Of a stretch of DNA of 56,144 nucleotides, positions 1-56,144 are shown one piece after another. The notes below the pieces were generated by a model, which made no database searches, had not been told where the DNA came from, and saw only the letters and a list, made by a program, of their open reading frames with translations. This DNA is from Candidatus Dormiibacterota bacterium. GTDB taxonomy: Bacteria; Chloroflexota; Dormibacteria; Aeolococcales; Aeolococcaceae. The stretch's first letter is position 1. Every line of letters starts with the position of its first letter. Where the stretch lies: the NCBI GenBank assembly GCA_036495095.1, contig DASXNK010000025.1, positions 1 to 56,144 of the forward strand, given 5' to 3'. The translations under genes and the position numbers were made by a program.

Positions 1-2
1 AC

Positions 3-230
<228 letters not shown>

Positions 231-284
231 CCGAGCCGCCGTGCTTTCTGGGCCGGTAGGGCCTGATGGCCACCGCACCGTCGT

Positions 285-866
285 TCATCGCTGGCCCGGA
301 GCGTAGCCGAGCCGCCGTCGGTACCCGTCCCAGTCCCAGGTTCCTGGACAGTGGGCGCGGTTCACCGAGTCGATCTGGAAGTGGCCGATGACGACCTCCG
401 ACAGCTCGCCGGCGTCGCGGCGCGCGACCAGGTGGTCGCCGGCGAGGCCCCGCCGGGGCAGCTCGGTGAGCAGCCAGCGCACCAGGGCGAGGCTGGCCCG
501 CAGCTGCGGCGAGGTGAGCGGGTCGGAGTTGTCGGCGGAGTGCTTGGCGTGCTCGATGCTGACCGTGTAGTGGTTGGGGTTGACCGCCGCCCGCTCGGCG
601 ATCAGCGGCCAGCTGGGGTGGTCGGGGACGCCATTGCCCCACGCCGAGTCGGCCAGGCGCACCAGCTGGAAGACGGTGCCGTCCTGGCCGATCACGAAGT
701 GGGTGCTCGCCTCCCTCGCCGGGTCGCTGAGCAGGGCCGCCACCCCCGGCCCGTCACCACCCGCGGTGCCGTGGAGGACGATGCCGTCGACGCCGCAACC
801 GGCGCGTCCCGGCCAGAAGTTCGGGCTGGGATGCCAGATCGAACCGGGCCGCTCGGCGCCCCCGCC
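285..866 (-). pseudogene. N-acetylmuramoyl-L-alanine amidase domain without its own start (frameshifted from the I36 gene)
   Basis: About 190 codons encode an Amidase_2-type peptidoglycan amidase, which cleaves the MurNAc-L-Ala bond. Visible are GIVLHGTA (first zinc His), STHFVIGQDGTVFQLV, a SIEHAKH strand, and IGHFQIDSVNRAHCPG near the C-terminus carrying the remaining His/Cys ligands. The frame has no ATG, GTG or TTG between the stop of the upstream I36 gene and the first zinc His. Upstream it only runs on as an out-of-frame reading of that gene. One extra C in the CCCCC run beside the I36 stop would join the two in frame. I infer one secreted I36-amidase protein broken by a real mutation, an assembly error or a -1 frameshift. 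The amidase fold itself is clear. Confidence 0.7.
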
Positions 867-1219
867 TACGCTCCGGGGGCGTGCCAGTTCACATAGCTCT
901 GACCGGACACGCTGGGCGCCTGGGTCCCCGGCTTCACCACCGTGGGAGATCCCGCGCAGCCGGCCTGGGGGTAGACGCGCAGCTCCTGCATCGGGTCGGA
1001 GTCGCCGTCGAGCGCCGAGCCCACGGTGCCCTCGTGACAGAGCTCGTCGAGAAGCACGGTCACCGTCCCGGTGTAATTGGCCGACGGCCAGACGCACACC
1101 TCGCCGGCGGTGCAGTCGGCCGCCGCCGCGTGGGCCGTGATCACCGGGAGGGTCAGCGGTCCGGCGGCGAGAGCCAGGGTCGCCGCGGGAGCGATCAGAC
1201 AGCGACGCCGTCGCCGCAT
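866..1219 (-). CDS. exported peptidase-inhibitor I36-like protein
   Basis: 117 residues. An Arg-rich n-region (MRRRRRC), a hydrophobic stretch and an AHA-AAA cleavage region form a signal peptide of about 34 residues. The mature part starts DCTAGEVCVWPSANYTGTV, the typical opening of the I36/beta-gamma-crystallin-like family (C-x5-CVW), with further Cys residues (ELCHEG, QAGCAG) that could pair. Family members are secreted and the Streptomyces founder inhibits metalloproteases. The ATG is preceded by GGAGGTG. The stop lies directly before an amidase domain in the -1 frame, so this may be only the N-terminal half of a longer cell-wall protein. Confidence 0.75.
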   Translation of the reverse strand: MRRRRRCLIAPAATLALAAGPLTLPVITAHAAAADCTAGEVCVWPSANYTGTVTVLLDELCHEGTVGSALDGDSDPMQELRVYPQAGCAGSPTVVKPGTQAPSVSGQSYVNWHAPGA

Positions 1220-1315
1220 CGAGGCACCTCCGAATATCCCAAAGGGAGCGATACAACCGTTCCGGTCACCGGAGTCTAGCAGCGGGCATCGGAGGCCCCG
1301 GGATCCGAACGGGGC

Positions 1316-1735
1316 TCAGCAGCCGGGGATGCTGCCCACCGCGCGCGGGATGACGCAGGTGACCTCGCCGTGCCGGTCGGTCGGCACCAGCGCGTTGCCC
1401 AGCTCCCAGAAGCCGTACACGGTGCCCACCACGGCCCAGAGCACGACGCAGGCGATGAACCGGATCAGCAGCACCTGGCCAACCGCGGCACCCGCCCCGG
1501 GGGTGATCACCGCGGTCATCGGCTTCGCGGAGGACACCCGCGGCGGTGCTGCGGGCAGAGGCGGCACCAGCGGCGCGACGACCGCCACCCGGGGCCGGAA
1601 GTTCGCCCGGTGGTGATCGAGAACCAGGTCGGCGACCGGGCTGCGGCCGGCGAGCGCGATCGTGGTTGACACCCCGCCCTTGTGTGGGTCACCGATGTGG
1701 ACGACGTCGAGGCTGGTGCGGTGATCCCCGGTCAT
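1316..1735 (-). CDS. hypothetical single-pass membrane protein
   Basis: 139 residues from the ATG at 1735; the frame is also open upstream to a TTG at 1831. I do not recognise a family. The N-terminal half is polar and basic. Residues near 85-115 form one hydrophobic helix (VLLIRFIACVVLWAVVGTVY), followed by a short tail with two Cys residues (VTCVIP and the C-terminal GC). Codon use matches its neighbours. It stands alone, divergent from the secreted protein gene at 1963. Start choice and existence are both moderately uncertain. Confidence 0.45.
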   Translation of the reverse strand: MTGDHRTSLDVVHIGDPHKGGVSTTIALAGRSPVADLVLDHHRANFRPRVAVVAPLVPPLPAAPPRVSSAKPMTAVITPGAGAAVGQVLLIRFIACVVLWAVVGTVYGFWELGNALVPTDRHGEVTCVIPRAVGSIPGC

Positions 1736-1962
1736 TGTAGCGGCGCGGACGGTGGTGCGAACATCGGTACGGGCATCGCCTCGAGCCGCTTCCGCGTCCG
1801 CGAACTCGCCACAGCCGTGTGGTGACTTCAACCATCTACGATGACGTGAAGCGACGCAGCGACGGTGAAGAGTGAGAAGCGGGCTGTGAGGGCCCCACCG
1901 GGCGGGTCGACCGGCGTCGCGCGAGGAAGATGGATCAGAGCCGATCCCCGAGGAAGCACAAC

Positions 1963-2553
1963 ATGGACCTGCGTCGCCTCATCCCCGTCGCCCTGGTGAC
2001 CGCGGCACTGGGCGTCTCCTTCTCGCCGATCGTGTCGGCACAGCGCGCCGACCGGCTCATGCTGCCCGCGCTCACGCCCGCCGACTACGGCTCCGGCGCC
2101 ACCCCCGCCACCGCCGCCTCGCAGTACATCGCGGTGCGCACCATGGGCACGGCGAAGAACGAGTCGACCGACCCGATGCGGCAGAAGTTCACCTTCCCGC
2201 TGTACTCGCTGGTCGACGGCTCGCTGGTCGGCAACGCCACCGACGACGTCTCCTGCTCGCAGTCGACCCCGCCGCCGTGTGCGGTGATCGACGCCATCAC
2301 CACCTTCCGCTTCACCCAGGGCGCGTTCCCACTGGGAACCATCGTCAACCACGCCCAGGTGAGCATCGCCCCCGACGTGCAGAGGCCGGGGTTCATCATC
2401 AACGGCGCCCGGGCGACCGGGAATACCATCCAGAGCGCCACCGGCGCCTACGCCGGGCGCCAGGGCACGATCATCATCAGCGGCGCCAACGACGTGAAGA
2501 ACTTCCCCAACGAGCTCGCCCAGGACGATCTCTGGCTGATCGCCCTGCAGTAG
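1963..2553 (+). CDS. secreted protein, possibly allene-oxide-cyclase/dirigent-like barrel
   Basis: 196 residues from the ATG at 1963, which has GAGGAAG a few bases upstream; an ATG at 1930 would put extra charged residues before the signal peptide. MDLRRLIPVALVTAALGVSF ending in VSAQ is a good signal peptide. The mature region has beta strands and a C-terminal ATGAYAGRQGTIIISGAND segment with a final LWLIAL strand. That pattern resembles the secreted eight-stranded barrel of dirigent/allene oxide cyclase-like proteins, where a GxYxGxxG motif precedes the last strands. Fold assignment is tentative and function unknown. Two Cys residues (DVSC, PPPC) could form a disulfide. Confidence 0.7.
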   Translation: MDLRRLIPVALVTAALGVSFSPIVSAQRADRLMLPALTPADYGSGATPATAASQYIAVRTMGTAKNESTDPMRQKFTFPLYSLVDGSLVGNATDDVSCSQSTPPPCAVIDAITTFRFTQGAFPLGTIVNHAQVSIAPDVQRPGFIINGARATGNTIQSATGAYAGRQGTIIISGANDVKNFPNELAQDDLWLIALQ

Positions 2554-2582
2554 GCGCCGCCGGGGCCGAGGGGCCTGACCGC

Positions 2583-2930
2583 TCAGCGCCCGGGGTCAGC
2601 CCCCGGCGTCCGCACCCAGCGGCAGAGGCGGTCGAGCTCGGTCGCCGCCTCGACCGCCCAGATGCGGCAGGCGGTGTTCATCGCCACCGGGTCGGCGAGG
2701 ATCTCGTCCCCGGGGACCATGTGCGGCAGCCGCAGCCACCAGGCACCGTCGAAGACGAAGATGCCGTACTCGGCGAGGTGCTCGTCGTACTCGGAGACGG
2801 CGTCGCCCAGGCTCTCCCGCCAGAGCCCTGTCCAGCTGCACGCGCAGCGCACCCTCCAGCCGCGCACCGGCTGGTCCTCGCGGGTCACGTCCACCTCGGC
2901 GTAGTGCTGGGGGTCCACGGCACCCACCAT
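2583..2930 (-). CDS. conserved-looking hypothetical protein
   Basis: 115 residues with normal codon use. I do not recognise a family. The protein is soluble, acidic and rich in Trp (CACSWTGLW, AWWLRLP, CRIWAVEA, CRWV). A CxC pair sits near residue 30 and further Cys residues follow in the C-terminal third. No signal peptide or membrane segment is visible. It lies just downstream of the CoA transferase on the same strand but about 80 bases away, so co-transcription is possible. An alternative overlapping frame on the same strand reads as low-complexity Arg/Gly and was rejected. Confidence 0.55.
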   Translation of the reverse strand: MVGAVDPQHYAEVDVTREDQPVRGWRVRCACSWTGLWRESLGDAVSEYDEHLAEYGIFVFDGAWWLRLPHMVPGDEILADPVAMNTACRIWAVEAATELDRLCRWVRTPGADPGR

Positions 2931-3009
2931 GGGATGACCGGGGGGTCACCGCACGCCCGGCGACCGGCCTGTGACCGCCTCTTCACGCCGCCTCGACGGC
3001 GGCGACGGA

Positions 3010-4227
3010 TCAGCCCACCCGCGGCGGCCGCCGGCTCAGCACCCCGGCGGCCTCCAGCGCCTCCACCTCGGCGGCGCCGAGCCCGAGGAGCTCCTCGAGC
3101 ACCTCGCGGTTGTGCTCGCCGCGGAACGCGGGCACCCCGCGCACCCCGGTGGAGGCGTCGGAGAAGCGCCAGGGCGAGTTGGGCAGCCGCAGCAGCCCGC
3201 CGCCGCGGTCATCGACCTCGACCACCGCGCCGCGCTCGCGCGCCCACTCGCCGGCGCCCGCCTCCTCGACGCTGCGCACCACCCCGGTCGCCAGGCGGTG
3301 CGGGGCCAGCGCCGCCTCCAGCGCCTCGGCGCTCTCCAGCCGGCCGGCCCAGTCCAGCAGCAGCGCGAGCAGCTGATCGCGGTTCTCGAGGCGGGCGGCG
3401 TCGGTCGCGAAGCGGGGGTCGTCGCGCAGCTCGGGGCGGCCGATCACGGTGCACCACGATTCGAACACGCCCCGGGTGACGGGGTTGCCGGTGACCACCA
3501 CCCGCCGCCCGTCGCCGGTGGTCAGCATCGGCGTGGCCGCCCCGCCAGCGGGCGAGTACGGGTCCTCGGGGGCGCCGGAGAGCTCGCGCGCGGCCCACTC
3601 GTTGACCGCGAGCAGGGTCTCCGCCATCGCCACGTCGACGTGCTGGCCGCGGCCGGTGCGCCCCCGCTGCACCAGGGCGGCGAGGATGCCGGCGAGGCAC
3701 TCGAGCCCGGTGTAGGTGTCGGCGTGGCTGAACGGGGTGCCGGGATCGCGGTGGTGGCGGCCGAGCATCTCCGTCATCCCCATCTCCGCATGGATGATGT
3801 CGGCGTAGGCGCGGCGGTGCGCGCTCGCGCCCCGCTGGCCGAAGCCGGAGATGGAGGCGTACACGACGCGCGGGTTGCAGGCGCTCACCGCCGCGTGGCC
3901 GAGGCCGAGCCGGTCCATCACCCCGGGCCGGAAGTTCTCGACGACCACGTCGACACGCTCGGCGAGGCGGAGCATCAGGTCGACCGCCTCGGGGCGGCGG
4001 AGGTCGGCGGAGAGGTTGCGCTTGCCGCAGTTCTGCTGCGCGTGGTAGAGCGCGATCGACCCCGCGCGTGGCCGGAAGAAGCGGGTGAGGTCGCCGTGGG
4101 GCGGCTCGACCTTGATGACGTCGGCGCCGAGGTCGACCAGCATCCGGGTGCAGTGCGGACCGGACATCACCAGTGAGAAGTCGAGCACCCGCACCCCGTC
4201 GAGCGGTCCCGGGCCGGTCTCGGTCAC
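3010..4227 (-). CDS. class III (CaiB/BaiF family) CoA transferase
   Basis: 405 residues, the usual family length. Class III CoA transferases move CoA between acyl groups through an aspartyl-CoA anhydride. The sequence opens with LDGVRVLDFSLVMSGPHCTRMLVDLGADVIKVE, then NLSADLRRPE and VVVENFRPGVMDRLGLG, all family landmarks. The expected catalytic Asp is D170 in FSHADTYTG. GQHVDVAMAETLL and the C-terminal FRGEHNREVLEELLGL are also typical. The substrate cannot be read from sequence. The gene follows the acs-satP unit on the same strand but a strong hairpin separates them, so it is probably transcribed independently. Confidence 0.93.
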   Translation of the reverse strand: MTETGPGPLDGVRVLDFSLVMSGPHCTRMLVDLGADVIKVEPPHGDLTRFFRPRAGSIALYHAQQNCGKRNLSADLRRPEAVDLMLRLAERVDVVVENFRPGVMDRLGLGHAAVSACNPRVVYASISGFGQRGASAHRRAYADIIHAEMGMTEMLGRHHRDPGTPFSHADTYTGLECLAGILAALVQRGRTGRGQHVDVAMAETLLAVNEWAARELSGAPEDPYSPAGGAATPMLTTGDGRRVVVTGNPVTRGVFESWCTVIGRPELRDDPRFATDAARLENRDQLLALLLDWAGRLESAEALEAALAPHRLATGVVRSVEEAGAGEWARERGAVVEVDDRGGGLLRLPNSPWRFSDASTGVRGVPAFRGEHNREVLEELLGLGAAEVEALEAAGVLSRRPPRVG

Positions 4228-4254
4228 GCCGGCGATGCTACCCCAGACAGGAGA

Positions 4255-4284
4255 GAGAGCCGGTCCCCGCGGGGACCGGCTCTC
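4255..4284. terminator. 30-bp perfect palindrome, terminator-like
   Basis: Every base from 4255 to 4284 pairs symmetrically (15-bp arms, GAGAGCCGGTCCCCG and its complement). It lies between the end of satP (4306) and the start of the CoA transferase gene (4227), both on the minus strand, so it fits the terminator of the acs-satP transcript. No T-tract follows. Because the palindrome has no spacer, the true loop would be the central few bases. Confidence 0.6.
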
Positions 4285-4305
4285 GAGAGCTCGCGACCGT
4301 GATGG

Positions 4306-4992
4306 TCAGCCGGGCGCACCCACCGGAAGAACGGTGCGCTTGAAGGTGGCGTTGGTCACCTCGGCGAAGGAGGTGTAGAACGCGGCGCACGCGGTGAGGA
4401 TGCCGAGGAAGCCGCCGAGATGGGTCCAGGTGTCGCTGGCGTTCCACTTGCCGAGGGCGAGTGCGAAGAACGTCAGTGTGAGCAGGAAGAACACCAGCTG
4501 GACCGCCCTGGCCGCGGCCAGCGAGGCGATCAGCATGTAGGCGGTGAAGACGCCCCACATGAAGAGGTACAGGCCGAGGATGGTGTTGAGGTGAGCGGTC
4601 GCCTCCGCGGCGATCTGGGCCGTGGTGGCTCCCGGTCCCAGCGCCTTGGCGGTGCCCGCCACGACCATCGGGGCGTAGAACTGGACGATGAGCCAGAAGC
4701 TCAGCCAGAAGGCGCCGTAGCTGGTGAAGGCGGTGGCCGCGAAGGTGTTGCCCTTGCGGAACGCCCACATCCCGGCGAGCAGCTGGGCGGTGCCGCCGTA
4801 GGCGACGGCGAGGCCGAGCACGATCGGCTCGTTGACGGCGCCGATCCAGCCCGCGTTGATGGCCGAGAGCATCATCGTGGTGAGGGCGAAGGCGGCGAGT
4901 CCGAGTGGTCCCGGATCGGCGATCTCCACCGCCGGCGCCGAGGCGCCCGCCGCCGCCCCGCTGAAGGGGCGGCTGGTCTCCATGGTTGCCAT
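4306..4992 (-). CDS. satP: acetate uptake transporter, GPR1/FUN34/YaaH (SatP) family
   Basis: 228 residues, six predicted membrane helices. Family members carry acetate or succinate with protons. The N-terminal DPGPLGLAAFALTTMMLSA corresponds to the NPAPLGLxxF entry motif, here with Asp in place of Asn. FRKGNTFAATAFTSYGAFWLS and the TYMLIASL-like helix (TAYMLIASLAAAR) are also characteristic. GAGAGGAC precedes the ATG; a second ATG three codons in is possible. It follows acs by 56 bases on the same strand, so uptake and activation of acetate are probably co-expressed. The hairpin after it closes the unit. Confidence 0.93.
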   Translation of the reverse strand: MATMETSRPFSGAAAGASAPAVEIADPGPLGLAAFALTTMMLSAINAGWIGAVNEPIVLGLAVAYGGTAQLLAGMWAFRKGNTFAATAFTSYGAFWLSFWLIVQFYAPMVVAGTAKALGPGATTAQIAAEATAHLNTILGLYLFMWGVFTAYMLIASLAAARAVQLVFFLLTLTFFALALGKWNASDTWTHLGGFLGILTACAAFYTSFAEVTNATFKRTVLPVGAPG

Positions 4993-5048
4993 GTATCCGT
5001 GTCCTCTCTGACCGGTGGATGCGTGGTGTCGAAACTGCAGTGGATGCC

Positions 5049-7013
<1,965 letters not shown>

Positions 7014-7122
7014 TACGTCATTCCTCCACACTCGTCCAGCTCGAATCTCCGGGGGCCCCCCATTCGGCCAGGGTGGGACCGTACGCACACGGGCACGAGT
7101 TCGGAAAGCCGCAGCCGGTGAG

Positions 7123-7149
7123 CGGTCGGAAGTCGCGGCTGAACGGTCG
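7123..7149. promoter_or_regulatory. candidate LytTR-type direct repeat between acs and lytS
   Basis: CGGTCG occurs at 7123-7128 and 7144-7149, 21 bases apart, so both lie on the same face of the helix. LytTR regulators bind paired direct repeats with about this spacing. The site lies in the 198-base divergent region between acs and the kinase gene. The match to a known consensus is weak, so this rests on position and spacing. Confidence 0.3.
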
Positions 7150-7211
7150 CCGCCGGCCACCGAGCGGCGCCGCGGCTTGCGCCTCGCCGGTCCGGTCACG
7201 ATGATCGGCGC

Positions 7212-8399
7212 ATGGGGGTCCTCGCAGGTCTGCTGGTCCAGGTCCTGCTCACCGCGATGGCGGCGGTCGCCGTCTACCTGCTGGTGAGCCGGCAGCGACG
7301 CAGCTTCGGCACCGCCGAGGACCGGGCCACCCTGCGCACCCTGGCCCTGGCCACCTCCACGATGGGGGCGCTGCGCCGCGGCCTCACCGCCAGGAGCGCG
7401 GCCGAGGTGCTGCCCGAGGTCGCCGAGCAGGCGGGGGCGGCGGTGGCGATCTACGACACCGGGGGCCTGCTCGCCTACGAGCCCGGCCCCACGGGGGCGG
7501 CGGGCGGGCACCGCCTCCACCTCGAGGACGACGCCGCCGGGGTGCTGGAGGCGCTGGGCACCGGCCGGCTGCGCCTCCTCCCCCTCCACGACGAGCCCGC
7601 CGGCGGCGGCTGCGGGCTGCGCGCCGCCGCGGTGGCGCCGCTGCTGGTCAACGACCGCGCCGTCGCCGCCCTGGTCTCGTACCACCCCCAGACCCCGGGA
7701 CCGACGGCGCTGCAGATCACCTCCGACCTCGCCGAGCTGCTCGCCACCCAGCTGCGCCTCCAGCAGGCCGACCAGCAGCGGGTCGCCCTGGTGCGCTCGG
7801 AGCTGCGCGCCCTGCGCGCCCAGATCTCCCCGCATTTCATCTACAACACGCTGACCACGATCGCCTCGTTCATCCGCACCGACCCCGACCGCGCCCGCGA
7901 GCTGCTCACCCTCTTCGCGGACTTCACCCGCCAGGCCTTCCGCGGCCCCCAGGACGAGTTCGCGTCGCTCGCCGACGAGCTCGTCTACGTCCACCAGTAC
8001 CTGCTCTTCGAGCAGGCGCGCTTCGGCGAGCGGCTGACGGTGCGGTACAAGGTCGAGCCCGAGGTGCTCAACGCCATCGTCCCCACCCTGGTGGTCCAGC
8101 CGCTGGTGGAGAACGCCGTGAAGCACGGCATGGAGTCGAGCACCGGTCGCGGCACCGTGAGCATCATCGCCGAGGACCGCGACGACGAGTGCTGGATCGT
8201 GGTCCGCGACAACGGCCGCGGCTTCGACGCCGCCGGCGTGGTCGGGGGCGGGGGGGGCGGCGCGCTCGCCAACATCGACCGGAGGCTGCGCGAGACCTTC
8301 GGGCCGACCCACGGGCTGAACATCGACTCGACGCCGGGCACCGGGACCTCGGTGCGGATGCGCATCCCCAAGTACCGCCCCGGGGTGCGGGTCTCGTGA
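7212..8399 (+). CDS. LytS-type sensor histidine kinase
   Basis: 395 residues. One N-terminal membrane helix (about 4-25) is followed by a GAF-like region (about 60-175), then a His_kinase/LytS domain with SPHFIYNTL (phosphorylated H208), an N-box ENAVKHG (N301), and a G-box DNGRGFD. A Gly-rich lid ([16 protein letters not shown]) and a C-terminal [14 protein letters not shown] strand complete the ATPase. Kinases of this type pair with LytTR regulators, several of which sense carboxylates such as pyruvate. It overlaps the regulator gene by 4 bases and sits beside acs and an SSS symporter, so acetate or a related carboxylate is the likely signal. The ligand is inferred. Confidence 0.94.
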
Positions 8400-9166
8400 C
8401 CGCCGGCACCGAGGCCGGGCTGCGGGTGCTGGTCGTCGACGACGAGCGGCCGGCCCGCGACGAGCTCGCCTTCCAGCTGGGCAACCTCGACGACGTCGCC
8501 GAGGTGCTCCAGGCGGCCGAGGGCACCGAGTGCCTGCGCCTGCTGGAGAGCGCGGAGGTCGACGCCGTCTTCCTCGACGTCCGCATGCCCGGCCTCGACG
8601 GCCTGGAGCTGGGGCGGATCGTGCGCCTGCTGGCCAGGCCGCCGATGCTGGTCTTCGTCACCGCCTTCGACAGCTACGCGGTCGAGGCCTTCGGCCTGGC
8701 CGCGGTCGACTACCTGCTCAAGCCGGTGCGGCGGGAGCGGCTGCGGGCGACGGTGAAGCGCCTCGTCGAGACCCGACGCGGCCTCGAGGGCGCCACCGGC
8801 GCGGCCGGGCACCCCGAGGACGAGGACACCATGGGCGATCGCCTGCCGGTGCTCGCCCGCGGCCGCATCGTGCTCGTGAACGTCGCCGACATCCGGGTCG
8901 CCCTGGTCGCCGGCGAGCGGGTCATCGTGCACACCCACGAGGGGCGCTTCCAGGCGCGACACACCCTGGCGGAGCTGGAGCACCGCCTCCACGGCCGTGG
9001 CTTCCTGCGGGTCCACCGCGCCTACCTCGTCAACCTGCGGCACGTGCTCACCATCGAGACCTTCTTCAACGGCACCTACCTCCTGAAGCTGCGCAACGTG
9101 CCCGGCCTCACCGTGCCCGTCTCACGCCGCCACGCCAGCGACCTGCGCGCGGCGGTGCACCTCTAG
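8396..9166 (+). CDS. LytTR-family response regulator
   Basis: 256 residues from the GTG at 8396, which overlaps the kinase stop (GTGA). The receiver domain has VVDDERPAR, the phosphorylated D61 in [19 protein letters not shown] and the KP pair in [11 protein letters not shown] linker of about 25 residues leads to a LytTR DNA-binding domain (about 150-250) with [24 protein letters not shown] and a final [13 protein letters not shown]. Such regulators bind pairs of direct repeats. Its targets are probably the downstream DUF485-symporter genes and perhaps the divergent acs. This is a tight operon with the kinase. Confidence 0.95.
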
Positions 9167-9171
9167 CCCGC

Positions 9172-9504
9172 GTGGCCCAGCAGGGCCGCGATTCGGACCG
9201 GGCCGGCAGGCGGCTGCGCGACCTGCTCGAGCAGACCCAGGTCGGCGCCGTCTTCCTCACCGCGCTGATGCGCCGCCAGCTCCGGCTCAGTCTCGCCGTC
9301 ACCGTCGCCTTCCTCGTCGGCCTCGGCATCCAGCCGGTGCTGCCGGTGATCTGGCCCCAGTACGGCGACGCCACCGTGCTCGGCCTGCCCCTGCCCTGGC
9401 TGGTGCTCGGGGTGCTGACGTACCCGGTGCTGGTGGTGCTCGGGCTGCTCTACGTGCGCCGCGCCGAGGGCATCGACGACGACTTCACGGACCTGCTGCA
9501 GTGA
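9172..9504 (+). CDS. DUF485-like small membrane protein
   Basis: 110 residues from the GTG at 9172, five bases after the regulator stop. The N-terminal third is soluble and charged (residues 1-35), followed by two membrane helices (about 42-62 and 78-98) and a short acidic tail. The pattern FLTALMRRQLRLSL, then QPVLPVIWP, then YVRRAEG, matches the DUF485 family. Those proteins are almost always encoded just before an SSS-family acetate/carboxylate symporter, as here with a 4-base overlap (GTGA). It is probably an accessory or stabilising partner of the symporter; direct function is unproven. Confidence 0.85.
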   Translation: MAQQGRDSDRAGRRLRDLLEQTQVGAVFLTALMRRQLRLSLAVTVAFLVGLGIQPVLPVIWPQYGDATVLGLPLPWLVLGVLTYPVLVVLGLLYVRRAEGIDDDFTDLLQ

Positions 9505-11393
9505 TCGTCTCCGCCGGCGCCGTCGTCGGTCTGCTGCTGATGGCCACGCTCACGGTGGCGGTCGGCGCCTACGCGCGCCGCTACGCGCGCACCACCTCCG
9601 ACTTCCTGGTGGCGGCGCGCGCGGTGCCGCCCCGGCTCAACGCGGCGGCGATCAGCGGCGAGTACCTGAGCGCCGCCTCCTTCCTCGGCGTCGCCGGGCT
9701 GGTGATGCAGTTCGGCTACGACGTGCTCTGGTACCCGGTGGGATACGCCGCCGGCTACCTGGTGCTGCTGGTGTTCATCGCCGGTCCGCTGCGGCGGTTC
9801 GGCGCGTACACGATCCCCGACTTCGCCGAGGGGCGGTTCGGCAGCCCCCGCTTCCGCCGCCTCGCGGTGGGGCTGGTCATCCTCATCGGCCTCTTCTACA
9901 CCCTCCCCCAGATGAAGGCGGCGGGGATCACCGTGTCGACCGCCGCGGGGGTGCCCTACCCGGCCGGGGTGGCGATCGTCGCGGCGGTGGTGGTGAGCAT
10001 CGTGGTCGCCGGGGGGATGCGGGGGATCACCCTGGTGCAGGCGATGCAGTTCGCGGTGAAGCTCTTCGCCATCAGCGTCCCGGTGTTCGTGCTGCTGATC
10101 CACTACGGCAGCCCCGCGCGGCTGGTGGGGGCGGCGGGCGCCGAGCCGGTGCCCCGGCTCACCACGTCCACCTCGTTCCGGGTGGGCGCCGGCGACCTCT
10201 GGTCGCTGAGCCGGCCGCTGACTCTCACCGTCGAGGGCCACGCCACCGCCACCCTGCTCCCCCCCGGCGAGCGCGGCGGCACCGCGCGCACCACCTACGT
10301 CGGGGTGCCCCTGTCCACCACATCCCAGCCCGCCGAGCCCCCGCGGCCGGTGGTCCTGGCGGGACGGAGCACCGTGCCCGCCGGGCGGGTGCGCTGGGAG
10401 CAGGACGCCCATGTGACCCTCGCCGCCGGCTCCCCGGCGCCGTTCGGCAGCGACACCCCGCCGAGCAGCGGCCGCGCCTGGCTGCACCCCTTCGGACCGC
10501 TCGCCGGGGGCAGCGGGCACCCGCTGCTGTTCACCTACTCGCTGATCATCGGCATCGTGTTCGGCACCATGGGTCTGCCCCACATCCTGGTGCGCTTCTA
10601 CACCAACCCCGACGCCCGGGCGGCGCGGCGCACCGCGTGGTACGTGCTCGTGCTGGTCAGCCTCTTCTACATCTGGCCGCCGCTCTACGGGGTGGTCGGC
10701 CGGCTCCACGCCGCCCAGCTGTACACCACCAACCTGACCGACGCGGTGGTGCTCATCCTGCCGCGCCAGCTCGGCCCCCGATGGCTGGGCGAGGCGCTCG
10801 CCGCGGTGGTGGCCGCGGGCGCCTTCGCCGCCTTCGCCTCGACGCTGAGCGGCCTGCTGGTCTCACTCGCCGGCGCCCTCGGCCACGACGTCTACGGACG
10901 CTGGCTCCGCCCCGAGGCGAGCGCCCGGGCGCGCAGCCGCGCCTTCCAGCTCGGCGCCCTCGCGGCGGGAACGGTGGCCGCGGTGCTCGGGCTCTCGGTC
11001 GAGCACTTCGACATCAGCATCCTCGTCGGCTGGGCGTTCGCGATCGCCGCCAGCTCCTTCTTCCCCCTGCTGGTGCTGGGGATCTGGTGGCGCCGCCTGA
11101 CCCTGCTCGGCGCGGCGACGGGGGCCACGGTGGGCGGGCTGGCCGCCACCGCCGGGATCGTGATCACCATGATCGCGTTCGTGAGCGCGCCGCTGGCGCG
11201 GCTGCTCGATGCCCACTCGGCACTCGCGGTGGTGCTCGCCCAGCCCGCGATCCTCACCATCCCGCTCGCGTTCTCGGTGATGGTCGGGCTCTCGCTGCTC
11301 GACGGCCGGGTGCCCCCCGAGGTGGGCGCGACGATGCTCCAGCTCCACGCCCCCGACCGCCTCGGCCTGCGCCGCGACTACGTGCCCGACTAG
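9501..11393 (+). CDS. SSS-family sodium/carboxylate symporter (ActP/MctP-like)
   Basis: 630 residues from the GTG at 9501. The SSS fold is clear: ISGEYLSAASFLGVAG in the second helix (sodium-site region), FGAYTIPDFAEGRF, GGMRGITLVQAMQFAVK, and LPHILVRFYTNPD after the insert. Members import acetate, pyruvate or similar acids with Na+. Residues about 202-340 form a long soluble, beta-rich insertion between helices, facing outside by the usual topology. It is larger than in standard ActP (about 550 residues). The DUF485 partner precedes it, LytS/LytTR genes lie upstream, and acs lies across the divergent promoter. Acetate is therefore the best-supported substrate. Confidence 0.92.
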   Translation: MIVSAGAVVGLLLMATLTVAVGAYARRYARTTSDFLVAARAVPPRLNAAAISGEYLSAASFLGVAGLVMQFGYDVLWYPVGYAAGYLVLLVFIAGPLRRFGAYTIPDFAEGRFGSPRFRRLAVGLVILIGLFYTLPQMKAAGITVSTAAGVPYPAGVAIVAAVVVSIVVAGGMRGITLVQAMQFAVKLFAISVPVFVLLIHYGSPARLVGAAGAEPVPRLTTSTSFRVGAGDLWSLSRPLTLTVEGHATATLLPPGERGGTARTTYVGVPLSTTSQPAEPPRPVVLAGRSTVPAGRVRWEQDAHVTLAAGSPAPFGSDTPPSSGRAWLHPFGPLAGGSGHPLLFTYSLIIGIVFGTMGLPHILVRFYTNPDARAARRTAWYVLVLVSLFYIWPPLYGVVGRLHAAQLYTTNLTDAVVLILPRQLGPRWLGEALAAVVAAGAFAAFASTLSGLLVSLAGALGHDVYGRWLRPEASARARSRAFQLGALAAGTVAAVLGLSVEHFDISILVGWAFAIAASSFFPLLVLGIWWRRLTLLGAATGATVGGLAATAGIVITMIAFVSAPLARLLDAHSALAVVLAQPAILTIPLAFSVMVGLSLLDGRVPPEVGATMLQLHAPDRLGLRRDYVPD

Positions 11394-11398
11394 CCCGG

Positions 11399-12610
11399 GT
11401 GAGCCAGGCCCAGCGCTTCCTCCTCCTCCTCGTCGGGCTCAGCGCCGCGGCGGTGCTGCTGCGCGCGGTCTCCCGCCGGGCCCGGGTGCCCTACGCGGTG
11501 GTGCTCGCCGCCGGGGGGATCGCCGTCGGGCTGATCCCGGGGGTGCCCCGGCAGGTGATCAGCCCCGACCTCATCCTGCTCGCCTTCGTGCCCGGCCTGG
11601 TGTTCCAGGCCAGCCTGACCCTGGACCTGGGGTCGCTGCGCCAGGTGCTGGTGCCGGTGGGGCTGCTCGCCAGCGCCGGGGTCGCCATCAACGTCGCGGT
11701 GATCGGCGGCCTCGCCCACCTGCTGCTGGGGCTGCGCCTCACCGACGCCATGCTCCTCGGCGCCGTGCTCGCCCCCACCGACCCGATCGCGGTGGTGTCG
11801 ATCCTCCGCCGCGGGAACGCCCCGGGGCGGCTCGCCGCCCTGCTCGAGGGCGAGAGCCTGCTCAACGACGGCACCGGCGTCGCCGTCTTCAGCGCGCTGC
11901 TGGTCTCGATCGGCTCCGGCGCCCCCACGGCGGGCGACGTGCTCGGCCGCTTCGCCCTCGAGACCGCGGGAGGCGCCGCCGTGGGCCTGGTGGTGGGCGC
12001 CCTCGGGGTGGCGCTGCTCCGCGCCTTCACCGAGCCTCAGGTCGAGATCCTGATCACCCTGGTGCTCGCGTACGGCGGCTACCTCGCCGCCGACCTCCTC
12101 GGGCTCTCCGGGATCATCGCCGTCGTCGCGGTGGGCATCGTCGTCGCCGGCACCGGCCGGCGGCTGCGCCTCCACGGCGAGGAGCTCACCGACTTCTGGG
12201 GGGTGCTCGCCTTCGTGCTCAACGCCATCCTCTTCCTGCTGGTGGGCACCGCCCTGCCCGCACACCGCCTCCTCGAGGCCGCCGGCATGGTGGTGGCGGC
12301 CTTCGGGCTGATGGTGGTGACCCGGGCGCTGCCGGTGTACGGCCTGCTGCTGCTCGCCGATCCCCGGGCACGGCGCGTCCCCTGGCGGTGGCGGCACCTG
12401 GCCTTCTGGGCGGGGCTGCGCGGTGCCCTCTCGGTGGCCCTGGCGCTCTCGCTCACCGGCAACCCCCGGGTCTCACCCCTGGTGCCCACCGTCGCCTACG
12501 GGGTGGTGGTGCTCTCCCTGCTGGTGCAGGGCGGGCTCGCCGGCGCCGTCGCCCGGCGGCTCGGCATCGGCGGGATCGACCGCGCCGACGCCGGCGGGGC
12601 GTCCCGCTGA
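11399..12610 (+). CDS. CPA1-family Na+/H+ antiporter
   Basis: 403 residues from the GTG at 11399, five bases after the symporter stop. Ten or more membrane helices. Diagnostic segments are LAPTDPIAVVSIL, LLEGESLLNDGTGVAVF (the ESLLNDG core of NhaP/NHE exchangers with the ion-binding Asp), LLGLSGIIAVVAVGIVVAG, and FWAGLRGALSVALALSL. CPA1 exchangers export Na+ for H+. As last gene of the kinase-regulator-DUF485-symporter run it may expel the Na+ brought in with acetate. That is an inference from context. Confidence 0.93.
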   Translation: MSQAQRFLLLLVGLSAAAVLLRAVSRRARVPYAVVLAAGGIAVGLIPGVPRQVISPDLILLAFVPGLVFQASLTLDLGSLRQVLVPVGLLASAGVAINVAVIGGLAHLLLGLRLTDAMLLGAVLAPTDPIAVVSILRRGNAPGRLAALLEGESLLNDGTGVAVFSALLVSIGSGAPTAGDVLGRFALETAGGAAVGLVVGALGVALLRAFTEPQVEILITLVLAYGGYLAADLLGLSGIIAVVAVGIVVAGTGRRLRLHGEELTDFWGVLAFVLNAILFLLVGTALPAHRLLEAAGMVVAAFGLMVVTRALPVYGLLLLADPRARRVPWRWRHLAFWAGLRGALSVALALSLTGNPRVSPLVPTVAYGVVVLSLLVQGGLAGAVARRLGIGGIDRADAGGASR

Positions 12611-12652
12611 GTCGCGGGACACCCCGGCCGGCGGGTGGGATGGTGGATCGGG

Positions 12653-12850
12653 TCAGGGAACCGTCTCGGTCTCGGTGACGGGCTCCTCGGCGCAGCGGTC
12701 GAGAAGCATCAGCCAGGCGGGAACGGTGAGGCTGGACGCCGCCGCCCTCACCGCCCGGCGGCACGCCAGGATGCGGCGCTGGTGCGCGGCACGCGCCAGC
12801 CGCTCCTGGTGGACCGCGTGCGCCAGCTCATGGTGCAGCAGCGGATGCAT
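12653..12850 (-). CDS. small protein of unknown function (65 aa)
   Basis: 65 residues from the ATG at 12850, with GGGAGA 8 bases upstream. The sequence is His/Ala/Arg-rich at the start (MHPLLHHELAHAVHQERL) with a short hydrophobic SSLTVPAWLMLL segment and an acidic end. HHELAHAVHQE resembles a HExxH-like metal site (HELAH), which is suggestive only. It is the last of three small minus-strand ORFs (26, 8 and 65 codons) downstream of a strong promoter and an attenuator-like terminator. It converges with the antiporter gene. No family recognised. Confidence 0.5.
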   Translation of the reverse strand: MHPLLHHELAHAVHQERLARAAHQRRILACRRAVRAAASSLTVPAWLMLLDRCAEEPVTETETVP

Positions 12851-12916
12851 GGTGGAATCTCCCGTGGTTGGACACACAGTGCCGGCATCGCATCGGCGAC
12901 GACGGCGACGACCTGG

Positions 12917-12943
12917 TCAGGACGCGAACACGCTCATCGGCAT
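12917..12943 (-). CDS. 8-residue ORF with near-perfect ribosome-binding site
   Basis: ATG at 12943 is preceded by GGAGGTGA (12958-12951) at 7-base spacing, one of the best Shine-Dalgarno sequences in the window, yet the frame ends after MPMSVFAS. It lies between the T-tract of a terminator hairpin and the 65-residue ORF, 66 bases before that start. Such a mini-ORF could be a leader peptide or keep ribosomes near the next gene. It could also be fortuitous. Confidence 0.35.
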   Translation of the reverse strand: MPMSVFAS

Positions 12944-12977
12944 CTCGGCTTCACCTCCGTTGAATCCGCTGACAACG

Positions 12978-13008
12978 AAAAAGGACCGGGCGGTGACCGC
13001 TCCGATCC
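12978..13008 (-). terminator. intrinsic terminator / attenuator candidate
   Basis: On the minus strand, 13008 to 12983 can fold into a GC-rich stem of 10-12 pairs with one bulged A, closing on a GGTCACC-type tip. It is followed at once by five T (12982-12978). This is the only hairpin with a clean T-tract that I found in the window. It lies 27 bases after the stop of the 26-residue ORF and before the next two small ORFs, the classic position of an attenuator. Confidence 0.6.
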
Positions 13009-13035
13009 TCGGTGAGCCGGACGAGAACGTATCGG

Positions 13036-13116
13036 CTACCGGGTCGGTGCGCAGCCTCCGCGCATGCGGAACCAGTCTCGAATGACGAGGACCGGCGTCC
13101 GATGGGACTGCACCAC
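13036..13116 (-). CDS. 26-residue ORF, leader peptide candidate
   Basis: GTG at 13116 (a second GTG follows directly) has AGAGGAGG ending 6 bases upstream. The frame ends with TAG after VVQSHRTPVLVIRDWFRM and eight more residues (RGGCAPTR). It is the first ORF after a consensus promoter (-35 at 13203, -10 at 13175) and is followed by a terminator hairpin. No run of one amino acid points to classic amino-acid attenuation; a small functional protein is equally possible. Confidence 0.4.
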   Translation of the reverse strand: MVQSHRTPVLVIRDWFRMRGGCAPTR

Positions 13117-13174
13117 GGGGGACCTCCTCTTCTGATCGTTCTGATCGCGGGCCACTCGCAGGGCGGCGGACGGG

Positions 13175-13203
13175 AGTGTATGGGCCTGCGCCGAAGCTGT
13201 CAA
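13175..13203 (-). promoter_or_regulatory. strong sigma-70-type promoter, minus strand
   Basis: TTGACA (13203-13198), 17-base spacer, TACACT (13180-13175). The -35 is a perfect consensus and the -10 matches 4 of 6 positions. Transcription should begin near 13168, about 40 bases before the strong ribosome-binding site of the 26-residue ORF. No larger gene on this strand would explain it. Confidence 0.65.
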
Positions 13204-13240
13204 CCGCAGCTGCAGGAATGTCACGAATCCGGGCGCACCC

Positions 13241-13305
13241 GCACCAGCCCTCGTCGTCGCCACTCCTTAAGCACCAGTCCTCGTCATCGCCACTCCTTAA
13301 GCACC
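13241..13305. repeat. 30-bp tandem repeat, two copies plus a partial third
   Basis: 13241-13270 and 13271-13300 differ at only 2 of 30 positions, and GCACC begins a third copy. Each unit contains the palindromic CTTAAG. The pair begins about 40 bases upstream of the -35 of the minus-strand promoter at 13203, a position suited to a regulator. Read on the minus strand, each unit also carries AAGGAG. Confidence 0.7.
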
Positions 13306-13410
13306 CGAACCGGCGCACAGAGGGCCGCACGTTTGCACAAGGAATGCGTACACCGCATGGCAACGTTGCAGATCGCGCCGCGCCGCTGCATCAACCGGGG
13401 CAGCGCGATG

Positions 13411-13439
13411 TTGTGCACAGACCATGACGCGGCCATAAC
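13411..13439 (+). promoter_or_regulatory. candidate promoter for the 13514 uORF / 13600 gene
   Basis: TTGTGC (13411-13416), 17-base spacer, CATAAC (13434-13439). Both hexamers are weak (3/6 and 4/6), but spacing is ideal and the region is visibly less GC-rich than coding DNA. The first ORF downstream begins at 13514. Confidence 0.35.
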
Positions 13440-13513
13440 CGGTGCCCGTGGTAGCCTGCTGATGCTCTGCAGACGGCGCAGAACGCCGCGCCGGTAACGG
13501 GGACGAACGACGA

Positions 13514-13603
13514 ATGACGCACACCTGGCGTGAGACGGCCGAATGCCTGCTCACCCACGCTCACGCGGCGCGCCTGCACCGGCGGCCCGCCGCGCCGAGA
13601 TGA
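13514..13603 (+). CDS. 29-residue upstream ORF coupled to the next gene
   Basis: The ATG at 13514 opens a 29-codon frame, MTHTWRETAECLLTHAHAAR followed by nine Arg/Pro/Ala-rich residues. Its TGA (13601-13603) overlaps the ATG at 13600 of the next gene (ATGA). Such overlaps mark translational coupling elsewhere in this window. The peptide looks like an amphipathic helix, not random sequence. It may be a leader or small partner protein, or the remnant of a frameshifted N-terminus of the following gene. Confidence 0.45.
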   Translation: MTHTWRETAECLLTHAHAARLHRRPAAPR

Positions 13604-14202
13604 GGGGGACTTCGATGATCGAGGACGAGCCCTGGTGGGAGGACGTGGTCGGCGACCTGGTCGAGATCCTGCTCGAGCTCGACGAGGTGGGATGCGCGCG
13701 CCGCACCCTCGACGTCTACTGCAGCACCCAGCGGGCGCAGCGCTGGCGGGTCGGTGCGACCGTCGAGCTGCGCTGCCGCGCCCTCCTCAGCGCCGCCGGC
13801 GGTGATCTGCCCGGCGCCCTGGGCCAGCTCGACGCCGCCGTCGCCGGCCTCGACGACGCCTGGACGATCGACCTCGGCCGCGCGCTCCTCGCCCGCGGCA
13901 GCCTGCTGCGCCTGCTCGGGCGCACCTGGGAGGCCCGCTTCGACCTCAAGCGCGCCCTGGCGATCTTCACCCGCCACGGCCTCACCAGCTGGCGCTCCGC
14001 GGTGCTGCGTGCGCTGATCGGCACCGTCGACGCCGAGCCCGCCCCCGGCGTGTCCCCCGATCCCGCGCGCATCGTCGCCGAGCTCACCGGCGGCCACTGG
14101 TCCGACCACGAGATCGCCGCCCGCCTGCAGCTGTCCCTGCTCGCCGTTGAGCGCGAGCTCGGAGTGCCCTCGCTCGGGCTCCCCGTCGCCGAGTCGCTCT
14201 GA
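13600..14202 (+). CDS. TPR-like protein with degenerate LuxR-type HTH
   Basis: 200 residues from the ATG at 13600, which overlaps the uORF stop; an ATG at 13615 with AGGGGG upstream is an alternative. Residues about 20-150 are alpha-helical with Ala/Leu-rich repeats (GALGQLDAAVAGLDDAW, ALLARGSLLRLLGR, ARFDLKRALAIFTRHG) like TPR units. The C-terminus, AELTGGHWSDHEIAARLQLS and onward, follows the LuxR/GerE helix-turn-helix pattern, including the EIA-x-RL-x-LS core. It resembles the tail of large LuxR-family regulators reduced to a small protein. DNA binding is an inference. It converges with aceE. Confidence 0.7.
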   Translation: MRGTSMIEDEPWWEDVVGDLVEILLELDEVGCARRTLDVYCSTQRAQRWRVGATVELRCRALLSAAGGDLPGALGQLDAAVAGLDDAWTIDLGRALLARGSLLRLLGRTWEARFDLKRALAIFTRHGLTSWRSAVLRALIGTVDAEPAPGVSPDPARIVAELTGGHWSDHEIAARLQLSLLAVERELGVPSLGLPVAESL

Positions 14203-14257
14203 GGGGGCTGCGGGCGACACCTCGGGAATCACCGCTCGGCTGGGCTCGCGCCGCCGC

Positions 14258-16939
14258 TCAGGTGAGGACGGGGGTCGGGGTGTCGGGGTCGATTCGGTAG
14301 CGGTCCATGGCCTCGCTGACGACTGCCGGATCGATGCGCTCCTCGCGGCCGAGGGCGGCGAGGACGGCGACGACGATGTGGGCGGCGTCGGTCTCGAAGT
14401 GGCGGCGGAGCGCCTCGCGGGTGTCGCTGCGACCGTAGCCGTCGGTGCCGAGCACCGTGAAGGTGCCGGGGACGAAGCGGGAGATCTGGTCGGGGACGGC
14501 CCGGACGTAGTCGCTCACCGCCACCACCGGCGCCGGCGCGGCCGACAGCTGGGCGGTGACGTGGGGGACCCGCGGCCGCTTCTGCGGGTGCAGCCGGTTC
14601 CAGCGCTCGACGTCGAGGGCGTCGTTGCGGAGCTGCTGGTAGCTGGTCGCGCTCCAGACATCGGCGGCGACGTCGTGGTGCTCGGCGAGCAGGCGCTGGG
14701 CCTCGAGGGCGGCGAGCATGGCGGTGCCGCTGGCGAGCACGTGGGCGCGATGGCGGCGCGGCTCGGGCGCGGGCTGGTAGCAGTACAGCCCGCGGAGCAC
14801 GCCCTCCTCGACACCCTCCGGCATCGCCGGCATCGGGAAGTTCTCGTTGTACAGGGTGATGTAGTAGAAGACGTCCTCGCCGTCCTGGTACATCCGGCGC
14901 ATGCCGTCGCGGATCACCACCGCCAGCTCGTAGGCGAAGGCGGGGTCGTAGATGAGGACGTTCGGCACCACCGAGAACAGCAGCGGGCTGTGGCCGTCCT
15001 CGTGCTGCAGGCCCTCGCCGTTCAGGGTGGTGCGTCCGGCGGTGGCGCCGAGCAGGAAGCCGCGGCCGCGCGAATCGCCGAAGGCCCACACCAGGTCGCC
15101 GATGCGCTGGAAGCCGAACATCGAGTAGAAGATGTAGAAGGGGATCATCGCCTCGCCGTGGGTCGCGTACGCGGTGCCCGCTGCGGTGAAGCTGGCCATC
15201 GAGCCGGCCTCGGTGATGCCCTCCTCGAGGATCTGCCCGTCCGACGCCTCGCGGTAGGAGAGGACCATGTTGGCGTCGACCGGCTCATACTGCTGGCCGA
15301 ACGGCGTGTAGATCTTCACCTCGCGGAAGAGCCCGTCCATCCCGAAGGTACGCGCCTCGTCGGGGATGATCGGCACCACCCGCTTGCCGATCTGCTTGTC
15401 GCGGAGCAGGTTGCGGATGATGCCGGCGAACGCCATGGTGGTGGACGCCGAGCGGCCGCCCGAGCCCGCCAGGGGCTCGTTCCACACGCCGGCGTCGACC
15501 ACCGGCAGCGGCTTGGAGCGCACCACCCTGCGCGGCACCGAGCCGTGCAGCATCCGGCGGCGCACCCGCAGGTACTCGACCTCCTCGGAGTCGTCGCCGG
15601 GGTGGAAGTAGGGCGGCGTGCCCTGCTCCAGCTGGCGGTCGCCGATGGGGAGCTCGAGGGTGTCGCGGAACGCCTTGAGCTCCTGGTCGCTCATCTTCTT
15701 GATCTGGTGGGTCGAGTTGCGCGCGGTGAACCCCGGACCCAGCGCCCATCCCTTGATGGTGTGGGCGAGGATGACCGTGGGCGCGCCCTCGTACTCGGTG
15801 GCCAGCTTGTAGGCCGCGTAGAGCTTGCGGTAGTCGTGGCCGCCGCGCCGCAGGTGGGTCAGCTCCTCGTCGGAGAGATGCGCGACCATCCGCTGCAGCC
15901 GCGGGTCGGGGCCGAAGAAGTGCTCGCGGATATACGCACCGGTTTCGGTCGCGTACTTCTGAAACTGGCCGTCATTGGTGGTGTTCATCTTGTTGACGAG
16001 CACGCCATCGACGTCGCGGGCGAGCAGGTCGTCCCACTCCCGGCCCCAGATCGCCTTGATGACGTTCCAGCCGGCCCCGCGGAACACCGCCTCCAGCTCC
16101 TGGATGATCTTCCCGTTGCCGCGCACCGGGCCGTCGAGCCGCTGCAGGTTGCAGGAGACCACGAAGATCAGGTTGTCGAGCTGCTCGCGGGCGGCGACGC
16201 CGAGGGCGCCCAGCGACTCGGGCTCGTCGCACTCGCCGTCACCGAGGAAGCACCACACCCGCGACTCCGAGGTGTCGGCGATGCGGCGGTTGAGCAGGTA
16301 GCGGTTGAAGCGCGCCTGGTAGATGGCGTTGAGCGGGCCCAGTCCCATCGAGACGGTGGGGAACTCCCAGAAGTCGGGCATCAGCCGCGGATGCGGGTAC
16401 GAGCTGAGGCCCTGGCCGCCCACCTCCTGGCGGAAGTTGTCGAGCCGGGCCTCGCTGAGCCGGCCCTCGAGGAAGGCGCGGGCGTAGACCCCCGGGGCGG
16501 CGTGGCCCTGGTAGAAGACCTGGTCGCCGGCCCGGCCGTCGTCCTTGCCGTGGAAGAAGTGGTTGAAGCCCACCTCGTAGAGCGACGCCGACGAGGCGTA
16601 GGTGGAGATGTGGCCGCCGATCCCCTCGGAGCGCTTGTTGGCGCGGGTGACCATGACCGCGGCGTTCCAGCGGACGATGCGCCGGATCCGCCGCTCCATC
16701 TCCTCGTCGCCCGGGAACCACGGCTCGCGGTCCGGGGGGACGGTGTTGATGTAGTCGGTCGAGACCAGCGAGGGCAGGCCGACCTGCTGCGCGCGGGCCC
16801 GCTCCAGCAGCTTGGTGACCAGGAAGCGGGCACGCGTGCGTCCACCCATGGCAACCACGGACTCGAAGGAATCGAGCCATTCACGGGTCTCGTCGGGGTC
16901 GACGTCAGGAAGCTGTGTATGGAGCCCGTCGAAGGTCAT
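14258..16939 (-). CDS. aceE: pyruvate dehydrogenase E1 component, homodimeric type
   Basis: 893 residues from the ATG at 16939, in the normal range for AceE (about 890-920). E1 decarboxylates pyruvate with thiamine diphosphate and transfers the acetyl group to lipoyl-E2. The ThDP motif is [10 protein letters not shown] (residues 233 on) ending at [14 protein letters not shown]. Other landmarks are [41 protein letters not shown], and [20 protein letters not shown] -10-like TATACA (16990-16985) with GGAG near the start suggests its own promoter. No E2 or E3 gene is adjacent, so the complex must be completed from elsewhere. It converges with the TPR/HTH gene. Confidence 0.97.
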
Positions 16940-17048
16940 GAGGTGTCGCTCCGGCGAGTGCTGACGACTCGGGATTGAGCACCCTGTATACCACCCCGCC
17001 CCCTCCGGTTGACTTCCCGCGGAGGGGTCTGCTCCGTTGACGCCGGTG

Positions 17049-17210
17049 TCAGCCAGCGCCGAGCACGTCGTCGCCGGTGGCGGCGACGACGTGCGTCGAG
17101 TAGCGGATGTCCCCGATCTGCAGGCGGCCGAGGGCGGCGACCGCGGAGGCGAGGGTGCGGTAGCCGACGCAGAGGGCGGGCCCGTCCGGGCACTCCAGGA
17201 TGGCATACAT
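17049..17210 (-). CDS. small protein of unknown function (53 aa)
   Basis: 53 residues from the ATG at 17210, with GGGGAAG 6 bases upstream. The sequence [20 protein letters not shown], an Ala/Leu-rich helix, then [18 protein letters not shown], looks like a compact alpha/beta peptide with two Cys. No family recognised. The ribosome-binding site and codon use make it credible. It lies about 110 bases upstream of aceE on the same strand and might share its transcript. Confidence 0.5.
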
Positions 17211-17363
17211 CACAAACTTCCCCGTTGCGGTGCGGCGCTGGTGGCGGATTTCCGTTCGTCGTCGATGGTAACGACGCGACCTGCCCCAGACATTGTGCGG
17301 GTAGCAACAATTGACGAGGGCTTGGTTATGACCGATCACGTTTCGGTGACAGCCCTGGTCAGG

Positions 17364-18479
17364 TCAGCGGATCAACCCGCGCTCGCGCAGCGCGGCCACC
17401 GCGGTGACGGTGCGGTCGACCGGCGACTCATGGGCGACCCACTGCGCCAGCTCGCGCAGCGCCGTGGCGCGTTCGGTCCGGGCCTCGAAGCCGAGCAGGT
17501 CGCGAGCCCTCCGCACGTCGGCGATGCAGTGACGGATGTCGCCGGCGCGGACGTCGCCGGTGATCTCGGGCTCGAGGTCGACCCCGAGCTCGGCGGCGAG
17601 CGCGCCGGCAAGCTCGGCCACGGTCAGCGACACCCCGGTGCCGACGTTGATCGCGTGCCCGGGCGCGCCGGGTGCGTCGATGGCGAGCAGGTTGGCGCGG
17701 ACCACGTCGGAGACGTGCACCAGGTCGCGCCGCTGCGCGCCGTCCTCGAAGATCAGCGGGCGGCGTCCACCCAGCAGCCGGGTGCAGAAGATCGCCGCCA
17801 CCCCGGTGTAGGGGTTGGACAGCGCCTGCCTCGGACCGAAGACGTTCAGGTAGCGGAGCGCCACCGTCTCCAGCCCGTGGGCGTGCCCGGTGGTCAGGGT
17901 CAGCTCCTCGCAGTCGCGCTTGGAGACGGCGTACGGCGAGGCGGGCTGGAGCGGGTGGGTCTCGGCGGTGGGCACCGGCGTGACCGCGCCGCCGCACCCC
18001 GGGCAGCGGTTCTCCCAGCGGCCGGCGTCGAGGTCGGCGCGGCGGCGCAGCCCGGGAGCGACCACGCCGTGTTCCGGGCACCGGTACGCGCCCTCGCCAT
18101 AGACCACCATCGACGAGGCGGCCACCACCCGGCGCAGGGTGTCGCGGCGGCGCAGCGCCTGCTCGAGAAGCACCGCGGTGCCGCCGGCGTTGACGTCGAC
18201 GTAGCGGTGGATCTCGTACATCGACTGGCCGTTGCCGACCATCCCACCCTGGTGGAGCACCACCTCGACGCCCTCGAGGGAGCGACCCACCGCGACCGGG
18301 TCGCGGAGGTCGCCGGTGATCAGCTCCGCCCCCGGGTTCAGGAAGCGCGGCCGGCCGCCCTCGTGCGCCTGGGGATCCAGGTTGTCGAGGATGCGCACCG
18401 CGTGGCCGGCGGCCAGCAGCGCGTCGACGAGATGGCTGCCGACGAAGCCGGCGCCGCCGGTGACGAGGACCCTGCTCAT
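17364..18479 (-). CDS. NAD-dependent nucleotide-sugar epimerase (dTDP-L-rhamnose 4-epimerase-like)
   Basis: 371 residues from the ATG at 18479, chosen because the Rossmann motif VLVTGGAGFVGSH then begins at residue 4. It is an extended short-chain dehydrogenase: catalytic SSMVVYGEG and YAVSK, then RYLNVFGPRQ and NVGTG. A Cys/His-rich insert, CPEHG about 30 residues before CPGCG, follows YGEGAYR. That zinc-ribbon-like insert is typical of the WbiB/dTDP-rhamnose 4-epimerase branch, which is why I prefer this to UDP-glucose 4-epimerase. Role would be in surface glycan precursors. It stands divergent from the aminotransferase gene. Confidence 0.88.
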   Translation of the reverse strand: MSRVLVTGGAGFVGSHLVDALLAAGHAVRILDNLDPQAHEGGRPRFLNPGAELITGDLRDPVAVGRSLEGVEVVLHQGGMVGNGQSMYEIHRYVDVNAGGTAVLLEQALRRRDTLRRVVAASSMVVYGEGAYRCPEHGVVAPGLRRRADLDAGRWENRCPGCGGAVTPVPTAETHPLQPASPYAVSKRDCEELTLTTGHAHGLETVALRYLNVFGPRQALSNPYTGVAAIFCTRLLGGRRPLIFEDGAQRRDLVHVSDVVRANLLAIDAPGAPGHAINVGTGVSLTVAELAGALAAELGVDLEPEITGDVRAGDIRHCIADVRRARDLLGFEARTERATALRELAQWVAHESPVDRTVTAVAALRERGLIR

Positions 18480-18601
18480 GGGACCGCGCAGCCTCGGGCA
18501 CGCGGGTTGCGGCGCGATGACGGGCCCCGACTTCGGCACGCAACACGCCGCCTCCAGACTGCCCGCATGGCCGCCCCCCAGGTCCTCCGCCCTGGCTCCG
18601 C

Positions 18602-19732
18602 GTGGTCGCGCCGGTGAGGCTGGGAGGCGCCGGCCCGGTGCGGCTGGAGCGGTGGTTCGCCGGCCACGGCGCGCCGCCGCCGCTCGACCTCGCCCGCAGC
18701 GGGGCCGCGGGGCTCAGCGTCCGCGACCTGCTCGGGCTGGCCGGCCCGGAGGCGGTCGACGAGTACCTCGGCCTCTCCCTCGACTACGGCGACGGCGGCG
18801 GCGGCGAGCGGTTGCGCGCCGCGGTGGCCGGCGCCGGCGGGGCGCGCCGGACGGAGGAGGTGGTGATCACCCACGGCGCCGTCGAGGCCATGCTCCTCGC
18901 CTGCGCCGCCGCCGCCGGCCCCGGCGACCGGGTGGTGGTGGGCACGCCCGCGTACGAGGGGCTGCTCCGCGCCCCCGAGGCGGCCGGCGCCGAGGTGGTG
19001 CGGGTGCCGGTCTGGCGCCCCGGACGCAGCCGCCTCGACCTCGGGCCGCTGCTCGACGGGCTGCCCCCCGCCACCCGCGCGGTGCTCCTCAACTCGCCGC
19101 AGAACCCCACCGGCGCCGTGGTCGACGCCGCCGAGCTCGAGGCCCTCGCCGCCCGCTGCGCCGCCGCCGGCGCGGTGGTGGTGGTCGACGAGGTGGCGCG
19201 GGGAACCCTCGACCCGGCGGCGCCCAGCCTCACCGGGAGCGCCGCGTTCGCCACCGGGGCGGTGGTGGTGCTCGGCGACGTCAGCAAGGCGCTGGGCCTC
19301 GGCGGCCTGCGGGTGGGCTGGGTGAGCTGCGCCCGTCCCTCCCTCCTCGCCCGGGTGGCGGCGCTCAAGGACATCACCAGCCTCGGCACGGCGGCGCCGA
19401 GCGAGCTGCTGGCGGCGCTCGCCCTCGAGCACCGGCGGACCCTCGCCGCCCGGGTCGCCCGCACCGCCACCGCCAACCTCGCCGCCCTCGGCGGCTGGGT
19501 CGGGACGATCGGGGGCGCGGTGCTGACCGCCCCCGCCGACGGGCTGGTCGCCTTCCCCCGCCTGCCCGCGGCGATCGCCTCCCCGCTCCGGCTGGAGCGG
19601 CTGCGCCGCGAGGCCGGGGTGGCCGCCGTCCCCGGCGGCCTCTTCGGCGTCCCCGGCCGGGTGCGGCTCGGCCTCGGCGCCCCACCCGGCCGGTTCACCC
19701 GGGCGCTCGAGGCGATGGCCGGGCGGGCCTGA
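18602..19732 (+). CDS. class I/II PLP-dependent aminotransferase
   Basis: 376 residues from the GTG at 18602; a GTG at 18614 fits equally. Fold-type I features: VVITHGAVEAMLLA, AYEGLL, LNSPQNPTGAVV, VVVDEVARG, and the PLP lysine K229 in LGDVSKALGLGGLRVGW. The substrate is not evident. Residues are strongly Ala/Gly-biased, following the genome's base composition. A 16-codon ORF (18567-18617) ends overlapping the GTG at 18614 in a GTGA arrangement, which favours 18614 as the real start. The N-acetyltransferase gene follows at 18 bases, so the two may form an operon. Confidence 0.88.
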   Translation: MVAPVRLGGAGPVRLERWFAGHGAPPPLDLARSGAAGLSVRDLLGLAGPEAVDEYLGLSLDYGDGGGGERLRAAVAGAGGARRTEEVVITHGAVEAMLLACAAAAGPGDRVVVGTPAYEGLLRAPEAAGAEVVRVPVWRPGRSRLDLGPLLDGLPPATRAVLLNSPQNPTGAVVDAAELEALAARCAAAGAVVVVDEVARGTLDPAAPSLTGSAAFATGAVVVLGDVSKALGLGGLRVGWVSCARPSLLARVAALKDITSLGTAAPSELLAALALEHRRTLAARVARTATANLAALGGWVGTIGGAVLTAPADGLVAFPRLPAAIASPLRLERLRREAGVAAVPGGLFGVPGRVRLGLGAPPGRFTRALEAMAGRA

Positions 19733-19750
19733 GCGGGCACAATCCTCCGG

Positions 19751-20632
19751 GTGTCCACCCCAGCGCCGCCCGACGAGTGGGAGATCGACCGCCTCGACCT
19801 CGACGCCTACCTGGCGCGGGTCGGGCTGGAGGGGGCGCCGCCCCGGACACCGCGGGGACTGAAGCGGCTGCACCGCGCCCACGCCGCCGCCATCCCCTTC
19901 GAGAACCTCGACATCCCCCTGGGCCGGCCGATCCGGCTCGATCTCGACGCCATCCAGACCAAGCTGGTCACCGGAGGACGGGGTGGCTACTGCTACGAGC
20001 ACAACCTCCTCTTCGCGGCGGTGCTCGAGCGCCTCGGCCTGGGGGTGCGGCGGCTCTCCGCCCGGGTTCGCATGGGCTCCACCTCGATCCGCCCCCAGTC
20101 GCACATGCTGCTGTGGGTCGAGGCCGAGGGCATCGACTGGCTCGCGGACGTCGGCTTCGGCGGCGAGGGCCTGCGCGAGCCACTGCCCCTCGCCGACGGC
20201 GCGGTCACCGCGGCGGCGGGCTGGAACCACCAGCTCTCACGCGAGGACGAGCGCACCTGGGTGCTGCGCTCGCTCCACCCCGACGGCTGGTTCGACCTCT
20301 ACGCGTTCACCCTCGACCCCCAGCACCGGATCGACTACGAGGTCGTCAACCACTACCTCTCGACCCACCCGCGGTCGGCCTTCGCCGCCCGGGTCCTGGC
20401 GCAGCGCTCGACGCCGGAGTGGCGGCTGACCCTCACCGGGCTGCGGCTGGTCGAGACCCACCCGGACTTCACCGAGACCGTCGAGGAGCTCGACGGCGCC
20501 GCCCTGGCGAGCACGCTGCGGGATCGCTTCGGCATCGCCCTCGACGACGGTGAGGTGGCGCAGCTCCTCGCCGTGGCTCAGGCGGAGCGGGCCAGCCCCA
20601 GCAGCGGAGCCTCCTCACCCACCAGCGCGTAG
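19751..20632 (+). CDS. arylamine N-acetyltransferase
   Basis: 293 residues from the GTG at 19751. NAT enzymes move acetyl groups from acetyl-CoA to arylamines or hydrazines. The Cys-His-Asp triad is visible as C81 in RGGYCYEHN, H118 in RPQSHMLL and D133 in WLADVGFGG. IPFENLDIPLGRPI at residues 48-61 is the usual N-terminal signature. The last 18 codons overlap the end of the convergent rhodanese gene, so the two 3-prime ends share 55 bases. Confidence 0.95.
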   Translation: MSTPAPPDEWEIDRLDLDAYLARVGLEGAPPRTPRGLKRLHRAHAAAIPFENLDIPLGRPIRLDLDAIQTKLVTGGRGGYCYEHNLLFAAVLERLGLGVRRLSARVRMGSTSIRPQSHMLLWVEAEGIDWLADVGFGGEGLREPLPLADGAVTAAAGWNHQLSREDERTWVLRSLHPDGWFDLYAFTLDPQHRIDYEVVNHYLSTHPRSAFAARVLAQRSTPEWRLTLTGLRLVETHPDFTETVEELDGAALASTLRDRFGIALDDGEVAQLLAVAQAERASPSSGASSPTSA

Positions 20633-20973
20633 CCGAGCGCCTTCCAGCCGCCGACGCCGTCGACCATGGACTCGACGTTCGCGTAGCCGAGGCGCATCAC
20701 CGACTCGGCGGCGAGCAGCGACCGCGTCCCGCCGGCGCAGTAGAGGGTGATCGGGGTCTCGCGATCGGGCACCCGGTCCTCGAGCAGGACCTCGATGTAG
20801 CTCTTGCTGATGTGGATGGCGCCGGGGAGGTGACCGGCCTCGTACTCGCCGCGCTCGCGCACGTCGATGATGAGGTGGGGGTCGGGCTTCGGCCGCGCGT
20901 GGACCGCCTCGGGGGTCACCTCGGGGACGACCTGACGAACCGCCGCCAGCAGGTCCCGCGCGCTCATCGCCAT
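20578..20973 (-). CDS. rhodanese-like sulfurtransferase domain protein
   Basis: 131 residues, single rhodanese domain. LIIDVRERGEYEAGHLPGAI, then the catalytic loop LYCAGGTRS with C79, then LGYANVESMVDGVGGWKALGY. Such proteins carry persulfide sulfur on the active Cys. The ATG at 20973 is chosen because a consensus promoter ends exactly 7 bases before it (TAGAGT-N7-ATG), implying a leaderless mRNA. Its 3-prime end overlaps the NAT gene on the opposite strand. Confidence 0.93.
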   Translation of the reverse strand: MAMSARDLLAAVRQVVPEVTPEAVHARPKPDPHLIIDVRERGEYEAGHLPGAIHISKSYIEVLLEDRVPDRETPITLYCAGGTRSLLAAESVMRLGYANVESMVDGVGGWKALGYALVGEEAPLLGLARSA

Positions 20974-20980
20974 GACGGCG

Positions 20981-21009
20981 ACTCTACGAAGGCGCCCGGC
21001 GGTTGTCAA
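20981..21009 (-). promoter_or_regulatory. consensus promoter of the rhodanese gene, leaderless
   Basis: TTGACA (21009-21004), 17-base spacer, TAGAGT (20986-20981), then 7 bases to the ATG. Both hexamers and spacing are near ideal, and transcription would start at or within a base of the ATG. A second TTGACT lies further upstream. Confidence 0.75.
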
Positions 21010-21046
21010 ACTATCTGGATCGGGTTAGTCAACAATCGGGGTCGGG

Positions 21047-22123
21047 TCAGCCGGTGGGGAGGCTGAACCAGAAGTGGGCCGAGCCGGGTCGCGCCTCGGC
21101 GCCCACCCGTCCTCCCGCCCCCTCGACCAGCTGCTTGACGATGGCGAGGCCGATCCCGGCGCCGCCGCGGGCCCGGTCGCGCGATTTCTCGACCCGGTAG
21201 AAGCGCTCGAAGAGGTGGGGCAGGTCGGCGGCGGGGATGCCCTCGCCGGAGGCGGTGGTGTTGGCCACCCGCACCACCGCGTGGCCCTCCTCGAGCCCGG
21301 CGCCGACGGTGGCCCGCCCCCCCTCGGGGGTGTAGCGGAGCGCGTTCTGGAGCAGGTTGGCGAGCACCTGGGCGAGCTGGTCGGGGTGGGCTCGGACCAC
21401 CAGCCGGGCGGGGAGGTCGACCTCGAGGTCGATCCCGGCGCGCTGGAAGCCGGGCTGGTAGAGCTCGACCGCGGCGCGCACCGCCTGGGCGAGGTCGGCG
21501 TCGACCGGCCGCAGCGAGCGACCGGCGTCGCCCTCGGCGAGGACGTCGAGCGAGCGCGAGAGCCGCACCAGCCGGTCGGCCTCCTCGTGGAGCGAGGTGA
21601 AGGTCTCGGCGCTGGGCGGGATCACCTCGTCGCGCAGCGCCTCGAGGTAGCCCTTGAGGTTGGTGAGCGGGGTGCGGAGCTCGTGGGCGGTGTTGGCGAT
21701 GAGCTCGCGGCGCATCCGCTCCTGCTCCTCGAGGCTCTCGGCCATGCGGTTGAAGGCCTCGGCGATGGCCCGCGCCTCCTCGATCCCCACGTCGGGCACC
21801 CGGGCCGCATAGTCGCCGCCGGCGATGCGCCGGGCCGCCTCGACGATGCGCCCGAAGGAGCGCGCCACGCCGTGGGCGAGGACGCCGGCGACGACCACGC
21901 AGACCACCGCGGCGGCGAGCAGCGCCCAGACGAAGGTGTGCCCGATCGAGGAGTTGAACATCGCCCGCGAGTCGGCGGCGGAGGCGCCGTGGCGCAGCAT
22001 CAGGTCGTCGAAGGTGGAGCGGCCGACGTCGAACACCCCGGTGGCGATGATCGTGACCGCCACCGCGGTCACCAGCAGCGAGGCCAGCGCCAGCCGGACG
22101 GCGATCCGCCGCGGCCGGATCAC
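21047..22123 (-). CDS. BaeS/PhoR-type sensor histidine kinase
   Basis: 358 residues. Helices at about 8-30 and 66-88 enclose a short extracytoplasmic loop of about 35 residues, then HAMP (about 88-138), HisKA with TAHELRTPLTN (H147), and an ATPase with NLLQNALRYTPEGG, LFERFYRVEKSRDR and GIGLAIVKQLVEGAGG. The usual DxGxGI box reads VANTTASGEGIPAAD, with Asn in place of Asp as in some BaeS relatives and three extra residues. The tiny sensor loop suggests sensing at the membrane. It overlaps the regulator gene by 4 bases. Confidence 0.94.
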   Translation of the reverse strand: MIRPRRIAVRLALASLLVTAVAVTIIATGVFDVGRSTFDDLMLRHGASAADSRAMFNSSIGHTFVWALLAAAVVCVVVAGVLAHGVARSFGRIVEAARRIAGGDYAARVPDVGIEEARAIAEAFNRMAESLEEQERMRRELIANTAHELRTPLTNLKGYLEALRDEVIPPSAETFTSLHEEADRLVRLSRSLDVLAEGDAGRSLRPVDADLAQAVRAAVELYQPGFQRAGIDLEVDLPARLVVRAHPDQLAQVLANLLQNALRYTPEGGRATVGAGLEEGHAVVRVANTTASGEGIPAADLPHLFERFYRVEKSRDRARGGAGIGLAIVKQLVEGAGGRVGAEARPGSAHFWFSLPTG

Positions 22124-22830
22124 CCGACGGGCTCGGGCGCCGCCCGGTAGCCGGCGCCGCGCACCGTGGCGATGTACCGGGGCACCTCGGCGTCGTCGCC
22201 GAGCTTCTCGCGCAGCCGGCGGATGTGCACGTCGATGGTGCGGTCGAGCACCTCCACGTAGGTGTTCCCGTAGAGCGCGTCGAGAAGCATCTCGCGGGTC
22301 AGCACCCGGCCGTCGGCCTCGACCAGGGCGGCGAGGAGGCGGAACTCCGCGGTGGTGAGCTGGAGCAGCCGGCCCTGGCGGGTCACCTGGTGGCGGTCGA
22401 GGTCGATGACCAGGTCGGCGTGGCGGAGCACCCCGCGGTCGCCGTCACGGCCGGCGGCGCGGGCGCTGCGGCGCAGGATGGCCTGGACCCGCACCACCAG
22501 CTCCGCGGGCGAGAAGGGCTTGGGGAGGTAGTCGTCGGCGCCCTGGTGAATGCCGGCGACGCGGTCGTCGGTGGAGCCGAGCGCGGAGAGCATCAGCACC
22601 GGGATGTCGGAGCGCTCGCGCAGCCGGCGGAGCACGCCGAGGCCGTCGAGCTCGGGGAGCATCACGTCGAGGACCACCAGCTGCGGGGCGTGGGCCTCGA
22701 TCGCCGCCAGCGCGGCCCGGCCGTCGCGCGCCTCGACCACGGAGAAGCCCTCGCGCTCGAGGTAGGTGCGGACCAGCGAGACGATCTTGGCGTCGTCGTC
22801 GACGACCAGCACGGGGGCGGTGGAGCTCAT
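22120..22830 (-). CDS. OmpR/PhoB-family response regulator
   Basis: 236 residues. Receiver domain with VVDDDAKIV, phosphorylated D55 in VVLDVMLPELDG, MLSALGSTDD and the LPKPF switch. A winged-helix domain follows (LTTAEFRLLAALVEADGRVL, DRTIDVHIRRLREKLGD, YIATVRGAGYRAAP). It is first gene of the pair, and the kinase start overlaps its stop. A -10-like TACACT (22846-22841) sits 10 bases before the ATG, giving almost no 5-prime leader. The regulon is unknown; the divergent secreted His/Pro/Thr protein gene at 22982 is a possible target by position only. Confidence 0.96.
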   Translation of the reverse strand: MSSTAPVLVVDDDAKIVSLVRTYLEREGFSVVEARDGRAALAAIEAHAPQLVVLDVMLPELDGLGVLRRLRERSDIPVLMLSALGSTDDRVAGIHQGADDYLPKPFSPAELVVRVQAILRRSARAAGRDGDRGVLRHADLVIDLDRHQVTRQGRLLQLTTAEFRLLAALVEADGRVLTREMLLDALYGNTYVEVLDRTIDVHIRRLREKLGDDAEVPRYIATVRGAGYRAAPEPVG

Positions 22831-22981
22831 CGCTGAGCGCAGTGTACGGAGGGCCCGTGTCGGCGGCGTGACTCCGCGCGATGTGAGTGCGCAGCCGTAG
22901 GTTTTCGTGCAACCGCCGCGTCATAGACGTGAGGACCGCGTCGACCAGCGGTCCGCTCAGCATCAGGAAGGGAGAAGGACC

Positions 22982-23251
22982 ATGAACCTCCGACGCGTCG
23001 CCGCCACCGTGCTGGCCGCCGGGTCGCTGGCCGCCGCCGTGGGCACCACCGCGATGGCCGCCAGTGCCTCGACCACCCCGCCCACGACCACCGTCCACCA
23101 CCGGCACACCTGCGTGACCCCTCAGCCGGGAACGGCTCCCGGGAAGAAGTGCGTCCAGAAGCCGAAGCCCACGCACACTCCGAAGCCGACGCACACCCCG
23201 AAGCCCACGCACACGCACAAGCCCCATCCCACGCATCCGGCGCACCCCTAG
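22982..23251 (+). CDS. secreted His/Pro/Thr-rich repeat protein
   Basis: 89 residues from the ATG at 22982, with GGGAGAAGG upstream. MNLRRVAATVLAAGSLAAAV ending in AMAASA is a signal peptide of about 30 residues. The mature part has two Cys (HTCVTP, KKCVQ) and then a tail with three PKPTHT hexapeptides running into THKPHPTHPAHP. The His-rich Pro-Lys-Pro tail could bind metal or peptidoglycan, or act as a wall spacer. All of these are guesses. A strong hairpin terminator follows. No family recognised. Confidence 0.75.
   Translation: MNLRRVAATVLAAGSLAAAVGTTAMAASASTTPPTTTVHHRHTCVTPQPGTAPGKKCVQKPKPTHTPKPTHTPKPTHTHKPHPTHPAHP
23162..23215 (+). repeat. 18-bp tandem repeat, three copies, inside the secreted protein gene
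   Basis: Units at 23162-23179, 23180-23197 and 23198-23215 follow CCGAAGCC(C/G)ACGCACAC(T/C/G) and each encode PKPTHT. Near-identity at DNA level points to recent slippage expansion. Copy number may vary between strains. Confidence 0.85.
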
Positions 23252-23262
23252 CGCCCTCTGAC

Positions 23263-23295
23263 CGCCGGCGCCCCTCCGAACGAGGGGCGCCGGTG
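23263..23295 (+). terminator. hairpin terminator after the repeat protein
   Basis: Arms 23265-23275 and 23283-23293 are perfectly complementary (11 bp, extendable by a C-G pair inward) around a 7-base spacer. The hairpin begins 11 bases after the stop codon and ends before the glycosyltransferase start. No T-tract follows. Confidence 0.6.
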
Positions 23296-23337
23296 CCGTC
23301 ATCCGACCGAGATCCGCGACCGTCATGATCGCGCCCC

Positions 23338-24045
23338 GTGAGCACCGGAACCGACGCGCCCCCCCGCTGCACCGTGGTCATCCCCGCCCTCGACGAGGCG
23401 GGCGCCATCGCCGAGGTCGTCCGCCGCGTGCCCGCGGGGCTGGGCGCCGACGTCCTGGTCGTCGACAACGGCAGCCGCGACGGCACCGCCGCGGTCGCCG
23501 CCGCCGCCGGGGCCCGGGTGGTCCGCGAGCCCCGCCGCGGCTACGGACGCGCCTGCCACACCGGCGTCGCCGCCAGCCCCGACGCCACCGTGGTGGTCTT
23601 CATCGACGGCGACGGCAGCATGCCCCCGGAGGCGATCGACGCCCTGGTCGCGCCCATCCTCGAGGGCCGCGCCGACCTGGTGTGCGGGTCGCGCACGGCG
23701 CGCCGCGAGCCCGGCAGCATGCCCGCCCACCAGGCCCTCGGCAACCGCCTCGCGCTGCTGCTGCTGCACCGCCTCTATGGGGTGCGGCTCACCGACCTCG
23801 GGCCCTACCGGGCGGTGCGCGGCGAGCTGCTCCGGGACCTGGGCATGCGTCCCTCGCGCTTCGCCTGGCCGGCGGAGATGCTCGCCCGGGCGGCGCGGCG
23901 CCGGGCCCGCATCGTCGAGATCGACGTCGGCTACCGGCGGCGGACGGCGGGGACGTCGAAGGTGGGCGGCAGCCTGCGGGGCAGCCTCGGCGCCGGGCTG
24001 GGGATCATCGGCGCGCTGCTCTGGCACCGGGTGGCGCCGCGGTGA
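23338..24045 (+). CDS. family 2 glycosyltransferase
   Basis: 235 residues from the GTG at 23338. GT-A fold: TVVIPALDEAGAIAEVV, LVVDNGSRDGTAAVA, FIDGDGSMPPEAID (metal-binding Asp residues), and DLVCGSRTARREPGSM. No membrane helices. It resembles the dolichol-phosphate-mannose-synthase-like group that loads sugars onto lipid carriers. It overlaps the next gene by 4 bases (GTGA), and that gene lies just before a DUF2079 membrane protein. Together they look like a short surface-glycan pathway. Sugar and acceptor are unknown. Confidence 0.9.
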   Translation: MSTGTDAPPRCTVVIPALDEAGAIAEVVRRVPAGLGADVLVVDNGSRDGTAAVAAAAGARVVREPRRGYGRACHTGVAASPDATVVVFIDGDGSMPPEAIDALVAPILEGRADLVCGSRTARREPGSMPAHQALGNRLALLLLHRLYGVRLTDLGPYRAVRGELLRDLGMRPSRFAWPAEMLARAARRRARIVEIDVGYRRRTAGTSKVGGSLRGSLGAGLGIIGALLWHRVAPR

Positions 24046-24707
24046 GGCCCGGGGACCTGATGGTGGTGCTGATGCGCTGGCCGGTGCCGGGCGCGGGGAA
24101 GAGCCGGCTCGCCGCCGCGCTCGGCGCGGAGACCGCCCACCGGCTCCACCGCGGCTTCGTCGCCGACACCCTGGCCTGGTCGGCGGGCTGGCCCCGGCTG
24201 ATCGCCTTCAACCCGCCCGAGGCGCGGCCGGAGGTGGCCCGGGCGGCGCCGGGCGCGGCCCTCGCCGCCCAGCCCGCCGGCGACCTCGGCGCCCGGCTCG
24301 CCCACGCCTTCGGGTGCGGCTTCGCCGCCGGGGCGCGCCGGGTGCTGCTGGTGGGCAGCGACAGCCCCACCCTCCCCGAGACCCTGCTCGAGGCCTGCGT
24401 CGAGGCGGCCGGCCCGGACGCGGTGGCGCTGGTGGGGGCGCTCGACGGCGGCTTCGTGGCCATGGCCGCGGCCCGGGCAGAGGCGGCGCGGCTGCCGGCG
24501 GTGTTCGACGGCGTGGAGTGGAGCACCTCGCGCACCGCCGCCCAGGTGACCGCACGCGCGAGCGCCGCCGGCCTCGAGGTGCGCGACGCGGGCGGCTGGT
24601 ACGACGTCGACGAGCTCGCCGACCTCGACCGTCTCGCCGGCGACCTCGACCGCGACCCGGGGCGCGCGCCGCACACCGCGGCGGCGCTCGCCGGCTCCGG
24701 CCGGTGA
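24042..24707 (+). CDS. TIGR04282/DUF2064-type glycosyltransferase
   Basis: 221 residues from the GTG at 24042, overlapping the upstream stop; an ATG six codons in is possible. RWPVPGAGKSRLAAALG near the N-terminus is the nucleotide-binding loop of this GT-A-like family (K-T-R/S-L pattern). VLLVGSDSPTLP carries the acidic metal site, and VALVGALDGGFVAMA and WYDVDELADLDRL end the domain. Homologues are often found with a GT2 gene, as here, and some are named for arsenosugar synthesis, which the context does not support specifically. Confidence 0.87.
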   Translation: MRPGDLMVVLMRWPVPGAGKSRLAAALGAETAHRLHRGFVADTLAWSAGWPRLIAFNPPEARPEVARAAPGAALAAQPAGDLGARLAHAFGCGFAAGARRVLLVGSDSPTLPETLLEACVEAAGPDAVALVGALDGGFVAMAAARAEAARLPAVFDGVEWSTSRTAAQVTARASAAGLEVRDAGGWYDVDELADLDRLAGDLDRDPGRAPHTAAALAGSGR

Positions 24708-24717
24708 CGGCGGCGCC

Positions 24718-26112
24718 GTGCCCGCGGGCCCGCTGAGGACCCGCGAGCTCACCCCCTGGCTGATCGGCGGGGTGGCCGCGGCGGTGCTCCTCGCGGTCGC
24801 CGCGCTGCGCTGGGCCACCTTCCACAGCACCGCCTACGACCTCGCGTTCTTCGACCAGGTGGTGTGGAACGCCTCGGTGGGGAACGGGCTGCGCTCCAGC
24901 TTCCTCGACTACGGCTTCTTCGGCCAGCACCTCGAGCCCGCCCTCCTGCTCCTGGTGCCGCTCTACCGGCTCCACCCCGGCCCGCTCTGGCTGCTCGGCG
25001 CCCAGTCGCTCGCCCTCGGCCTCGCGGTGGTGCCGCTGTGGGCGCTCGCCCGCGAGTGGCTCGGGACCCGGCGCGCGGCGCTCGCCGCCGTGGTCGCGTA
25101 CCTCCTCCAGGTGGGCCTCGCCCGGGCCGCTGGCTTCGACTTCCACACCGAGGCGCTGGCGGTGCCCTTCGTGTTCCTCGCCCTGCTCGGCGCGGCCCGG
25201 GGCAGCACCCCGATCCTCCTGCTCGCCGGCGCCGTCCCGCTGCTCTGCAAGGAGGACGGCGCCCTGGTGACCATCGGCGTCGGCCTGCTCGCGATGGCGG
25301 TGCACCGCCGCCGCGCCGGGCTGGTGCTCGCCGGCGGCGGGCTGGCGGCGGGGACGCTGGCCACGCTGGTGCTGATGCCCCGGCTTCGGGGCGGCGCCGC
25401 CGGCGACCTCATCGATCGCTACCGGTACATCGGCGCCACCCCGGCCGCGGTGGTGGCCCACCTGGTGACCTCCCCCCAGACCTGGCTCGGCCACCTGGTC
25501 TCCGCGCCCGCCGGGCCCGCGCTGCTGCTCGCCCTCGCCGGCGCCGGGCTGCTGCCGCTGCTGCGTCCCGCCGCCCTCGCCGCCTGCCTGCTGCCGCTGC
25601 TGCTCGCCCTGCTCGCCGCCGACCCGTTCCAGGGCGGGCTGCGCCTCCACTACGGGCTGCCCGCGGTGCCGCTGCTGGTCGCCGCCGCCCTGCTGGGGTG
25701 GCGCAGCCCGCGGGGCCGGAGGCTCGGCGCCGCCGCGCCCGCGCTGCTGGTCGGGGGCGCCGCCGCCACCTGGCTGCTGGCGGCGCCGCTGCCCTGGGGG
25801 CCCGGCCCCGACCGCATCGAGCTCGGCGGGCTCGATCGCGCCGCCGCCGCCGCCGCCGCGCTGGGGCGGATCCCGGCGGGGGCGCCGGTGGCCGCCACCG
25901 GGTCGCTGCTCACCCATCTCGCCGACCGGCCCGTGGTCCTCGAGCTGCCCGCCGGGGTCGGGGTCGCCTGGGTGGCGGTGGACGGGTCCGGGGTGCTGGG
26001 CTCGCAGAGCCGCGCCGCTGGCTACGACGCCGCCGTGGCGGCGCTCCCCGGGCGGGGCTACCGCCGCGTGGCCACCGGCGGCGGGGTGACGGTCTGGCAT
26101 CTCGGGGACTGA
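24718..26112 (+). CDS. DUF2079 polytopic membrane protein (GT-C-like)
   Basis: 464 residues from the GTG at 24718, about 10 membrane helices. The N-terminal YDLAFFDQVVWNASVGNGLR, FFGQHLEPALLLLVPLYRL and FDFHTEALAVPF are the hallmark of DUF2079. Its acidic/His loop residues resemble GT-C glycosyltransferases that use polyprenyl-phosphate sugars. The two upstream genes encode candidate sugar-loading enzymes, which fits a lipid-linked glycan role. The C-terminal region is a soluble domain of about 100 residues. A 14-bp hairpin directly follows the stop. Confidence 0.88.
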   Translation: MPAGPLRTRELTPWLIGGVAAAVLLAVAALRWATFHSTAYDLAFFDQVVWNASVGNGLRSSFLDYGFFGQHLEPALLLLVPLYRLHPGPLWLLGAQSLALGLAVVPLWALAREWLGTRRAALAAVVAYLLQVGLARAAGFDFHTEALAVPFVFLALLGAARGSTPILLLAGAVPLLCKEDGALVTIGVGLLAMAVHRRRAGLVLAGGGLAAGTLATLVLMPRLRGGAAGDLIDRYRYIGATPAAVVAHLVTSPQTWLGHLVSAPAGPALLLALAGAGLLPLLRPAALAACLLPLLLALLAADPFQGGLRLHYGLPAVPLLVAAALLGWRSPRGRRLGAAAPALLVGGAAATWLLAAPLPWGPGPDRIELGGLDRAAAAAAALGRIPAGAPVAATGSLLTHLADRPVVLELPAGVGVAWVAVDGSGVLGSQSRAAGYDAAVAALPGRGYRRVATGGGVTVWHLGD

Positions 26113-26142
26113 CGGCCGGCGTGGTCGCCCACGCCGGCCGTC
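26111..26142 (+). terminator. 14-bp perfect hairpin terminator after DUF2079 gene
   Basis: Arms 26111-26124 and 26129-26142 are exactly complementary (GACGGCCGGCGTGG and its complement) around TCGC. The arm begins inside the stop codon. TCTCCCCCCT follows, so the tail is pyrimidine-rich, not a T-run. A sister hairpin with nearly the same arms lies at 26962-26994. Confidence 0.7.
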
Positions 26143-26185
26143 TCCCCCCTCACGCGGAGCCCGTGCCCCCGAGGGGGCCGCGAGC

Positions 26186-26818
26186 TCAGTCGCCGCTGTT
26201 GTTGCCGCTGCCGACCAGCGTGCCGTTGATGTCGATGTTGTCGATGACCGCCAGGCCGGGCATGCCGCCGGCGGTGTCGGTGCCCTCGTCGAAGGTGATG
26301 TCCATCACCGACACGTGCTGCCCGGCGGGGATCGGCGGGAAGGTGTTGGCGCCGTTGGCCGGGTCGAAGCGCACCCGCGACCAGCCGGCCACCGGGGTGT
26401 TGGGGGTCACGGTGCCGTTGGTGCAGGCGCCCACGAAGTGCACGACGGTGGGATCCTCGACGGTGATCACGTCGAAGCGCGGAGCACCGCCGGAGCAGTG
26501 GCTGCCGTCGCGCACGTCGTAGCCGAGCTCGGTGAGCACGATGCCCTTGACGCCGCGGATGGTCGCGCCGGCCGCGGAGTTGGTGGCGGTGGGCGCGTTC
26601 TTCGACAGCAGGAGGCCCTTGCGGTTCTTCTTGCCGTTGTTGTCGTCCAGACCCAGGTTCTTGGTCCACTGCGAGGTGACGGTGTGGGTCTTGCCCGGGT
26701 CGTAGTTCGCGGCCTTGACCTCGAACTTCTTGCTGTCGGCGTTGGCGGCCTGCATGGCCCCGGTGGCGCCGACCGTTGCGGCGACGCCCGCAACGAAGAA
26801 CAGCTTGCTCAGTCTCAT
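26186..26818 (-). CDS. secreted protein of unknown function
   Basis: 210 residues from the ATG at 26818, preceded by AGGGAGAG. MRLSKLFFVAGVAATVGATG through AANA is a signal peptide of about 27 residues. The mature protein is beta-strand-like: a TVTSQWTKNLGLDDNNGKKN segment, GATIRGVKGIVLTELGYDVR, two Cys (SHCSGG, VGACTNG), and a C-terminal MDITFDEGTDTAGGMPG stretch. Strand-rich sequence with Asn/Gly/Thr turns suggests a secreted beta-sandwich. I recognise no family. It is transcribed alone; direct repeats and a hairpin lie upstream. Confidence 0.75.
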   Translation of the reverse strand: MRLSKLFFVAGVAATVGATGAMQAANADSKKFEVKAANYDPGKTHTVTSQWTKNLGLDDNNGKKNRKGLLLSKNAPTATNSAAGATIRGVKGIVLTELGYDVRDGSHCSGGAPRFDVITVEDPTVVHFVGACTNGTVTPNTPVAGWSRVRFDPANGANTFPPIPAGQHVSVMDITFDEGTDTAGGMPGLAVIDNIDINGTLVGSGNNSGD

Positions 26819-26905
26819 GAATCTCTCCCTTCCCCTGGCGCCCGGCTGGTGTCGCCGCCGCCGTTGACGGTGCTGAATGGAACGCGTCACACGCGCCCCA
26901 CAACT

Positions 26906-26960
26906 ACCTCCAACGGCGTGGGGAAAGAGTTCTTGCGGCACCTCCATCGGGTGTGGGGAA
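26906..26960. repeat. imperfect 20-bp direct repeat upstream of the secreted protein gene
   Basis: ACCTCCAACGGCGTGGGGAA (26906-26925) recurs at 26940-26960 as a close variant (ACCTCCATCGG, then GTGTGGGGAA). Starts are 34 bases apart. The pair sits about 90-140 bases upstream of the ATG at 26818, so it could be a regulator site. CCCCAC/GTGGGG also makes a short inverted repeat around the first copy. Confidence 0.5.
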
Positions 26961-26961
26961 C

Positions 26962-26994
26962 GACGGCCGGCGCGGGCTTGCCGCGCCGGCCGTC
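26962..26994. repeat. 14-bp GC hairpin related to the terminator at 26111
   Basis: Arms 26962-26975 and 26981-26994 pair perfectly (GACGGCCGGCGCGG) with a 5-base loop. Eleven bases of each arm and the following GTCTCCC match the hairpin at 26111-26142. The two hairpins bracket the secreted protein gene. No gene obviously ends here, so it may be a mobile hairpin repeat, not a terminator. Confidence 0.55.
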
Positions 26995-27019
26995 TCCCTC
27001 CCTGACAACCGTGACCGAC

Positions 27020-27071
27020 CGATCCCACGGGATCGTCCGTCAGCGGGGAGCTTCCTCAGACATGTTGAGGA
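27020..27071. promoter_or_regulatory. two inverted repeats in the 466-base gap upstream of the decarboxylase
   Basis: CGATCCC-AC-GGGATCG (27020-27035) and TCCTCA-N7-TGAGGA (27053-27071) are perfect inverted repeats in a region with no credible ORF. They may be operators or RNA stems. The rest of 26995-27200 shows nothing I can name. Confidence 0.35.
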
Positions 27072-27204
27072 CGAGGCTGTCATGAACGCGGGCAGCGTGA
27101 CGGCGCACCGTCCCACCCGCCCGGGCGGTGGCAGGCACCCGAGGTGCCGCCCGCATCGTGTCCAGTCCCTTCCTGCCGCGGCTCTCGCCCCGGCATCTGT
27201 CTGC

Positions 27205-27278
27205 CTGGGATCATATCCCAGCTTTCGCGGAATGGTACGGATCCGTGCATTCGCGTGCATTCGTGCGTTTTGTAGTCT
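27205..27278 (+). promoter_or_regulatory. decarboxylase promoter region: operator-like repeats and -10
   Basis: CTGGGAT-CAT-ATCCCAG (27205-27221) is a perfect 7-bp inverted repeat. CGTGCATTCG occurs twice in tandem (27244-27253, 27254-27263), one helical turn apart, just where a -35 box should be. TAGTCT (27273-27278) is a -10-like hexamer 6 bases before the GTG at 27285. There is no ribosome-binding site, so the mRNA is probably leaderless and the promoter regulator-dependent. Confidence 0.55.
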
Positions 27279-27284
27279 TCACCC

Positions 27285-28691
27285 GTGAGCCCCTCCCCGC
27301 GCCCCCCCGGTGGTGACGAGCTGGCGGGCTGGTGCGCCCGGGTGATCGCGGCGATGACCGCGTGGGAGGAGGGCTTCGGGCCGGCGCCCGGCCACCCCGC
27401 CCTCGAGCTCGGGTCCGCCCGGGTCGAGGCCCTGCTCGACGAGCTCACCACCCGGCTGCGCGACAACTACCCGTTCTTCCACCCTCGCTACGCCGGCCAG
27501 ATGCTGAAGCCGCCCCACCCCGCCGCGATCGCCGCCCACCTCGCCACCATGCTCGTCAACCCCAACAACCACGCCCTCGACGGCGGCCCGGCGACGGCGA
27601 GGATGGAGCGCGAGGCGGTGGCGATGCTCGCCGGCATGCTGCACCTTCCCGAGGACGGCCTCGGCCATCTCACCAGCAGTGGCACGGTGGCCAACCTCGA
27701 GGCCCTCTTCGTCGCCCGCGAGCTCCACCCCGGACGGGGGGTCGCCTGCAGCGAGGAGGCGCACTACACCCACCGTCGGATGTGCCACCTGCTCGGCATG
27801 GGCTGCGAGCCGGTCGCCGCCGACCCCGCCGGGCGCATCGACCTCGACGCCCTGGAGACGGTGCTGTGCACCGGCCGGGTCGGCACCGTGGTGCTGACCG
27901 CCGGCACCACCGGGCTCGGCGCGGTCGACCCCGTCGACGAGGCGCTCGTCCTCGCCCGCCGCCACGGGGTGCGGGTGCACGTCGACGCCGCCTACGGCGG
28001 TTTCTTCGCCATCCTCGCCTGGGCGGGCGACGCCGCGGTGCCGGTGGCGGCGCTGCGGGCGATCGGCGGCTGCGACTCCGTGGTGGTCGACCCCCACAAG
28101 CACGGGCTGCAGCCCTACGGGTGCGGGGCGGTGCTCTTCCGCGACGCCTCGGTGGCCCGGCTCTATGCGCACGACTCGCCCTACACCTACTTCACCGCCG
28201 CGGAGGGGCACCTCGGCGAGATCAGCCTGGAGTGCTCCCGGGCCGGCGCCGCGGCGGCGGCGCTCTGGCTCACCCTGCAGGCCTTCCCGCTCACCGCCGG
28301 CGGCCTCGGCGCGGTGCTCGCCGCCGGGCTGCGGGCGGCACGCCACTGGTGGGAGCTGCTCGGGGACTCGGAGACGCTGACCCCGGTGCTGCGTCCCGAG
28401 CTCGACATCGTCACCCTGGTGCCCCGCGCGCCACGCTCACTCTCCGCCCTCGACGCCGCCTGCCGGGCGATGCTCGAGGAGGGCATGGCCGGCCCCGACC
28501 CGGTCTTCCTCAGCCTGCTGCGCGTCGACGCGGGCCGTCTGCTCGCCGCGCTGCCGGGCCTGGCCCGCGACGCCGCCGCGGCCCGGGTGCTGCGCAGCGT
28601 GCTGATGAAGCCGGCGCACGAGCTCTGGGTGGAGCGGCTGCACGCGAGGGTGGAGGGGCTCGCCCTCAGCGCAGGCGGCGCCAGCAGGTGA
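27285..28691 (+). CDS. PLP-dependent decarboxylase/aminotransferase (group II decarboxylase-like)
   Basis: 468 residues from the GTG at 27285. The fold matches glutamate/aromatic amino acid decarboxylases: NYPFFHPRYAGQMLKPPHP, GHLTSSGTVANLEAL (phosphate-binding), VLTAGTTGLGAVDPVDE, HVDAAYGGFF, and the PLP lysine K272 in VVDPHKHGLQPYGCG. The amino acid used cannot be told; the SDPHK-type motif reads VDPHK. The start has no ribosome-binding site but a -10 hexamer 6 bases upstream. The 3-prime end overlaps the convergent methyltransferase gene by 26 bases. Confidence 0.9.
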   Translation: MSPSPRPPGGDELAGWCARVIAAMTAWEEGFGPAPGHPALELGSARVEALLDELTTRLRDNYPFFHPRYAGQMLKPPHPAAIAAHLATMLVNPNNHALDGGPATARMEREAVAMLAGMLHLPEDGLGHLTSSGTVANLEALFVARELHPGRGVACSEEAHYTHRRMCHLLGMGCEPVAADPAGRIDLDALETVLCTGRVGTVVLTAGTTGLGAVDPVDEALVLARRHGVRVHVDAAYGGFFAILAWAGDAAVPVAALRAIGGCDSVVVDPHKHGLQPYGCGAVLFRDASVARLYAHDSPYTYFTAAEGHLGEISLECSRAGAAAAALWLTLQAFPLTAGGLGAVLAAGLRAARHWWELLGDSETLTPVLRPELDIVTLVPRAPRSLSALDAACRAMLEEGMAGPDPVFLSLLRVDAGRLLAALPGLARDAAAARVLRSVLMKPAHELWVERLHARVEGLALSAGGASR

Positions 28692-29433
28692 GCACCGTCC
28701 GGTAGTTGAGACGGATGCTCCCGCCGAGCCGGTCGACGACGTCGCCGACCGCCTCGAGCAGGCGGGCCCGGTCGGCGTCGGGCAGCACCCGGTGATCGCT
28801 GTGGGTGCCGAGCAGCTCGAGCCAGCGCTCCCGCGAGTAGTCGCGCGCCCACTCGTAGGCGAAGGTCTCCGCGGGGCCGAAGGAGCCGGCCGTGGTGAGC
28901 GCCTCGTCGTGGCTGACGGCGCGCTGCGAGCCCATCGTGCCGAGCGGTGCGGAGCCCCCGCGCATCGCCGGGACCAGCCGCGAGTACACCTCGTCGAGGG
29001 CTGCCTGGGTCTCGGGATCGTGGGTGCCCCGGTTCCAGAAGAGGGCGAGCCGTGCCTCCGGACGCAGCGCCTGCGCCGCCGCCCGGGCGCCGCCGTGGGG
29101 GTCGACCCAGTGCCACGCCTGGCCGCACACGGCGAGGTCGAACCGGCGCCCGGCGGCATCCCAGTCCTCGAACCTGGACACCTCGACCTCGAGCCCGTGG
29201 GCGCGGGCGAGGGCCGCCATCCGCGGGTCGGGCTCGACCCCGAGCACCTCGCAGCCGCGCTCGACCAGCAGCCGGCCCGCCTTGCCGGTGCCGCAGCCGA
29301 CGTCGAGGACCTGGCGCGGGCCGGTGGAGACGAGCTCGTCGATCAGCGCCGTCGGGTACGAGGGCCGCTCGCGGTCGTAGGCGTCGGGGTCGTCACCGAA
29401 GGAGACGGCGCGGCGGCGGTCGTCGTGGAGCAC
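28666..29433 (-). CDS. class I SAM-dependent methyltransferase
   Basis: 255 residues from the GTG at 29433. YDRERPSYPTALIDELV is followed by motif I VLDVGCGTGKAGRLL, an acidic VLGVEPDPRMAALAR (motif II), and DLAVCGQAWHWVDPHGGARA, typical of Methyltransf_11 proteins. The C-terminal half (YEWARDYSRERWLELLGTHS) resembles small-molecule methyltransferases. Substrate unknown. It lies 12 bases upstream of nothing on its own strand; the decarboxylase gene runs into it from the other side. Confidence 0.9.
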   Translation of the reverse strand: MLHDDRRRAVSFGDDPDAYDRERPSYPTALIDELVSTGPRQVLDVGCGTGKAGRLLVERGCEVLGVEPDPRMAALARAHGLEVEVSRFEDWDAAGRRFDLAVCGQAWHWVDPHGGARAAAQALRPEARLALFWNRGTHDPETQAALDEVYSRLVPAMRGGSAPLGTMGSQRAVSHDEALTTAGSFGPAETFAYEWARDYSRERWLELLGTHSDHRVLPDADRARLLEAVGDVVDRLGGSIRLNYRTVLTCWRRLR

Positions 29434-29445
29434 CCCGCCATGGTG

Positions 29446-29994
29446 TCAGACGGCCGCGTCTCCGAGGTAGGCGGCGAACCCGGGCCAGCGCTCCACCATC
29501 TGGCGCTCCAGCTCCGGGGTGAGCGGCAGGTAGGTGCCGGACGCCTCGGCGACGACCCCGCCGCCGGAGAGCAGCAGCCGCCCCCTGGTGGTGATCACGC
29601 GGCGGCGCAGCCCGGTCATCCATCCCTCCACGCGCAGCGGCGTCCCCGCCGGCGCGGGTCCGCGGTAGCGCACCTCGAGGCGTGCGGTGACCGTCCACCG
29701 GCGCAGCAGCACGGTGCTGCGGCCCATGACGTCGTCGAGCACCGCCGAGACCAGGCCGCCGTGGGCGACGCCGGGGAAGCCGACGTGGAGCAGCGCGTCA
29801 GGGGTCCACTCGCCGGCCACGCGGTGGGGCGGCAGGCCGGAGCCGGGGTCGGCCTCGCCCTCGAGGCTCTCGAGCCGGTACTGGATCTGGAGGCCGTGAG
29901 GGTTGCGCAGACCGTGGACGAAGTTCAGCTGGAACTCGGTGCGATCGTTGAGCCAGGCGTCGTCGAGCAGGACCGGCGGCCGCGCCTCGCTCAG
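29446..29994 (-). CDS. hotdog-fold (PaaI-like) thioesterase with probable CTG start
   Basis: 182 residues. HVGFPGVAHGGLVSAVLDDVMG is the HGG helix of the PaaI/YbgC thioesterase group that hydrolyses acyl-CoA. LEVRYRGPAPAGTPLRVEGW continues the hotdog. No ATG, GTG or TTG is present in frame before conserved sequence. The first plausible codon is CTG at 29994, which overlaps the serS stop (CTGA) and has AGGAG 8 bases upstream. The frame upstream of it is just the shadow of serS. Translation is therefore probably coupled to serS from CTG. Confidence 0.75.
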   Translation of the reverse strand: MSEARPPVLLDDAWLNDRTEFQLNFVHGLRNPHGLQIQYRLESLEGEADPGSGLPPHRVAGEWTPDALLHVGFPGVAHGGLVSAVLDDVMGRSTVLLRRWTVTARLEVRYRGPAPAGTPLRVEGWMTGLRRRVITTRGRLLLSGGGVVAEASGTYLPLTPELERQMVERWPGFAAYLGDAAV

Positions 29995-31244
29995 GACAGC
30001 CGCTCCTGGCCGCCCATGTAGCCGCGGAGCACCTCGGGGACGAGGATCGACCCGTCCTCCTGCTGGTAGGTCTCGAGCACCGCGTCGAAGGTGCGCGGCA
30101 CCGCCAGGGCGCTGCCGTTGATGGTGTGGAGGAAGCGGGGCTTGGCCTGCGCCGCCGGCCGGTAGCGGATGTCGGCGCGACGCGCCTGGAAGTCCGCGAA
30201 GACGCTGCAGGAGGAGACCTCGAGCCAGCGCTCCATCCCCGGGCACCAGGCCTCGAGGTCGTACTTCTTCCACTGCGCGAAGCCCATGTCGCCGGTGCAC
30301 ATCAGCAGCACCCGGTAGTGGATCCCGAGGCCCTGCAGCACCGACTCGGCGTCGGCGACCAGGCCCTCGAGCTCGTCGAGCGAGCCGTCCGGCTCGACGA
30401 ACTTCACCAGCTCCACCTTGTCGAACTGGTGGAGGCGGATGTAGCCGCGGGTGTCCTTCCCCGCGGCGCCGGCCTCGCGGCGCCAGCACGGGGTGTAGGC
30501 GACGTGGCGGATCGGCAGCTGCTCGCCGTCGAGGATCTCCTCGCGGTAGAGGTTGGTGACCGGGACCTCGGCGGTGGGGATGAGGAACATGTCCCCGTCG
30601 GTGTGGAAGGCGTCGTCCTCGAACTTGGGTAGGTTGCCGGTGCCGACCATCGCCTCGCGGCGCACCAGATAGGGGGGCGCGATCTCGGTGTAGCCGTTGC
30701 GGGTTGTGGCCATGTCCAGCATGTACGTGACGAGCGCGCGCTGGAGGCGGGCGCCGTCGCCGCGCAGCACCGCGAAGCGCGCCCCGCTGATCTTGGCGGC
30801 GCGCTCGAAGTCGAAGATCCCCAGCCGGTCGCCGAGATCGTGGTGCGGCCTCGGGGTGAAGCTGAACTCGGCGGGCTCGCCCCAGGTGCGCACGGTGAGG
30901 TTGTCGGCGTCGCTGGTGCCCACCGGCACGCTGGGATGCGGCGGGTTCGGCACCACCAGCAGGAGGTCCTGGATCCGCGCCTCGAGGGTGCCCAGGGTCT
31001 CCTCGGCCTCCTGGATGCGGCGCTTGAACCCGGCCAGCCGCTCGCGCTGCTCGTCGGTCGGCCTCCCCCGGATCGCCTTGCTCTCACGGTTCTGCTCGGC
31101 GCGCAGCGCCTCCATCTCGGCGCGCAGGGCGCGGGCCTGCTCGTCGAGCTCGAGGATCTCGTCGACGGGGGCTGGCTCGCCCTTGAGGCGGGCCCCCTCG
31201 CGGATCAGCTCGGGCTCCTCGCGGATGCGCTGGAGGGCGATCAC
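29991..31244 (-). CDS. serS: seryl-tRNA synthetase
   Basis: 417 residues from the GTG at 31244, which overlaps the lysS stop (GTGA). It charges tRNA-Ser. The N-terminal coiled-coil arm spans about residues 30-100. Class II motif 2 is visible as CWRREAGAAGKDTRGYIRLH with HQFDKVELVK, and motif 3 as NGSALAVPRTFDAVLETYQQ with a PEVLRGYMGG ending. TAEVPVTNLYREEIL matches the serine pocket. Length is normal. It is the third gene of greA-lysS-serS-thioesterase. Confidence 0.97.
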   Translation of the reverse strand: MIALQRIREEPELIREGARLKGEPAPVDEILELDEQARALRAEMEALRAEQNRESKAIRGRPTDEQRERLAGFKRRIQEAEETLGTLEARIQDLLLVVPNPPHPSVPVGTSDADNLTVRTWGEPAEFSFTPRPHHDLGDRLGIFDFERAAKISGARFAVLRGDGARLQRALVTYMLDMATTRNGYTEIAPPYLVRREAMVGTGNLPKFEDDAFHTDGDMFLIPTAEVPVTNLYREEILDGEQLPIRHVAYTPCWRREAGAAGKDTRGYIRLHQFDKVELVKFVEPDGSLDELEGLVADAESVLQGLGIHYRVLLMCTGDMGFAQWKKYDLEAWCPGMERWLEVSSCSVFADFQARRADIRYRPAAQAKPRFLHTINGSALAVPRTFDAVLETYQQEDGSILVPEVLRGYMGGQERLS

Positions 31245-32806
31245 CTGGTCTCTCCGGTGGCCGGCGGCTGGGGGCGCATCGTGGGAAAGAGCAGCACGTC
31301 GCGGATGGTGGGGCTGTCGGTGAGCAGCATGACGAGCCGGTCGATGCCGATGCCCAGGCCGCCGGCCGGTGGCATGCCGGTCTCGATCGCCTCCAGGAAG
31401 TCCTCGTCGAGGGGCTGCGCCTCGGCGTCGCCGGCGGCGCGCTTGCGGGCCTGGTCCTCGAAGCGCGCTCGCTGGTCGATGGGGTCGTTGAGCTCGCTGA
31501 AGGCGTTGGCGAGCTCGCGGCCGGCGACGATCAGCTCGAAGCGCTCGGTGAAGCGGGGGTCGTCGGAGCGGCGCCGCGCCAGCGGAGAGACCTCGGCCGG
31601 GTAGTCGAGCACGAAGGTGGGGTCCCAGAGCGTCCCCTCGACCTGCTGCTCGTAGATCTCGAGGAGGATGCCGCCGGGGCCCGCGCCGGGCGGGGGCTCG
31701 ACCTCGAGGCGGCGGGCCTCGTCGAGCAGCGTCCCGGCGTCCCAGGCGGCGAGCGGGTCGAAGCCGCAGCGCTCGGCGACCAGGTCGACCATCCGCGCGG
31801 TGCGGAAGGGCGGGGTGAGGTCGAGCTCGCGGCCACCGAGCCGGCGCGCCAGCGGGTTCAGGCAGGGCGAGGAGCCGCCCTCCTCGGCGGGCTCCGGCTG
31901 CGCCCCGGCAGCGTGGGCGGCGTCGACCACGATCGCCTCGGCCAGCTCCCGCATCGTGGTGTAGTCACCGTACGCCTCGTAGGCCTCGAGCATCGTGAAC
32001 TCGGGGTTGTGGCGCGGCGAGAGCCCCTCGTTGCGGAAGACCCGGCCCATCTCGTAGACACGCCGGTAGCCGCCGACCAGCAGCCGCTTGAGGTGGAGCT
32101 CGATGGCGATGCGCAGGTACACGTCGGTGTGGAGCGCGTTCCAGTGGGTCGAGAACGGCTTCGCGCTGGCGCCGCCGGCGATCGGCTGGAGGATGGGCGT
32201 CTCGACCTCGAGGAAGCCGCGCCCGTCGAGGGTGGCGCGCACCGAGCGCACGATCGCGGAGCGGGTCGCGAAGTGGCGGCGCTGGCCGGCGTTGCTGAGC
32301 AGGTCGAGGTAGCGCCGCCGGTAGCGGGTCTCCTGGTCCTGGAGCCCGTGGAACTTCTCGGGCGGCGGCCGCAGCGCCTTGACCAGGAGCACGACCTCGT
32401 CGGCGAGCACGCTCGGCTCCCCCCGGCGGGTGCGGGTGAGCCGGCCGCGGACTCCGACGATGTCGCCGAGGTCGAGGCGGCGCACCACCTCCCACGCCCC
32501 CAGTCCGACCCGGTCGCGCGGGATCCAGAGCTGGAGGCGGCGGTCCTCGTCCTCGATGTGGGCGAAGGCGACCCCGCCGGAGGGACGCAGCTGCATCACC
32601 CTGCCGGCGACGGTGACCGCCGGGCCCTCGCGGGGCGCACCGCCCTCCGGGGCGGGTCCCGCGTCCGCCTCGAAGGCGGTGAGCTGCGCCAGGGCCCCGT
32701 CGAGGGTGGTGTCGGGACGGAAGTCGACGCCGTACGCGGGCACCCCCAGCGCCGCCAGCTCCTCGACCTTGCGCCGCCGCTCGGCGATCAGGTCCTGCTC
32801 AGCCAT
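31241..32806 (-). CDS. lysS: lysyl-tRNA synthetase, class II
   Basis: 521 residues from the ATG at 32806, preceded by AGAGGAAAG. It charges tRNA-Lys. The N-terminal OB-fold (AVTVAGRVMQLRPSGGVAFA, LQLWIPRD) is followed by RYRRRYLDLL. Motif 2 is RNEGLSPRHNPEFTMLE, and motif 3 is GGLGIGIDRLVMLLTDSPTI ending at VLLFPTMRP. A short non-conserved Pro/Glu-rich insert (about residues 300-320) is slightly unusual. It lies 48 bases after greA and overlaps serS. Confidence 0.97.
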   Translation of the reverse strand: MAEQDLIAERRRKVEELAALGVPAYGVDFRPDTTLDGALAQLTAFEADAGPAPEGGAPREGPAVTVAGRVMQLRPSGGVAFAHIEDEDRRLQLWIPRDRVGLGAWEVVRRLDLGDIVGVRGRLTRTRRGEPSVLADEVVLLVKALRPPPEKFHGLQDQETRYRRRYLDLLSNAGQRRHFATRSAIVRSVRATLDGRGFLEVETPILQPIAGGASAKPFSTHWNALHTDVYLRIAIELHLKRLLVGGYRRVYEMGRVFRNEGLSPRHNPEFTMLEAYEAYGDYTTMRELAEAIVVDAAHAAGAQPEPAEEGGSSPCLNPLARRLGGRELDLTPPFRTARMVDLVAERCGFDPLAAWDAGTLLDEARRLEVEPPPGAGPGGILLEIYEQQVEGTLWDPTFVLDYPAEVSPLARRRSDDPRFTERFELIVAGRELANAFSELNDPIDQRARFEDQARKRAAGDAEAQPLDEDFLEAIETGMPPAGGLGIGIDRLVMLLTDSPTIRDVLLFPTMRPQPPATGETR

Positions 32807-32854
32807 CTTTCCTCTGGGCGCTGGTCGACGACAGCCCTCTCGCTGGGGTGCGGA

Positions 32855-33358
32855 TCAGGAGACGCGGACGATGGTGACGGGGCGGACCCCACCAGGGGTC
32901 GCGACCCGCACCTCCTCGCCGATGCGATGGCCGAGGAGCGCCTTGCCCACCGGCGACTCCATCGAGATGCGGCCCTTGGCGACGTCGACCTCGGCGGGGC
33001 CGACGACGTGGTACTCCTCCTCGCCGAACTCGTCGCGCACCGTCACCCGCGAGCCCACCTGGACGCGGCCGTCGTGCTGCTCCTCGATGATCACCGCGTT
33101 GCGGATCATCTTCTCGAGGGTGAGGATGCGGCCCTCGAGCATGCCCTGCTCGTTCTTGGCGTCGTCGTACTCGGCGTTCTCGCTGATGTCGCCGAACTCC
33201 ATTGCGTACTTGATGCGCTCGGCGATCTCGCTGCGCCGGTTGGTGCGCAGCTCCTCCAGCTCCTTCTGGAGCTTGTGCAGGCCCTCCTTGGTCAGGAGGA
33301 CGGGCTTGTCGAGCATTGGGCGGCTGACCTCGGGCGTCGGCGGTCCGCCGTTGGGCAC
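32855..33358 (-). CDS. greA: transcription elongation factor GreA
   Basis: 167 residues from the GTG at 33358; the ATG at 33316 (153 residues) is an alternative, as GreA is usually about 158. GreA rescues backtracked RNA polymerase. The coiled-coil tip GDISENAEYDDAKNEQ carries the acidic residues that act in transcript cleavage. MLDKPVLLTKEGLHKLQKEL starts the coiled coil, and VGKALLGHRIGEEV is the C-terminal FKBP-like domain. A TATACT -10 lies upstream. It heads the greA-lysS-serS run. Confidence 0.96.
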   Translation of the reverse strand: MPNGGPPTPEVSRPMLDKPVLLTKEGLHKLQKELEELRTNRRSEIAERIKYAMEFGDISENAEYDDAKNEQGMLEGRILTLEKMIRNAVIIEEQHDGRVQVGSRVTVRDEFGEEEYHVVGPAEVDVAKGRISMESPVGKALLGHRIGEEVRVATPGGVRPVTIVRVS

Positions 33359-33375
33359 GGGCGGGATGGCCGGCG

Positions 33376-33381
33376 AGTATA
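33376..33381 (-). promoter_or_regulatory. -10 element of greA
   Basis: TATACT (33381-33376) matches 5 of 6 consensus positions. Transcription would begin near 33369, about 11 bases before the GTG. No good -35 is seen at 17-18 bases (GACATG). It diverges from the dusB-side promoter at 33447. Confidence 0.5.
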
Positions 33382-33446
33382 GGCGAGCACCAGCGGTTCA
33401 TGTCCCCAATCCCGCCGGCCGGTGGGGCTCGGAGCGCCCGCGGCAC

Positions 33447-33475
33447 TTGCCCTATGGTGATAGGGAGAGTATCAT
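33447..33475 (+). promoter_or_regulatory. promoter with internal inverted repeat, dusB side
   Basis: TTGCCC (33447-33452), 17-base spacer, TATCAT (33470-33475). Inside it, CCCTAT-GGTG-ATAGGG (33450-33465) is a perfect inverted repeat covering the -35 edge and spacer, placed where a repressor would block polymerase. Transcription should start near 33482. Confidence 0.55.
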
Positions 33476-33484
33476 CAAGGATCT

Positions 33485-33551
33485 CCGTCCCGAGGACGGT
33501 ACCACTGCCCCCCCTCTCGGGGCGTCTCCTCGCTATCGGAGGCGCCCCTTT
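33485..33551 (+). terminator. two hairpins upstream of dusB; second is terminator-like
   Basis: CCGTCC-CGA-GGACGG (33485-33499) is a small stem. 33519-33529 pairs with 33538-33548 (11 bp, one G-U) around TCGCTATC, followed by TTTCTC. A transcript from the 33447 promoter would meet these within 70 bases, so they could form an attenuator for dusB or end a short RNA. Confidence 0.5.
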
Positions 33552-33605
33552 CTCGTGGAGTGGGGCATCGCGCCCCGGGGAACCGCCCCGGATACCATCG
33601 CGGGG

Positions 33606-34652
33606 ATGACCGCCACCGCCGCGACCCGGCTCGCCCGGCTGCGCCTCGGCACCCTGGAGCTTCGCTCCCCGGTGCTGGTCGCCCCGATGGCGGGCATCAC
33701 CGACGCCCCCTTCCGCGCGATCGCGGCGGAGATGGGGGCGGGGCTGGTGTGCACCGAGATGGTCGCCGCCGAGGCGGTGGCGCGCAGCATCGAGGCGAGC
33801 CTGCGGCTGCTCGACTTCCCCACCGGCGTCGGCAGCCCGGTGGGCGCCCAGTTCGTGGGCAGCGACCCGGAGATCATGGCCGAGGCGGCACGGGTGGCCG
33901 TCGATCGCGGCGCCCAGACCGTGGACGTGAACCTCGGCTGCCCGGTGCGCAAGGTGGTGGGCCTGGGCAACGGCGCCGCGCTCGCCCGCGACATCGCCGC
34001 CACGGCGAGGGTGCTGGGGGCGATGACCGCGGCGGTCGACGTCCCGGTGACCGCGAAGATGCGGCTGGGCTGGGACCACTCCACCATCAACGCGCCCGAG
34101 CTCGCCCGCGCCCTCCAGGACGTGGGCGTCGCCATGGTCACGGTCCACGGCCGCACCCGCTGCCAGGGCTACGCGGGCAGCGCCGACTGGGACGAGATCG
34201 CCCGGGTGAAGGAGGCCGTCGACATCCCCGTGATCGGCAGCGGCGACGCCATGGACGTGCGGCGGATGGCCGCCGAGGTGGAGAGCGGCCGGGTCGACGG
34301 CGTCGTCGTCGCCCGGGGCATGCTCGGCAACTTCTGGCTGGTGCGCCAGGCCGCCCACCGCCTCGCCACCGGCGAGCTGCTCGAGGAGCAGCCCTTCGCC
34401 GAGCGGGTGGCGCTCGCCCGCCGCCATCTCCACGAGCTCATCGCCTACTACGGCGAGCGCCGCGCGCTGAAGATCGGCCGCAAGTACGTCGCCTGGACCA
34501 TCCGCGGCTGCGCCGGCGCCTCCAGGCTGCGCGCCGCGGTGCAGGACCTCGACACCCCGGAGCGCGTCGACGAGCTCTTCGACGCCGCCCTCGCCACCGG
34601 CGAGTCGTCGGGGGGCTGGTTCCGCCCGGTCTTCACCAGCGGCGAGGGGTGA
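33606..34652 (+). CDS. dusB: tRNA-dihydrouridine synthase, DusB-like
   Basis: 348 residues from the ATG at 33606. Dus enzymes reduce uridines in tRNA using FMN and NADPH. Visible are VLVAPMAGITDAPFR, the acid Cys C112 in VDVNLGCPVRKVVG, AKMRLGWDHST, VHGRTRCQGYAG and VIGSGDAMD (FMN phosphate site). DusB-type genes are often close to lysS, as here across a divergent promoter. TACCAT ends 7 bases before the ATG, so a leaderless start is possible as well as a long leader from 33447. Confidence 0.94.
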   Translation: MTATAATRLARLRLGTLELRSPVLVAPMAGITDAPFRAIAAEMGAGLVCTEMVAAEAVARSIEASLRLLDFPTGVGSPVGAQFVGSDPEIMAEAARVAVDRGAQTVDVNLGCPVRKVVGLGNGAALARDIAATARVLGAMTAAVDVPVTAKMRLGWDHSTINAPELARALQDVGVAMVTVHGRTRCQGYAGSADWDEIARVKEAVDIPVIGSGDAMDVRRMAAEVESGRVDGVVVARGMLGNFWLVRQAAHRLATGELLEEQPFAERVALARRHLHELIAYYGERRALKIGRKYVAWTIRGCAGASRLRAAVQDLDTPERVDELFDAALATGESSGGWFRPVFTSGEG

Positions 34653-34927
34653 GCGAGCCCCACCGGCTCGGAGAGCCCGTCGAGCTGCCCTGGTGGGTGA
34701 TCCCCCTGGGACTGCCCCCCGCCCTCACCCTGCTCCTCGGCGTGGTGCTGCACGCGCCGCTGAGCGGCCGGCTGCTGGATCTGGTCGCCTCGGCCGGGAT
34801 GCTCTGGCTGATCGTGGCGGTCGCCCGCCGGGTGGAGAGCCGCAACATGCAGAGCGTCTGGATCAGCGCCGCGTACGCGTTCTGGCTGTTCATGGTCCTG
34901 ATCTGGGCGGTCGAGGTCGGCGCCTGA
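34649..34927 (+). CDS. small integral membrane protein
   Basis: 92 residues from the GTG at 34649, overlapping the dusB stop (GTGA). Three hydrophobic segments, about 14-34 (PWWVIPLGLPPALTLLLGVV), 42-60 and 70-90, with a basic ARRVESRN loop between the last two. No family recognised. The overlap implies co-translation with dusB, but a functional link is not evident. Confidence 0.75.
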   Translation: MSEPHRLGEPVELPWWVIPLGLPPALTLLLGVVLHAPLSGRLLDLVASAGMLWLIVAVARRVESRNMQSVWISAAYAFWLFMVLIWAVEVGA

Positions 34928-34960
34928 CCGGCCGCTTCCAGCACCCGCCGGTGGCGGCCG

Positions 34961-35725
34961 CTACGAGTTCAACTCGTGGATCAGTCTCAACCCATCCAGC
35001 GTCAACCGCTGGTCCACGACCTCGATGCAGTCGGTCTCCGAGGCGATCAGCTCGGCGATCCCCCCGGTCCCGATCACCCGGGTCCCGGGCCCGAGCTCCG
35101 CCCGCATCCGGGACACCAGGCCCTCGATCAGCCCCACGTACCCGTACACCATCCCCGCCTGCATGCTCGCGGTGGTGGTCCGGCCGATCACCGAGCCGGG
35201 GGCGACCAGGTCGACGCGGCTCAGCTTGGCGGCGCGGGCCACCAGCGCCTCGAGGCTGATCAGCATCCCCGGCGCGATCGCCCCGCCGAGGTACTCGCCG
35301 TGGGCGGAGATGGCGTCGAAGGTGGTGGCGGTGCCGAAGTCGACGAGCACCGCCGGGCCGCCGTCGCGGCGGTAGGCGGCGATGGCGTTGACGATGCGGT
35401 CGGCGCCCACCTGCCGGGGATCGTCGTAGAGGATGCGCATCCCGGTGCGCACCCCGGGGCCGACCACCATCGGGCTGAGGCCGAAGAAGACCTGGGCGAG
35501 ACCCTCGATGCTCCGCGACAGGGTGGGGACGACGCTGCTCACCACCACGCCGGTGATCGTCGAGACCTCGACGCCCCGGCTGCGCAGCAGGCCGGTGACG
35601 GTCAGACCGAGCTCGTCGCCGGTGGCGTGCGCGTCGGTGCGCAGCCGGAAGTCGGCGACCAGCCGCTCGCCCTCGAAGACCCCGACGACGATGTTCGAGT
35701 TGCCCACGTCGATGGCGAGCAGCAT
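34961..35725 (-). CDS. coaX: type III pantothenate kinase
   Basis: 254 residues from the ATG at 35725. The frame is open 22 codons further, but the P-loop-like MLLAIDVGNSNIVVGVFEG must begin the protein. It phosphorylates pantothenate in the first step of CoA synthesis. Family motifs are DVGNSN, GADRIVNAIAAY and VDFGTATTFDAIS, plus PGMLISLEALVARAAKL. Length is normal. It is transcribed away from the MarR-fusion gene. CATACT sits 8 bases before the ATG, a possible -10. Confidence 0.96.
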   Translation of the reverse strand: MLLAIDVGNSNIVVGVFEGERLVADFRLRTDAHATGDELGLTVTGLLRSRGVEVSTITGVVVSSVVPTLSRSIEGLAQVFFGLSPMVVGPGVRTGMRILYDDPRQVGADRIVNAIAAYRRDGGPAVLVDFGTATTFDAISAHGEYLGGAIAPGMLISLEALVARAAKLSRVDLVAPGSVIGRTTTASMQAGMVYGYVGLIEGLVSRMRAELGPGTRVIGTGGIAELIASETDCIEVVDQRLTLDGLRLIHELNS

Positions 35726-35836
35726 GGGGGCCGAGTATGCGCCGGTCGCCCGGGTGTCCGGCTGTCCCGCCCCGGGTGCGGAGGCGCGCACACCGTCACA
35801 CAGCCGTCACCGCGAACGTCACCGCCGGCGGACGTC

Positions 35837-35869
35837 TTGACGTACAGTATGACTTAGCTTACTAAGATA
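35837..35869 (+). promoter_or_regulatory. MarR-fusion promoter with operator-like inverted repeat
   Basis: TTGACG (35837-35842) is a good -35. CTTAG-CTTA-CTAAG (35853-35866) is a perfect inverted repeat covering the -10 zone (TACTAA at 35860-35865 is at 17-base spacing; TAAGAT at 35864 is longer). AT-rich inverted repeats over the -10 are typical MarR autoregulation sites. TGAGGAAAG precedes the GTG. Confidence 0.6.
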
Positions 35870-35890
35870 CATTCTGAGGAAAGCAACACC

Positions 35891-36982
35891 GTGCCGCTGA
35901 GGAAATCACGTGCCGAGCTCGACGCCGAGCTCACCCGGGAGTGGCGCCAGCTCGCCGGCGAGCTCGCCCTGCTCAACCAGGGCATCTCCGACCGCCTGGG
36001 GATCAACGGCACCGATCTTCAGTGCCTGAGCGTCCTGGGCACCGCCGGCCCGATCGCCGCCGGCCAGCTCGCCGAGCGGACCGGGTTGACCACCGGGGCG
36101 GTCACCGGCGTCATCGACCGCCTCGAGAAGGCGGGCCTGGTCCGCAGGGAGAGGGACTCGGTGGACCGCCGCAAGGTCATCGTCCAGCCCCTCTCCGACG
36201 AGGAGCTCCGGACCCGCGCGCCCGAGCTCGACGCCGTCTTCCGCTCGATCCTCGCCGGAGCGGAGAGCGAGGCCACCTACACCGACGAGCAGCTCGACCT
36301 CATCGTCCGGTTCATCAGAAGGAGCCATCCCGTGATCCAGAACCAGATCGCCGCGCTGCGGCGGGGCACCGACCCGGCCACCGACCCCTCGGCGCCGCGT
36401 GCCGGCACCACCACCGGCCGTCTCATCTTCTCCGCCGGGGTCGCGCACGTGACCATCGACGGGGAGGCGCCGTCCGACGACCTCTACCGCGCCCACTTCG
36501 ACGGGCCGGTGCCGGAGATCCGTGTCCAGGACGGCACCGTGGCGGTCCGCTACCGCCGCTTCTCGCTGTTCGAGGGTCGCCCGCGCGGCTCCCGGTTCAG
36601 CCTGAGCTCGGTGATCCCCTGGGACCTCGAGGTCCAGGGCGGGGTCGCGAGGTTCACCGCCGACCTGCATCGCCTGGTGGTCCGCTCCCTCACCGTGAAG
36701 GGCGGCGGGAGCGAGGTGGAGATCGACCTGCCCGCCCCCGTCGGAGTGGTGCCGCTGCGCATCTCCGGAGGGGTGAGCAGGCTCACGGTGCGGCGGCCGG
36801 CGGGCACCGCGCTCAGCCTCCAGGTCAACGGCGGGGCCAGCAGGCTCGTCCTCGACGCCCAGGAGTTCGGTGGCATCGGCGGCCCCATCCGCCTGCAGTC
36901 GCGGGAGTACGCGGACAACGCCGACCACTACGCCGTCGAGATCTCCGGGGGTGCCAGCCGGCTCACGATCGGGACACGCTGA
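35891..36982 (+). CDS. MarR-family regulator fused to a C-terminal beta-repeat domain
   Basis: 363 residues from the GTG at 35891. Residues 1-145 are a MarR winged helix (LAERTGLTTGAVTGVIDRLE, LVRRERDSVDRRKVIVQ). After a Pro/Thr linker (about 160-170) the rest, about 195 residues, is beta-strand-rich with recurring GG-x-SRL units: ISGGVSRLTV, VNGGASRLVL, ISGGASRLTI. It resembles the beta-helix of DUF4097/adhesin-like domains. Plain MarR proteins are about 150 residues. The extra domain may sense a ligand or mediate assembly. The inverted repeat over its promoter suggests autoregulation. It converges with the dehydratase gene. Confidence 0.88.
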   Translation: MPLRKSRAELDAELTREWRQLAGELALLNQGISDRLGINGTDLQCLSVLGTAGPIAAGQLAERTGLTTGAVTGVIDRLEKAGLVRRERDSVDRRKVIVQPLSDEELRTRAPELDAVFRSILAGAESEATYTDEQLDLIVRFIRRSHPVIQNQIAALRRGTDPATDPSAPRAGTTTGRLIFSAGVAHVTIDGEAPSDDLYRAHFDGPVPEIRVQDGTVAVRYRRFSLFEGRPRGSRFSLSSVIPWDLEVQGGVARFTADLHRLVVRSLTVKGGGSEVEIDLPAPVGVVPLRISGGVSRLTVRRPAGTALSLQVNGGASRLVLDAQEFGGIGGPIRLQSREYADNADHYAVEISGGASRLTIGTR

Positions 36983-37004
36983 CCAGGCGTCGAGGCGGCC
37001 CGGG

Positions 37005-37964
37005 TCACCGCGGCCGCCTCGACAGCACCTCCTCGAGCTGGTCGAGGCTCACGTTGCCACCGCTGGCGACGAGCGCCACCCGCCGGCCGGCGAGCCGGTC
37101 GCGAAGGCGCAGCGCCGCGGCCAGCGGAGCGGCGCCGGCGGCCTCCACCAGGTTGCGGGTCGCCTCGAGCATCAGGACCATCGCCTCCCGGATCTCGTCG
37201 TCGGACACGAGGACGAAGTCGTCGAGCATGTCCCAGAGGATCCGCTGGGGCAGGGCGAAGGCGGTCCGCGTCGCCAGGCCCTCCGCGAACGTCTCCATGC
37301 GGTCCTCGACCAGCCGGCGGGCCCGCCACGATCGGTGGGCGGCCGGCGCCGCCTCCGACTGGACGCCGATCACCTCGAGCGAGGGCCGGATCGCCTTGCC
37401 CGCCAGGCAGGCGCCGGCCGCGCCGCTGCCGCCCCCGACCGGGACGATCAGGACGTCGACCAGGGGATCGGCCTCCAGGATCTCCAGGGTGGCGGTGGCG
37501 ACGCCGGCGATCAGCAGGGGCTCGTCGCCGGAGTGGACGTAGCGGTATCCATGCTCGGCGGCGAGGCGCGCGCTGTGCTCCCGCGCCTCGTCGAAGTCGC
37601 GGCCGTGGACCACGACCTCGGCGCCCCGGTCGCGGATCGCGCCGACCTTCACGGGGTTCGCCCCCTCGGGAACGCAGATGACCGCCCGCACCCCGAACAG
37701 CGCCGCCGCGTACGCGACCGACTGGCCGTGGTTCCCGGTCGACGCCGCGACCACGCCGCGCCTGCGCTCGTCGGGGCTGAGCTGGGAGACGAGGTTGATG
37801 CCGCCGCGCACCTTGAAGGCGCCGGTGGGCTGATGGTTCTCGTGCTTGACCAGCACCTCGGTGCCGGCCAGGGCGCCCAGGCGCGGATGGCGGAGGAGCG
37901 CGGTCGGAGAGAGGTGCGGCGCGATCCGCCGCCGCGCGGCGAGGACGTCGGCCAGCGTCAGCAC
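37005..37964 (-). CDS. threonine/serine dehydratase-like PLP enzyme
   Basis: 319 residues from the GTG at 37964. Fold-type II PLP enzyme: PLP lysine K51 in HQPTGAFKVRGG, VVAASTGNHGQSVAYAA, VPVGGGSGAAGACLAGK (phosphate loop) and a final VALVASGGNVSLDQLEEVL. There is no ACT regulatory domain, so it matches the short catabolic or racemase-like group. Substrate could be threonine, serine or a hydroxy-aspartate. The ROK kinase gene starts divergently 51 bases away. Confidence 0.9.
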   Translation of the reverse strand: MLTLADVLAARRRIAPHLSPTALLRHPRLGALAGTEVLVKHENHQPTGAFKVRGGINLVSQLSPDERRRGVVAASTGNHGQSVAYAAALFGVRAVICVPEGANPVKVGAIRDRGAEVVVHGRDFDEAREHSARLAAEHGYRYVHSGDEPLLIAGVATATLEILEADPLVDVLIVPVGGGSGAAGACLAGKAIRPSLEVIGVQSEAAPAAHRSWRARRLVEDRMETFAEGLATRTAFALPQRILWDMLDDFVLVSDDEIREAMVLMLEATRNLVEAAGAAPLAAALRLRDRLAGRRVALVASGGNVSLDQLEEVLSRRPR

Positions 37965-38015
37965 GGCATCGAATCCTACCCGGCCACCGGGGGAGGGGCT
38001 GCTACCCTCGCGGCC

Positions 38016-38858
38016 ATGCTCGGGGCGATCGACATCGGCGGCACCAAGCTGCTCGCCGCGGTCGCCGGCGACGACCGCCGCCCGGGTCCGGCGGTGCGCC
38101 GCCCCACCCCCGCGGAGCGGCCCCTCGAGACCCTGGTGGAGATGCTCGACGAGGCCCGGGCGGGCGCGGCGCTGCAGGGCCTGGCCCTCGCCGTCCCCGG
38201 CCCCTTCGACCGCTCCCGGGGGGCGCTGGTCAACCCGCCGAACATGCCGCCGAGCTGGTGCGACCTGGCCCTCGCCGAGCGGCTGGGGGACCGCTTCCGC
38301 TGCCCGGTGCTGCTCGAGAACGACGCCAACTGCGCGGCCGTCGCCGAGGTGACCGCCGGGGCGGCACGGGGCAGCGAGAGCTGCGTCTACCTGACCGTCT
38401 CCACCGGGATCGGCAGCGGCGTGGTCGTCAACGGGCGGCCGCTCACCGGCCGCCACGACACCGAGGGCGGCCACCAGGTGCTCTGGCCCGCGTGGCTGGG
38501 CGGACCGCCCTGCCACTGCGGCGGCCACGGCTGCCTGGAGAGCCTGGCCTCGGGCATGGCGATCGCGCGCCGCTTCGGGGTCGACGCCGAGCACCTCGAG
38601 GATCCCGCCGCCTGGGAGGACGTCGGCCGCTGGCTGGGCCTCGGCGTGGTCAACGCCATCGCCCTCCACGACCCCGACGTGGTCGTGCTGGGCGGCGGCG
38701 TCTGCCAGCGGTGGGACCGGTTCTGGCCCTCGCTGTCCGCAACCGTGGACTCCGCGCTCTTCCTGCAGCCCCGGCCGCCGGTGCGCCGCGCCACCCTCGG
38801 CGACGACCGCAACCTCTGGGGCGCGCTTGCCCTCGCCGGGGACCGCCTGCCCGGCTAG
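38016..38858 (+). CDS. ROK-family sugar kinase (glucokinase-like)
   Basis: 280 residues. ROK landmarks: MLGAIDIGGTKLLAAVAG (ATP loop), ALAVPGPFDRSRGALVNPPN, LLENDANCAAVAEVTAGAA, STGIGSGVVVNG, and the zinc motif in GGPPCHCGGHGCLESLASG. VVVLGGGVCQRWDRF closes the fold. Probably phosphorylates glucose or another hexose. TACCCT ends 7 bases before the ATG with no ribosome-binding site, in line with a leaderless mRNA. Confidence 0.93.
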   Translation: MLGAIDIGGTKLLAAVAGDDRRPGPAVRRPTPAERPLETLVEMLDEARAGAALQGLALAVPGPFDRSRGALVNPPNMPPSWCDLALAERLGDRFRCPVLLENDANCAAVAEVTAGAARGSESCVYLTVSTGIGSGVVVNGRPLTGRHDTEGGHQVLWPAWLGGPPCHCGGHGCLESLASGMAIARRFGVDAEHLEDPAAWEDVGRWLGLGVVNAIALHDPDVVVLGGGVCQRWDRFWPSLSATVDSALFLQPRPPVRRATLGDDRNLWGALALAGDRLPG

Positions 38859-38983
38859 AGAGGGCCGGACGGTGCCCCCATCACCCTGAGCAGCGTGGGA
38901 GGCTTTGGGACTCGGAGGTGCCGAAGCATGCGCATTCTGACATCATGAGGGCCCACCGCACCCCACGAGGAGGTCGAACCGGG

Positions 38984-39313
38984 GTGGACCGGGATTCCGT
39001 CTGGACGTCGATGGCCGAGTTCGTCGCGCTCGTGCGGGAGCGTCCGCACGACTCCTCCAGCGAGCTCGCCGACGACGGGGTGGACAGGGTCGTCCACCCG
39101 CTGATCGCCGAGCTGGAGGGCCTCAGGGAGGTCGCCGTCGCCAGCGCCGGGATGGTGAGCGCGCTGGAGGCCGAACGCGATCAGTTCCGCGGATTGCTGC
39201 GGGAGGCCCGGGAGTGGCTGGACAGCGACGAGGACCTGACCGGGCCAAGATACGGCGCATTCCTCGGCCGCATCGACGCCGCGCTCACGTGGACACGCGA
39301 GCCCGGCGACTGA
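38984..39313 (+). CDS. hypothetical helical protein
   Basis: 109 residues from the GTG at 38984, which has GAGGAGG 10 bases upstream; an ATG at 38945 is in frame but lacks a ribosome-binding site. The sequence is acidic and helical, with heptad-like stretches (VVHPLIAELEGLREVAVASA, ALEAERDQFRGLLREAREWL) that could form a short coiled coil. No family recognised. It stands between the ROK kinase and a convergent esterase gene. Confidence 0.6.
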   Translation: MDRDSVWTSMAEFVALVRERPHDSSSELADDGVDRVVHPLIAELEGLREVAVASAGMVSALEAERDQFRGLLREAREWLDSDEDLTGPRYGAFLGRIDAALTWTREPGD

Positions 39314-39349
39314 CCTGCCGGGGTCGCTCATTCGTCCCTGTTCTCCCGA

Positions 39350-40405
39350 TCAGGGGCTGAGCGCGCGGGCGAGGTGCTCGTAGCCGACCGGGTAGCGGTG
39401 GGCGATGCCGCCGTGGCCGCCGGGGAAGGTCTCGTGGCGGTGCGCGACCCCGAGCTCGGTGAGCACCTCGCTGAGCGCCTTCGTGCCCAGGTCCATGTAG
39501 TACTCGTCGGCGTCGCCGGCGTCGAGGTAGACGGCGCGCAGCGAGCGCAGCGCCTCGACGTGGCGGGGGGCCATCCGCACCGGGTCGTGGTCGAGCCAGC
39601 GCTCCCAGTTGGGCTCGTCGAGGGTGCCGGCGGCGTCGACGGGGAGCCCGATGCCGAGCGGCGCGTCGGGGTCGGGCGAGTAGGCCGCGGCGCAGCCGAG
39701 CACCATCAGCGGACCGAAGTTCCGGCGGCGGTACACCTCGTCGCCGAGCAGCCGGTCGCGCAGCGCGACGGGATCGCCCCGGTGCTCGCGGAGCGCCCGC
39801 GCGAAGCCGCCGAGCTCGCGGCCGTAGCAGTGCTCGAAGAGGCTGTCGCCGGCATGGGAGGCGCAGCCGCCGAAGACGTCCGGCCGGCGCATGCAGAGCA
39901 CCACCGCGCCGACCCCGCCGCTGCTGTGCCCGGCGACGCCCCGGTGCTCGGGCGCGGCCAGGGTGCGGTAGCGGGCGTCGACGTGGGCGACCACGTCCCC
40001 GGCGACGTAATCCTGGTGGCGGCCGGTCGCGCTGGAGTTCACGAACTGGCTGCCGCCGTAGCGGGTCGACCCGTCGACGTAGGCGTAGATGCACGGGGGT
40101 GGCGGGTCGGGGCGACCGTACAGGCCCTCCAGCCGCTCGAACACGGTCGGCTCGAAGAGGTCGCGGTTGCACCACTCCTCGACGCACGAGCCGTAGCCGG
40201 GGAGCACGTAGATCGCCGGCAGGCGCCGCTCCGGCTCGTCGTCGTAGCCGGGCGGCAGCCAGACCAGGAGGCGGCGGCGGGCGGGGTCGCCGAGCGGGTT
40301 CCCCGCGAGCGCGGCGCTGTCGACGGCGTCGTCGACGAGGCGGCCGCGGTGCGGGGGCGCACCCAGGGGCTCGGGGGGAAGCGGCGGCGCCGGCGACCCT
40401 GACAT
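39350..40405 (-). CDS. alpha/beta-hydrolase esterase
   Basis: 351 residues from the ATG at 40405 (an ATG at 40414 is equally possible). LLVWLPPGYDDEPERRLPAI opens the hydrolase core, AGHSSGGVGAVVLCMRRPD is the nucleophile elbow (Ser in GHSSGG), and HETFPGGHGGIAHRY supplies the catalytic His. It matches the putative esterase family (esterase D/Fes/antigen-85-like). There is no signal peptide, so a cytoplasmic role is likely. Substrate unknown. The DegV gene diverges 54 bases away. Confidence 0.88.
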   Translation of the reverse strand: MSGSPAPPLPPEPLGAPPHRGRLVDDAVDSAALAGNPLGDPARRRLLVWLPPGYDDEPERRLPAIYVLPGYGSCVEEWCNRDLFEPTVFERLEGLYGRPDPPPPCIYAYVDGSTRYGGSQFVNSSATGRHQDYVAGDVVAHVDARYRTLAAPEHRGVAGHSSGGVGAVVLCMRRPDVFGGCASHAGDSLFEHCYGRELGGFARALREHRGDPVALRDRLLGDEVYRRRNFGPLMVLGCAAAYSPDPDAPLGIGLPVDAAGTLDEPNWERWLDHDPVRMAPRHVEALRSLRAVYLDAGDADEYYMDLGTKALSEVLTELGVAHRHETFPGGHGGIAHRYPVGYEHLARALSP

Positions 40406-40422
40406 CGGGGGCATTGTGCGGC

Positions 40423-40452
40423 TTGACGGTCCGCTCGGCCCGCGCCTAGGCT
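40423..40452 (+). promoter_or_regulatory. degV promoter, leaderless
   Basis: TTGACG (40423-40428), 18-base spacer, TAGGCT (40447-40452), then 7 bases to the ATG at 40460. No ribosome-binding site is present. Transcription would begin at the ATG. Confidence 0.6.
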
Positions 40453-40459
40453 CGCCGCC

Positions 40460-41302
40460 ATGCCCGTGCGGCTCGTGTGCGACAGCACCGCCGACCTCTC
40501 CGACGCCGATCGCGACGCCGGCCGGGTGATCGTCGTCCCCCTCAAGGTGATCTTCGGCGAGGAGTCGCTGGTCGACGGGGTCGACATCGACGCCGAGACC
40601 TTCTACGAGCGGATGCGCAACAGCACCCGCAACCCCACCACCAGCCAGCCGGCCCCGGCCGAGTTCGAGGCCGCCTTCCGCGAGGCGGCGGCGGCGGGGG
40701 ACAGCGTGGTCTGCACCACCCTGTCGGCGGAGATGAGCGGCACCCACGGCGCCGCCGTGCAGGCGCGCGAGGCGGTGCCGGAGCTGGACGTCCACGTCGT
40801 CGACACCCGCACCGTGGCGATCGGCCACAACGCGATCGTCCGCGCCGCCGCCGAGGCCGCCGCCGAGGGACGGAGCGCGGCCGAGATCGTCGAGCTGATC
40901 CGGGGCATCATCGCCCGGCAGCGCAGCATCTTCACCGTCGACACCCTCGAGTACCTCCGCCGCGGCGGCCGCATCGGCGGCGCCCGGGCGCTGCTCGGCT
41001 CGGTGCTGAACATCAAGCCGGTGCTCCAGGTCGCCGACGGCCGGATCGAGCCCCACGACCGGGTGCGCACCTACCAGCGCGCCCTCGACCGGATCGCCTC
41101 CGAGGTGGTCGCGGCCACCGGCGAGACCGGCCGCCGCGCTCGGGTGGTGCTCGGCCACGCCGACCGCCTCGCCGACTGCCGCGGTCTCGCCGACCGGGTC
41201 CGCGAGCACTGCGAGGGCGAGCCCGAGATCATCGACATCGGCCCGATCGTCGGCTGCCACGCCGGCCCGGGCACGATCGGCCTCTCCTTCTACCTTCCGT
41301 AG
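40460..41302 (+). CDS. DegV-family fatty-acid-binding protein
   Basis: 280 residues. DegV/FakB proteins hold a fatty acid for phosphorylation by FakA. Family features: VRLVCDSTADLSD at the start, PLKVIFGEES, a TSQPAPAEFEAAF segment, TTLSAEMSGTHGAA, a DTLEYLRRGGRIGGARALLG stretch, and NIKPVLQVADGRIEP. The last third ends GCHAGPGTIGLSFY. No FakA gene is in view. The stop codon begins a small hairpin. Confidence 0.94.
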   Translation: MPVRLVCDSTADLSDADRDAGRVIVVPLKVIFGEESLVDGVDIDAETFYERMRNSTRNPTTSQPAPAEFEAAFREAAAAGDSVVCTTLSAEMSGTHGAAVQAREAVPELDVHVVDTRTVAIGHNAIVRAAAEAAAEGRSAAEIVELIRGIIARQRSIFTVDTLEYLRRGGRIGGARALLGSVLNIKPVLQVADGRIEPHDRVRTYQRALDRIASEVVAATGETGRRARVVLGHADRLADCRGLADRVREHCEGEPEIIDIGPIVGCHAGPGTIGLSFYLP

Positions 41303-41318
41303 CCCACAGCCGTGGGCT
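41301..41318 (+). terminator. short hairpin at degV stop
   Basis: AGCCCAC-AGCC-GTGGGCT (41301-41318), a 7-bp stem starting within the stop codon. No T-tract; a weak terminator or mRNA end-protecting stem. Confidence 0.4.
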
Positions 41319-41399
41319 CGCTGCGCGACCCGGGACGGCGTTCTCCGCGCCTGTGAGAGAGTCGCTGGCGGACCGCGACCACGCGGAGGGAGGAGGACG

Positions 41400-42617
41400 A
41401 TGGACTTCGACGACACCCCCGACGAGGCCGCCTGGCGCGGCCGGGTGCGCGGCTTCCTCGAGGAGCACTCCGAGGAGGTGATCCGCGGTCGCGACCGCCA
41501 CACCGACGCCGCCGGGGCGGCGCCGCGGCAGCGCTGGCAGGCCACCCTCTACGACGCGGGATTCGTGGGCATCACCTGGCCGGTGGAGTACGGCGGCCAG
41601 GGGGGCACCCCGATGCAGCAGGTGATCGTCAACCAGGAGCTCTCCCGCGCCGGCAGCGCGCCGCTGGTGAACGGCATCGGCCTCGGCATGTGCGGGCCGA
41701 CGATCATCGCCCACGGCACCGAGGAGCAGAAGACGCGCTACCTCCGACCGCTGCTGCGCGGCGACGAGATCTGGTGCCAGCTCTTCAGCGAGCCCGCGGC
41801 GGGCAGCGACCTCGCCGGCCTGCAGACCCGCGCGGTGCGCGACGCCGACGGCTGGCGGATCCGCGGCCAGAAGGTGTGGACCAGCGCCGCTCAGTACTCC
41901 CGGTTCGGCCTGCTCATCGCCCGCACCGATCCCTCGCTGCCCAAGCACGCCGGCCTGAGCATGTTCCTCATCGACATGGAGCAGCCCGGGGTGACGGTGC
42001 GCCCGCTGCGCCAGATGACCGGCGACGCCCACTTCAACGAGGTCTTCTTCGACGACGCCCGCGTCCCCGCGGAGAACCTCGTCGGTGAGGAGGACGGGGG
42101 CTGGCGGGTGGCGATCACCACGCTGATGAACGAGCGCCTCGCCATCGGCGGCGGCGGCGCCGACCTCGGCTTCAGCATCGAGACCCTCACCCGCGACGCG
42201 GCCCGCCGGCTGCCCGGGCTGCCCGGCGACCAGCAGGCGCTGGTCCGGGAGCAGCTGGGTCGGGCGGTGGTGCTGGCGATGGCCCAGCGGTACACCGGCT
42301 ACCGGCGGCTCACCGCGCTGAGCCAGGGGCGGCTGCCCGGGCCGGAGGCGGCGGTGGGCAAGCTCTCGCTGGTCACCCTCGGGCAGCTCACCGCCGAGAT
42401 CGGGATGCGCCTGCTCGGCGACGACGCCGCCTTCGCCGCCGACGCCTCCGGCGACGACCGCTGGCAGTACGCGATGACGATGTTCCCCGGGCTGGCGATC
42501 GCCGGCGGCACCAACGAGATCCTGCGCAACATCGTCGGCGAGCGGGTCCTCGGCCTGCCCGGCGAGCCGCGCCCGGACAAGGGCGCGCCCGCCGCCGCCG
42601 AGGGGGCGCGGGCATGA
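41400..42617 (+). CDS. acyl-CoA dehydrogenase, large subunit-like
   Basis: 405 residues from the ATG at 41400, preceded by GGGAGGAGGA. FAD flavoprotein oxidising acyl-CoA to enoyl-CoA. GFVGITWPVEYGGQGG, CQLFSEPAAGSDLAGLQT, KVWTSAAQYSRFGLLIART, and a C-terminal AGGTNEILRNIVGERVLGLP are typical of actinobacterial FadE proteins. The usual YEGT Glu is replaced in AIAGGTNE, as in subunits of alpha2beta2 dehydrogenases. The next gene, overlapping by 4 bases, is a second, shorter acyl-CoA dehydrogenase, so a heteromeric enzyme like FadE28-FadE29 is likely. Substrate unknown. Confidence 0.93.
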   Translation: MDFDDTPDEAAWRGRVRGFLEEHSEEVIRGRDRHTDAAGAAPRQRWQATLYDAGFVGITWPVEYGGQGGTPMQQVIVNQELSRAGSAPLVNGIGLGMCGPTIIAHGTEEQKTRYLRPLLRGDEIWCQLFSEPAAGSDLAGLQTRAVRDADGWRIRGQKVWTSAAQYSRFGLLIARTDPSLPKHAGLSMFLIDMEQPGVTVRPLRQMTGDAHFNEVFFDDARVPAENLVGEEDGGWRVAITTLMNERLAIGGGGADLGFSIETLTRDAARRLPGLPGDQQALVREQLGRAVVLAMAQRYTGYRRLTALSQGRLPGPEAAVGKLSLVTLGQLTAEIGMRLLGDDAAFAADASGDDRWQYAMTMFPGLAIAGGTNEILRNIVGERVLGLPGEPRPDKGAPAAAEGARA

Positions 42618-43621
42618 ACTTCGCCCTCGACGAGCAGCAGCTTCTCCTCCAGCGCACCGCCCGCGAGTGGTTCGAGGCCCACGGCGGCCCCGCGGCGATG
42701 CGGCGCGCCCTCGACGGCGCCGCCCTCGACGACCACACCGCCGAGCTCGGCGCGGTGGGCTTCCTCGGCGTGCTCGTCACCGAGTCCCACGGGGGCAGCG
42801 GTCTCGAGGTGCTCGACCTCGCCGTCATCGCCGAGGAGGCGGGACGCACCCTGTCGAGCGCACCCCTGGTGAGCAGCGCCGGCTGGGCGAGCTCGCTGCT
42901 GCGCACCGCCGGCGGCGAGGCGGCAGCCTCCGCGCTCCGGGGGGTGGCCTCCGCCACCGAGCGCCTCGCCGTGGTCGAGGAGCCGGGCGCTCCGGTGGTC
43001 GGCGCCCTCGGCGCCACCGCGTTCCTCTCCGTCACGGAGTCCGGCCTGACCCTCGCGACCAGGTCGGAGGTGGAGCTCACCGAGCAGCCCCAGCTCGACC
43101 CCACCCGCGGCCTCGCCCGGGTGCGTGCCACCGGCGGCGAGCCGCTGGGGGCGCCGGCCGCCGGCGAGGTCGAGCGCGCCCGGCACGTCGCCGAGGTGGT
43201 GCTCGCCGCCGAGGACCTGGGGACCTCGGCCCGCTGCCTGGAGATGGCGGTGGAGTACGCCAAGCAGCGGGTCGCCTTCGGCCGGCCGATCGGCAGCTTC
43301 CAGGCGATCAAGCACCTGTGCGTCGACATGTTCGCCCAGGTCGAGCAGCTGCGCTCGCTGGTCTGGTACGCGGCCTGGTCCGCCGACCACGACCCCGCCC
43401 AGCTGCCGCTGGCGGCGAGCGCCGCCAAGGCGTACGCGGCGGGCGCGGTCGAGCTGTGCGCCTCGACCTGCATCCAGGTCCACGGCGGCATCGGCTTCAC
43501 CTGGGAGCACGACGCCCACCTCCACTGGCGCCGCGCCAAGGTCGACCGGGTGCTGCTCGGCGACGCCGCCCGGCATCACGCCCGGGTGGCCGAACTCGCC
43601 CTGGCCCGGGCCACCGCCTGA
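42614..43621 (+). CDS. acyl-CoA dehydrogenase, small subunit-like
   Basis: 335 residues, ATG overlapping the previous stop (ATGA). MNFALDEQQLLLQRTAREWF opens the N-terminal helical domain, LGAVGFLGVLVTESHGGSGL follows. The middle beta domain is shortened compared with full-length enzymes (about 380). The C-terminal domain has VEYAKQRVAFGRPIGSFQAI, KHLCVDMFAQVEQLR and IQVHGGIGFTWEHDAHLHWR. Together with the preceding gene it probably makes the two halves of a heterotetramer, each contributing to FAD sites. Role in lipid or sterol side-chain beta-oxidation is inferred from the family. Confidence 0.92.
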   Translation: MNFALDEQQLLLQRTAREWFEAHGGPAAMRRALDGAALDDHTAELGAVGFLGVLVTESHGGSGLEVLDLAVIAEEAGRTLSSAPLVSSAGWASSLLRTAGGEAAASALRGVASATERLAVVEEPGAPVVGALGATAFLSVTESGLTLATRSEVELTEQPQLDPTRGLARVRATGGEPLGAPAAGEVERARHVAEVVLAAEDLGTSARCLEMAVEYAKQRVAFGRPIGSFQAIKHLCVDMFAQVEQLRSLVWYAAWSADHDPAQLPLAASAAKAYAAGAVELCASTCIQVHGGIGFTWEHDAHLHWRRAKVDRVLLGDAARHHARVAELALARATA

Positions 43622-43649
43622 GTCGGCACCACCCTGGCACCATGGGGCC

Positions 43650-44024
43650 ATGGCTGCTCGACGCGACCTCTGGTGTCCCGCGCAGTGCGTGGAGGGCCGC
43701 TTCGAGGCACTCAACGCTCCTGTGATCGTGGGCCGTGACGGCCGCTACCTGACCCACGACGACCGGCGCGCCACCTACCGCTGCACGGTGTGCGGAGGCG
43801 TCGCCATCGACCTCGCCGCCGCGGCGCGCCAGATGCGCGACGAGGACGAGCCGGCGATGGTGACCCTCACCTGCCCAGGCTGCGCCGCGGTGATGCTGCC
43901 TCCCGAGGACGACCCCATGGCCACGATGGTCGAGTGCCCGGAGTGCGGCCAGCAGTTCAGCCCGGAGGAGGGAACCCTCCGGCTCCACGGCGGCGGGCTC
44001 GGCGACCAGTCGGCGTCGAACTGA
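43650..44024 (+). CDS. zinc-ribbon protein of unknown function
   Basis: 124 residues from the ATG at 43650. Three CxxC pairs, YRCTVCGG, LTCPGCAA and ECPECGQQF, plus an N-terminal WCPAQC pair, suggest one or two structural zinc ribbons. The rest is polar. No family recognised. It lies 2 bases before the phosphoesterase start, so the two are co-transcribed. CACCAT six bases before the ATG might be a -10. Confidence 0.7.
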   Translation: MAARRDLWCPAQCVEGRFEALNAPVIVGRDGRYLTHDDRRATYRCTVCGGVAIDLAAAARQMRDEDEPAMVTLTCPGCAAVMLPPEDDPMATMVECPECGQQFSPEEGTLRLHGGGLGDQSASN

Positions 44025-44026
44025 AC

Positions 44027-44848
44027 GTGCCCAGGCCGCTGCTGGTGGTCGGCGACGTCCAGGGCGACGCCGAGCGGCTGACCGAGGCGCTGGCGGGCTA
44101 CCCCGAGGACGACGTCGACACCGTGTTCCTCGGCGACTTCTTCCAGGGCGGGCCTCCGGGGGCGGGCGGCGGCGCCGCCGCGGCGCGCATCGCCCGGGGG
44201 CGTCACCACAGCCTCAGCATCCTCGGCAACCACGACCTGCTGCTGCTCAGCGTGCTCGAGGAGGTGCGCCTCGGCCGCACCCCGGAGGCGGTGCTCAACG
44301 GCGACCGCCGCTCCCTCGCCGAGGTGTGGCTGTGGCGCCGGGGCGACTGGGCCGACCTGCGCGCCGTCGCCGACGACCCCGGGCTCGAGGCCTGGCTGCG
44401 CGCCCTGCCGCTGATGCTCCGGCTCGACGACGGCACCCTGGTGCAGCACTGCGACGACGACGCCTACGCGCGCCTGGGCGACGACGTCGACACCGTGAAC
44501 GCCCGTGCCCGCGAGGCGCTCACCGAGCCGGGCGGGGCGTGGACGGTGTTCTGGCACACCGTCGGCCGCCGCGCCTTCGACGACGACGACGCCCGGCTCG
44601 AGCGGCACCTCGCCCGCTTCGGCGCCCGCAGGATGGTGCACGGGCACACCCCCCACCGCGGCGACCGCCCGTCGGCGCGCCACGGCGGCCGGATCTGGGG
44701 CTTCGACGGCTGCTTCAGCCGCTTCTGGAACGAGGACGGCAGCGGCGCCGGTCCGATCGGCGCGACGGTGGCGCTGCTTCCCGCCTTCGACGGGGCGGCG
44801 GCGCCGGAGCGGTCCGCAGCGCGCGATCCGCGAGAATCCCCGGCGTGA
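44027..44848 (+). CDS. metallophosphoesterase (PPP/ApaH-like)
   Basis: 273 residues from the GTG at 44027. The calcineurin-type metal motifs appear in order: LLVVGDVQGDAERL (usually GDxHG), VFLGDFFQGGPP (GDxxDRG type), ILGNHDLLLLSV (GNHD), LVQHCDDDAY, and MVHGHTPHRGD (GHTP). It would hydrolyse phosphoester or dinucleotide polyphosphates with two metals. The first motif has Gln where His is normal (GDVQGD), as in some ApaH relatives. It overlaps the VOC gene by 4 bases. Confidence 0.9.
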   Translation: MPRPLLVVGDVQGDAERLTEALAGYPEDDVDTVFLGDFFQGGPPGAGGGAAAARIARGRHHSLSILGNHDLLLLSVLEEVRLGRTPEAVLNGDRRSLAEVWLWRRGDWADLRAVADDPGLEAWLRALPLMLRLDDGTLVQHCDDDAYARLGDDVDTVNARAREALTEPGGAWTVFWHTVGRRAFDDDDARLERHLARFGARRMVHGHTPHRGDRPSARHGGRIWGFDGCFSRFWNEDGSGAGPIGATVALLPAFDGAAAPERSAARDPRESPA

Positions 44849-45384
44849 CCTCCACCCCCGCTCCCGACCCCGCCGCCGACGGCGCTCTGCTCGCCGGGAT
44901 CGACGCCGTCTTCGACCATGCCGCCCACGCCGCGCACCGCATCCGCGACCTGCTGCCGCTCTACGGCGACCTGCTCGGCGGCCGCTTCCGCAGCGGCGGC
45001 GACAACCAGCGCGCCGGCTACCGGGTGGTGCAGCTCGGCTTCCGCGACGGCACCAGGGTGGAGTTGATGGAGCCGCTCGCCGGCTCGACCTTCTTCGAGC
45101 GCTTCTTCGCCGGTCGCCCGGCCGGAGGCCTCCACCATCTGACCTTCAAGGTGCCGGACATCCGAGCGGCGCTGCGCCGGGTGGAGGAGCTGGGCCTCAC
45201 CGCGACCGGGGTCAACTTCGAGAACCCCGACTGGCAGGAGCTCTTCGTGCACCCGCGGCTGGCCCACGGCGCGCTGATCCAGCTCGCCCAGCCCGGCCCC
45301 AACCCCTGGGGGAGCGCGGGCCTCGGCCTCGAGGACGTCCTCGCCGGGCGTGGCCCGGGCGGCGACGGCCGGCCCAGCCCCTGA
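44845..45384 (+). CDS. VOC-superfamily protein (glyoxalase/methylmalonyl-CoA epimerase-like)
   Basis: 179 residues from the GTG at 44845 (GTGA overlap). Two beta-alpha-beta-beta-beta units: DHAAHAAHRIRDLLPLYGDL with QLGFRDGTRVELMEPL, then GLHHLTFKVPDIRAALRRVE with WQELFVHPRLAHGALIQLAQ. The His and Glu positions (DHAAH, VELME, HHLTF, ELFVHP) would make a VOC metal site. Methylmalonyl-CoA epimerase or a dioxygenase-like role is possible. Location among acyl-CoA genes favours the former. Confidence 0.85.
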   Translation: MTSTPAPDPAADGALLAGIDAVFDHAAHAAHRIRDLLPLYGDLLGGRFRSGGDNQRAGYRVVQLGFRDGTRVELMEPLAGSTFFERFFAGRPAGGLHHLTFKVPDIRAALRRVEELGLTATGVNFENPDWQELFVHPRLAHGALIQLAQPGPNPWGSAGLGLEDVLAGRGPGGDGRPSP

Positions 45385-45401
45385 GCGGCCGGAACCGGGG
45401 G

Positions 45402-45893
45402 ATGCGGCGGCTGCTGACGAACAGCTTCGGCTTCACATCAAACTGCTGGGTGTGCGAGCCCACCAACCCGGTGGGGCTGCACGTCCCCTTCCACCACGAC
45501 GACGAGGCCCACACCGTGACCGCCACGCTCCGCCTCGACGCCAACCACTCCGGCGCGCCGCACCTGGTGCACGGCGGGCTGCTCGCCGCCCTCTGCGACG
45601 ACGCCATGGCCTGGGCGTCGATCGCCGAGGCGCACCGGTTCGCGCTCACCGCCGAGACCCGGCTGAACTACCTCGTCCCGGTGCCGGTCGACCAGGAGAT
45701 CTCGGTGACCGCGCGGCTGATCGGCCGCCACGGGCGCCAGCTCTGGCTGATGGCCGAGGTGCGCAGCGGCGACACCGTGTGCGTCCGCGCCGAGTCCCGT
45801 GCCACCGTGATGGGCGGCGAGCTGGCCCTCGACGCCGGGGTCAGCACCGGCGCCGACGGGACTGTCCCCGACACCGATGGCCGAACGGAGTGA
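45402..45893 (+). CDS. hotdog-fold (PaaI-like) thioesterase
   Basis: 163 residues from the ATG at 45402, 17 bases after the VOC stop. SNCWVCEPTNPVGLHVPFHH starts the domain. HLVHGGLLAALCDDAMAWAS is the HGG-helix with the acidic residue used for thioester hydrolysis. ETRLNYLVPVPVDQEISVTA and LIGRHGRQLWLMAEVR complete the fold. This is the second PaaI-like gene in the window (the other is at 29446). It ends the acyl-CoA cluster and may release free acids from CoA. Confidence 0.9.
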   Translation: MRRLLTNSFGFTSNCWVCEPTNPVGLHVPFHHDDEAHTVTATLRLDANHSGAPHLVHGGLLAALCDDAMAWASIAEAHRFALTAETRLNYLVPVPVDQEISVTARLIGRHGRQLWLMAEVRSGDTVCVRAESRATVMGGELALDAGVSTGADGTVPDTDGRTE

Positions 45894-46019
45894 ACAGAGC
45901 TAACGTACTTATCGCGTCATATGCGTGCAAGAGAGTTATTGTCCCGTACGCACCGAAACTCGATTGGGCCGAACGCCAACAAACGTCCTGAACGCGTCGA
46001 ACTTCGTGCGCTAACGTTG

Positions 46020-46047
46020 TTGACTGAGACCGCACCTGGTGTATGTT
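46020..46047 (+). promoter_or_regulatory. promoter of the Gly/His-rich secreted protein, in a low-GC island
   Basis: TTGACT (46020-46025), 16-base spacer, TATGTT (46042-46047). The whole stretch 45894-46060 is the least GC-rich in the window, and CTAACGT occurs twice (45900 and 46011). AGGAAGGG follows before the start codons. Confidence 0.6.
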
Positions 46048-46094
46048 TGGACTACTTCATCAGCTTGTGGCGGGCTCAGGAAGGGATGCCAAAC

Positions 46095-46418
46095 ATGCGT
46101 CTGCGTTCGTCCAAGCTCGCTCTGGCCGTGGTCGCCTTCACGGCCACCGGGACCATGGCAGTGACCACCACCACGGCGTTCGCCTCGAGCCACCACGGCG
46201 GCTCGACCAAGACGACCGTCAAGGGCAACGGCAACTGCACCGTGGTCAACAGCAGTCACGTCACCTGCAACGTGTCCAAGCACAACGGGCATGGTGGCAA
46301 CGGTGGCAACTGGCACGGCGGCCACGGCGGTCGCAACGATCCCGGTCTCGGACACGGCCTCGAGGACGTGGTCGCCGGTGTCGGCGACATCCTCGGCGGT
46401 CTGCTCGGCGGCCTCTAA
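46095..46418 (+). CDS. exported Gly/His/Asn-rich protein
   Basis: 107 residues from the ATG at 46095, at 9-base spacing from AGGAAGGG; the ATG at 46086 would sit right on the Shine-Dalgarno. MRLRSSKLALAVVAFTATGT through AFA is a signal peptide of about 30 residues. The mature chain has NGNCTVVNSSHVTCNVS with two Cys, a His/Gly tract (KHNGHGGNGGNWHGGHGG) and a hydrophobic end (GVGDILGGLLGGL). It resembles small actinobacterial surface peptides in style, but I recognise no family. It has its own promoter in a low-GC region and a terminator. Confidence 0.75.
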   Translation: MRLRSSKLALAVVAFTATGTMAVTTTTAFASSHHGGSTKTTVKGNGNCTVVNSSHVTCNVSKHNGHGGNGGNWHGGHGGRNDPGLGHGLEDVVAGVGDILGGLLGGL

Positions 46419-46466
46419 GACCATCTGACATACGCGGTCCGGCCGGGCCGCGTCAGACCCTCCGCA

Positions 46467-46492
46467 CACGCCCGCCTCCAGACGCGGGCGTG
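46467..46492 (+). terminator. hairpin terminator after the Gly/His-rich protein
   Basis: CACGCCCGC (46467-46475) pairs perfectly with GCGGGCGTG (46484-46492) around an 8-base loop, about 50 bases after the stop. No T-tract. Confidence 0.55.
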
Positions 46493-46569
46493 CACGTGAC
46501 CCTGGCGGGGGTGACGGTCAGCCCACGCGCCGTCATCCCCGCCCACTCTCCTCACGCGAGCAACTGCAC

Positions 46570-47217
46570 ATGATCACCTCCCGTTCCACCGCCGCCGCCC
46601 TGGCCGGCACCGCGCTCGCCGGCCTGCTGGCCGCCTGCGGCTCCGGCGGGGCGACCGCCTCCGGATACAGCCCGCTGACCGCCTCCACGCCGTCGCCGGA
46701 CGCCACCGTCGATCCGATGCAGGGTCCCGCACAGCTCATCCCCGCGGCGACGCAGGGTCCGGCGGGACAGCCCGCGCAGCCCGGACAGGCCGGCCAGCCC
46801 GCGAAGGTGGTCACTCCTGCCCAGGCGAAGGCGCCCGACTACAGCGCGCTCTCGCGCAGCTTCGTCGCCCTCCGCAACCAGGACAGCCAGGGGCTGGCGG
46901 CGATCAAGGGACAGACCTCGAACAGCGACCTCGAGGTCGACAAGCGGCTGATGGCACAGGCGGCCTCCATCTTCAGCAACTACGCGCAGCAGCTGCGTGC
47001 GCTGCCCTGGCCCGCCAGCCTGACCAACGACGCCAACGCCCTGGTCAGCGCCGTGGCCACGGTGCAGTGGACCTTCGTGCAGGCCTCGCAGGTCGCGAGC
47101 TTCAACGACCTCGGCCCCTGGCTGCAGAAGCTCATCGACACCGAGGACGCCCAGCTCACCGCCACCAACGTCGTCGAGAACGACCTCCACCTGCCGCTCT
47201 CGACGCCCCGCCCGTAA
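46570..47217 (+). CDS. putative lipoprotein
   Basis: 215 residues from the ATG at 46570. The N-terminal ALAGTALAGLLAACGSGG is a lipobox (LAAC, lipidated C23). A Pro/Gln/Gly-rich spacer of about 60 residues follows. The C-terminal domain (about 90-210) is helical (YSALSRSFVALRNQDSQGLA, ASIFSNYAQQLRALPWP, VATVQWTFVQASQVASF). Layout suggests a tethered helical bundle on the outer face of the membrane. No function assigned. It converges with argH, ending 3 bases before that stop. Confidence 0.8.
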   Translation: MITSRSTAAALAGTALAGLLAACGSGGATASGYSPLTASTPSPDATVDPMQGPAQLIPAATQGPAGQPAQPGQAGQPAKVVTPAQAKAPDYSALSRSFVALRNQDSQGLAAIKGQTSNSDLEVDKRLMAQAASIFSNYAQQLRALPWPASLTNDANALVSAVATVQWTFVQASQVASFNDLGPWLQKLIDTEDAQLTATNVVENDLHLPLSTPRP

Positions 47218-47220
47218 CCT

Positions 47221-48845
47221 CTAGCGGCGCGCCGCGGCGCCCACCTCGCGCATCCTCTGGGTCTGCTTGGCGAGCACCGGAACCATCCGCCGTGTCTTGG
47301 CGACCATCGCCGCGGCACGCACCAGCTGCCGTGACACCATCCGCGGGCCCGGGCCGCCGGGCACCTCGCGGCGGCGCAGGCTGCGCTCGGTGTCGAAGAG
47401 CTCGGTGACCTCGGGGGCGATGCGCGGGTCGATCGCCGCCCAGTCGGCGGCGCTCAGCTCGGCGAGGGTGCGCCCGGCGCGCTGCGACACCCGCACCGCG
47501 CCACCGACGATCCTGTGGGCCTCGCGGAAGGGCACGCCGCGCACCACCAGCCACTCGGCGACGTCGGTGGCCATCAGCAGCGGGTCGGAGGCTGCCTGCG
47601 CCATCGCCTCGACGTCGAATTGGACGACCCTGACCACATCGGTGAGCATCTCCACCGCGGCCTGGGCGGTGTCGACGGCGTCGAAGATCGCCTCCTTGTC
47701 CTCCTGGAGGTCGCGGTTGTAGGCAAGCGGCAGCCCCTTGAGGGTGGTGAGCAGGGACACCAGCGCGCCGGTGACCCGCCCGGTGCGGCCGCGGATGAGC
47801 TCGAGGACGTCGGGGTTCTTCTTCTGCGGCATCAGGCTGGAGCCGGTCGCGTAGGCGTCGGGAAGCTCCGCGTAGCCGAACTCGGTCGAGGTCCAGAGCA
47901 CCAGCTCCTCGGCGAAGCGGGAGAGGTGGACCATGAGCAGGGCGCAGGCGCCGACGATCTCCACCGCGAAGTCGCGGTCGCTCACCGCGTCGAGGCTGTT
48001 GGCGCTGACGTGGTCGAAGCCCAGCTCCTGGGCGACGACCCGGCGGTTGATCGGCAGGGTGGTGGCGGCGAGCGCGCCGCTGCCGAGCGGGAGCACGTCG
48101 CAGCGGTCGTGGCAGTCCTGCAGCCGCTCGATGTCGCGCTGGAGCATCTCCACGTAGGCGAGCAGGTGATGGGCGAGCGACACCACCTGGGCGCGCTGCA
48201 TGTGGGTGTAGCCGGGCAGCGCGGTGAGGCGGTGCTCCTGGGCGCGGCGCGCCAGCTGCTCCTGCAGCGAGGCGATGGCGAGCATCAGCTCGCGGCACAC
48301 CCGCTTGCCGTAGAGGCGCAGGTCGGTGGCCACCTGGTCGTTGCGGCTGCGCGCGGTGTGCAGCTTGCCGGCGACGTCGCCCACCTTCTCGAAGAGGCGG
48401 CGCTCGATCGCCATGTGGATGTCCTCGTCGCCCTCGTCGAAGACGAACTCGCCCCTGTCGAGCTCGCGCTTGATGTCGCGGAGCCCGGCGTCGATCGCCT
48501 TCTGCTCGTCGCGGGTGAGCAGCTCGATGGTGCGGAGCATGCGCGCGTGCGCCTGCGAGCCGAGGATGTCCTCGGGGTAGAGCCGGCGGTCGACCGGCAG
48601 CGAGGTGGTGAACTCCTCGACCCGGCGCGCGGTGCGGCCGGCGAAGCGTCCCGACCAGGCCTTCTCGGCGACCCGCGGGGGCGGCGGCGGCGGCTCCGCC
48701 TCGGCGGCCACCGGGGCGGGGGGCAGCGGCGGAGGCGCGGCTGCGCGGGTGCGGCGCCGGCGCGGCGCGGCCGGGGTGCGGGGCTCGGGGAGCTCGCGCT
48801 CCTGCCCCTCCTCCACCCCGGCGCCGACGACGCGGATGCCCCGGG

Positions 48846-48849
<4 letters not shown>
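47221..48849 (-). CDS. argH: argininosuccinate lyase with N-terminal extension
   Basis: 542 residues from the GTG at 48849, overlapping the argG stop (GTGA). It splits argininosuccinate into arginine and fumarate. The conserved protein begins near residue 63 (KAWSGRFAGRTARRVEEF) and includes ARSRNDQVATDLRLY, GYTHMQRAQ, the catalytic-loop GSSLMPQKKNPDVLEL and AYNRDLQEDKE. ArgH is normally about 460-470 residues. The first 60 or so here are a Pro/Arg/Ala low-complexity segment with PPPPPP. No later ATG or GTG next to the conserved start gives a clean alternative. It ends the arg operon. Confidence 0.95.
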
Positions 48850-50134
<1,285 letters not shown>

Positions 50135-50135
<1 letters not shown>

Positions 50136-50698
50136 CAGGGGACCTCCTCGGGAGCACTTGTGGCCGCGGAGACCCCGCGCCGGCCGAGCATCGACTGCAG
50201 ACGGGTCCTCAGCTCCTCCGCCGGCACCGGGCCGCGGGCGACGACCAGCACGGTGTCGTCGCCGGCGACGGTGCCGGCGACCTCGTCGAAGCGGGCGCCG
50301 TCGATGGCGGCGGCGACCAGCGGTGCGGTGCTCGGGCGGGTGCGCAGGACCCCGAGGACGCCGACGAACTCCACCCCGCGCACGTGCTCGCGGAGCACGT
50401 TGCGGAGACGGGCGTTGACCGAGCCCTCGGCCTCGGCGAGGGGGGCGATGTAGCGCAGCCCCTCGCCGCCGGCGACCCGGGCGAGGCCGAGCTCGCGCAG
50501 GTCGCGGCTGACCGTCGCCTGGGTGACCTCGAGGCCACGCCCGCGCAGCCCCGCCACCACCTCCTCCTGGGTGCGGATCGCCCGGCCGCCGACCAGGTCG
50601 AGGATCGCCTGCTGGCGCTCCGCCTTCCCGGGGACGCGGGCCCGGCGTGCCGGGACCGCAGCGGTCACGGCACCGGGACGGGCGATCCGGGTGGTCAC
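50135..50698 (-). CDS. argR: arginine repressor ArgR
   Basis: 187 residues from the GTG at 50698 (GTGA overlap with argD). The N-terminal winged helix has IRTQEEVVAGLRGRGLEVTQ and ATVSRDLRELGLARV, the signature of ArgR. The C-terminal oligomerisation/arginine-binding domain includes VLVVARGPVPAEELRTRLQS; the acidic arginine-binding motif GTVAGDDTVLVV is present. About 25 extra basic residues at the N-terminus are unusual. Being inside the operon it would regulate itself. It probably binds near the argC promoter. Confidence 0.95.
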
Positions 50699-51870
50699 GT
50701 GCGCATCGCCTCGCCGAGCCGGCGGACCGCCTCGTCCGCCTCGGCGTCGGTGAGGGTCAGAGGGGGCACCAGCCGCAGGGTGTGCGGCCCGGTGGCGTTG
50801 ACGATCACCCCGGTGCGCAGCCCGGCGCGCACCACCTGGGGGGCGATGTCGGCGTCGAGGTCGACGCCGATCATGAGGCCCCGGCCGCGCACCGAGGCCA
50901 CCGGCGCGCCGAGGCCGCGGAGCCGCTCGCGCAGGTGCTCACCGGCGGTGGCGGCGTGGTCGACCAGGCCGCGCTCCTCGATGGTGCGGAGCACCTCGGC
51001 CGCCACCGCGGTGGCCAGCGGGTTGCCGCCGAAGGTGCAGCCGTGGTCGCCGGGCTCGAGCACGTCGGCTCGGGGCGCGGCGAGGATCGCCCCGATGGGA
51101 ACACCGCCGCCGAGCCCCTTGGCGACGGTCATCACGTCGGGGGTGATGCCGGCGTGCTGGTGCGCCCACCAGCGCCCGGTGCGTCCCATGCCGCTCTGCA
51201 CCTCGTCGAGGATCAGCAGCAGCCCGCGCTCGTCGCAGAGCGCGCGCACCGCCCGCAGGGTCTGGTCGCGCACCAGGTTGACGCCGGTCTCGCCCTGCAC
51301 CGGCTCGAGCATCACCGCCACGGTGCGCTCGTCGACGGCGGCGGCGATCGCGTCCGGGTCGTCGAAGTCGACGTGGGTGAAACCGTCGGGCATCGGCTCG
51401 AAGGGTGCCATGTAGCGGGGGTTGCCGGTGGCCGCGAGGGCGGCCAGGGTGCGGCCGTGGAAGGCGTTGCGCAAGCAGACGATGCGGTGGGCGCCATCAC
51501 GGTGGCGCTGCCCCCACTTGCGCGCGATCTTGATCGCCCCCTCGTTGGCCTCGGCGCCGCTGTTGCAGAAGAAGACGCGGGCCGGGAACGCGGTCTCCAC
51601 CAGCCGCCGCGCCGCCTCCACCATCGGCTCGGTGTAGTAGAGGTTGCTGACGTGGATGAGCAGCGACGCCTGGCGCTCGAGGGCGGCGCGCACCGCCGCG
51701 GGGGCGTGGCCGAGGACGTTGACGGCGATGCCCCCGACCATGTCGAGGTACTCGTTGCCGTCGGTGTCCCACACCCGCAGGCCCTCGCCGCGGACCAGTG
51801 CCAGCGGCTGGCGCGCGTAGGTGCCCATCACGTACCGCGACTCGAGCTCGCGCAGGGCGTCGAGACTCAT
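50695..51870 (-). CDS. argD: acetylornithine aminotransferase
   Basis: 391 residues from the ATG at 51870, overlapping the argB stop (ATGA). PLP enzyme converting N-acetylglutamate semialdehyde to N-acetylornithine. Class III aminotransferase features: VWDTDGNEYLDMVGGIAVNV, FFCNSGAEANEGAIKIAR, NAFHGRTLAALAATG, LILDEVQSGMGRTG, the PLP-lysine region MTVAKGLGGGVPIGA and TFGGNPLATAVA. Fourth gene of the operon. The gene order passes straight to argR, with no argF between. Confidence 0.97.
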   Translation of the reverse strand: MSLDALRELESRYVMGTYARQPLALVRGEGLRVWDTDGNEYLDMVGGIAVNVLGHAPAAVRAALERQASLLIHVSNLYYTEPMVEAARRLVETAFPARVFFCNSGAEANEGAIKIARKWGQRHRDGAHRIVCLRNAFHGRTLAALAATGNPRYMAPFEPMPDGFTHVDFDDPDAIAAAVDERTVAVMLEPVQGETGVNLVRDQTLRAVRALCDERGLLLILDEVQSGMGRTGRWWAHQHAGITPDVMTVAKGLGGGVPIGAILAAPRADVLEPGDHGCTFGGNPLATAVAAEVLRTIEERGLVDHAATAGEHLRERLRGLGAPVASVRGRGLMIGVDLDADIAPQVVRAGLRTGVIVNATGPHTLRLVPPLTLTDAEADEAVRRLGEAMRT

Positions 51871-52757
51871 GCCGCCTCCGGGGTGTCGTCGCCGCTGTCG
51901 CACAGCATCGTGCCCACCCCCGACTCGGTGAGCAGCTCGAGCAGCAGCGAGTGGGGCACCCGGCCGTCGATGACGTGGGCGGCGCCGCCCCCCTCGAGGG
52001 CGCGCAGCCCCGCCAGCACCTTGGGGATCATCCCCCCACTGATCGTGCCCGCGGCGATCAGACGGCGTGCCCGGGCCGCGTCGAGCTCGCTGATCAGGGT
52101 GCCGTCGGCGTCGTGGATGCCGTCGATGTCGGTGAGCAGCAGCAGCTTGGAGGCGCGCAGCGCCACCGCCAGCTCGGCGGCGACGGAGTCGGCGTTGACG
52201 TTGTAGGCCTTGCCGTCGTAGCCGAGGCCGATCGACGCGACCACGGGGATGCGCCCCTGGTCGAGGATCGACTCGATCGGCTCCGGGTTCACCTGGGCGA
52301 CGTCACCGACGAAGCCGAGGTCCTCGCCCGCCTCGGGGGGACGGGGCCGCACCAGCAGGGTGGGGCCGTCCTCGCCGCTGAGCCCGATCGCCCGGCCGCC
52401 GAGGCGGTGGATGCCGGCGACCAGCTCCGGGCCCACCTTCCCGGTGAGCACCATCTTGGCGATCTCCATGGTCTGCGCGTCGGTGACCCGCAACCCGTTG
52501 ACGAAGCGGGTCTCCATCCCCATGCGCTTCTGCCAGGCGCTGATCTCCGGGCCGCCGCCGTGGACCAGCACCGGGCGAAGGCCGACGAAGCGGAGCAGCA
52601 CGACGTCCTGCAGCACCTGCTCGGGTTCGCCGCTCTCGATGGCGGCGCCGCCCAGCTTCACCACCACGGTCTGACCCGCGAAGCGGCGGATGAAGGGCAG
52701 CGCCTCCACCAGCACCTGGGCGCGGCGGATGCGTTCGTCCATCGTCTCGACCGTCAT
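51867..52757 (-). CDS. argB: acetylglutamate kinase
   Basis: 296 residues from the ATG at 52757. It phosphorylates N-acetylglutamate. VVVKLGGAAIESGEPEQVLQ, LVHGGGPEISAWQKRMGMET, RFVNGLRVTDAQTMEIAKMV, YNVNADSVAAELAVAL and KLLLLTDIDGIHD are all family motifs. The N-terminal helix (ERIRRAQVLVEALPFIRRFA) is that of the arginine-sensitive hexameric enzyme, so feedback inhibition by arginine is likely. It follows argJ by 19 bases. Confidence 0.97.
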   Translation of the reverse strand: MTVETMDERIRRAQVLVEALPFIRRFAGQTVVVKLGGAAIESGEPEQVLQDVVLLRFVGLRPVLVHGGGPEISAWQKRMGMETRFVNGLRVTDAQTMEIAKMVLTGKVGPELVAGIHRLGGRAIGLSGEDGPTLLVRPRPPEAGEDLGFVGDVAQVNPEPIESILDQGRIPVVASIGLGYDGKAYNVNADSVAAELAVALRASKLLLLTDIDGIHDADGTLISELDAARARRLIAAGTISGGMIPKVLAGLRALEGGGAAHVIDGRVPHSLLLELLTESGVGTMLCDSGDDTPEAA

Positions 52758-52776
52758 TGGAAGCTCCGCTGATCCG

Positions 52777-54006
52777 CTACGTGGTGTAGTCGGCGTTGAT
52801 GCGCACGTAGCCGTCGCTGAGGTCGCAGCCCCAGGCGTGGCCGATGGCGTCGCCGGCGCCGAGGTCGATCTCGAGGTCGACGCGGGCGGCGGCGAAGATG
52901 CGACGGATCGCCTCGAGGTCGGCGTCGACGGGCGTGCCCGCGTCGAAGACGGGGACGCCGCCGATCACGACCCGGCAACCGTCGAGCACGAACTCGGCGC
53001 CGCTGCGCCCGACCGCGGCGACGATGCGTCCCCAGTTGGGGTCGCGGCCGTGGATGGCGGTCTTCACCAGCGGGCTGCCGGCCACGGTGCGGGCGGCGAG
53101 GCGCGCCTGCTCGACCGTGGCCGCGCCGCGCACCTCGACCCGGAAGTGGCGGGTCGCCCCCTCGCCGTCGGCGGCGATCATCTCGGCGAGCTGGTCGCAG
53201 ACCTCGAGGACCGCGGTCTCGAGCGCGGCCAGGCCGCCGCTGCCGGGGCCGACCGGTTCGCCGCCGGCGGCGCCGTTGGCGAGCATCAGCAGGGTGTCGT
53301 TCGTCGAGGTGTCGCCGTCGACGGTGACGCAGTTGAAGGTCTGGTCGGTGACCCGGCGGAGCAGCGGCTGCAGCACCCCGGGAGCGACGGGGGCGTCGGT
53401 GGTCACCAGGGCGAGGAGCGTGGCCATGTCGGGGTGGATCATTCCCGATCCCTTGGCCATCCCGCCCACCACCACCGGGCGGCCGTCGATCCGCACCCTG
53501 CGCACCGCCTGCTTGGGCACGAGGTCGGTGGTCATGATCGCCCGGGCGACGTCGTCACCCGCCTCCGGCCGCAGCACCGTGGCGGCGCCGCGCACCCCGG
53601 TGAGCACCCTCGGCATCGGCATCGGCCGTCCGATCACCCCGGTGCTGCACACCAGCACCTGCGCGGGGTCGAGGTCGCAGGCGTCGCCCGCCGCCTTGCA
53701 CATCGCCAGGGCGTCGCGGAACCCCTGCACCCCGGTGCAGGCGTTGGCGTTGCCGGAGTTGAAGAGCACCGCCTGCACCCGCGCCTGGCGCAGGGTGAGC
53801 TGGGAGATCACCACCGGCGCGGCCTTGACCAGGTTGCGGGTGAAGACCCCCGCCGCCTGGCAGGGGTGCTGGCTGCGCACGATGGCGACGTCGAGCCGGG
53901 TGTCGTCGCCGTGGTCGCGGATGTCGGCCGCGGCCGCGCCGGCGACGAAGCCCGAGGGCGCGCAGACGCCGGTCTCGCGGCCGTCGCCGGCCACCGCCGG
54001 GCTCAC
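52777..54006 (-). CDS. argJ: glutamate N-acetyltransferase / amino-acid acetyltransferase
   Basis: 409 residues from the GTG at 54006 (GTGA overlap with argC). ArgJ recycles the acetyl group from acetylornithine to glutamate. The precursor self-cleaves before a Thr, here T196 in HPDMATLLALVTTDA. FNSGNANACTGVQG, VLVCSTGVIGRPMPM, TVDGDTSTNDTLLMLANGAA and IHGRDPNWGRIVAAVGRSG are all diagnostic. Presence of argJ makes a separate argA/argE unnecessary. Confidence 0.97.
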   Translation of the reverse strand: MSPAVAGDGRETGVCAPSGFVAGAAAADIRDHGDDTRLDVAIVRSQHPCQAAGVFTRNLVKAAPVVISQLTLRQARVQAVLFNSGNANACTGVQGFRDALAMCKAAGDACDLDPAQVLVCSTGVIGRPMPMPRVLTGVRGAATVLRPEAGDDVARAIMTTDLVPKQAVRRVRIDGRPVVVGGMAKGSGMIHPDMATLLALVTTDAPVAPGVLQPLLRRVTDQTFNCVTVDGDTSTNDTLLMLANGAAGGEPVGPGSGGLAALETAVLEVCDQLAEMIAADGEGATRHFRVEVRGAATVEQARLAARTVAGSPLVKTAIHGRDPNWGRIVAAVGRSGAEFVLDGCRVVIGGVPVFDAGTPVDADLEAIRRIFAAARVDLEIDLGAGDAIGHAWGCDLSDGYVRINADYTT

Positions 54007-55055
54007 GGCCACCGGGGGTACAGCGGCAACCCCGCCGTCTCCTCGAAGCCGAACCGCAGGTTGAGCGCCTGGATGCCCTGGCCCCCCGCGCCCTTGATCA
54101 GGTTGTCCACGGCGCAGGTGACCACGGCGACGCCGTCCTGCCAGCCGACGTTGAGCGCGGCGAGGTTGCTGCCCACCACCGACTTGGTGGCGGGGGGGCT
54201 GTCGTCGTAGCGCAGGCAGGGATGCGCGGCGCAGAACCCGGCGTAGAGCTCGCGCAGCTCGGCGAGCCCGGTGCCCGGCAGCGGCCGCAGGTAGGCGGTG
54301 GCGAGAATGCCGCGGGTCATCGGCACCAGGTGGGGGACGAAGGTGAGCCGCAGGCCTGGCTGCGGGGGCGCGCCCCCCCCTCCGGCTCCGGCCGCGACGG
54401 CGCGGCGCATCTCCTGGATCATCTCCGCCTTGTGGCGATGGCCGTCGACACCGTACGCCCTCACCGACTCGTTGACCTCGGCGTAGTGCACCCCGAGCGA
54501 CGGCGAGCGCCCGGCGCCGCTCACCCCGCTCTTGGCGTCGACCACGATGTCGGGCTCGACCAGCCCAGCGCGGAGCGCGGGGAGGGTGGCGAGCAGGGTC
54601 GCGGTGGGATAGCAGCCCGGTGCGGCGATCAGATCCGCGGAGCCGAGCTCGCCGTCGAGCAGCTCGCAGAGCGCGTACACCGACTCGCCACAGAGCCCGG
54701 GGGCGGGGTGGGTGACGCCGTACCAGCGCTCGTACTCGGCGGGGTCGCGCAGCCGGAAGTCCGCGCTCATGTCGACGACGACCGCGCCCCCCTCGATCCA
54801 CTCGCGGGCATGCGCGGCGGCGACGGTGTGGGGGAGCGTGGTGAGCACCGCGTCGACCCCGTCGACGTCGAATCCGGCCTCCAGGGGCATGTCGACGGCG
54901 CTCCCGGGGACGACCTCGCGGAAGCGCCTGCCCGCGTGGGAGCGCGCGAGCAGGCGGGTGAGCTCGACGTGGGGGTGGCGCGCGAGGATCTCGACGCACT
55001 GGACCCCGATGTAGCCGGTGGCCCCGGCAACGGCGACGCGGCAGCGGTTGGTCAC
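54003..55055 (-). CDS. argC: N-acetyl-gamma-glutamyl-phosphate reductase
   Basis: 350 residues from the GTG at 55055, chosen because a -10 hexamer lies 6 bases upstream and the Rossmann motif RVAVAGATGYIGVQC then starts at residue 6; an ATG at 55091 would lie inside the promoter. It reduces acetylglutamyl phosphate with NADPH. Catalytic C148 is in IAAPGCYPTATLL; VVDMSADFRLRD and KSGVSGAGRSPSLGVHYAEV are typical. First gene of the operon, with the promoter and a likely ArgR site directly upstream. The start appears leaderless. Confidence 0.97.
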   Translation of the reverse strand: MTNRCRVAVAGATGYIGVQCVEILARHPHVELTRLLARSHAGRRFREVVPGSAVDMPLEAGFDVDGVDAVLTTLPHTVAAAHAREWIEGGAVVVDMSADFRLRDPAEYERWYGVTHPAPGLCGESVYALCELLDGELGSADLIAAPGCYPTATLLATLPALRAGLVEPDIVVDAKSGVSGAGRSPSLGVHYAEVNESVRAYGVDGHRHKAEMIQEMRRAVAAGAGGGGAPPQPGLRLTFVPHLVPMTRGILATAYLRPLPGTGLAELRELYAGFCAAHPCLRYDDSPPATKSVVGSNLAALNVGWQDGVAVVTCAVDNLIKGAGGQGIQALNLRFGFEETAGLPLYPRWP

Positions 55056-55061
55056 CGCGCC

Positions 55062-55091
55062 TTTATACACGTCCGGTGAATTTTCATGCAA
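55062..55091 (-). promoter_or_regulatory. arg operon promoter with ARG-box-like element
   Basis: TTGCAT (55091-55086), 18-base spacer, TATAAA (55067-55062), then 6 bases to the argC GTG. The stretch TTGCATGAAAATTCA across the -35 contains TGAA-AA-TTCA and the TTGCAT half-site seen in some ARG boxes, in a GC-rich genome where such AT-rich runs are rare. Binding by ArgR is inferred. Confidence 0.6.
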
Positions 55092-55116
55092 CCGACACCA
55101 GCCCTGGCCTGGGCCC

Positions 55117-55122
55117 TATCCT
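55117..55122 (+). promoter_or_regulatory. -10 of the GNAT gene, leaderless
   Basis: TATCCT, then 7 bases to the ATG at 55130, no ribosome-binding site. A weak CCGACA lies 19 bases upstream. It diverges from the arg promoter within 25 bases. Confidence 0.5.
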
Positions 55123-55129
55123 CGGCTGC

Positions 55130-55678
55130 ATGCCTGCGCGCCCAGCCATCCACCTGGTCCGCTGGGAGACCCAGGACCCGACCACCGTGCTCTCCCTCTA
55201 CGTCCGCAACCGCGCCCACCTCGCTCCCTGGGAGCCGGTGCCGGTTCCCGGCTTCCACACCATCGAGGGACAGCGCGCCCGCAGCCTCGAGTCCGCCGCC
55301 TCCCGTGCCGCCGGCCGGGGCGCGGAGTTCGCGATCGTCGAGGACGACGGAGGCGAGCTGGTGGGCCGGGTCGGGCTGAGCGGGATCATGCGCGGGCCCT
55401 TCCAGAGCGCCCACCTCGGCTACCTCGTCGACGCCGCCCACTGCGGCCGCGGCTACGCCCGCGAGGCGGTGCGCCAGCTGCTCACCGTGGCCTTCGGCGA
55501 GCTGCGGCTCCACCGGGTCGAGGCGGCGGTGATGCCCGCCAACACCGCCTCGCTGCGGGCCATCGCCGGGGCCGGGTTCCGTGAGGAGGGGCTGGCCCGG
55601 CGCTACCTGCTCATCAACGGCGTGTGGGAGGATCACCGAATCTTCGCCCGCACCGTCGAGGACGGGAGGGCTCAGTAG
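55130..55678 (+). CDS. GNAT-family (RimJ/RimL-like) N-acetyltransferase
   Basis: 182 residues from the ATG at 55130. RNRAHLAPWEPVPVPGFHTI is the typical entry of RimJ/RimL proteins. The acetyl-CoA pyrophosphate loop is GYLVDAAHCGRGYAREAVRQ, followed by LRLHRVEAAVMPANTASLRA and FREEGLARRYLLINGVWEDH, standard for this group. It may acetylate a ribosomal protein N-terminus or a small amine. The gene diverges from argC, and its end overlaps the following convergent gene by 7 bases. Confidence 0.93.
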   Translation: MPARPAIHLVRWETQDPTTVLSLYVRNRAHLAPWEPVPVPGFHTIEGQRARSLESAASRAAGRGAEFAIVEDDGGELVGRVGLSGIMRGPFQSAHLGYLVDAAHCGRGYAREAVRQLLTVAFGELRLHRVEAAVMPANTASLRAIAGAGFREEGLARRYLLINGVWEDHRIFARTVEDGRAQ

Positions 55679-56144
55679 CGCCTGCGGGGCCCGAGGAAGT
55701 CGATCTGCTTGGGGGTGAGCGGCGGCATCCCGCGCTCGACCCGCATCCGGTTGAAGCGGGCGTGGATGGCGGCGCGCCGGCGCTGCCGCACCGTGCGGAG
55801 CGCGATGAGGGCGGCCAGCGCCAGGGTGACGAGCGTCCCGGCCACCACCTGCCAGGCCTGCACCGCGGCGGACGTCGGGGTCAGCGTGCCCACGGTGCGC
55901 ACCGGGGTGGCGTCACGGGCCGGCGGCATCAGTCCGGTCGCCGGGGCCGCGACCGCCGGGGACGGGGTGGTGGCGGCGGGCGGTTGCGGTGGTGCGGAGG
56001 CCGGCGGCAGCGTCCCGGGGCGCGGGCTCGAGGTCGGCTTCGGGGAGGCGGTCGCCGGCGCCGCGGCTCGCGGGGTCACGGTCGGGTTCGGGTTCGGGGT
56101 CGGGCTGGGGGCGGGGGTCGCCGGGCTCAGGGTGGCGGGCGCCG
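55672..56144 (-). CDS. Pro/Thr/Ala-rich single-pass membrane protein (partial, 5-prime end off window)
   Basis: The frame is open to the window edge (157 codons visible). The outer part is a Pro/Ala/Thr/Ser spacer (SPKPTSSPRPGTLPPASAPP; also PTPNPNPTVTPRA near the edge) likely outside the membrane. VVAGTLVTLALAALIALRTV is a membrane helix. The cytoplasmic tail is short and basic (RQRRRAAIHARFNRMRVERG) with PPLTPKQIDFLGPRRRY at the end. A GTG at 56079 could start a shorter form, but the reading frame continues upstream in the same style. Function unknown. Confidence 0.75.
   Translation of the reverse strand, partial: APATLSPATPAPSPTPNPNPTVTPRAAAPATASPKPTSSPRPGTLPPASAPPQPPAATTPSPAVAAPATGLMPPARDATPVRTVGTLTPTSAAVQAWQVVAGTLVTLALAALIALRTVRQRRRAAIHARFNRMRVERGMPPLTPKQIDFLGPRRRY

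Follow-up and report, generated by a model that had tools for sequence, protein, structure and literature searches.

Here we describe a minus-strand unit of short open reading frames (ORFs) that may best be explained as a lineage-specific small-protein gene controlled by an attenuator composed of upstream ORFs (uORFs) and an intrinsic terminator, a reading to which we assign a probability of roughly 40%. The unit lies in a 4.4-Mb draft genome, on contig G000:C25; this contig, 56,144 nucleotides long with a GC content of 74%, is the window analysed here. The individual signals of the unit are mostly real, and from them we infer its transcription, uORF translation, conditional read-through and a sensed signal. 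The small ORFs are situated between an exchanger gene and a TPR-like gene, both encoded on the plus strand, and all elements listed in the initial annotation were read directly from the minus strand, each where it had been placed. The features of the locus are as follows:

13241..13305, minus strand: 30-bp direct repeat GGTGCTTAAGGAGTGGCGAYGACGAGGRCT, 2.2 copies with 94% matches, directly upstream of the promoter
13203-13175, minus strand: putative sigma-70-type promoter TTGACA-N17-TACACT
13036..13116, minus strand: uORF 1, candidate leader peptide VVQSHRTPVLVIRDWFRMRGGCAPTR, 26 codons with a GTG start
12978..13010, minus strand: intrinsic-terminator-like hairpin and T5 (12982-12978), 25 nt past the uORF 1 stop
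12917..12943, minus strand: uORF 2, MPMSVFAS, 8 codons, with the SD GGAGGTGA at 12958-12951 and 7 nt spacing
12653..12850, minus strand: gene for a 65-aa small protein, MHPLLHHELAHAV..., Arg/Ala/His-rich and basic
12590..12634, both strands: symmetric hairpin between the antiporter gene and the 65-aa gene
ending at 12610, plus strand: Na+/H+ exchanger (antiporter) gene, Pfam PF00999, converging on the 65-aa gene
starting at 13615, plus strand: TPR-like gene, the other flank of the unit
beyond the TPR-like gene, minus strand: pyruvate dehydrogenase E1 gene

Of the ORFs in the unit, the 65-codon one is the most likely to be the regulated gene. Its GC content by codon position (0.79/0.52/0.89) resembles that of the window's genes, and it obtains +25.3 bits (z 5.4 relative to composition shuffles) from a codon model for which 30 long ORFs of the window served as the training set. 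None of 1000 dinucleotide shuffles of 12640-13340 produced an ORF of at least 50 codons with an equal score, the 95th percentile being -10 bits. The earlier description of a unit driving only tiny ORFs was therefore an understatement: no large gene lies downstream, as had been noted, but a coding-like gene for a 65-aa protein does. Two other frames, a longer 75-aa ORF beginning with GTG at 13263 and a 148-aa open frame, were rejected as non-coding (-22 and -121 bits, respectively).

The promoter matches the consensus at 10 of 12 bases, and 0.2 sites of such quality are expected in 12-20 kb. Genome-wide, the pattern TTGACA-N16-18-TANNNT occurs at 27 sites against 1 for a reversed control pattern, so that the consensus appears to be used by this organism and the site at 13203-13175 is probably a real promoter, from which transcription would start near 13168. 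Among the genome's 27 strong promoters, it is the only one with a T5 hairpin close downstream and SD-preceded short ORFs. The adjoining 30-bp repeat is a possible candidate for a regulator-binding repeat. The initial annotation had called promoter and terminator much better matches than elsewhere in the window, which does not hold for the promoter, since an equal score of 10/12 is reached by TTGACA-N17-TAGAGT at 21009-20981 on the minus strand. At that second site (20981-21047, minus strand), the promoter coincides in part with a 22-bp tandem repeat, in which its TTGACA-containing stretch is duplicated. Elsewhere in the genome, two strong promoters (G000:C14:49376 and G000:C26:7138; L126 and L132) share a near-identical palindromic spacer, GTGACCATATGGTCAC, which is probably an operator for one regulator.

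Ribosome-binding sites are strong in both uORFs, but their intrinsic coding signal is slight. For uORF 1 the site is AGGAGG (13128-13123), spaced by 6 nt, and this motif taken alone has 62 occurrences on the two strands of the window. The codon scores (-3.6 bits, z 2.15, which is weak, for uORF 1; +3.6 bits, z 2.5, for uORF 2) come from ORFs too short for such scores to decide. The SD of uORF 2 is predicted to be mostly paired, with an unpaired probability of 0.09 that is reached by 8.5% of shuffles, and this predicted pairing is mildly unusual and only suggestive. No single amino acid has a run of regulatory codons in uORF 1, the R-x-R motif of its peptide recurs when that peptide is shuffled (60% of shuffles), and a search for stalling motifs returned chance-level signals only.

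The structure that follows uORF 1 is by far the best hairpin-plus-T-run of the window in a scan of hairpins before T runs. Its predicted energy (13010-12981; -21.0 kcal/mol) compares with -11.4 on average for shuffled sequences (z -3.6), and none of 200 shuffles was as good. Another strong GC hairpin, with a weaker T-rich tail, was found at 33519-33548 on the plus strand; a separate automated terminator scan listed that hairpin and left the one at 13010-12978 unlisted, probably owing to its bulge. The full leader is predicted to fold only slightly more stably than its shuffled versions (z -1.2), and comparison with shuffles revealed no antiterminator pairing beyond chance in it, the longest helix able to compete with the 5' arm of the terminator being 7 against a shuffle mean of 6.9. 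Chance-level antiterminator pairing, and a strong terminator placed directly after a complete SD-ORF-stop unit, would both fit a region made up of two units, in which a transcript of ~190 nt (13168-12978) is always terminated and yields the 26-aa peptide or a small RNA, while the 65-aa gene depends on a weak promoter or on leakage. We regard this arrangement as credible but doubtful, given that a consensus scan of this strand finds no second promoter in the interval from terminator to 65-aa gene, that the coding statistics of the 26-codon ORF are weak, and that Rfam 15 gave no match above gathering score within the window. No tRNA genes were found within the window either.

Under the attenuator reading, the housekeeping-type promoter at 13203-13175 would produce a transcript with a leader of ~320 nt, in which a 26-codon uORF is translated, an intrinsic terminator comes directly behind it, and the 8-codon uORF follows. 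The bulk of transcription would end at the terminator (12978), whereas slowed translation of uORF 1, or failed initiation there, would allow read-through and hence expression of the 65-aa basic helical protein. The read-through transcript would in turn end at the strong hairpin that the unit has in common with the converging antiporter gene. This hairpin (12590..12634) has a predicted energy of about -48 kcal/mol on either strand, with 0 shuffles as good, and has no T run; it could be a possible transcription end from both sides. The arrangement noted at the outset as that of a leader-peptide attenuator is present, with a promoter, an SD-preceded short ORF, and an intrinsic terminator that separates this ORF from a codirectional downstream gene, and both the promoter and the terminator-like hairpin are above chance. 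If true, this reading would extend the set of small-protein genes restrained by a uORF attenuator to include an orphan. Attenuation is a known kind of switch, and the unit alone leaves the picture of attenuation unchanged.

Several known systems offer partial parallels. A functionally close precedent comes from Sinorhizobium meliloti, in which a small DUF1127 gene is subject to premature termination between a uORF and the gene, which is relieved by translation inhibitors; that termination is probably Rho-dependent and occurs without an intrinsic terminator (PMC12218461). The unit described here resembles the DUF1127 leader in having a short uORF and a termination point before a small regulated gene, here as predicted from the sequence, and differs from it in its intrinsic terminator-like hairpin with T5 and in a 65-aa protein that falls outside Pfam DUF1127. 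With leader-peptide attenuators of amino-acid operons (trp/his/leu type) it shares the order of its elements, from the promoter through SD, short ORF and terminator hairpin to the downstream gene; unlike them, it has no regulatory amino-acid run, no antiterminator beyond chance and no downstream biosynthetic gene. The Escherichia coli toiL-topAI system contains an antibiotic-sensing uORF, toiL, which acts via occlusion of the ribosome-binding site (RBS) and Rho (PMC12121999). A short uORF, a predicted paired RBS of the next ORF and a possible ribosome-stalling response are features in common with toiL-topAI and with erm-type leaders, although the present unit has neither a downstream resistance or toxin-antitoxin gene nor a stalling motif beyond chance.

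For the predicted product of the 65-codon ORF, a structure prediction from the single sequence gave helices at residues 3-36 and 43-55 (pLDDT 81), and no fold match was found for this two-helix model. Profile searches against Pfam, NCBIfam and PHROGs returned nothing above cut-off. DUF4381, the sole hmmscan match of the 65-aa protein (E 0.049), was dismissed as below its cut-off, and matches to ribosomal protein S4-like sequences most likely reflect a common basic helical composition. DUF1127 proteins are Arg-rich; hmmscan with E up to 1 gave no match between Pfam DUF1127 and the 65-aa protein.

Comparison with relatives places the unit in a single genome. The only other member of the genus with the locus, G002 (contig G002:C214), has the antiporter end, the upstream region, and the TPR and dehydrogenase genes in identical order, with 81% DNA identity at the antiporter end and 72-73% (~215 bp) in the region upstream of the plus-strand operon. 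Missing from the G002 locus are ~720 bp (12616-13339), in place of which stand 56 unrelated bases. One of the two genomes therefore carries the whole unit, from promoter to 65-aa gene with uORFs and terminator included, and the other lacks it, a difference that may reflect gain or loss. Homologues of the 65-aa protein were found neither among 110 genomes of the class nor in phages, plasmids and viral contigs, and a pattern-based search of the GTDB contig collection, which detects close relatives only, also returned none; the DNA of the unit has no relative in 301 genomes of the phylum. A weak class-level match in G067 (E 1e-3) was dismissed, the matching stretch being antisense to a long gene of reductase-like type, and kinship with the 93-aa neighbour protein of G002 was discarded as the two proteins gave no alignment. 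Conservation in relatives, which had been proposed as a check, thus gave a negative result and could be shown for neither the ORFs nor the hairpin: the unit is absent from the sole syntenic relative and unique in all searches.

A mobile element or multi-copy cassette was likewise rejected, the segment being present in a single genomic copy without target duplication; its two ends share no words of at least 6 bases. A phage or plasmid origin was set aside on the strength of the 65-aa protein, which matches nothing in the phages, plasmids and viral contigs searched. The non-coding part of the unit has a GC content of 0.65 as compared with 0.66 in the conserved neighbouring intergenic DNA, so composition gives no hint of foreign origin.

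This equality of GC, the absence of the segment from the syntenic relative, a protein without relatives, and a neighbouring plus-strand small ORF whose length is visibly in flux (29 codons against 93 in G002) would all be in keeping with an orphan intergenic region that is decaying or has arisen recently, its promoter and hairpin being relics or products of chance, the short ORFs noise, and the 65-aa ORF a fading gene or proto-gene. We consider this rather unlikely, as the controls are clearly exceeded by the promoter, by the terminator and by the coding bias, which is unusual for decayed DNA. Its patchy presence, together with a strong promoter ahead of ORFs for small basic peptides, might also mark the unit as a toxin-like peptide or toxin-antitoxin module whose active agent is one of the two longer products (26 or 65 aa). 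No specific evidence was found for such a module or for a regulatory RNA, both raised in the initial annotation, and the toxin explanation appears very improbable: the family databases gave nothing above cut-off, the consensus scan found no antisense promoter facing the ORFs, the 65-aa model consists of two helices that match no fold, and the 26-aa peptide is Arg-rich and without a clear membrane helix.

If the small-protein attenuator reading holds, the two genomes would form a clean presence/absence pair for studying the joint origin or loss of a gene and its RNA switch. A more specific version, which we think unlikely, is that an orphan small gene has newly arisen in this little-sampled high-GC lineage together with a complete uORF-plus-intrinsic-terminator attenuator, as a cassette of ~720 bp; were this true, such a switch could come and go as one piece between conserved neighbours.

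The plus-strand side of the locus also yielded observations of its own. The upstream region at 13340-13510 holds a GCAACGTTGC palindrome and ACCATGACGCGGYCATAACC, and is probably the promoter and operator for the small ORF/TPR operon. This operon starts with the 29-codon ORF MTHTWRETAECLLTHAHAARLHRRPAAPR at 13514-13603, preceding the TPR gene, the first ~22 residues of which ORF align with the start of the 93-codon ORF at the same position in G002; judged from this alignment, the 29-codon ORF looks truncated in the present genome. In G002, the TPR-like gene (L056, G002:C214:2592-3127) is split over two frames, with residues 2-53 and 54-194 matched, which suggests a frameshift or an assembly error.
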